Positions 1 to 30,314 of a stretch of DNA of 30,314 nucleotides are shown in pieces. Position 1 is the first letter of the stretch, and every line of letters begins with the position of its first letter. This DNA comes from a virus. The DNA is taken from positions 1 through 30,314 of the IMG/VR virus record IMGVR_UViG_3300027974_000112. The stretch is one strand, 5' to 3'. The notes under the pieces are model-generated. The model did not search any database. It saw only the letters and a program-made list of their open reading frames with translations, and was not told where the DNA came from. Both the position numbers and the translations under genes were made by a program.

Positions 1-819
1 AGACCATCTTCCGTTTGAGTCAGTATCTAAGTCAAATATACCAGCAGTTGTTGTGCCAGCAGCAGCGCCGATTTCTGAATTGATGTAAATAGTTCTTACA
101 ACTTCTCTATTGATTTCCGCAAGGATTTCAGCAGACAGAATATTTGCAAGTTCTGTTTCAGCATCTAAACCATGGATTGCTTTTAAATCTTGTGCAAGTT
201 CCATAGTATATTCAGCTTTAAGGGCTCTTGATTTAGCAGTTACAGTCGATTTCTCGATTGAAAATGCCATTTCAGCAAAGCTATTTTGTTCTCTATCACC
301 TAGTGCTTCAGCAGCAGCAGTTGACATTCCAGTTCCAGTAGTATAAGTGCCAGCAGGGCTGTCATTTAATAATGCTGGGTTAGTTCCTGAATCAGCAGTA
401 GTTGAATAACCACCAATTGATGAACCACCTTTATTTCTTCCAGAATAGTCAGTATCAGCAGCATCAAATAATGCTTCTGAGCTTGACGCCTGTGATTGAT
501 ATTTTGCTCTCATAGCGAAGATCAGTCCAGTTGGACCAGTCATAGGCTGTACGCCTGCTATGTCGTATGCAATAAGATTTGGCATTGCTCTTCTTACTAA
601 AGAAATTAGGATTGGATCCCAATTTTGTATAGAAGTTGCATCAGTGCTGTTCATTGGAGCAGCTTCTGACATAAATGCTCTATCTTCTCTTAGTGCTCTC
701 TCTTGGTTTTCCAAGATAACAGCAGTAACCGCTCTTTTATAACTATCCGTAACTTTTGGGAGTTCTGGATGTTCAAGGACCGGTGCCCACTTTTTAACTA
801 ATTGTTCAGATAAGTACAT
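1..819 (-). CDS. 23: Major capsid protein gp23, N-terminal 273 residues (cut by left edge)
   Basis: This is the main hexamer-forming shell protein of T4-like heads. The frame is open from an ATG at 819 to base 1, so only the N-terminal part is present. The protein starts MYLSEQLVKKWAPVLEHP and contains the gp23-like stretches ILENQERALRED (residues 35-46) and QNWDPILISLVRRAMPNLIA (65-84). It directly follows gp22, as in T4. A GGGAGA ribosome-binding site overlaps the gp22 stop and there is no earlier in-frame ATG. T4 gp23 loses an N-terminal delta-peptide when cut by gp21. Here FMSE|AAP (after residue 52) looks like that site, which is an inference from the (I/L)xE rule. No exact late promoter box lies in the 18-base gap before it, so it is probably co-transcribed with gp22. 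Confidence 0.96.
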   Translation of the reverse strand, partial: MYLSEQLVKKWAPVLEHPELPKVTDSYKRAVTAVILENQERALREDRAFMSEAAPMNSTDATSIQNWDPILISLVRRAMPNLIAYDIAGVQPMTGPTGLIFAMRAKYQSQASSSEALFDAADTDYSGRNKGGSSIGGYSTTADSGTNPALLNDSPAGTYTTGTGMSTAAAEALGDREQNSFAEMAFSIEKSTVTAKSRALKAEYTMELAQDLKAIHGLDAETELANILSAEILAEINREVVRTIYINSEIGAAAGTTTAGIFDLDTDSNGRWS

Positions 820-837
820 ATCTTTTTTATTCTCCCT

Positions 838-1902
838 TTATTTTTTAAGACCCAATTTAATGGTATCTTTTGTTTTTGTGATAGCGGCCGTGTAAGCAGT
901 CATAGCGTTTGACAAATCTACGTGAGTAGTTTCGCCTTCGGCAACGTTATCTATTTCACTTTTAGATGAAATCTCTTTTGTTGAAAAGTAGGACTCTTTA
1001 ATAGTCGATACTTTTTTCTTAAACTCATCAGCATTAGAATACTCAATTTCTTCAGCTAACTTGTTAAACTTTTCTTTATTAGTATCTGGCAAGTCTTTAG
1101 ATACAGCATCTACTATATCTTGTCTTGTCAATTTACCAATTTCAGAATTTAATTTAACATTGTTCTCGATTTGCTCGTTCAATTTCTTGTTAAGCTCTTC
1201 GATTTTTGAAGCTTGATCTTCTAACACGTCATATTTTTCGTCTGGTACGTTTATGTAATGATCTTCAAATAATTTTTTAAGACCAGTGATAAAGTCCTCA
1301 GCGATTTCACCTTTGATACCTCGCTCAACAGCAAGTTCGTTTGATTTCATCCATTCCTCAACAACATAGTTTAGGTATGAATCTACTTTTTCAACGAGTT
1401 CTGCTTTTGTAGCATCAATATTTTCTTTAAGTTTTTTAGCATAACCTGATTCCATTTTTGATTTTTCTGTTTTCAATTTTGATTTGATAGCAGCTTCAAA
1501 AATAGTTGCAGCTTTTGCTTTAAATTCTTCAGTTAATTTTTCATCTCCGATTAATGCTTTCACATCATCAGAAACGTCAATAACTTCTTCTTGTTCTGTT
1601 TCTTCGACTTTTAACGTTTCGCCTGGAGTTGCGACTTTAGTAACACCAGCTTCTGTGTCTGGTTTTTTACTAGCGTCAACATCTGCAGCTTTTGCGTTTT
1701 GTGCGTCAGAAACTTTTTTATTATTTTTTGTAGCGTCAGGATTGCTGTCAGTTGCTTTCACAACCGCTGCCCCTAAATCTTGTGCTTCGTTAGAAAGCTT
1801 AGTAGGTTCAGCTGCTACAGCATTCTTTTTTGGAGCATCAGCAATAGTGTCTTGTTCTACTATTGTTTCTGCTTTGACTTCTACTTGTTTTTCTGTAGCC
1901 AT
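838..1902 (-). CDS. 22: Prohead core scaffolding protein gp22
   Basis: This protein forms the internal scaffold of the prohead and is degraded by gp21 during maturation. It is identified by its place between gp21 and gp23 and by its charged, helical, coiled-coil body. That body runs from about residue 115 (VKALIGDEKLTEEFKAKAA) to the end and includes KIEELNKKLNEQIENNVKL. At 354 residues it is longer than T4 gp22 (about 269). The excess is a low-complexity N-terminal tail of about 105 residues rich in Ala, Lys, Glu, Asp and Thr that looks disordered. An exact late promoter box lies 55 bases upstream, and GGAGA precedes the ATG. Confidence 0.9.
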   Translation of the reverse strand: MATEKQVEVKAETIVEQDTIADAPKKNAVAAEPTKLSNEAQDLGAAVVKATDSNPDATKNNKKVSDAQNAKAADVDASKKPDTEAGVTKVATPGETLKVEETEQEEVIDVSDDVKALIGDEKLTEEFKAKAATIFEAAIKSKLKTEKSKMESGYAKKLKENIDATKAELVEKVDSYLNYVVEEWMKSNELAVERGIKGEIAEDFITGLKKLFEDHYINVPDEKYDVLEDQASKIEELNKKLNEQIENNVKLNSEIGKLTRQDIVDAVSKDLPDTNKEKFNKLAEEIEYSNADEFKKKVSTIKESYFSTKEISSKSEIDNVAEGETTHVDLSNAMTAYTAAITKTKDTIKLGLKK

Positions 1903-1957
1903 TTGAGAAATCTCCTTTATATTAATTGCAATTAAAATATCTCTCTTTTAATAATGA

Positions 1958-1965
1958 TATTTATA
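1958..1965 (-). promoter_or_regulatory. T4-type late promoter box upstream of gp22
   Basis: The minus strand reads TATAAATA exactly, 55 bases before the gp22 ATG and beyond the gp21 stop. The motif is the -10 element recognised by the T4 late sigma factor gp55. It would drive gp22 and probably gp23. Confidence 0.75.
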
Positions 1966-1981
1966 ATTTGTTGATTTTCTA

Positions 1982-2626
1982 TTATAATTTACTTAAAAAA
2001 TCCTTGAATACACTAGCCTTTTTCTCTGCTAAATCAAGTCTTTTTGTCTTAATTAATTCTTGTTTCCAAGATTCTACATCTTGTTCTATAAGAATACCGT
2101 TGTTCCATACCCATTCTTTTGTTTCCATAATGCCTTGTACGAAGGCCTCCGGAGCAGATGGGTCTGCCACAATGTCAGCGGCCGTTGCTAAGTAAAAATC
2201 TTCTCCTACAAAGTTTTGACCGTTTTTCTGTACTAAGGAACCCATACCTCTTGATGACACGCCTAGTTTAGCGCCTTCATCTATAAGACTTTTTACGATC
2301 TTACCGTATGGAGTGTCCATAATTTTTGCTTCACCTATGAAATTTTTTCCTTCTGGATACAACTTCTTAATCATATGTGATACTCTTTCTAAGTTCACAG
2401 TTGGTCCTTCTGGATGGCCTAGTTCGCCGAATGCTCTATTTTGATTGATAAATTCTTTATTATATCTTTTGACTTCTTTCATTAAAACGCCGCTTGGATA
2501 AACTCTACCATTACGGTTCTTAATGTCAGCTTGTAAGAATATACCTTTAATTGAGTAATTTTTCTTACCGTCTTTTTCTTCTACGATATACGTAGCATCG
2601 TTAATTTCTTCTCTTATAAGTTTCAT
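1982..2626 (-). CDS. 21: Prohead core protease gp21
   Basis: This is the serine protease that digests the scaffold and trims capsid proteins during head maturation. The 214-residue length matches T4 gp21 (about 212). Diagnostic motifs are NRNGRVYPSGVLMKEVKRYN (residues 37-56), AFGELGHPEGP with the likely catalytic His71, and LGVSSRGMGS with the likely catalytic Ser at 124 or 125. It sits directly before gp22 and gp23, its main substrates. An exact late promoter box lies only 15 bases before the ATG, followed by a GAGAGAG ribosome-binding stretch. The family call is very secure; the catalytic residue assignment is by analogy. Confidence 0.97.
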   Translation of the reverse strand: MKLIREEINDATYIVEEKDGKKNYSIKGIFLQADIKNRNGRVYPSGVLMKEVKRYNKEFINQNRAFGELGHPEGPTVNLERVSHMIKKLYPEGKNFIGEAKIMDTPYGKIVKSLIDEGAKLGVSSRGMGSLVQKNGQNFVGEDFYLATAADIVADPSAPEAFVQGIMETKEWVWNNGILIEQDVESWKQELIKTKRLDLAEKKASVFKDFLSKL

Positions 2627-2641
2627 AGTTCTCTCTCTTAC

Positions 2642-2649
2642 TATTTATA
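2642..2649 (-). promoter_or_regulatory. T4-type late promoter box upstream of gp21
   Basis: The minus strand carries TATAAATAG just after the stop of the preceding gene, 15 bases before the gp21 ATG. The predicted leader is only about 10 bases, most of it the GAGAGAG ribosome-binding stretch. Confidence 0.75.
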
Positions 2650-2650
2650 A

Positions 2651-3043
2651 TTATCTAAACTCTATTACTAAAGAATAATTATCTCCTGTTGCAAAGTTTT
2701 TAGTTGATAATAATACATCACCAGTTGGTGTGGTTGCATTATTTGGTATCTCATTACCAGCTGTTCTGAAGTCAAAAAATCCTTGACCTGAAAGTAACAA
2801 TGCTGTTGCATCTGTTACACCGTCCCATTTTAATTCAACTGCTGATTTAGCGTTAGCTGTATTTACTGAATAATAAACCTTACTAATTTTTCTATTACCA
2901 TCTTCAGTCATAAAAGTAGTGTTTGAAGCATCTACTTTCAATACATCTGTTTCGCCGGTACCATCAGATAAATTTGTTAATTTAATCACAAATTTTACAC
3001 CTGATGTATCAGTTATTGTTTGCGTTGTTACTATGTCTGCCAT
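2651..3043 (-). CDS. Small virion-type protein upstream of gp21
   Basis: This 130-residue protein is rich in Thr, Ser, Asn and alternating hydrophobic residues, which suggests an all-beta fold. It has no signal peptide or membrane segment. It lies 6 bases after its 125-residue neighbour (3050-3427) and before gp21. The two share a loose layout: KVYYSV...VELKWDGVTDATALLLSGQ here lines up with HITHIN...VWLQFKGSSSDVDAIVIAG there, and both end in a hydrophobic strand. Its position inside the head-gene block suggests a head-associated or decoration protein. That is an inference from context, since no named family was recognised. T4 has no gene at this point. Confidence 0.8.
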   Translation of the reverse strand: MADIVTTQTITDTSGVKFVIKLTNLSDGTGETDVLKVDASNTTFMTEDGNRKISKVYYSVNTANAKSAVELKWDGVTDATALLLSGQGFFDFRTAGNEIPNNATTPTGDVLLSTKNFATGDNYSLVIEFR

Positions 3044-3049
3044 AATTTA

Positions 3050-3427
3050 TTATTCGTTCTCAGCAAACCCTATTTTTTGTAGAGTTAATAAAATATATCC
3101 TGAAGCAGCATTACTAATGGCCTCAATATCACCGCCTGTTGCACCTGCGTTTGTAGCTGTATTTTTAATTACAGCACCGTAATAAGTATTTGCACCTGCA
3201 ATAACAATTGCGTCTACATCAGAAGATGAGCCTTTAAATTGTAACCACACACGACCTAGAGCAATACCGTGATTGATATGTGTAATGTGTAATTTTGCAC
3301 CGTTATTGTAACCACTCAAAGCACTTGCATCAACAGCGTTTGCAGTCGTAGCAGTATCAGCGTCAAAGTTTAGTAACACTTTGGCGTGTGTTTTTGTATC
3401 AGATAAAATTGTTGTAAATATTGCCAT
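3050..3427 (-). CDS. Small virion-type protein between prohead core genes and gp21
   Basis: This 125-residue protein starts MAIFTTILSDTKTHAKVLLN and looks all-beta, with no membrane segment. It is the first of two adjacent, loosely similar small proteins inserted between the gp67/gp68 region and gp21. Tight spacing to both sides (7 bases upstream, 6 downstream) implies co-transcription from the late promoter in front of the gp67-like gene. A structural or decoration role in the head is the most economical guess, but nothing in the sequence proves it. Confidence 0.8.
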   Translation of the reverse strand: MAIFTTILSDTKTHAKVLLNFDADTATTANAVDASALSGYNNGAKLHITHINHGIALGRVWLQFKGSSSDVDAIVIAGANTYYGAVIKNTATNAGATGGDIEAISNAASGYILLTLQKIGFAENE

Positions 3428-3434
3428 AGTTCCT

Positions 3435-3680
3435 TTAAACTCCTATTTGTTCGTTTATTTCTTTGTCAAAATATTTTTCAATATCTTCTTTTTTTATATT
3501 ACGAGATGCCACAACTTTTTCTATGGCTTTATCAAATCGTTTTAACACGTCTGTTTGTTCTGTTTCAATTAATCTATAAATCTCTTTAATAGCTTCTTTC
3601 ATAACAGGCGTTAATTCTTTGTAGGACTTTGAATCCAAAAGATTAGTTTCTTTTAATATATTACTAATCTTGTTTTTCAT
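3435..3680 (-). CDS. Probable prohead core protein at the gp68 position
   Basis: This 81-residue protein is highly charged and helical, starting MKNKISNILKETNLLDSKSY. It has no Cys and no membrane segment. Its start overlaps the end of the gp67-like gene by 17 bases, a sign of translational coupling. In T4 the order is 20-67-68-21, and gp68 is a small charged prohead core component. The gp68 idea rests on position, size and composition only; I see no distinctive sequence motif linking it to T4 gp68. Confidence 0.7.
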   Translation of the reverse strand: MKNKISNILKETNLLDSKSYKELTPVMKEAIKEIYRLIETEQTDVLKRFDKAIEKVVASRNIKKEDIEKYFDKEINEQIGV

Positions 3681-3906
3681 TTACAACAGGTTCCGTTTTA
3701 GGTGCCGGGTCTGCAATTACAGGCTTTGGATCACTGTGTGCTTCTGCTTCAATTTGTCCTTGAAACAATACACCAGCTAATTCTTTTCTTTTTGCCTCTA
3801 AAGCATCTCCAACTTTATCTCTTAAAGCATCTTTAAATGCTTCGCCAGCTTCAGCTGCTTGTCCTAATGACAATTTGTCAATAAAATTTTTAACTTGTTC
3901 ACTCAT
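3664..3906 (-). CDS. 67: Prohead core protein, gp67-like
   Basis: This 80-residue protein lies immediately after the portal gene, as gp67 does in T4. Residues 15-46, including AFKDALRDKVGDALEAKRKE, are typical of the gp67-type core proteins of marine T4-like phages. The C-terminal third is acidic and Pro-rich. In T4, gp67 is an essential scaffold component cleaved to internal peptides by gp21. An exact late promoter box lies 17 bases upstream and TGGAGA precedes the ATG. Confidence 0.8.
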   Translation of the reverse strand: MSEQVKNFIDKLSLGQAAEAGEAFKDALRDKVGDALEAKRKELAGVLFQGQIEAEAHSDPKPVIADPAPKTEPVVNEKQD

Positions 3907-3923
3907 TTTTTCTCCATTTGTTA

Positions 3924-3931
3924 TATTTATA
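3924..3931 (-). promoter_or_regulatory. T4-type late promoter box upstream of the gp67-like gene
   Basis: TATAAATA on the minus strand overlaps the last codons of the portal gene and ends 17 bases before the gp67-like ATG. It probably drives the small genes between 3906 and 2651. Confidence 0.72.
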
Positions 3932-5447
3932 ATAAAGTTTCAGTTTTCTTAGGTGTTTCTGTACCACCTAAAGAGTCCATACCTGCAGGTTCATAAGGGC
4001 CTTCTTTACTTATTTGTCTATCTAAATCTTTAATCTCTTTTTCAGACTGTTTAAAAACAAATTTTCTAATGTATTCTTGTGAAAAATACTTACCTACATA
4101 CTTTTCTAAACCATCAGCCAAAGCAACACGTTCTTTTAACATTTCACTTTCTTTTAATTCAGCAAAGTGACCATCTTGTAAAAAGTCGTACTGAATATTA
4201 GATTGTATTACAGGCCAATCATCTATAGATATTACACCTTTTAATACTAACTGTGTCTTTAAAAAATCATTAAATAGTTCAGTAAATTTCTTTCTTAATC
4301 TTTGAACAAACTTAGTAAACTTTAATTCATCTCTTGTAATTTCTGTAGAACGGCCCATACTAAAACCTGTAGCTGGTTCTAATCTACTTACTGGTACATT
4401 TAAAGAACGATAAAGTTTTTTTTGGAAATATTCTATGTCGGCCATTTCTCCTAAATTTTGGCCACCAGGTAGAGTAGTAATATCTGTTCCTCTTCCACCT
4501 TCTCTTGTTGGTAACCAATAATCTTCCAACATATTCATATAACTTCTATCGTCCCTAATTTCTCCTGTGTTGGCATCATAGACAAGTTTATTTCTATAAC
4601 GTGCCATTACATCTCTTAAATATTGTTCTGCCTTTTGTTTAGGTAGATTACCAACATCTATTTTGAAAATTCTTCTTTCAGGTGCTCTTGCTATACGATA
4701 GATAACAACAGCATCTTCAATCATACGTAATTGATTTACTGGTTTAATTGCCTTATGTAAATAAGACAATATCATATTTTTGTTTTGATCTACTAGACCT
4801 GAAGAACAAAATGCAATTGTATCGGCTGCAATTCTTACACCTGAACCTGATGTTGAACCTGCAACACCTTTTTCATTAAACATAAAGTATTCTTCGTAAT
4901 CATTTGTAAGAGATAAATCTACAGTGCTTCTCATCTTCTTAAGCTCTCTTACTTTTTTAATTTTTCTAGGATCAATATAACGTAATTCAGTTATACCGTT
5001 TTTAGGTGTTTCTCTATCAATAATCTTTTGATAAAATATTCTACCATCAACATACCATCTTTTAAATATCTCAAAACCTTTTGTACTAAAATTCATTAAT
5101 TTAAGTACAGTTAAAAATTCTTCGTCTATTCTTTTCTTAACTTCGTTACCAAAAGGTATATTTTCTAATGTAACTCTTACAGAATCTTTTTCTTCACTAG
5201 AAACAATTGCTTCGTTGCAAATATCTTCTATTGCTTGGTCACATTCTGGATGTAATGAAATTTCTCTATATCGTCTTACAAGGTCGGCTTCGTTCTTAGC
5301 CGTTCCTTCCATATCAAGGTACGAACCAAAATACCCTCCAGCAGCGACGGTTGTTGTACCGTCGTCTGCTTGAGGTGTAGTAAAGTTTTGTTTCGGATCT
5401 TGCTCTTGTTTTTTACGGGTTATTGAAAACCCAAACAGATCAGCCAT
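3927..5447 (-). CDS. 20: Portal vertex protein gp20
   Basis: This protein forms the dodecameric ring through which DNA enters the head and to which neck and tail attach. It also nucleates prohead assembly. The 506 residues compare with about 524 in T4. Recognisable gp20 stretches are SLHPECDQAIEDICNEAIVS (residues 65-84), YVDGRIFYQKIIDRE, LRYIDPRKIKKVRE and the region around DYWLPTREGGRGT followed by the LPGGQNLGEM motif. These are the regions used for marine g20 surveys. The gene lies between gp19 and gp67 as in T4. GAGGA precedes the ATG, and no exact TATAAATA is found immediately upstream. Confidence 0.97.
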   Translation of the reverse strand: MADLFGFSITRKKQEQDPKQNFTTPQADDGTTTVAAGGYFGSYLDMEGTAKNEADLVRRYREISLHPECDQAIEDICNEAIVSSEEKDSVRVTLENIPFGNEVKKRIDEEFLTVLKLMNFSTKGFEIFKRWYVDGRIFYQKIIDRETPKNGITELRYIDPRKIKKVRELKKMRSTVDLSLTNDYEEYFMFNEKGVAGSTSGSGVRIAADTIAFCSSGLVDQNKNMILSYLHKAIKPVNQLRMIEDAVVIYRIARAPERRIFKIDVGNLPKQKAEQYLRDVMARYRNKLVYDANTGEIRDDRSYMNMLEDYWLPTREGGRGTDITTLPGGQNLGEMADIEYFQKKLYRSLNVPVSRLEPATGFSMGRSTEITRDELKFTKFVQRLRKKFTELFNDFLKTQLVLKGVISIDDWPVIQSNIQYDFLQDGHFAELKESEMLKERVALADGLEKYVGKYFSQEYIRKFVFKQSEKEIKDLDRQISKEGPYEPAGMDSLGGTETPKKTETLL

Positions 5448-5481
5448 AATTTATATTCCTCTACTACTACTTATATAAGTT

Positions 5482-6009
5482 TTAAGTAGTCGTATTTGTT
5501 TCAAAATACTGATAAGCAAAAGTTACAACAAACTGTTCAATCGCTGTTTGTTCGTCATACGTTAAATCAATAGCGCCGATTTCTTTTGGAAAAGCACCTC
5601 TTAGTGTATATGATTTAACAGTATTACCGTTACGATCTAAGTGGTCAATAAATGCGTCCACTTGATAGTCAGCAGGATTTGTTAATCCTTCATTGTCTGT
5701 CATATTGTTGATACCATTTTGCCATCTTTCAAAAGCATTTCTTACTTTGAAGTTTGTATCGTTATAAACTGTAACGGTCCAATCTGCAAATGTTCTATCT
5801 CCTGCAATCTTAATTGATCGTCCTCTAAACTTAACGTCAACTTCACCGATTGTCATAGCAGGTATAGAAGTTGCTCTACATAAGAAAGCCAGATCTTCTA
5901 TTTCGCCACCAACTTGAGCGTAACCAGGAAAAGGCATTACTACCTTAAACTGATTGGCACGAGCGCCTCCGCCAGCAAGTTTAGCTTTGAAGTCATTAAT
6001 GTTTGCCAT
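5482..6009 (-). CDS. 19: Tail tube protein gp19
   Basis: This is the subunit of the inner tail tube that polymerises on the baseplate and channels DNA. The 175 residues compare with about 163 in T4. Typical stretches are RANQFKVVMPFPGYAQ near the N-terminus, CRATSIPAMTIGEVDVKFRG (residues 44-63) and the C-terminal LTYDEQTAIEQFVVTFAYQY. It follows the sheath gene by 22 bases with AGGAG before the ATG, so it is probably read from the same late transcript. Confidence 0.96.
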   Translation of the reverse strand: MANINDFKAKLAGGGARANQFKVVMPFPGYAQVGGEIEDLAFLCRATSIPAMTIGEVDVKFRGRSIKIAGDRTFADWTVTVYNDTNFKVRNAFERWQNGINNMTDNEGLTNPADYQVDAFIDHLDRNGNTVKSYTLRGAFPKEIGAIDLTYDEQTAIEQFVVTFAYQYFETNTTT

Positions 6010-6031
6010 TTTTTATTCTCCTATTCTAAAA

Positions 6032-7954
6032 TTACCCAGCTACTTCTTCAAAAGAAACGCCAGTTCTTGTTGCTACAAATTGTAAAGTAATGAAGTTAAT
6101 GCTTCTAGCAGGTTTTACAAAAATCTCCGCTATGAATTCATTTCTATCAATTACTTCGCCTGTGTTATTAGTTTCATCACACACTACTAAAAAGTCTGTG
6201 ATACCACGTCTGCCTTGTACTTCTCGTAAGAATGGCTCAACGATATTTCTAAAGTTTGCTCTAGTAAACTCGTCGTTAAATTCAAACAATTGGAATTTAG
6301 AAGCAGTAGAGATTGCTTTTTCTAAAACAATAAACAATCTACGTACATTGATTCTATCAAAAGCAGATGGAGCACTCAATCCAGTTTTATCACCGAAAAG
6401 AACTGTACCTTGTCCAGGAAAAGTAACGACTGCGTTAACTCTATTTCTGTATAGGTCATCTCTTTGTGTTTTATTTGGATTGAAAGCTAACTTAACCGCA
6501 CCTCTAATAGTACCTCTATTAAAGCCAGCTGGTGAATACCAACTGTCGGCAATTAAATCAGTTCTTGCTGATAAACCAGCAATATCTCCGTTTAACGGTA
6601 CAAATCTGTACACGTCATTGTATCTGTCATACTGATATTTGTAACCACTGTCAAATACAACATAAGAAGAAGAACGTATTGAGTTATAAAAACCTACTAC
6701 GTTACTTGTTTGTGTATTTGCGTTTGCCACGTTAACAACATCTGTTCTTCTAGGCGATACAAAAGCAACTGCATCTTTTCTATCTTCTGCAATTGATATT
6801 ACATTATCTACGTGAGTAGCATCGCCTGAACCAGCAATAATTAAACCTACATCCACTGTTTCAGAATCTAGGAATTTTTCGTATGCTGTTTTCTTTTGTG
6901 CAATTGTAACAGCTGAACCATCAGAACCACTTTGTAAAGAAGTTAATGTTGGTGTTGATACTGCTGTATAAGTTGTACCTGATGCAGTATTACCCCAGTT
7001 AGATCCACCAGAATTATGATCCATCCAATATACATACTTTGATCTTGTCTGTATTACTGTTGGATAATAATTTGTGTCACCTTGTGGTGATTTTGCATCT
7101 GAAGCTTTAGAAAGTTTTTGATAAACTTCTAATACTGTATTTGCTGTACCTGAAATTCCACCATCTTCATCTACTACTATTACGTGGATTTCATCATTTG
7201 ATCCACCTTTTGAAGTAGCGTATGGCGAAGTTCCTGGAGCGCCAGCAACTTGATCGTAAAATCTCCATCTACGTCTTATGTTACTGTTTATAACTACATC
7301 TCTTTGTAATCCACCTGTACCTGAAGGATGTCTTACGATAGTTATTACGTTAGTTGATTTAGCAGTAACTCTATACTCGTGACCGTCGTTGTAATCACTT
7401 GTAGAAGCTGTAGTAGAAAAATTAATAATATCACCTACGGCGATATTTGTTCCACTTGTAACTGTTACTGAAGTTGCACCTGCTACTGCAGCTGTACCTA
7501 AAGTTGTTACTACTGTTGTTTCGTATGCAGCTGCTGAAGGACATATAGAAACAAGTAAATTGTTTCCCCAAGCGCCTGCTGTTCTAGCAGCCCACTCGCC
7601 AACTGATCCTTGGCCTGTTGCAAAGTTATTAATATAATCTGTTTCGTTCTTTATAACAAAAGCACTGCCGGAAGCAACTGCGTTTGCTATTGAAGAATTT
7701 TGTGCTCGTACTACTCTTAATGCGTTAGAGTATTGTAAGAAATTGGCAGCACTAAAAAAATCCTCAAAGTTATTTGAGTCTGGCTTACCAAACGTTTCTA
7801 CTAACTCTTGTTCGCTAGAAACCGTTACGATTTCATCTAAAGGACCTTTTCTAAACTCTCCTGCAAAAGCACCAACTGACGTTGATACTGCTGGAATAAT
7901 TCTTGTTAGGTCTCTTTCCTGTACGAGAACACCTGGTGATACTTGAAATGCCAT
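6032..7954 (-). CDS. 18: Contractile tail sheath protein gp18
   Basis: This is the contractile sheath subunit. Its N-terminus, MAFQVSPGVLVQERDLTRII, is the classic gp18 start. The C-terminal region with TKFQLF-type sequence, FLREVQGRRGITDFLVVCDE and INFITLQFVATRTGVSFEE is the conserved sheath core involved in tube contact and subunit linkage. The 640 residues compare with about 659 in T4. The middle third is rich in Thr, Ser and Gly and is the variable, surface-facing part. A late promoter box lies 94 bases upstream and AAGGAG precedes the ATG, suiting a protein needed in high copy number. Confidence 0.97.
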   Translation of the reverse strand: MAFQVSPGVLVQERDLTRIIPAVSTSVGAFAGEFRKGPLDEIVTVSSEQELVETFGKPDSNNFEDFFSAANFLQYSNALRVVRAQNSSIANAVASGSAFVIKNETDYINNFATGQGSVGEWAARTAGAWGNNLLVSICPSAAAYETTVVTTLGTAAVAGATSVTVTSGTNIAVGDIINFSTTASTSDYNDGHEYRVTAKSTNVITIVRHPSGTGGLQRDVVINSNIRRRWRFYDQVAGAPGTSPYATSKGGSNDEIHVIVVDEDGGISGTANTVLEVYQKLSKASDAKSPQGDTNYYPTVIQTRSKYVYWMDHNSGGSNWGNTASGTTYTAVSTPTLTSLQSGSDGSAVTIAQKKTAYEKFLDSETVDVGLIIAGSGDATHVDNVISIAEDRKDAVAFVSPRRTDVVNVANANTQTSNVVGFYNSIRSSSYVVFDSGYKYQYDRYNDVYRFVPLNGDIAGLSARTDLIADSWYSPAGFNRGTIRGAVKLAFNPNKTQRDDLYRNRVNAVVTFPGQGTVLFGDKTGLSAPSAFDRINVRRLFIVLEKAISTASKFQLFEFNDEFTRANFRNIVEPFLREVQGRRGITDFLVVCDETNNTGEVIDRNEFIAEIFVKPARSINFITLQFVATRTGVSFEEVAG

Positions 7955-8048
7955 TTTGGTTTTCTCCTTTTTATAAATTAGCTAATTGTTTCATATAGTC
8001 CAACTGTCGTATTATTCATACGCCCATAGTCAAAATTTCATATACATC

Positions 8049-8056
8049 TATTTATA
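8049..8056 (-). promoter_or_regulatory. T4-type late promoter box upstream of gp18
   Basis: An exact TATAAATA lies on the minus strand in the 118-base gap between gp17 and gp18, giving a leader of roughly 85-90 bases. This is the longest leader among the boxes found here. Confidence 0.75.
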
Positions 8057-8072
8057 AAATGCGTATTTTGTA

Positions 8073-9704
8073 CTAATTTTCACCTCTCCTTGTAACAGGA
8101 TGCCACACTTCTCCATATTCGTCTTTAAAAGGTTTATCTTCTTCTGGTGTACCGTCATCTATAAAGCCAAAAGGCGCCATATCTTGCTCTATGATATTGG
8201 CCTGATCTTCGTATAGTTTAGAACGTACATCAGAATTACTTAACTCTTTAAAGTATGGTTGATTTGATAACCAGCCAAATATAATAAGACAAGTCATTAA
8301 ATCGTCATTACAACCTTCTTCTGCTTTCCAAGAATTGTGTTGACGTGAAAAAGTAGACATTTCTTCTATGATATTAAAATCATTTATAACTATTTTATCT
8401 GCTTCAATAATAGTTTTTAAATTAGAACAACCTATTTTTTTAATTTGTTTAGTCATACGAATACCTAACTGACTGCCTCTACCACTGAAGGCCGTACCTA
8501 ATACTTGGCCAGCTCTACCTCTTTGTGTAGTCATTAATAGATTGTCATACTCTAAATCAAATTGTAATGCGTCTGATATTTGGCCACCTATATCATTTAC
8601 TTCAACCAATGTATGAGCGTGATTATATCCTTTTATAGTTTGTTCAATTACATTCGGAAAAACTAAAGGTTTAATTTCATTGTTACGATATTTGGCTACA
8701 ACACGATAAGGCATTTTTGTTACGTCAAATATAATAAAGGCCGAATAATCTTTTGCAAGACCTCTTGACACGTCAACAGTGCAAACATATATTTTTTCTT
8801 TATCAGGTTTTTCAAATATATCTAAACCACCTTGTGACTGTAAAGGTTTAATATAAGGTGTAGCTTTAATTTTTGTAGGACTAATAAGTGTATCTATTGA
8901 ACCTAAAAATTCACATTCAAACTCCTGTTGGAATTGTTCAGGACTTGTATTTCGTATTGTTTCTTGTTTCCATTTTTCATCTCGTCCTGGAACTTCTGAC
9001 CAATGTACATCAATAGGTATATAATCGTTTTGTTTATTTACGGCATCTGTCCATAACTTATAGTACATATTCATACCGTGAGGTGTAGAAACAATAATCA
9101 TTTTTGTACTTTTACCAGAAGAAATTGTAGGAAACACCGAACTAAAAAACTGTTCTGCAATAGTTGCTGGTACGAAAGCAAACTCGTCTAAGAAGATTAT
9201 ATTATAAGAACCTCCTCGTATCGCACTTGAAGAAGTTGCAGCGGCCACAACTTTACTGCCGTTCTCTAATTCTATATTACCTTTATTCCAGTTTAACACA
9301 CCTTGTTGTAAAAACTTTGGTATATTCTCATAGGCCAATTGTAAACGGCCTAATATATCTCTTGCTGTAGATGATTTGTTTGCAAGTATGGCAACGTTAG
9401 TATTTGGATTAAACAAAACATAATGTAATAGATAAGATACAATTGTTGTTGATTTACCTGACTGTCTTGGTAATTTACATATAGTAAAACGGTTGTTATG
9501 CATAGTGCCAACCATTTCTTTTTGAAAGTTATACATTTTGAAAGGCACTAAACCTAAATCAAGTGAAACTATCTTTACATAGTTTTGTATAAAATATAAA
9601 GGGTCTTTAGAACACTTTTCAAATTCTAAAATTTGTTCTTGTGTAAACTCTACAGGTACGTTTACTTTTTTAAGATTCGGATTACCTAGATAAACTTCAC
9701 TCAT
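8073..9704 (-). CDS. 17: Terminase large subunit gp17
   Basis: This is the ATP-driven packaging motor and headful nuclease. The N-terminal ATPase has Walker A LPRQSGKST (residues 78-86, Lys84) and Walker B IIFLDE (169-174), followed by the coupling motif STPHG (206-210). The C-terminal RNase H-like nuclease shows Asp311 in VCTVDVSRG, Glu368 in LVEVNDIGG and Asp467/468 in CNDDLM. These match the acidic triad of T4 gp17 by spacing and context. The 543 residues are shorter than T4 (about 610). The start overlaps the ParB-like gene by 8 bases. Confidence 0.98.
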   Translation of the reverse strand: MSEVYLGNPNLKKVNVPVEFTQEQILEFEKCSKDPLYFIQNYVKIVSLDLGLVPFKMYNFQKEMVGTMHNNRFTICKLPRQSGKSTTIVSYLLHYVLFNPNTNVAILANKSSTARDILGRLQLAYENIPKFLQQGVLNWNKGNIELENGSKVVAAATSSSAIRGGSYNIIFLDEFAFVPATIAEQFFSSVFPTISSGKSTKMIIVSTPHGMNMYYKLWTDAVNKQNDYIPIDVHWSEVPGRDEKWKQETIRNTSPEQFQQEFECEFLGSIDTLISPTKIKATPYIKPLQSQGGLDIFEKPDKEKIYVCTVDVSRGLAKDYSAFIIFDVTKMPYRVVAKYRNNEIKPLVFPNVIEQTIKGYNHAHTLVEVNDIGGQISDALQFDLEYDNLLMTTQRGRAGQVLGTAFSGRGSQLGIRMTKQIKKIGCSNLKTIIEADKIVINDFNIIEEMSTFSRQHNSWKAEEGCNDDLMTCLIIFGWLSNQPYFKELSNSDVRSKLYEDQANIIEQDMAPFGFIDDGTPEEDKPFKDEYGEVWHPVTRRGEN

Positions 9705-10026
9705 TAATTATAATTCCTTCTATATGTGTATAACCTAATTGTAATGCAGCCTGTATTCGTTGACTGCCTTTCCACACACTATATTTTTTTTCTTTAAAAC
9801 TAGTACCATTAGATCCACTTCTTTGATTTTTATAATCTATCAATGTTTCACCTTTATAATTAATAGGAGAAACGTATGTATTGTGTTTTAATACTTCAAT
9901 AGGTTCTATCATATCTTCACCATTTAACAACTCTTTTAAAGGAGTCGTTCTATCTATATAAGTTAAATCACTTATCTGAAATATCTGTTTCTTCGGATTT
10001 AATGATTGTGCTTTTAATATTTTCAT
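9697..10026 (-). CDS. ParB/sulfiredoxin-like domain protein between the terminase genes
   Basis: This 109-residue protein has a ParB N-terminal-type layout. It has an initial strand and prediction of 'parameters' (ISDLTYIDRTTPLKELL, MIEPIEVLKH), then KYSVWKGSQRIQAALQLGYT, which matches the GxxRxxAAxxLG helix of ParB-like domains, ending in a strand (HIEGIIINE). In this superfamily that helix region binds or cleaves nucleotides or DNA. The gene overlaps the gp16 end by 59 bases and the gp17 start by 8, so it is locked between the two terminase subunits. A role in packaging regulation or end recognition is possible but is inference. No helix-turn-helix domain follows, so it is not a full partition protein. 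Confidence 0.78.
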   Translation of the reverse strand: MKILKAQSLNPKKQIFQISDLTYIDRTTPLKELLNGEDMIEPIEVLKHNTYVSPINYKGETLIDYKNQRSGSNGTSFKEKKYSVWKGSQRIQAALQLGYTHIEGIIINE

Positions 10027-10444
10027 TTTCTCTTTTCAACATTTTTTGCAATTCAGCCGTAGAACCTACAAACAAAGCATTTTTAATATTTTGATTTGCA
10101 GTTTTAGGTAAGTTTTTTAAATCTTTTAATTTTTTTTGTAAGTCTTGTAACTTATCTACTGTTTGTGCAACGTTAGTAATTAATTGGCCTGCTACTTCAT
10201 ATGCTCTTGGATGTTGTCCTTCTTTTGCAATTTCTAATATGCCTTCAATTGCTTCTTGTCCTTTTTGTATAAGATCATAATAATTATCTCTACTATATTT
10301 GTAGTCGTTATCTACATCAGATTTATTTGTATCTTCTATTCTAGGAACAGGAGGATTATCTATCTTAACTACAGATTCTAATGTAGGCTTGTTATCAGGT
10401 TCTATGCCAAGTATTTCGTTTACTTTATCTTCTAGTTTTGTCAT
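9968..10444 (-). CDS. 16: Terminase small subunit gp16
   Basis: This is the DNA-recognition and motor-stimulating partner of gp17. The 158 residues compare with about 164 in T4. The central helical part, YSRDNYYDLIQKGQEAIEGI (residues 49-68) and HPRAYEVAGQLITNVAQTVDKLQDLQKKLKDL, is characteristic of gp16 of T4-like phages and forms the coiled-coil oligomerisation core. The N- and C-termini are charged and probably flexible. The next gene starts 59 bases inside its 3' end. Confidence 0.92.
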   Translation of the reverse strand: MTKLEDKVNEILGIEPDNKPTLESVVKIDNPPVPRIEDTNKSDVDNDYKYSRDNYYDLIQKGQEAIEGILEIAKEGQHPRAYEVAGQLITNVAQTVDKLQDLQKKLKDLKNLPKTANQNIKNALFVGSTAELQKMLKRENENIKSTIIKSEETDISDK

Positions 10445-10448
10445 ATTA

Positions 10449-12080
10449 CTATTTAGTCAACATAATATTTTTTTCTGGAAACCATAGAATATCTATTTTT
10501 GATCTATTAAATACATCTATAGCTTCTTCAGGTGTTTCTACTAAAGGTTCACCAGAGAGATTAAAACTAGTGTTTAGTAATACTGGAACTTTACTTATAT
10601 TATAAAAATGTTGTAACAAATTATATAAATGTGGAATTTGGTTATCTACTGTTTGTATTCTACAAGAATTATCAATATGTACTACGCCTGGTATTTTATT
10701 AGTTTTAGACTGAAATGATATTGTCATAAATGGAGACTCTTCTAAATCAAACATTTCAAAATATTCTTTTGAATATTCTTTTAAAATAGAACAAGCAAAA
10801 GGCCTATACCATTCTCTATTTTTAATTTTATTTATAATCTGTTTTGCTAATTTATTTTCTGCTGAAAATAATATTGATCTATTACCTAATGATCTAGGTC
10901 CAGCTTCAGCTTGTTCATTAAACACAGCTACACTTTTACCTTGATTTAAAAATACAGATATTTGTTTCTCATCTACACTTTCTCCTTTTACATATATATT
11001 ATGTTTTATATTATTAAAAAAAGTGTGTTTCAACTTATGTATGTTTGTATCTTTAGTTTCATTTCTATAAACAAACATAGCAGAACCTATACTGTTTCCT
11101 GAATCATCTGAAAGAGGCTCAAAATAAAAATTAACATTAGGCAAATTTTTTATTAAAAATCCATTAGTAACTACATTCAAAGCATAACCACCAGAAAAAC
11201 AAACATTATGTATACCTGTTTTTTTTACAAATTTTTTAACCAACTCCAAAACAACATTTTGAGTTTGTTTTTGAACTTGATATGCATAATCAGCATATAA
11301 TTCATAGTTTTCTTTTGGTACAGTATCAGTTTGATTATAAAGATATTTTTTTAATATAGGTTGTTTATCATCTCCATTTTTATGTAAAAAAATATTCGTA
11401 TTAGGTAAACCATTTAAAAATAGTTGTTCAAAATCTTTATCTTTTCCATATGCTGATAATCCCATTGTTTTTCCGTTTTCCAAAGGATTTTGACCTATTA
11501 AAGTTGTAGCTGTTTCATAAACTTTTGTAATATTCAAAGTACTATCTGCTTTAATTTCACAATCAGAATATTCTTTTAAAATACTTTTAACTATTTTATA
11601 ATTATCAACGTCATAATTTTCACCTATATTTTTTAAAAAAAAATTTTTATATATTGGTTTAAAATTATTAGGGTAATCAGCAACAAAAACACTTTCACTT
11701 TCTCTCATTTTTTCTTCTAATTCAGCACCGTTTCTATCTATAACAAAACATAAAGCTTTATCAAAACCACTGTTATAAAAAGATAAACTAGCGTGAGCTA
11801 AATGATGATAAGAACAAAATCTAATTACTTTAACATTTAATATTTTTTTTATATAATTTTCCAATAAATCATTAAAATTATCTTTAGGAGTAGGAGAACA
11901 GATAACAACAAAATTTATTTTACCTTTGCTATTTTGTACAGCACACTGCAAGGCTTTAAAAGGTTGTCTATCTCTTTTTATTCTGGTAAGTCTTTCCTCT
12001 TTTGAAAAATATTCAACAACACCATCATTTATTATAGCTACGCTACTATCGTGAGCCGTGGATATTCCTAAAATTCTCAT
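10449..12080 (-). CDS. Carbamoyltransferase, NodU/CmcH/TobZ family
   Basis: Enzymes of this family transfer a carbamoyl group from carbamoyl phosphate, via carbamoyl-adenylate, to a hydroxyl on a sugar or antibiotic. The start MRILGISTAHDSSVAI and the metal/nucleotide motif HHLAHA (residues 92-97), followed by a VIDRNGAE stretch (113-120), mark the N-terminal Kae1-like domain. The C-terminal YrdC-like domain has EAGPRSLGNRS. The 543-residue length fits the full two-domain enzyme. It sits between gp15 and gp16, breaking an otherwise conserved T4 gene run. Similar enzymes are common in marine T4-like phages. The substrate is unknown; modification of a sugar on DNA, surface polysaccharide or a virion glycan are options. 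A near-match box AATAAATA lies 15 bases upstream. Confidence 0.95.
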   Translation of the reverse strand: MRILGISTAHDSSVAIINDGVVEYFSKEERLTRIKRDRQPFKALQCAVQNSKGKINFVVICSPTPKDNFNDLLENYIKKILNVKVIRFCSYHHLAHASLSFYNSGFDKALCFVIDRNGAELEEKMRESESVFVADYPNNFKPIYKNFFLKNIGENYDVDNYKIVKSILKEYSDCEIKADSTLNITKVYETATTLIGQNPLENGKTMGLSAYGKDKDFEQLFLNGLPNTNIFLHKNGDDKQPILKKYLYNQTDTVPKENYELYADYAYQVQKQTQNVVLELVKKFVKKTGIHNVCFSGGYALNVVTNGFLIKNLPNVNFYFEPLSDDSGNSIGSAMFVYRNETKDTNIHKLKHTFFNNIKHNIYVKGESVDEKQISVFLNQGKSVAVFNEQAEAGPRSLGNRSILFSAENKLAKQIINKIKNREWYRPFACSILKEYSKEYFEMFDLEESPFMTISFQSKTNKIPGVVHIDNSCRIQTVDNQIPHLYNLLQHFYNISKVPVLLNTSFNLSGEPLVETPEEAIDVFNRSKIDILWFPEKNIMLTK

Positions 12081-12101
12081 AATATAAATGTAAATTATTT
12101 A

Positions 12102-12908
12102 TTATTGGTCTATATCAGTCGTAGGGTTATATTTCTTACTATCAGTGTAAGAAGTAATAGTTGTTGTAAATCCAAAATCATCATCAGCGTCAGCTGTAGT
12201 AGGGTCAGGTACTACCACAATTCTTTCTTCTCTTTTTGCCGTTGTTGTATTTGTATCAGTGTAAATATCCGACTGTACAGTTTTAATAACACCTTGATTG
12301 GACATAGGCCCAAACAAATATGTTTTGGCAGTAAAGTTTAAGGTATATATAACGGCCCTACGAGTCGTAAAATCGCCACTATAACTATCTTCATAAGATA
12401 CACTATTTAAAATTATAGGTATATCTCTTTTTATATTCATCTCTGGTAAAACATTTACAGTAATGGTATAATCAGGTTGAAAGAAAGGTAATATCTGTTC
12501 TACTATTTGTAGACCATTTTCCGCTGTAGCCGTAAAAGCATAAAGATTTAAACTTATATTATAAGGTACAGGAACATAATTAAAATTATGAACTTCTCCT
12601 GATTCACCAGCTTTAACTTTTTTAAATTTTTGAACTCTTGTTAATTTTCTTGTAGCGTCATAAGCTAATCCAGAAATTTCAAATCCTAATCTAGGTAAAG
12701 TAACCGCAAAACTACGATCATCTAAATCTGGTTTTTGGTCAAGTCTAACTAAAAACTTTTCTTTTGGTGCATAGGCTAAAGGTACTTTTAATCTTTTAGT
12801 TACGGCACCTGTGCTTGAAGTTGATTGAATAACAATGTTATTAAATAATTGACCAAAGGCAATTATTATTTTTCTCATTCCTTCGTTGTAAAAAAAATTA
12901 CCAAACAT
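12102..12908 (-). CDS. 15: Tail sheath stabiliser / tail terminator gp15
   Basis: This protein caps the finished tail tube and sheath and forms the head-joining surface of the tail. The 268 residues compare with about 272 in T4. The N-terminus MFGNFFYNEGMRKIIIAFGQ (residues 1-20) followed by LFNNIVIQR-like sequence is diagnostic of gp15. Further support is VPLAYAPKEKFLVRLDQ, LPRLGFEISGLAYDATRK and the gp13-14-15 order. The start codon shares one base with the gp14 stop (TAATG), so translation is coupled. Confidence 0.95.
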   Translation of the reverse strand: MFGNFFYNEGMRKIIIAFGQLFNNIVIQSTSSTGAVTKRLKVPLAYAPKEKFLVRLDQKPDLDDRSFAVTLPRLGFEISGLAYDATRKLTRVQKFKKVKAGESGEVHNFNYVPVPYNISLNLYAFTATAENGLQIVEQILPFFQPDYTITVNVLPEMNIKRDIPIILNSVSYEDSYSGDFTTRRAVIYTLNFTAKTYLFGPMSNQGVIKTVQSDIYTDTNTTTAKREERIVVVPDPTTADADDDFGFTTTITSYTDSKKYNPTTDIDQ

Positions 12909-13702
12909 TAGTCAATTTCTCCAAATGGGTTTCTTTCCGTAAAGTCTAATATATCATCAGTTACAGACTGTGTATCAAAACCAGCTTCTGTATCTAAATC
13001 TAAATTTTGTGCGTAAGTAGATTGAGTGGCCACTGTTGTTGTAGTTGTTGCTTCTTCATTGAGTAAGAAGTTAGCTTCACCAGATGACTGATCTTGTTCT
13101 AATTGTAAAGAACCATCTTCATTCTCTAATGTAAATCTGTTATTTAAAAGATTTAAAGAGTATTGAGTTTCTTTATCATCTATTTCCGCAATACCTGTAT
13201 TTAATTCTTCTGAACTATACTCCCAACGTGTTACTCTTAATTTATAAACTGGTAGATTGCCTAATTGAAAAAATGGCTCTTGATCTTCTACGAACTGTAT
13301 TTCAAAAAAACTATTCATTAAAGGAAAATATATAATATCTCCTTCATTAGGACGGCCTTCCACGATCTGTGTCATTGGATTATCTACTTGATTTTGCCAA
13401 CTTCTTTTAGAAATAACAAACGTTGTATCTTCTCTTATTTCTAATCCAAACTTATTGATTAATTCTCTTTGGCCTGCAAATCCTTCAGTCGTTTCAAAAT
13501 ACATTTCAATTAAATAACTATCATCAAATCTACTTGATGTATCCTCACCTAATATTAAATCTCTATTAACTAATGTTCTTGGTAAATAATAAACATCGTG
13601 GCCATATATCTTTAGGCCCTCTACAATTAAATCTTCGTAAAGTGTTTTTTCAGCTTGATTGCCAATACCTTGGCCGCCTTGAAAATAATGATTTACTGGC
13701 AT
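12908..13702 (-). CDS. 14: Neck protein gp14
   Basis: This protein completes the head neck and joins it to the tail terminator. The 264 residues compare with about 256 in T4. Characteristic parts are the start MPVNHYFQGGQGIGNQAEKT, LYEDLIVEGLKIYGHDVYYL (residues 21-40) and the mid-region EGRPNEGDIIYFPLMNSFFE. A Ser/Thr/Gln/Glu-rich segment near residues 195-240 is the variable part. It is coupled to gp15 downstream (one-base overlap) and lies 4 bases after gp13. Confidence 0.95.
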   Translation of the reverse strand: MPVNHYFQGGQGIGNQAEKTLYEDLIVEGLKIYGHDVYYLPRTLVNRDLILGEDTSSRFDDSYLIEMYFETTEGFAGQRELINKFGLEIREDTTFVISKRSWQNQVDNPMTQIVEGRPNEGDIIYFPLMNSFFEIQFVEDQEPFFQLGNLPVYKLRVTRWEYSSEELNTGIAEIDDKETQYSLNLLNNRFTLENEDGSLQLEQDQSSGEANFLLNEEATTTTTVATQSTYAQNLDLDTEAGFDTQSVTDDILDFTERNPFGEID

Positions 13703-13706
13703 AGTA

Positions 13707-14519
13707 TTAACCTACTAAAAATGCTGGTGCTAATTCAAAACTATCTCTAATTTCTTTTTCTAATTTTTCAACGTCTGTAATTGCATCAGTATAAATTTTT
13801 TCACCATTTAATTTAACTCCGCCAATCATAGTTACTCCATCAAATTTACTTAGATTAGCTCCCCATTGTTTTTTAAATAATGCCGTAACATATCTTTTTA
13901 ACCATTGGTCATTAAATACGTCTGTGTATGTTGTTGGATCTAATTTACGATAACAGTCTATAATTAAAAATTCTCCAACTTCTAAATCGTGTACCCAATC
14001 CATATCAATATACAAACGATTATCGTGTTGTTGAAATCGTATAGGTTTTATACCTACTAATATTTGATCTAAGAAATCTAAATGTCTTAACACCATATCA
14101 TAATTAATAATAGATGTTGAAGCAAAATCGTAAAGGTCATTTAAACGTAATTGGTATCTTACGTCAAACATATTCATACTAGCTTTATCTGAAAATGGAA
14201 ATATATTAGTCACACCAATAACTGTTTCAGGAACTACTAAGAAATTGCTTCCTTCATACCAAGTAGATGAAACGGAATTTTTAGTGGCCGTTTCTGTTGA
14301 ACCTAAAGACGCTTGTAATCTGGCTTTATCTGTTTCTGTTACTTGATATTTTAAATATGTTCGTCTAATACCATCATAGTGATATTGAGCATAAAATTGT
14401 AAGGCTTCGTCCAGTCTATCTTCTAACTGGTCGTCATCAGCATTAATCTCTATAACTGGTTTACCTAATGCTCTTAAAGCATATTGTTTAAGTGTTTCTC
14501 GTGTTGCTGGAGTTGCCAT
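13707..14519 (-). CDS. 13: Neck protein gp13 (head completion)
   Basis: This protein binds under the portal and, with gp14, seals the filled head. It starts MATPATRETLKQYALRALGK, followed by DQLEDRLDEALQFYAQYHYD (residues 25-44), both typical of gp13. The 270 residues are shorter than T4 gp13 (about 309), as is usual in marine relatives. An exact late promoter box stands only 9 bases before the ATG, so the transcript leader would be nearly absent. It may instead be translated mostly from a read-through message from the upstream porin gene. Confidence 0.94.
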   Translation of the reverse strand: MATPATRETLKQYALRALGKPVIEINADDDQLEDRLDEALQFYAQYHYDGIRRTYLKYQVTETDKARLQASLGSTETATKNSVSSTWYEGSNFLVVPETVIGVTNIFPFSDKASMNMFDVRYQLRLNDLYDFASTSIINYDMVLRHLDFLDQILVGIKPIRFQQHDNRLYIDMDWVHDLEVGEFLIIDCYRKLDPTTYTDVFNDQWLKRYVTALFKKQWGANLSKFDGVTMIGGVKLNGEKIYTDAITDVEKLEKEIRDSFELAPAFLVG

Positions 14520-14528
14520 AATCTCTAC

Positions 14529-14536
14529 TATTTATA
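14529..14536 (-). promoter_or_regulatory. T4-type late promoter box directly before gp13
   Basis: The minus strand reads TATAAATAGTA, with only 9 bases between the box and the gp13 ATG. The predicted start site would fall about 3-4 bases before the ATG, leaving no room for a ribosome-binding site. Confidence 0.65.
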
Positions 14537-14545
14537 ATAATAGGA

Positions 14546-15646
14546 TTAGAACTTATATCGTATTGTTGCTAATAATTGAGGGTTATAATCTTTATAAACA
14601 CCTGTATATACTGATGTTTGTTCTTTATCGTGATAATACAAACCAAATTCTAAACCTGCTCTTTTATCTGGTCGTTTATGTTTATCATCTTCTGTATGTA
14701 TATTATAAACAAGTCCATAATAGTTACCTGTAAATCCTAGGTCATCATTTTCTGTTCTATGAACAGTGCCATAAATCTTTTCATTAAAACTATACAATAC
14801 ACCATAATCATATCTGTTCTTATCAGCAAAACCTGTATCTTTATCGTCCCAAACTTCTGCACCCCATATTAAAGGAATATCCCAACGATATAAACTACCA
14901 CCTAATGACCAGCCTTGTTGTGTTCTTTCATTAAAACTAGAAACACTTGTTGAACTTTTTGGATTTTTAATTTGCATATAAGATAAATCAGCATAACCAA
15001 ATAGTCCTACCGTTGCACTTGTATATAAAGCATCTCTCTCGTTATCCCAACCTACAACTAAACCTACTGGCAAATCTTGTCTTAATCTATATGAATCAAA
15101 ATCAAATTGTTCGTCCCAATTAAAACCACCAATCGCAAGAACTGTTTTCTCTCTATGATCTATCCTTGAATTTGTTTGTGTAATAATTAATGGTGCACCT
15201 ATTTTTGGTGTTTTAGCAAATCCTAATCTTTGTGCGTCTGTTTCACCAAGATATAATCTGTAATAGTCATTACCAAATCCCATTTGTTTTTCTTGTATCG
15301 TATTATTTAAAGAAGTATCTAAAGAATAATGAGTATCATACAACATTGAAGCACCCGTCCAATTTACGTATTGATTATTAAACTTGTGTGTAATGCCTAT
15401 TTGTAATTCTGCTCTTGTATCTAAACCACTATCATAAGTACGGTCATCATAATAACCTTCAACTTCACCTGTAATAAAAAGGCCTTTAGGTAATGATATT
15501 TTGTTTGTTTCTAATTGTGATATTCTTTTCTCTAATTCAGATATTTTCTTTTCATCTGCTTTTACTATTGAAGTTAAAAGTAAAACAAGTAAAAATAATA
15601 GAATAACTGCAACGTATTGTATTGTCAATTTCTTATCTAATTTCAT
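14546..15646 (-). CDS. Predicted outer-membrane porin (16-strand type)
   Basis: This 366-residue protein has a Sec signal peptide: Lys-rich start, a hydrophobic core at about residues 11-28, and a likely cut after IVKA (residue 30). A short coiled coil follows (ISELEKRISQLE, 35-46). The rest alternates aromatic/hydrophobic and polar residues in amphipathic strands, for example LFITGEVEGYYDD, RAELQIGITHKF and YYRLYLGETDAQRLGFAKT. It ends ATIRYKF with a C-terminal Phe, the signal for outer-membrane barrel insertion. Length and pattern fit general porins of Gram-negative bacteria. It follows the bilin reductase by one base. Phage-encoded porins are rare; altered permeability, receptor masking or superinfection exclusion are possible roles. 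A near-match late box (GATAAATA, 15652-15659) precedes it. Confidence 0.85.
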   Translation of the reverse strand: MKLDKKLTIQYVAVILLFLLVLLLTSIVKADEKKISELEKRISQLETNKISLPKGLFITGEVEGYYDDRTYDSGLDTRAELQIGITHKFNNQYVNWTGASMLYDTHYSLDTSLNNTIQEKQMGFGNDYYRLYLGETDAQRLGFAKTPKIGAPLIITQTNSRIDHREKTVLAIGGFNWDEQFDFDSYRLRQDLPVGLVVGWDNERDALYTSATVGLFGYADLSYMQIKNPKSSTSVSSFNERTQQGWSLGGSLYRWDIPLIWGAEVWDDKDTGFADKNRYDYGVLYSFNEKIYGTVHRTENDDLGFTGNYYGLVYNIHTEDDKHKRPDKRAGLEFGLYYHDKEQTSVYTGVYKDYNPQLLATIRYKF

Positions 15647-15647
15647 A

Positions 15648-16331
15648 TTAAGTATTTATCTTTGGAAAAAGATGGTCTCTATTAAAGGCTATTACATCTT
15701 TTTCCTCTAAACCTAAAGATAACATAACTCTAGGTGTATGTGGATTTTGTTGTTGATATTCACAGTAGTAATTCTGTGCCTTTATAACATCTTCTTGTTT
15801 TGAATCGTTTTTAAAGTTAACAATTTTATCTAAGTAATTATGTAAATTACTTTCGGCCATTGTTGTGACTTGGAACAATTCTTCTTCTGTTTGTATATTA
15901 CCAGCGGCAATCATACCACCACTAAAGATGGCCTTTGCCCAATCTGGTAACTCTCTCTCTTTACTCGGTTTATACCATTTTGTTTCATTGATAAACCAAT
16001 TCGTCAATGGGTGTTCTTTTTTAAGTAATGGTGAAAAATCGTGGAATGCACCCGTTACTTTATTCTTACCTGCAATTACATCAAATCCATATATTGGGCC
16101 ACCATTTGTAAGGCCAGGAAATAAACAAACGTGCATCATCCAAAGACCTTTTGTTTCTCTGGCATCAACCACGTCAACGTGTGCTCGTCTTATGTTATCA
16201 TTTTTCCAGGTTCGGTTAACCCATCCTTCTTTATTAAATCGTGTCATACCTTCCTCAAAGTATTCTGTACAATTTAAATCTAATATGTCTATGATATTAT
16301 TCTTGCACTGTATAAGATTTTCCCAAATCAT
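15648..16331 (-). CDS. pcyX: Ferredoxin-dependent bilin reductase, PcyA/PcyX-like
   Basis: Enzymes of this family reduce biliverdin IX-alpha with electrons from ferredoxin to make phycobilins. The 227 residues fit the family. The core runs from residue 50 (AHVDVV) through GLWMMHVCLFPG and GPIYGFDVIAGKNKVTGAFH to DFSP (98-101). The C-terminus NPHTPRVMLSLGLEEKDVIA plus a FNRDHLFP ending is also typical. Compared from memory with Synechocystis PcyA, His67 and Asp84 match His88 and Asp105 with the same 17-residue spacing, and Asp53 seems to stand where PcyA has Glu76. This resembles the viral PcyX clade described from oceanic phages, reported to make phycoerythrobilin. The start lies 35 bases inside the heme oxygenase gene. 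PcyX rather than PcyA is an inference; the family call is firm. Confidence 0.93.
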   Translation of the reverse strand: MIWENLIQCKNNIIDILDLNCTEYFEEGMTRFNKEGWVNRTWKNDNIRRAHVDVVDARETKGLWMMHVCLFPGLTNGGPIYGFDVIAGKNKVTGAFHDFSPLLKKEHPLTNWFINETKWYKPSKERELPDWAKAIFSGGMIAAGNIQTEEELFQVTTMAESNLHNYLDKIVNFKNDSKQEDVIKAQNYYCEYQQQNPHTPRVMLSLGLEEKDVIAFNRDHLFPKINT

Positions 16332-16875
16332 TCATTTCCTTAAATAGTTCTGTAGCATACTCAAAACATAATTTAGCTTCAGCGACCACGTTTACTTGAT
16401 ACGTGTTCATATAGTTATTTATTAACTCTCTTACAACTCTTTTTGTTTCTTCTGGTTTTAAAAAAACAAGATATGTATTAGGACCAGGAGTTTTTCTTTT
16501 TATCATTTGACCACCATATAAATCTCCCATATGTCTTACATAGATATGAGCATATAATTTTTCGGCATCACTTTTAATTGTATCTAAGTGATAAACGTAT
16601 CTTAATGTGCTGTCTGTTATATGTGGTTTATTCGGTTGATTCCATAATGAACGAAAGTCGTGGTCTATTTTTTGTGCTCTGTCAAGGCCAGGTGTTTGTC
16701 TAAACAGGCCGTTTTCAAAGGCATATTTTTCTAGTGTTGAATAACACTGTAATAGATTAAAAAGATATGTAGCATAAAGGTCTGGATTGATCTGGCCAGA
16801 CATAAGAGTTTGAACAAAAGGCTCCGATTCGGCCTTTTTATGTTCTTCTAAAGTTAAATCTTTTATACTATTCAT
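16297..16875 (-). CDS. hemO: Heme oxygenase (biliverdin-forming)
   Basis: This enzyme cleaves heme to biliverdin, Fe(II) and CO, using ferredoxin or another reductant. The all-helical 192-residue protein has LTLEEHKKAE with the expected proximal heme ligand His12. It also has the distal-helix motif RHMGDLYGGQ (residues 114-123), whose Gly-rich kink lines the heme pocket. TYLFNLLQCYSTLEKYAFEN is the usual second-helix region. Its end overlaps the bilin reductase by 35 bases and its start overlaps an oxygenase gene by 8, so the set is translated together. Product and substrate pair exactly with the next gene. Cyanophage ho1 genes have the same function; this copy more likely matches the non-cyanophage HemO partner of PcyX. 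Confidence 0.95.
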   Translation of the reverse strand: MNSIKDLTLEEHKKAESEPFVQTLMSGQINPDLYATYLFNLLQCYSTLEKYAFENGLFRQTPGLDRAQKIDHDFRSLWNQPNKPHITDSTLRYVYHLDTIKSDAEKLYAHIYVRHMGDLYGGQMIKRKTPGPNTYLVFLKPEETKRVVRELINNYMNTYQVNVVAEAKLCFEYATELFKEMNDLGKSYTVQE

Positions 16876-17506
16876 TCACACCTATAGGATTAGTATAAAA
16901 GAAATGAGTTATAGTGTATCTACCATATCCTTTATTTTTATTTGTATTTAACAATTTTATAGGATTAACTTGATGAAGATAAAAAGATGGAAAAATACAC
17001 ATTCTATTATGTTTTGATGTTATTATTGTATCCGATTCTGTAAAAGAAAAATCTCCTCCTTCATAACTTTTTGGTTCTTTATAAAACCAAATTAAACAAG
17101 TAAATAAAAAAACATCATAATGCTCCTTATAGTAATCATTTTCCTCGTAGTAAGAAATTAATGATGATGAGTGTGTTGTATCTTTGAATACTCTACCCAT
17201 TGGCAAAGCTTTTTCTAAAAGACTATGAAATTGTTTAGTTTGTTGTTTATACATACAGAAAAATATATTTGAATAACTACGGTTATTATATATTTCTTCC
17301 ATATAAATTCTAAAAGAAGAACTTTTAGAATTTCCAAAATCATCTTGAGCTGTTACTGTATTTTCTGATCTAAGTAAGTTGCGAGAATTATTTAAAAAAT
17401 TTAATTCATTCCATATTAAAATTTCCTCCTCTTTATTGTACCAATTATCTATCAATAAAGCAGGACATTTTCCTTTAACTTCAATAGGAACCCATTGTGT
17501 ATTCAT
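16868..17506 (-). CDS. 2-oxoglutarate/Fe(II)-dependent oxygenase, third copy
   Basis: Members of this superfamily hydroxylate proteins, nucleic acids or small molecules using 2-oxoglutarate and O2. In this 212-residue protein the metal triad is visible: His129 and Asp131 in KEHYDVFLF, and His178 in FPSFYLHQVNP. Arg196 in GYGRYTITHFF is positioned to bind 2-oxoglutarate. EGGDFSF (149-155) is the typical strand of the double-stranded beta-helix. It starts 3 bases after the previous oxygenase and overlaps heme oxygenase by 8. The substrate is unknown. Confidence 0.9.
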   Translation of the reverse strand: MNTQWVPIEVKGKCPALLIDNWYNKEEEILIWNELNFLNNSRNLLRSENTVTAQDDFGNSKSSSFRIYMEEIYNNRSYSNIFFCMYKQQTKQFHSLLEKALPMGRVFKDTTHSSSLISYYEENDYYKEHYDVFLFTCLIWFYKEPKSYEGGDFSFTESDTIITSKHNRMCIFPSFYLHQVNPIKLLNTNKNKGYGRYTITHFFYTNPIGVNE

Positions 17507-17509
17507 TTT

Positions 17510-18277
17510 TTACTCAATAATCTTTTTTTTACTAAAGCTGCCTGGCAATCCTAACATAGGTCTTCCATCATATATGTTATCGTTAGAATTATTTTTTTCA
17601 TTATAATGTAAAAATACTTGTGCGTGATTTTTGCCTATAAAAGGTTCTCTCCAATGTTCAATATCACAACCTCTATAAATTAACATATCTCCTGGTTTCA
17701 TATGTATAGGTAATTCCTTACCGTCAAATGTTTTTACAAACATAGGCCAATCCCAATTAGGATATTTTTTAGTATCTACGTTAGATATATCGTAACCTAA
17801 ACACAAAGTTGTGGATATTTCACAACTTTTTCTATCAATATGTTTTTTTAATTCAGTACCTGTGGTATATAATCTATGATAAGAATATGTTGGCACTAAA
17901 TCTTTGTTTGTATACATATTCATTTTATTAAGAGATTCAGCTAATAAAGAATCAAAAATTAAATCACCATAATGACTATAATCTCCTAAAGCTTGCGGAT
18001 CATTAAAGTTTCCCCAAATAGATTTATCTACCTTACCTTCTCCATAAACTTGTTCCAAAAATGATAACCTTTTAGCGGCCGTTAATACGTGTGTATATAA
18101 TAGTTTAGCAGTTTCTTTATTAATAAAATTTTCAATTTTAACCCAACCAAAAGTATTAAAAAAAACAGAAGCTGGATGTTCTTCTATTTTAATATTATTA
18201 ATCTGACCTAATTGTGAATTGGCATATTTTTTTTGTTCTTCTGTTAAATTTTCCCAATTTTCTATATTATTATTCAT
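17510..18277 (-). CDS. 2-oxoglutarate/Fe(II)-dependent oxygenase, second copy
   Basis: This is a 255-residue protein with an N-terminal segment of about 50 residues before the fold. The likely iron ligands are His146 and Asp148 in ELKKHIDRKSCEIS and His208 in CDIEHWREPF. The segment MKPGDMLIYRG (193-203) is the usual strand before the second His. The C-terminal VFLHYNEK stretch closes the fold. It differs from the other two copies, so it is not a recent duplicate. Similar proteins are common in marine T4-like phages. The substrate is unknown. Confidence 0.88.
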   Translation of the reverse strand: MNNNIENWENLTEEQKKYANSQLGQINNIKIEEHPASVFFNTFGWVKIENFINKETAKLLYTHVLTAAKRLSFLEQVYGEGKVDKSIWGNFNDPQALGDYSHYGDLIFDSLLAESLNKMNMYTNKDLVPTYSYHRLYTTGTELKKHIDRKSCEISTTLCLGYDISNVDTKKYPNWDWPMFVKTFDGKELPIHMKPGDMLIYRGCDIEHWREPFIGKNHAQVFLHYNEKNNSNDNIYDGRPMLGLPGSFSKKKIIE

Positions 18278-18284
18278 ACTTTTC

Positions 18285-19028
18285 CTATCTAAAAGGTTTA
18301 CCTAATGTCCACATTACCAAAGAATATCTTGTTCCTTTTGTAACTGGTGTTACTTGATGATGCACATAAGAAGGAAACACAATAATTGAACCTTGTGGCC
18401 GTATTTCAGTACACTCATAAAATCTTTTATTACTAGAATGAGGTCCAAAATCAAATTTTAAATTTCCTCCTTCATAACTTCCTGGTTCAGATAAATTAAC
18501 AGTCATACTTAATTTTCTAACTTTACCTATCATGTTAACATTATCTGTGTATCCGTGGTCTGGAGTTCCATTTTTTCTTTCAGGAGATATTCCTGGTATA
18601 AATCTTTTATACTTTCCAATATGATCTGAAGAACCATCAGAATGCCAACCATAAAATTGATTTAATCCGTATTTGGTAAATTGTATTTCCTCAGAAATAT
18701 CATAATCGTATTTCCATCCAGCGGCTTCATTAGCTTGATCTAAATAAGGTCTCAATAATTTATAAATCCAATCTTCATTGAACCAAGTTACTTCACTATC
18801 TCTAACATAGATTTCTGAATCTGTTTTTAATTCTTCAAAAGATTTATCATTTAAAGGTATGGAATTTAGTTTATCTTGTTTATGATGATTTCCAAAAGTT
18901 GTAGCGGAAGTGTCTATTCCTAAAGTTTTTTCTTTTTCAATTTTATTAATACCTAATTGTAAAATTTTTTGACAAGTTTCTTTAGGAATTATTCCTGAAA
19001 AATAATAATAAATGTTTTCAATGTGCAT
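18285..19028 (-). CDS. 2-oxoglutarate/Fe(II)-dependent oxygenase, prolyl-hydroxylase type, first copy
   Basis: This 247-residue protein has the clearest prolyl 4-hydroxylase (PKHD)-type motifs of the three. They are GWHSDGSSDH with His129 and Asp131, SYEGGNLKFDFG (184-195), GSIIVFPSYVHHQVTPVTKG with His224 as the second metal ligand, and Arg234 in TRYSLVMW for 2-oxoglutarate. The expected reaction is hydroxylation of a peptidyl or small-molecule substrate. It heads the run of three oxygenases that leads into the heme oxygenase and bilin reductase genes. The substrate is unknown. Confidence 0.93.
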   Translation of the reverse strand: MHIENIYYYFSGIIPKETCQKILQLGINKIEKEKTLGIDTSATTFGNHHKQDKLNSIPLNDKSFEELKTDSEIYVRDSEVTWFNEDWIYKLLRPYLDQANEAAGWKYDYDISEEIQFTKYGLNQFYGWHSDGSSDHIGKYKRFIPGISPERKNGTPDHGYTDNVNMIGKVRKLSMTVNLSEPGSYEGGNLKFDFGPHSSNKRFYECTEIRPQGSIIVFPSYVHHQVTPVTKGTRYSLVMWTLGKPFR

Positions 19029-19046
19029 AATATTAACAAAAATAAA

Positions 19047-19475
19047 CTATTTCAAATTACTCACTTTCTTTACTATTTTATTTATTAATGCATCTAAATG
19101 GTCTAAATCTGAACTAAAAGATATGTGAGGAATTTTTACTCTTTTACCATTAACAACATCAACTCTAAAACCTTGTTGTTGTTGGCCCATTTTTTCATCT
19201 TTTGTAAATTGCCACCAAATAGAATCTTCCATTTTCATTTCAGGTATTTCATCTAAAGAATATTGATGTTTTATTTCTTGTATAACAATTTCTAAAGGAA
19301 TATTTTTTCTATTTTCTAAATGATTTAGAATTGATCTTATAGCTTTTTTGTGTTCGTCAGTTGCATCTATTGTACTAAAAACCTCTTCATCTAAAGGTTT
19401 ACCAGTAACATTTGAAATTAGTTTTCCATCAATAGATTGTAAAGGTGTTAATTTATCTTCATTCATATTATTCAT
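19047..19475 (-). CDS. Unknown 142-residue protein
   Basis: I do not recognise this family. The protein is charged and mostly helical, with a helix-rich segment (EHKKAIRSILNHLENRKNIP), a QQQQ run near residue 100 and a Lys-rich C-terminal helix (ALINKIVKKVSNLK). It has no signal peptide or membrane segment. It sits between the glycine-rich adhesin and the oxygenase run, about 18 bases from each. A near-match late box (AATAAATA) lies a few bases upstream of its start. A tail-fibre accessory or chaperone role is possible by position only. Confidence 0.7.
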   Translation of the reverse strand: MNNMNEDKLTPLQSIDGKLISNVTGKPLDEEVFSTIDATDEHKKAIRSILNHLENRKNIPLEIVIQEIKHQYSLDEIPEMKMEDSIWWQFTKDEKMGQQQQGFRVDVVNGKRVKIPHISFSSDLDHLDALINKIVKKVSNLK

Positions 19476-19493
19476 AATTATTTATTTTAATAT

Positions 19494-21065
19494 TTAGTAT
19501 CTTACTACAACTATTCCTGGTCCACCTGAGCCATGGTTTCCTGGATGAGAACCTCCGCCGCCGCCGCCTCTATTTGATTGACCTGGAGTTCCTGTTCCTC
19601 CTCCTGAACCTGGATAACCACCACCGTTTCCGCCTCCACCGCTTCCGCCAGCTCCTGGATTTCTACCACCAGTTGGATGTCTTCCACCACCTCCTCCGCC
19701 GGCATAAAATACTGTTGAACCTGTTATCGTAGATGATCTTCCTGCTCCACCATCTCCACCATATTCATCATTAGGCCTATGTTCTGAACCTGCACCGCCT
19801 GTTCCTCCAGCACCTCCACCGCCACCAGATCCTTGCCAGCCTGACATACCATGTGGATTTGGTCCTCCTGGACTTCCGTGTCCATATGTTCCTGAATCTC
19901 CTGGTTGGCCTGGTTGACTTCCTGGTCCTCCTATGCCGCCAGGTCCTCCATCTCTACCAACTCCGCCTCCTGATCCTCCACTTGTTCCATTTGCTGGACT
20001 ACTTGGGCCATGATCTCCTCCGTCGCCACCACCTATAGCTGTTAAAGTACCAAATACTGAATTTTGTCCTGATGTATTTTGTCCTCCTCCACTACCTACT
20101 GTGAGTGATACTGTACCACCAGGAGATACAGGAAATCCTGGTCTATAAATCATACCGCCTGCGCCGCCTCCACCCCATTGTCCTCCGCCTCCGCCAGCTA
20201 CTACTAATACATCAACAGCTGTTACGCCAGCAGGAACACTAAAAGAAGTTGTTCCAGTGCTTGTGAATTGAGTTACAACAGGAGCATTGACTGTAATACT
20301 AAATGATCTTGATTGTGTTTGAGATGCAGTTGAAGCCCTTACTGTAAATGTTGATGTTGTGTTTGAGCCAACTTCAGCTGCTGTACCTGTAATTGCAGCT
20401 GTAGATGAATTTAAAGATAATCCTGTTGGTAAAGCACCGGATGTAATTGAATATGTAATTGTATCGCCATCTGGATCTGTTGCAGCAGCAGATGATAATG
20501 AATAAGCAGAACGGTTACCATCAGCTATTGTACCCAATGTACCTGAAGCAGTGTTAAAAACAGGTTTAGCATCTACAGATAAACAAGATTCTAATTGAGT
20601 AAACAATCCTGAAAGGTTTGTAACTCTTATTGTATAAGGTTCTTGAGCTGCTAAAAAAGACGAATAAGGAACAGCAGCTGTTACCTGATTACCACTATTT
20701 AAAGTTGTAGTTGTAGCATCAAAATTTGCGCCAAGATTACCTCTAAAAGAAACTACGGCTCCAGAACTAAACAAAGTACCTTGAATAACTATTGAAGCAT
20801 TTCCTGATAATGTTCTGTCTATAAATGTAGAAGTTGTAGCTCCTGCACCATCTATATTAAAGTTTGTAATTCCTGGAGGTGCATCTACTGATTTCCATTC
20901 AACGCCTGTATAATATTCTAATAAATTTGTAGTTGTATTAAATCTTAATGTTCCAGCTCCATAAGTAGATGAATCTCTTTGACCAGTTGTACCTGGTGAT
21001 ATTTTTTCTCCTATGGTTCCAGTAAACTTTTGGTTTTTTCCAGTAAAATCTCTTAAATCTGCCAT
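19494..21065 (-). CDS. Glycine-rich tail fibre tip / adhesin-like protein
   Basis: This 523-residue protein has four visible parts. There is a short N-terminal attachment region (GAGTLRFNTTTNLLEYYTGV, as in phage fibre proteins) and an IPT/TIG-like beta domain (about 64-165). A putative Ig domain of He_PIG type follows (about 168-260, with LPTGLSLNSSTAAITGTAAE). A long glycine-rich domain (about 290-518) ends PGIVVVRY. The last part has many Gly runs broken by short Pro/His/Asn/Ser loops, as in the polyglycine-II bundle of gp38 adhesins of T2/S16-type phages. A receptor-binding role at the fibre tip is inferred from this. It has its own late promoter box 18 bases upstream. Confidence 0.85.
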   Translation of the reverse strand: MADLRDFTGKNQKFTGTIGEKISPGTTGQRDSSTYGAGTLRFNTTTNLLEYYTGVEWKSVDAPPGITNFNIDGAGATTSTFIDRTLSGNASIVIQGTLFSSGAVVSFRGNLGANFDATTTTLNSGNQVTAAVPYSSFLAAQEPYTIRVTNLSGLFTQLESCLSVDAKPVFNTASGTLGTIADGNRSAYSLSSAAATDPDGDTITYSITSGALPTGLSLNSSTAAITGTAAEVGSNTTSTFTVRASTASQTQSRSFSITVNAPVVTQFTSTGTTSFSVPAGVTAVDVLVVAGGGGGQWGGGGAGGMIYRPGFPVSPGGTVSLTVGSGGGQNTSGQNSVFGTLTAIGGGDGGDHGPSSPANGTSGGSGGGVGRDGGPGGIGGPGSQPGQPGDSGTYGHGSPGGPNPHGMSGWQGSGGGGGAGGTGGAGSEHRPNDEYGGDGGAGRSSTITGSTVFYAGGGGGGRHPTGGRNPGAGGSGGGGNGGGYPGSGGGTGTPGQSNRGGGGGGSHPGNHGSGGPGIVVVRY

Positions 21066-21083
21066 TTAATTATCCATTTCTTC

Positions 21084-21091
21084 TATTTATA
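21084..21091 (-). promoter_or_regulatory. T4-type late promoter box upstream of the glycine-rich adhesin gene
   Basis: An exact TATAAATAG on the minus strand, 18 bases before the ATG at 21065 and abutting the stop of the 1223-residue gene. Confidence 0.75.
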
Positions 21092-24000
21092 TTATAAGTT
21101 TTCTATTAATTTCCAACCGTATGTAGCACCAGTGTAAACTAGACCTATGCTCGCATTTTGAGTACTCACTACTAAATTTTCTGTTAATCCCATAATCTTT
21201 AATCCATTTCTTGCAATAGTTAAATTATTTGTATTAAAAGTTCCTGCTAAATCTAATAATCTAACTTGATCGCCTGAAAGTGGAGATATAGGTAAAGTAA
21301 TTGTAACGGCTGCAGAAGCGGTATTTACAAACACTCTATCATTAGCTGCTACGAGAAGATTTATAGCTGTAGTTGTCCAAGGATTTCCACCACCTAATCC
21401 TGTCCACGCATTACCGTTATAACCTTCCCAACTACCTAAAGTACTATTAAATCTAATACCTCCTGTGTATAATCCAAATCCCGAAGTTGGTCTTTCAGCT
21501 GTTGTACCAGTTGGTGGAACAAATATACCTGTTCCCATATTATCTCTTTGAATATAACCAACAACCGCATTTTCTGTAGGCACGGCCGTGTTTGAATTAC
21601 CTGACATAGCTTCATCAGTTGAAAATTCATTAATTGTGGCACCTAACTGAGCACCAATAGAACCTAATTGTAATTCTGTTAATCCTGAAAGGTCAAAAGC
21701 GTCGGCATTTAAAGTTGCAATACCAGTTGCCTGTTGAATACGGAATAAATCTCCAACCCTAAAATCTCCACCTTGGTCTGAAGATGTCCAATAAACTCTA
21801 CCGCCTGTATTAAATTCTACTTCGTCTGCTTGATCGGCCGCTTGTGTTGGTTCATTTGGATAATTTGTATCTGCAAAACCTCCTGTACCAATATCTAAGA
21901 AATCGTGACCTGTAAATCTACAGTTAGAATACTTACGAGTAAATAGAATTGTAGTTTGATCTGGATAAGCATCTAATGTTGAAACTTCGGAAACTAAACG
22001 AACTGTTGCTGTTTGAGCACCTGTGTCTTGGTTTGTAAAACCTGAAACAATAAAATAGTTGGGGTTTGATCCTATTTTAACGTTATCTCCTAATTTAATA
22101 ACGTTACTTGTAGATAAAGTTCCATCAGTTGATTCTACTTCTATAAAGTAACCTGATTGTTTAGCACCGTTGCCACTGATACCAGCAGCGGTGTTAGGTA
22201 TAGCAAAAGTAAATGTACCGGCACTTAATCTTGTAACTCTAACTGTTTCACCTTGTTGGAAATTACCTGTTGCAGGATCTAAATATAATTTATTTACTTG
22301 AGCGTTAATTCTAAAAATTGTACCTGTAGCGCCTGAAGTGAGACCAAGCATAGTTTGGCCTATTGCAAATTCTGAAGCACCTGCACCACTTACAGTTAAT
22401 GGATTATAATTAATTGTACGGCCTCTTGATTTTACAGAAACAGGAACTTCTGCAGCTAATTGACCTTCTGCAACAATACCTTGTTCACCATAAGCAGATG
22501 AACAGTTTAATCCTCGTAAAAATCCTCCACCTGAAGTGTAGAAAGATTTATTACAGTAATATGTAAATACGGAAACCATTTCACCTCGGCCTCCGTTTAA
22601 TGCCCAAACTCCAATACCGTCTGAGTTAATTTGTGTAAAATCGTTTGCAAGAATTGATCTGTTACTTGTAGCAGATGCGTGTAATAATCCATCTATTTTA
22701 ATACCTATAGCATTATCATTAAATGAAGTACAGTTTTGAATATATGGAGAAGTAGTTGAAATTAATCCTTGAGGATCTAAAGATACTACAACACCACCGT
22801 GACCAGAATGTGTTTGTATACCTGTCAAACCTCTAAAAGAAAAATATTCTATATTTGTTCCGTTATTAGCTAAAAAATAGTAAGACGCATTATTATTCTC
22901 AAGCGTTGCTACAGTTAATACTAAAGCTGTTCCACCTCCTAGTTGAGCTGCTGATATTGTAAGCGTGTCACCAACAGCGTAATCATATCCTCCGTGTGTT
23001 ACAGAAATTGTAGGAAGTGAAGAACCGTCTTTAATAACTTTAATTCTTGCACCAGATCCTCCATCATTTGATGTAGGGATTGTATAATTATAAGTGCCCG
23101 GTGTTCCTCCTGTTCCTCCTGATACTCTTGTTACAGTAGCAATTGTAGTAGATAAACCATCAGCAGGACGTAATTCTGTTGAACGTAAGCTATCTCCTCT
23201 TATTGTAATACCTGGTGGACAAACTAAAGGTAAATTTTCTCTATAAACTCCATTTCTAACCCAAACAACATCACCAGTACTTACTGATTTAGCTGTAAAA
23301 GTTATAGGAGTTGCTGGAGATCCTCCAAATTGCGAAGCTGAAATTGTTAAAGTATTTCCTGTTGTGTAACCATTTCCACCACTTATAATTTCAATTGTTG
23401 GTGTAGTTGTACCATCCATCACAACTCTAGCTGTAAATCCTGTACCTGTTCCGCCTGTGGTAGTTACTTCATAAGTTCCTGGTATAGCACTTATACCACC
23501 TGACACATTACTTACTTCAACTATTTCTCCACTTTTAGCTTGTGTTAAAGCATATTTTAATGTTTTAAAAGGTAGTAATTCAGTTCCTGGATTTGAATCA
23601 TTACCTGCGTTTGCAACATATAAAACGTTTCTATTTGTAGGATTTGCCCAAATAGGATCTAATCCATTTGTTGTTAATTGAGAACCTGGAACACCTATAG
23701 GCAATCTTACAGTTGATACAGCTCCTCTAACTATTAAATCTCCTCTTGTTGTTACAACTGAATTTGAATCACCTTGAGCTATTAATTGCCAATAACCAGC
23801 TCCTGTACTAGGTGTATGATTTAAATTTGCATTAGCTATCGATATATAAGAACTTGAATTATATTCTACAGCTTCTCCTAAAAAATAGGATGTAACTGCG
23901 CTATAAGTTCCTCTCCATTTTATACCTTCAACAAGTTTTCTCCAATAAGTTGCGTTAGTAGGTCTAATGATATTAGAAGCACCATCTTGTTCTACATCAA

Positions 24001-24763
24001 TTATACAAACAAAACTATAACCTCCAAATTCTACAACATCTCCTGTTTTATAATCTGTAGTTGTGTCATAAACACCTAAAGCTCTAAATCCTGGAACTAA
24101 TAAATCCCAATTTGCACTATTATTTAAAGGTACTGCTTGATTAGCAGCAATTTCTTGTAAAGCAACGTAAGCATATCCTCCGTACGTTACTATATCACCT
24201 TTTTGATATGCGGTAACTGTAGCCCAACTATCTTCAAATTGTAATCCATCTGTGTAAGCACTAAAATTACTTTCATTAAAAGAAGAAGCACTTGCTGATG
24301 AGGTATGAGCAGTAGTACAAATCCATAAACTTGCACCGTATTTTACAACATCATTTACTTTGTAATAAGTACTGGTAGCATAAGTTCCTTTATAATCTGT
24401 TGCATCAATATATAATTCAAAATTAGATGCGTTTAATATTGCTACGCCAGCTACAGCTGCAGCTGATGTGTGTTGAGTTGTACAACGAAATTGTCTAGCA
24501 CCATATTTTACAACGTCATTTAATTTGTAATGTGTAGAGGCCGCATATGTGCCTTTAAAGAAAAGAGATTCAGCTTGTAGTGACCATTTAACAGCAGATA
24601 AATCTGTATAAAATCCTGGACTTGTAGATTGAGAAGTATGGTTAACAATACAAACGTAGGTATTACCACCGTATTTTACTACGTCATCTATAAGAAAACC
24701 TGTAGAGGTTGACCAGTCACCTCTCCATTTAAATTTAATTCTACCTAGTTTAAAATCTGCCAT
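21092..24763 (-). CDS. Large tail fibre / host-binding structural protein with repeats and beta-helix
   Basis: This 1223-residue protein is the largest in the window. Residues 11-332 are six tandem repeats of about 50-57 residues with the pattern YxxxDVVxYGxxxYxC, resembling carbohydrate-binding modules of the chitinase (CBM5/12-like) type. Residues about 379-740 look like a right-handed beta-helix with a DUF1565-type entry (NVLYVANAGNDSNPGTELLP), GVYRENLPLVCPPGITIRGD and many short beta turns. Two copies of a roughly 77-residue module (418-494, 545-621) interrupt it. The C-terminus has GGIRFNSTLGSWEGYNGNAW, a peptide shared in style with other fibre genes here. A role in glycan binding or host attachment is inferred. 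A late promoter box lies 23 bases upstream. Confidence 0.88.
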   Translation of the reverse strand: MADFKLGRIKFKWRGDWSTSTGFLIDDVVKYGGNTYVCIVNHTSQSTSPGFYTDLSAVKWSLQAESLFFKGTYAASTHYKLNDVVKYGARQFRCTTQHTSAAAVAGVAILNASNFELYIDATDYKGTYATSTYYKVNDVVKYGASLWICTTAHTSSASASSFNESNFSAYTDGLQFEDSWATVTAYQKGDIVTYGGYAYVALQEIAANQAVPLNNSANWDLLVPGFRALGVYDTTTDYKTGDVVEFGGYSFVCIIDVEQDGASNIIRPTNATYWRKLVEGIKWRGTYSAVTSYFLGEAVEYNSSSYISIANANLNHTPSTGAGYWQLIAQGDSNSVVTTRGDLIVRGAVSTVRLPIGVPGSQLTTNGLDPIWANPTNRNVLYVANAGNDSNPGTELLPFKTLKYALTQAKSGEIVEVSNVSGGISAIPGTYEVTTTGGTGTGFTARVVMDGTTTPTIEIISGGNGYTTGNTLTISASQFGGSPATPITFTAKSVSTGDVVWVRNGVYRENLPLVCPPGITIRGDSLRSTELRPADGLSTTIATVTRVSGGTGGTPGTYNYTIPTSNDGGSGARIKVIKDGSSLPTISVTHGGYDYAVGDTLTISAAQLGGGTALVLTVATLENNNASYYFLANNGTNIEYFSFRGLTGIQTHSGHGGVVVSLDPQGLISTTSPYIQNCTSFNDNAIGIKIDGLLHASATSNRSILANDFTQINSDGIGVWALNGGRGEMVSVFTYYCNKSFYTSGGGFLRGLNCSSAYGEQGIVAEGQLAAEVPVSVKSRGRTINYNPLTVSGAGASEFAIGQTMLGLTSGATGTIFRINAQVNKLYLDPATGNFQQGETVRVTRLSAGTFTFAIPNTAAGISGNGAKQSGYFIEVESTDGTLSTSNVIKLGDNVKIGSNPNYFIVSGFTNQDTGAQTATVRLVSEVSTLDAYPDQTTILFTRKYSNCRFTGHDFLDIGTGGFADTNYPNEPTQAADQADEVEFNTGGRVYWTSSDQGGDFRVGDLFRIQQATGIATLNADAFDLSGLTELQLGSIGAQLGATINEFSTDEAMSGNSNTAVPTENAVVGYIQRDNMGTGIFVPPTGTTAERPTSGFGLYTGGIRFNSTLGSWEGYNGNAWTGLGGGNPWTTTAINLLVAANDRVFVNTASAAVTITLPISPLSGDQVRLLDLAGTFNTNNLTIARNGLKIMGLTENLVVSTQNASIGLVYTGATYGWKLIENL
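22901..23512 (-). repeat. Two diverged copies of a ~77-residue module within the large fibre gene
   Basis: Codons 418-494 (23282-23512) and 545-621 (22901-23131) encode similar modules. Both have a PGTY start, a middle with K/M-DG followed by PTI, then a GDTLTIS / GNTLTIS strand leading to LGG or FGG. They flank the conserved beta-helix segment GVYRENLPL...STELRP. Identity is moderate, so this is an old duplication or insertion of a domain, not a recent DNA repeat. Confidence 0.75.
23768..24733 (-). repeat. Six tandem protein repeats at the N-terminus of the large fibre gene
   Basis: Codons about 11-332 encode six copies at residues 11-65, 68-120, 123-175, 176-225, 226-280 and 281-332. Shared positions are an opening W/Y-x5-Y, a D-V/I-V-x-Y-G turn, then Y-x-C and a closing aromatic before the next unit. 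Copies 2 and 3 are closest to each other (KGTYAxSTxYKxNDVVKYGA in both). Confidence 0.85.
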
Positions 24764-24786
24764 TGATGAACCTTATTTTATTCTAC

Positions 24787-24794
24787 TATTTATA
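24787..24794 (-). promoter_or_regulatory. T4-type late promoter box upstream of the large fibre gene
   Basis: The minus strand reads TATAAATAGTAGAA, 23 bases before the ATG at 24763 and just after the stop of the preceding gene. Confidence 0.75.
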
Positions 24795-24806
24795 ATCATT
24801 TTAACT

Positions 24807-25427
24807 TTAGCTTCTCCAACTTGTTGAATTTGCTGCTTGTGTACTCTCAAAAGTACTAAAATCATCACTTGCTATACTTGTTAAAGACTTTACAAAATTC
24901 TCTCTTTTTACAAAATAACCATTACTGTCTATAAAATATGTAGCTTCACCATCTTCAAAGACATATTGATAATAAAAATCTGATGGATTTGCTTGTAATG
25001 TTTTGTCTATTTTACCAATGGCAATCTGAGCACCACTTTTAGGAGCTACTTTAAAAGTTACTACAGGACTAGCATAACTAAAAGTTGCATCTAATTGTTG
25101 AATTCCACCATCTATGAATACTGCTAATCTTGAACCATCTAAAACAGGATTAGTTAAAGTAAATATAGTTGTTGATCCATTTCCTGCAAAAATTTCTGTT
25201 GCACCAGCTTGAAGTTTAATTGTATCTTCTACGTAATTTTCGTTTGTTGGTAATTGCCTGTTACCGTTTTTATCTGTTGGATTACCAGCATCAAAATCTA
25301 TTGAAACATTTTCATCTTTATTAATTTTTGTGTAATATAACAATCCTTCGCTTGTACGTCTTAAAGCGTGAAACGTTTCCGTTGTTTGTGTTGAAGTTTC
25401 TGGTACTACGTATCCTAATTTAGCCAT
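24807..25427 (-). CDS. Virion structural protein, tail/fibre region
   Basis: This 206-residue, mostly beta protein starts MAKLGYVVPETSTQTTETFH. Its middle part, FAGNGSTTIFTLTNPVLDGS then LAVFIDGGIQQLDATFSYAS, resembles the short beta modules found in many marine phage tail proteins (NGSTTxFTL ... VFxxGxxQ). It has no signal peptide or membrane segment. The start shares one base with the previous stop (TAATG). A baseplate or fibre-attachment role is likely from context; no named family is claimed. Confidence 0.78.
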   Translation of the reverse strand: MAKLGYVVPETSTQTTETFHALRRTSEGLLYYTKINKDENVSIDFDAGNPTDKNGNRQLPTNENYVEDTIKLQAGATEIFAGNGSTTIFTLTNPVLDGSRLAVFIDGGIQQLDATFSYASPVVTFKVAPKSGAQIAIGKIDKTLQANPSDFYYQYVFEDGEATYFIDSNGYFVKRENFVKSLTSIASDDFSTFESTQAANSTSWRS

Positions 25428-25774
25428 TAAGTAATCTCCAATACACTAGCATAAGCTTCAACATCAGGTGAAGATGAATCATCATTGACAGCTGCTACCA
25501 ATCTAATTTTATCGTTAGCTTCTAAATTTATTGGTTTATCCATTACTAAAGTATTTTCTACAGGAATTTGTAAAGATTTTCCTATGTGATAAAAAGTTGT
25601 ACCACCATCTGTAGTAACTTTTACATCTACGTTGGCCACATTTGTAGCACTCTTATTTGATATGTACAATGCGTGAATAACAGCCGTTGTAGCAGATGGA
25701 CAAGTGTATAAATTAGCACTTGCATTATCAGAAGTGATAACTGTCATACCTGCATTTTTAAATGTACTTGCCAT
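25427..25774 (-). CDS. Small virion structural protein
   Basis: This 115-residue beta-rich protein starts MASTFKNAGMTVITSDNASA and contains LYTCPSATTAVIHALYISNK, NVDVKVTTDGGTTFYHI and an acidic end. The layout (strand, Cys-Pro turn, strand with VDV) is familiar from small tail or capsid-surface proteins of marine phages. It is translationally coupled to the next gene. The precise location in the virion cannot be told from sequence. Confidence 0.78.
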   Translation of the reverse strand: MASTFKNAGMTVITSDNASANLYTCPSATTAVIHALYISNKSATNVANVDVKVTTDGGTTFYHIGKSLQIPVENTLVMDKPINLEANDKIRLVAAVNDDSSSPDVEAYASVLEIT

Positions 25775-25782
25775 TTTTTAAA

Positions 25783-26163
25783 TTATCCTCCGAAAACAAT
25801 TGACAATGCTAATGCATCATCAACCATTGCCACTGTTCCGCTTTGATTTGGTAAAGTTATTGTTCTATCACTTGTAGGTTCAGCTACTACTAAACTTGTT
25901 TCAAAAGCGTTTTCAATACTACCTTCAAAAACTAAATTTGATCCGTTCAATACAATATCATTTGTTGTTGAGTTACCACTATTTGTAGCTCCTTGAAGTG
26001 TAACTGCACCGGCACCTCCAACTTCTTTTACTATGTTACTAGAAGTTTTAGTGTAAAATTTACCGTCAGTTATATTGAGTGCTATTTCACCTACCTCTAA
26101 TTGACCTGTTGTAGGTATTGAAGCTGCTACTTCTGAGCGTTTTGGTTTAAATACAGTTGGCAT
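25783..26163 (-). CDS. Short tail fibre-type protein
   Basis: This 126-residue protein begins with the repeat-like fibre motif TGQLEVGEIALNITDGKFYT, followed by a coiled or beta shaft segment and RTITLPNQSGTVAMVDDALA near the C-terminus. These two blocks are typical of phage fibre shafts, and the second recurs in the 564-residue fibre as YTLTLPTATGTAGQFL. The short length suggests a fibre adaptor or a truncated fibre relative. It is followed 8 bases later by the 115-residue gene. Confidence 0.8.
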   Translation of the reverse strand: MPTVFKPKRSEVAASIPTTGQLEVGEIALNITDGKFYTKTSSNIVKEVGGAGAVTLQGATNSGNSTTNDIVLNGSNLVFEGSIENAFETSLVVAEPTSDRTITLPNQSGTVAMVDDALALSIVFGG

Positions 26164-26169
26164 AATAAA

Positions 26170-26310
26170 TTATTTTTTAAATATATCTTTTAATCTATCA
26201 ATATAATTGTAATTTTTTCTATCTTCTTTTTTGCCTAAACTGTAACCAATCAAAAATGATCCGGCCATAACTGTAAGTATTGCGATTATGTGCCAAGCTA
26301 AAAATGCCAT
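26170..26310 (-). CDS. Small single-span membrane protein (46 aa)
   Basis: This short gene starts with ATG at 26310, one base overlapping the stop of the 564-residue fibre gene (TAATG), and ends with TAA at 26170. The protein begins MAFLAWHIIAILTVMAGSFL and has one hydrophobic span (about residues 2-25). A highly charged Lys/Asp/Arg tail (KKEDRKNYNYIDRLKDIFKK) follows. This gives an N-out or N-in single-pass inner-membrane topology. The coupled start, intact frame and typical architecture argue that it is real. Possible roles are a holin/spanin-like or superinfection protein, but that is guesswork. Confidence 0.72.
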   Translation of the reverse strand: MAFLAWHIIAILTVMAGSFLIGYSLGKKEDRKNYNYIDRLKDIFKK

Positions 26311-28004
26311 TAATATGTTCCTCCGTCTATTGTTGTTATTGCTACTGAACCACTTGTAACTAAAAAGTTTGCAGTAGGGAAAAAAGCAACTCCAGCGTTT
26401 GAAGCTGTTGCTAATTCTCCTGATATTGTTATTCTATTTTGTGATACTGTTGTGTTAATTCCTTCGCCTGCTAAAAATTCTAAAGTATCTTCTAAGAAAA
26501 CTTGACCTAATGTAGAAGATTCATCCGCTAATCTTATAAATGGATTTGCAAGTTTGCTTCTTGTAATAGAACCTGCTAACATAGCATTTGTAATACCTAA
26601 TGCTTTTACTCTTAGAGCATCACTGTTAACTTCTATTGAACTACCATCAACTGCAACATTTAAAGTGTTGCCTGTTTTTGTTAAAGCATCACCTGCTGTA
26701 ATTTGTCCAGCACCTGAAAATTGTCCTACTGTTAATGAAGTTGTACCAATTGTAGGTGTACCTTCGTGTGTGAATACATAACCATTATCAGCGTTGTCTG
26801 TACCTTGTTCTACGAATACAAAAGCACCACCTGTTAATTCAGCAGCAGTGTCGGCATCAACTGATCTTGTCCATACTGTTGATGATGTTCTTACGTAAAT
26901 ACCGTTTTGACTTTGTGTGGTTTGGTTCTTAACTAAAATTCTATCACCATTTGTTAAAGTTACACCGTCGAGTGTTGTAACAGCAGAACCAAAAGTTAAT
27001 GTAGCACCTACACCTGCTGTACCGTTAGCATATGTAGCACTTAAATTTACTGTTGTAGCCGCAACGACTGAATTTTTAACATCTAAACCTTGTGATGTTG
27101 CGTCAACATATTCTTTTGTTGCAAGTGAGTCAGTAGTAAATCCTGCACGGTCTTTATAACCTGATGGAACTTTAACTGTTCCTGTACCGTTTGGTGATAA
27201 TGTTAAATCACCATTACTGTTTGTTGTTGAAATTGTATTAGCATCAACTCTAATATTATCAACATCTAATTGTGTTAATCCTGCAACGGCCGTTGTTGTA
27301 GAACCTAAAGTAAGTGTAGAACTTCCTAATGTGATTGTAGAATTTGCTAATTTTACATTTGTAACACCAGCATCTGTTAATTGTGTTGTGCCAATTGAAC
27401 TGTTACCAATTGAAAATGCTACTTGGTTATTTGTAACAGCAGTTACAACTTGTGTGTTACCTTGAAAATCTAAAGTTTCATTTGTATTAAATGTATCTGA
27501 ACCTGTATCGCCTGTAATTGTAAAACTAGAATAGATAGTATCAAAAGATAAAACACCAGAACCGTCTGTTTTTAAAAACTGGCCAGCAGTTCCTGTAGCT
27601 GTAGGTAAAGTAAGTGTGTAAGAGGCAGCTAATGTATTAGGTGCTTTAATTGTAACAGCATCAGAGCCGTTATTTGTTCCTTCTTGGAATTTTACTGAAC
27701 CACCAACTGTTGTACTATTTCCAATAATTAAATCGTCTATAGCTTTATTTGAATCTACAATTATTGCCGAACTTGCAGTTAAAACTCCTGGTTGATGATC
27801 TAAAGCGTTTGTAAAATACTTACCGCCAATGACTTCTTGTGATGAAGCATCGCCGTTACCGTCAACTGGCCCAACACCGATAAAGAGTTTATCTCCTAAT
27901 GTGTTATAAGCACCTGCAGCGTATGAATACGAAAGCTCTCCGATTTTGGCTGTAGCTGGTTTACCTAAACCACTGGACGTTTTTATTTTAATTATAGTTG
28001 CCAT
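26310..28004 (-). CDS. Tail fibre protein
   Basis: This 564-residue protein is rich in Thr, Ser, Asn, Gly and Val. Its N-terminus has KIKTSSGLGKPATAKIGELS and GDKLFIGVG, an attachment block found in marine T4-like fibres. Next come shaft-type segments (YTLTLPTATGTAGQFLKTDG, then repeated TTQL/NVKLANSTITLGSSTLTLGS). A receptor-type block has NGDRILVKNQTTQSQNGIYV, frequent in phage fibres and tail proteins. The end has SITRSKLANPFIRLADESST and a short beta tip. No catalytic motif is visible. It follows the 84-residue gene by 3 bases and so is read from the late promoter at 28284-28291. Confidence 0.88.
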   Translation of the reverse strand: MATIIKIKTSSGLGKPATAKIGELSYSYAAGAYNTLGDKLFIGVGPVDGNGDASSQEVIGGKYFTNALDHQPGVLTASSAIIVDSNKAIDDLIIGNSTTVGGSVKFQEGTNNGSDAVTIKAPNTLAASYTLTLPTATGTAGQFLKTDGSGVLSFDTIYSSFTITGDTGSDTFNTNETLDFQGNTQVVTAVTNNQVAFSIGNSSIGTTQLTDAGVTNVKLANSTITLGSSTLTLGSTTTAVAGLTQLDVDNIRVDANTISTTNSNGDLTLSPNGTGTVKVPSGYKDRAGFTTDSLATKEYVDATSQGLDVKNSVVAATTVNLSATYANGTAGVGATLTFGSAVTTLDGVTLTNGDRILVKNQTTQSQNGIYVRTSSTVWTRSVDADTAAELTGGAFVFVEQGTDNADNGYVFTHEGTPTIGTTSLTVGQFSGAGQITAGDALTKTGNTLNVAVDGSSIEVNSDALRVKALGITNAMLAGSITRSKLANPFIRLADESSTLGQVFLEDTLEFLAGEGINTTVSQNRITISGELATASNAGVAFFPTANFLVTSGSVAITTIDGGTY

Positions 28005-28007
28005 TTA

Positions 28008-28262
28008 TTAATATTCTCCACCGTTAAGTGTTAAATTTCCTGTCGTTGTAATGATGTTTGTTCTTGTAACAAACTTTTGATCGCTTGATCTATATTGTAA
28101 TAAAGAGCCGTCAATTAAGCCTTCAGTTGTTGTATCTACATCGCCTAATAATTTTAATTGTAATGAGCTGTTTTGTAATGTGGCACCAGATGGTATCGTT
28201 ACAGATACTTTTTGGGGTCCAGCAGATGTAGGTGAACTGATCCTAGCAGTTATGTTAGCCAT
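28008..28262 (-). CDS. Small structural protein upstream of the tail fibre
   Basis: This 84-residue protein starts MANITARISSPTSAGPQKVS. It is beta-rich and ends GNLTLNGGEY, three bases before the fibre gene starts. The style (VSVTIPSG..LQNSSLQLKLLGDVD) is that of a fibre attachment or baseplate accessory protein. It has no membrane segment. It is the first gene after a late promoter box and is probably expressed together with the fibre. Confidence 0.75.
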   Translation of the reverse strand: MANITARISSPTSAGPQKVSVTIPSGATLQNSSLQLKLLGDVDTTTEGLIDGSLLQYRSSDQKFVTRTNIITTTGNLTLNGGEY

Positions 28263-28283
28263 TCAAATCTCTCTTTTTACTTA

Positions 28284-28291
28284 TATTTATA
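28284..28291 (-). promoter_or_regulatory. T4-type late promoter box upstream of the fibre operon
   Basis: An exact TATAAATA on the minus strand, 21 bases before the ATG at 28262, with AAAGAGAG between them as ribosome-binding stretch. Confidence 0.75.
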
Positions 28292-28319
28292 TTAATTTTA
28301 ATCTATAATAAAGAATAAT

Positions 28320-28658
28320 TTAAACACTTACTTCAGGTCTAACGGTAATAATTCCTTCTAAAACTCTTGTAACTGAACCATTACTAGAGGTAATTTCAAC
28401 GTCATAGACGTATCTTTCTGCGTCCAGAGCGGTTGTTTGATTGGCCGTTAAAGAAATAGTCAAAACACCAGTTGTTCTGTCCGTAGCAAAAGCAGTAGTC
28501 ATTGCTGTTCTTGTTCTTGTAGATGAATAACCTTTGGCTAGTTTTGCACTGGCTGTATAACCAGTCAAATCAAATACGTTTCCGTTTATGTCTTTTACGG
28601 TTATATCTGATGTAAATGTTGCGCCTTGGTCTATTGATAGGTTTGCTACAGCTGCCAT
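28320..28658 (-). CDS. Ig-like virion protein (BppU N-terminal-like)
   Basis: This 112-residue protein contains NLSIDQGATFTSDITVKDIN (residues 6-25), DLTGYTASAKLAKGY, then ALDAERYVYDVEITSSNGSV and a closing VLEGIITVRPEVSV strand. This order (QG-T, DLTGYTA, L..G.Y.YDVE, ..V.rV.eG.itv.p) is the pattern of the small Ig-like domain seen in baseplate proteins such as BppU. It probably sits in the baseplate or fibre network. Its start abuts the stop of the 71-residue gene. Confidence 0.8.
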   Translation of the reverse strand: MAAVANLSIDQGATFTSDITVKDINGNVFDLTGYTASAKLAKGYSSTRTRTAMTTAFATDRTTGVLTISLTANQTTALDAERYVYDVEITSSNGSVTRVLEGIITVRPEVSV

Positions 28659-28874
28659 TTATTTTGTTTCTTTAGTTTCCTTAACCTCTATACCTAATTC
28701 TTCTATAATTCTATTGTTATAGTATTCAGTTAAAACGTCTATTTTCTCAATTTCAATAAGCAATCTTGTCTTATTGTTTTGTATTTCTTGTCTTGCTATG
28801 ATGTAGTTTTTCAATTTATCACTGAACTTACTTTCATCATATTCTTTACCATTAATTGTAATCGCCATATTCAC
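28659..28874 (-). CDS. Small DUF6447-like protein
   Basis: This 71-residue protein starts MNMAITINGKEYDESKFSDK, followed by a helix with KNYIIARQEIQNNKTRLLIE. This is the layout of the small DUF6447-type proteins common in marine T4-like phages (TINGxEYxxxxLS followed by a helical hairpin). Its function is not known. A second Met at residue 3 could be the true start. A late promoter box is 14 bases upstream of the first ATG, with AAGGAG between, so the first ATG has a very short spacer and either start is plausible. Confidence 0.75.
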   Translation of the reverse strand: MNMAITINGKEYDESKFSDKLKNYIIARQEIQNNKTRLLIEIEKIDVLTEYYNNRIIEELGIEVKETKETK

Positions 28875-28888
28875 TCCTTGTTATACTA

Positions 28889-28896
28889 TATTTATA
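28889..28896 (-). promoter_or_regulatory. T4-type late promoter box upstream of the DUF6447-like gene
   Basis: The minus strand reads TATAAATATAG, overlapping the stop of the preceding gene (28892) and 14 bases before the ATG at 28874. It marks the switch from small accessory genes to late structural genes. Confidence 0.72.
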
Positions 28897-29290
28897 TTAA
28901 AAATTCAGACGTATAATACTTTTTAATATCCAACACAATGCCTTTGTTTTCATTTAGTGGAAAAACTCTTTTTATTATATTATCGTAAACTTCTCTATCA
29001 TTATCGTATGTTTTAAAATAAGGGTCGTTGTTAAATAGTAAGTCTTTATCTCTTAATAATTCATAAAAATTCTCATTAAAATCTTTAGATAACCAGTATG
29101 CATAACAAATAGCTACAACATAACTTTTTGCAGGATATACGAAACCCAAATCTTTATCATTAAAATATTTTACAGCTGTTTCCACCACATCACTCGAATA
29201 TTCAATATGAAGTTTATTAAGGTCATCATCATGTTCTGTATTTGTTTTATGATATAATTCTTGTCTAATTTTCCATTCTTTTTTTATCAT
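28892..29290 (-). CDS. Unknown 132-residue protein
   Basis: I do not recognise this protein. It is charged, aromatic-rich and mainly helical, with a moderately hydrophobic stretch SYVVAICYAYWLSKDFN (about 76-92) too short and polar to be a clear membrane span. Its ATG overlaps the end of the dehydrogenase gene by 4 bases (ATGA), so the two are coupled. It may be functionally tied to the dehydrogenase, but nothing shows how. Confidence 0.72.
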   Translation of the reverse strand: MIKKEWKIRQELYHKTNTEHDDDLNKLHIEYSSDVVETAVKYFNDKDLGFVYPAKSYVVAICYAYWLSKDFNENFYELLRDKDLLFNNDPYFKTYDNDREVYDNIIKRVFPLNENKGIVLDIKKYYTSEFLI

Positions 29291-29916
29291 ATTTTTATTT
29301 TATTAATAGGATCATTATAAGATAACGATATTTCAGAAATATGTGCGTTATTATTATTATCAAACACATCAATAATACATTTGACCCATTGTTCAGGGGT
29401 ATGGCCATACATAAATTTTTCATCTTTTATTTTTATATTCAATAAAGGTTTTAATTCTTCAGAAGAATAATATTCTTCCATATTTTTAATTATGTTTTGA
29501 TTTTTATTTGAAGTATGACCAGGATTTAATAATGTCACCATAGGCCACACTGATTTTGAATTTAATACTTTAGTTATTTTATTTAAAAATTGTTTTTGCA
29601 TAATATATTCCAAATCATCTCCATTATTTTCATTATTTAAGTTGAATGGATTATAACTGCCTATGTTCCAAATATATTTTTTTAAACCTTTCCATTTTTT
29701 CCACACTTCATAAAACAAATCTATTTGTGCATAATTTGAATGTGCATTATTAATAAACATATCGCATGGTTCAATAATATTAGATATTTCTATTACATTG
29801 TTTATATCCTTACCTTCACTTTTACTAATTCCAATAATTTCGTGACCTCTAATTTTTAATATATTTGAAAAAGCCTTTCCTATTCCTTTCGTGTGTCCTG
29901 TTATTGCAATTTTCAT
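29287..29916 (-). CDS. Short-chain dehydrogenase/reductase (SDR) family protein
   Basis: SDR enzymes are NAD(P)-dependent oxidoreductases or epimerases with a Rossmann fold. The N-terminus MKIAITGHTKGIGKAFSNIL contains the cofactor motif TGxxxGIG (residues 6-13). MFINNAH (53-59) matches the NNAG strand. The catalytic residues also seem present: Ser87 in NIGSYNP, Tyr104 and Lys108 in EYIMQKQFL (YxxxK), then NPG at 131-133. At 209 residues it is short but complete. It overlaps its neighbours by 4 bases on both sides (ATGA junctions). The substrate is unknown; sugar or lipid modification is possible. Confidence 0.85.
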   Translation of the reverse strand: MKIAITGHTKGIGKAFSNILKIRGHEIIGISKSEGKDINNVIEISNIIEPCDMFINNAHSNYAQIDLFYEVWKKWKGLKKYIWNIGSYNPFNLNNENNGDDLEYIMQKQFLNKITKVLNSKSVWPMVTLLNPGHTSNKNQNIIKNMEEYYSSEELKPLLNIKIKDEKFMYGHTPEQWVKCIIDVFDNNNNAHISEISLSYNDPINKIKI

Positions 29917-30314
29917 ATTTTATCCTCGTAATCTTTTATATTATTTTTAATATATTCTGTAAGTTTTTTAGTGAAATAATTTCTAAATTTGTAAACCACA
30001 AAGTAATATGGATACTGAAAAATATATTTTAGAATACCTAAAAAAGTAAAATTAGTTTCTGGTAATGACGCTATACGTATTTGCATTAAATAATATTCGG
30101 TATAATCTCTTAAAAACATAGTATTATAATGTTTTACAAAATCTTCTTCAGTAATTTTACCTGATATTTTAATAAATTCTTGCACAGATAATTTTTTTTC
30201 TTTTATCTCTTTATAATTATATGTAACATTGTGTCCATACCAAGCTTGATTTTTTTTATCTGATATTCTAAAGTTTAATGGTAATTTAGATTTTAAAATA
30301 TTTTTTTTAAAATT
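29913..30314 (-). CDS. C-terminal part of an unknown protein (cut by right edge)
   Basis: The reading frame is open from base 30314 down to the stop at 29913, 133 codons. A GTG at 30185 could be read as a start, but the frame continues upstream with protein-like sequence (including NQAWYGHNVTYNYKEIKEKK), so this is more likely the end of a longer gene. The visible part is Lys/Tyr/Ile-rich and mostly helical, with an aromatic stretch TFLGILKYIFQYPYYFVVY. I do not recognise a family. It is coupled to the SDR gene by an ATGA overlap. Confidence 0.7.
   Translation of the reverse strand, partial: NFKKNILKSKLPLNFRISDKKNQAWYGHNVTYNYKEIKEKKLSVQEFIKISGKITEEDFVKHYNTMFLRDYTEYYLMQIRIASLPETNFTFLGILKYIFQYPYYFVVYKFRNYFTKKLTEYIKNNIKDYEDKI

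Follow-up and report, generated by a model that had tools for sequence, protein, structure and literature searches.

Cassettes that pair a heme oxygenase gene (hemO) with the gene for a ferredoxin-dependent bilin reductase (FDBR) of the PcyX type (pcyX) were reported in pelagimyophage contigs in 2024, together with a gp13 phylogeny, and the main text of that account calls their purpose 'still enigmatic' (PMC11480375). The same main text describes hemO-pcyA/X-valaS cassettes with these two genes in pelagimyophage contigs, and states that PcyX had until then been found in marine viruses alone (PMC11480375). Freshwater pelagimyophages with predicted Fonsibacter (LD12) hosts have also been reported (PMC7029224). 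The two-enzyme part of the cassette has a cultured relative with a host, Pelagibacter phage Mosig EXVC030M (MT647606.1), which infects Pelagibacter HTCC1062.

Here we analysed an IMG/VR virus record of 30,314 bases (the window, meaning the whole stretch of DNA), which carries the known hemO-pcyX cassette in a freshwater version extended by a gene for a predicted porin. The two enzymes should turn heme into a pink pigment that absorbs light. We know of no use of such pigments by SAR11-type hosts, and hemO-pcyX in a SAR11-type phage is therefore odd. The question addressed is why phycobilins are made by viruses whose hosts are non-photosynthetic bacteria, and the porin, as a conserved third gene, offers a physical, testable handle on this puzzle. 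The original prediction had implied that such a pair in a T4-like neighbourhood was new; this part has to be given up, since the cassette in its pelagimyophage setting is already published (main text of PMC11480375).

Organisation of the gene block

All window genes described here lie on the minus strand. The gene pcyX (15648-16331, 227 aa) overlaps hemO (16297-16875, 192 aa) by 35 bp, and the predicted outer-membrane porin gene (14546-15646, 366 aa) begins 1 base past the pcyX stop. Together with the porin gene, three genes of the 2OG-Fe(II) oxygenase type (16868-19028) complete the block around hemO-pcyX; the original prediction noted neither the porin gene nor these three. The first (16868-17506; Pfam 2OG-FeII_Oxy_3, E=1.3e-8) overlaps hemO by 8 bp, the second (17510-18277) encodes a probable 2OG-Fe(II) oxygenase with a match to PHROG 2954 (E=5e-44) and an HID...H pattern in its sequence, and the third (18285-19028) has a Pfam match at E=5.9e-12. 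Immediately downstream of the block are T4-like gp13, gp14 and gp15 (neck, tail-sheath stabiliser; 12102-14519; PHROG and Pfam), followed at 3927-10444 by terS, terL, tail sheath, tail tube and portal, assigned by PHROG, Pfam DNA_Packaging and colinearity with Mosig. Adjacent, overlapping heme oxygenase and bilin reductase genes in T4-like surroundings, as originally predicted, were thus recovered: both products score above the curated Pfam cut-offs, and portal, sheath, terL and gp13-gp15 were found by Pfam or PHROG.

A NodU/Nol-type carbamoyltransferase gene (10449-12080; Pfam E=7e-53) between gp15 and terS is outside the cassette, and is missing from this position in most close relatives having both flanks. 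This stretch is low in GC, at about 25-27%.

The family of the 17510-18277 product is named 'ferrochelatase' in PHROG 2954 and 3531, and Mosig_00059 is labelled likewise. No ferrochelatase match was found for this product in Pfam, and the label is probably a misnomer, as the protein resembles a 2OG-Fe(II) oxygenase in sequence; it is possible that the misannotation has spread through phage databases.

Identity of the two enzymes

The 15648-16331 product matched the Pfam family Fe_bilin_red with E=1.1e-18. It aligned over its full length with the solved PcyX (PcyX_EBK42635, 5owg), which comes from a marine metagenome, with E=2e-107, compared to 6e-14 for PcyA. In a maximum-likelihood tree of 55 reductase rows, with the references on long branches and in an uncertain order among themselves, the window reductase fell within a 47-row PcyX clade (support 100/99) that includes 5owg and Mosig, while cyanobacterial and cyanophage PcyA, PebS, PebA and PEBB were placed outside it. 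The earlier view of PcyX/HemO as the closest match agrees with these values, and the reductase lies in neither the cyanophage PebS nor the PcyA clade.

The residues and motifs quoted in the original prediction (His67, Asp84, GFDVIAGKNKVTG and NPHTPRVMLSLGL) are all present. Asp53, His67 and Asp84 of the window protein align with Asp55, His69 and Asp86 of PcyX, so that 5owg shares the Asp/His/Asp triad; the window protein is 2 residues shorter near residue 35. At the first of these catalytic positions every PcyA reference has Glu and the window has Asp, as do 72 of the 82 aligned rows. PcyA identity was rejected because Asp stands at the Glu76 position of the Glu76/His88/Asp105 triad and the tree excludes the PcyA clade; Glu76 is also absent in PcyX (PMC10151467). 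PebS identity was rejected as well, since the reductase does not group with PebS/PebA, and PebS has Asn at the His88 position where the window has His67. Given the PcyX clade, the 5owg match and the Asp53/His67/Asp84 triad, the product of the window reductase should be phycoerythrobilin (PEB).

Two PcyX-clade FDBRs (L171:4268-4984 and L172:4301-4984) carry Glu at the PcyX Asp55 position, with the gene order kept. The PCB product of the phage CB_2 enzyme has been tied to loss of PcyX Asp55 in the main text of PMC11480375, and these Glu-type enzymes may yield PCB instead of PEB.

For the 16297-16875 product, the Pfam Heme_oxygenase domain was detected with E=2.6e-18, and heme oxygenases in the PDB were matched with E=2e-11. 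Both the proximal histidine (His12) and the GDLYGGQ motif of the distal helix, at 117, are intact, so that the protein has the Pfam domain, proximal His and GDxxGGQ distal helix of HO-1-type enzymes. Judged from sequence, the identity of the two enzymes, taken alone, is hardly in doubt, and their predicted chemistry is near certain.

Phage type, host and freshwater occurrence

The Mosig block is colinear with the window, in the order 2OG oxygenases-hemO-pcyX-gp13-gp14-gp15-terminase-sheath-portal, with 71% identity for pcyX and 59% for hemO. The structural genes of the two phages keep their order, mostly at 50-80% identity, as expected of pelagimyophages. The two differ in that Mosig has no porin gene, and in that Mosig was isolated at Bermuda (Devil's Hole), whereas relatives of the window come from freshwater lakes. 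An alphaproteobacterial host, as first proposed, is well supported by this colinear cultured phage. We consider the window phage to be a T4-like freshwater pelagimyophage, with freshwater SAR11/LD12 as its probable host. The fonsimyophages PMP-D are likewise freshwater pelagimyophages with a predicted LD12 host (PMC7029224); they were compared through the text of that paper, which mentions no heme oxygenase, bilin reductase or porin. In a search for tRNAs that might match a host, none was found in the window or in two longer relatives. A tmRNA is encoded in Mosig (111467-111805) and in a further related record (G029, L266:282-678).

A role in picocyanobacterial infection, with the bilins sustaining phycobilisomes, has been proposed for cyanophage PebS and PcyA (main text of PMC11480375). 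For the window such a role is extremely improbable: the reductase falls outside the PebS and PcyA clades, the nearest isolate is colinear and infects Pelagibacter, and psbA was found in none of 40 related records by a search that detected it in the positive control P-SSM2. The lack of psbA argues against a photosynthetic host, and against a photosynthetic pigment role. A cyanophage origin was rejected on the basis of the tree, the colinear gene order shared with Mosig and the search for psbA.

Habitats were assigned only for contigs whose IMG IDs appear in PMC8245535 and PMC7527133. Lake Tanganyika contigs (3300021091, 3300020197) contribute rows to the nine-row PcyX subclade of the window (97/86), and contigs from 3300021093 and 3300020578 are close relatives with identical gene order; all four IDs are listed in PMC8245535. 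In 3300020159, which is Lake Erken (PMC7527133), hemO is 98% identical to that of the window. A freshwater setting is thus shown for the clade, in which the window is placed through its relatives, and this clade brings PcyX-type genes into freshwater.

Recurrence and selection

In a pattern search of IMG/VR, relatives were encoded in 514 of the 515 matches, and hemO was within 2.5 kb of the FDBR gene in all 62 loci with sufficient upstream sequence; a search of plasmids for FDBR gave no match. Median dN/dS against relatives (Nei-Gojobori, partly near saturation) was 0.075 for pcyX, 0.105 for hemO, 0.129 for the porin and 0.142 for gp13. These low values indicate that all four genes are kept functional and, along with the pattern matches and the 62 loci, that the hemO-pcyX pair is not due to chance.

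In four loci (L011, L012, L020 and L021) an extra ORF lies between hemO and pcyX. This was considered as alaS and rejected, as it reads as a 2OG-Fe(II) oxygenase. Among the 40 related records, alaS was present in one alone, a 177 kb contig (G011) with a 5-aminolevulinate synthase gene at 4676-5842 (L258), about 3.3 kb past the FDBR gene, in the known valaS arrangement; unlike the published hemO-pcyA/X-valaS cassettes, the freshwater relatives searched had no alaS. A flavin-dependent tryptophan-halogenase gene separates hemO from pcyX in another lineage, made up of large phages (L236:5435-6955, Pfam 1.7e-89; L237:8105-9598).

A predicted porin next to pcyX

The 14546-15646 product had no Pfam or PHROG match. 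An AF2 model built from 34 homologues (pLDDT 77.7) superseded an earlier, poor model from 14 sequences (pLDDT 59), and predicts a 16-stranded barrel; the protein also has a signal-peptide-like N-terminus, a short coiled coil and a C-terminal Phe. The family (A2) is conserved, and the C-terminal Phe is invariant in alignments A1 and A2. Foldseek matched the model to OmpF, OmpC and OmpK36 (E=4e-9), and residues 52-366 align with these general porins of the same 16-stranded fold with Z of about 22 and an rmsd of about 3 A over about 275 residues, although identity is only 10-13%. On the strength of the model, the product is a 16-stranded outer-membrane porin of the OmpF type, and a putative channel.

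Among 70 loci recruited with FDBR, pcyX is immediately followed by the porin gene in 31 and by gp13 in 38. Conversely, of 34 porin-recruited contigs of at least 20 kb, 22 carry an FDBR gene and 12 do not, in counts that include near-duplicates and many contigs that are fragments. The porin accompanies the hemO/pcyX pair in no fewer than three genomic settings among phages: pelagimyophages; a second lineage (L035, L055, L171 and L172) in which gp13 is not nearby; and a third group (L200, L207, L183-186 and L195) with a Mosig-like ribonucleotide reductase, in which pelagimyophage structural genes were undetected. The porin gene is right behind pcyX in two of these unrelated contexts and one gene further in L200. 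DNA similarity between L035 and freshwater pelagimyophages extends from the pcyX ATG to just beyond the porin stop, so that pcyX and the porin behave as an exchange unit.

Two readings of this association were weighed. The porin may be a hitchhiker with a role of its own, in nutrient entry or superinfection exclusion, unconnected to heme or bilins; we rate this at only a little short of an even chance. The 12 long porin contigs that have no FDBR gene, the Mosig cassette without porin and the wide variation in porin sites favour such a role, and the recurrence after pcyX in unrelated contexts and the shared DNA block of exactly pcyX plus porin speak against it. The second reading, which we hold as doubtful, is that hemO-pcyX-porin forms a mobile functional unit exchanged between unrelated phages of heterotrophic bacteria, with the channel coupled to heme breakdown and bilin production. 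If this were true, a phage-made outer-membrane channel could, for example, import heme or iron chelates, or export bilin. The porin is absent from the complete Mosig genome and the 177 kb G011, and is therefore optional and not essential to the cassette. As far as the literature searched shows (for PMC11480375, its main text), the extended hemO-pcyX-porin unit is undescribed, and a search there for accounts of similar phage porins found none.

A search of an annotated phage collection gave no porin match. In a collection of bacterial genomes without Pelagibacterales, the sole match was a 3.3 kb MAG contig (L145, isolate SI054_bin67), and another 57 genomes from the class of this MAG gave none, so assignment of a host through a bacterial porin was abandoned. 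On that contig, which may be either viral or bacterial in origin, the porin lies beside SufS-like and SufE-like genes (230-2624; SufE-like by eye). An ORF resembling, by eye, an A-type Fe-S carrier (IscA/SufA) was seen near a porin with no nearby pcyX (L201:4296-4604).

Proposed role of the cassette

In our preferred explanation, to which we assign a probability of roughly 50% overall, hemO and pcyX would be co-expressed with the three Fe(II)/2OG oxygenases and the porin, as their same-strand, overlapping or abutting arrangement suggests. HemO would cleave heme to biliverdin, CO and Fe2+, and PcyX would use four electrons from ferredoxin to convert biliverdin to phycoerythrobilin, pulling HemO forward by draining its product. 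The gain would be the liberated iron, usable by phage ribonucleotide reductase and Fe(II)/2OG oxygenases, rather than the pigment, and the porin would keep the outer membrane of the infected cell open to small solutes, possibly iron chelates. Both enzymes need reductant, and a 2Fe-2S ferredoxin encoded by the complete Mosig genome and by a further related record (G013) is therefore counted as a candidate electron donor.

Taken by itself, the iron-release role is tentative, at less than an even chance. We favour it because 2OG-oxygenase genes lie beside or between hemO and pcyX (adjoining hemO in both the window and Mosig), and because the second lineage has an FTR1 iron permease gene 1.4 kb after hemO-pcyX-porin (L035:9186-9812, Pfam 2e-13). 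This FTR1-type permease is common to the L035, L055, L171 and L172 contigs; its absence from pelagimyophage contigs and Mosig counts against the iron role. The oxygenase adjacency argues only weakly for iron, since such genes are abundant throughout Mosig. The Glu-type reductases of L171 and L172 keep the same gene order, which may mean that removing the bilin counts for more than which product is made. Against the iron role, iron release is possible without a bilin reductase, and the strong purifying selection on pcyX and the prevalence of Asp at the Asp53 position fit selection for the product too.

The same two observations, with pcyX dN/dS below that of gp13, would be expected if the pigment itself matters, with PEB (PCB in Glu-type relatives) serving as a chromophore or a light or redox signal for a bilin-binding protein in a non-cyanobacterial host. 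The PcyA of freshwater phage CB_2 supplies a working phytochrome in vitro (main text of PMC11480375). We nevertheless regard a pigment role as rather unlikely, as psbA was not found in the related records and neither a phytochrome nor a phycobiliprotein gene is annotated in the complete Mosig. A CpeT search gave no match, and the same search also missed the annotated cpeT of the control, P-SSM7.

Less likely still is that the infected cell is protected by bilins serving as antioxidant or electron sink, with PcyX using up surplus reduced ferredoxin, as the Fe2+ freed by HemO would itself drive oxidative damage. This reading draws on the peroxiredoxin, rubrerythrin, glutaredoxin and glutathione synthetase encoded by Mosig, and on the altered redox-related genes seen upon PEB build-up in Synechococcus (PMC13197396).
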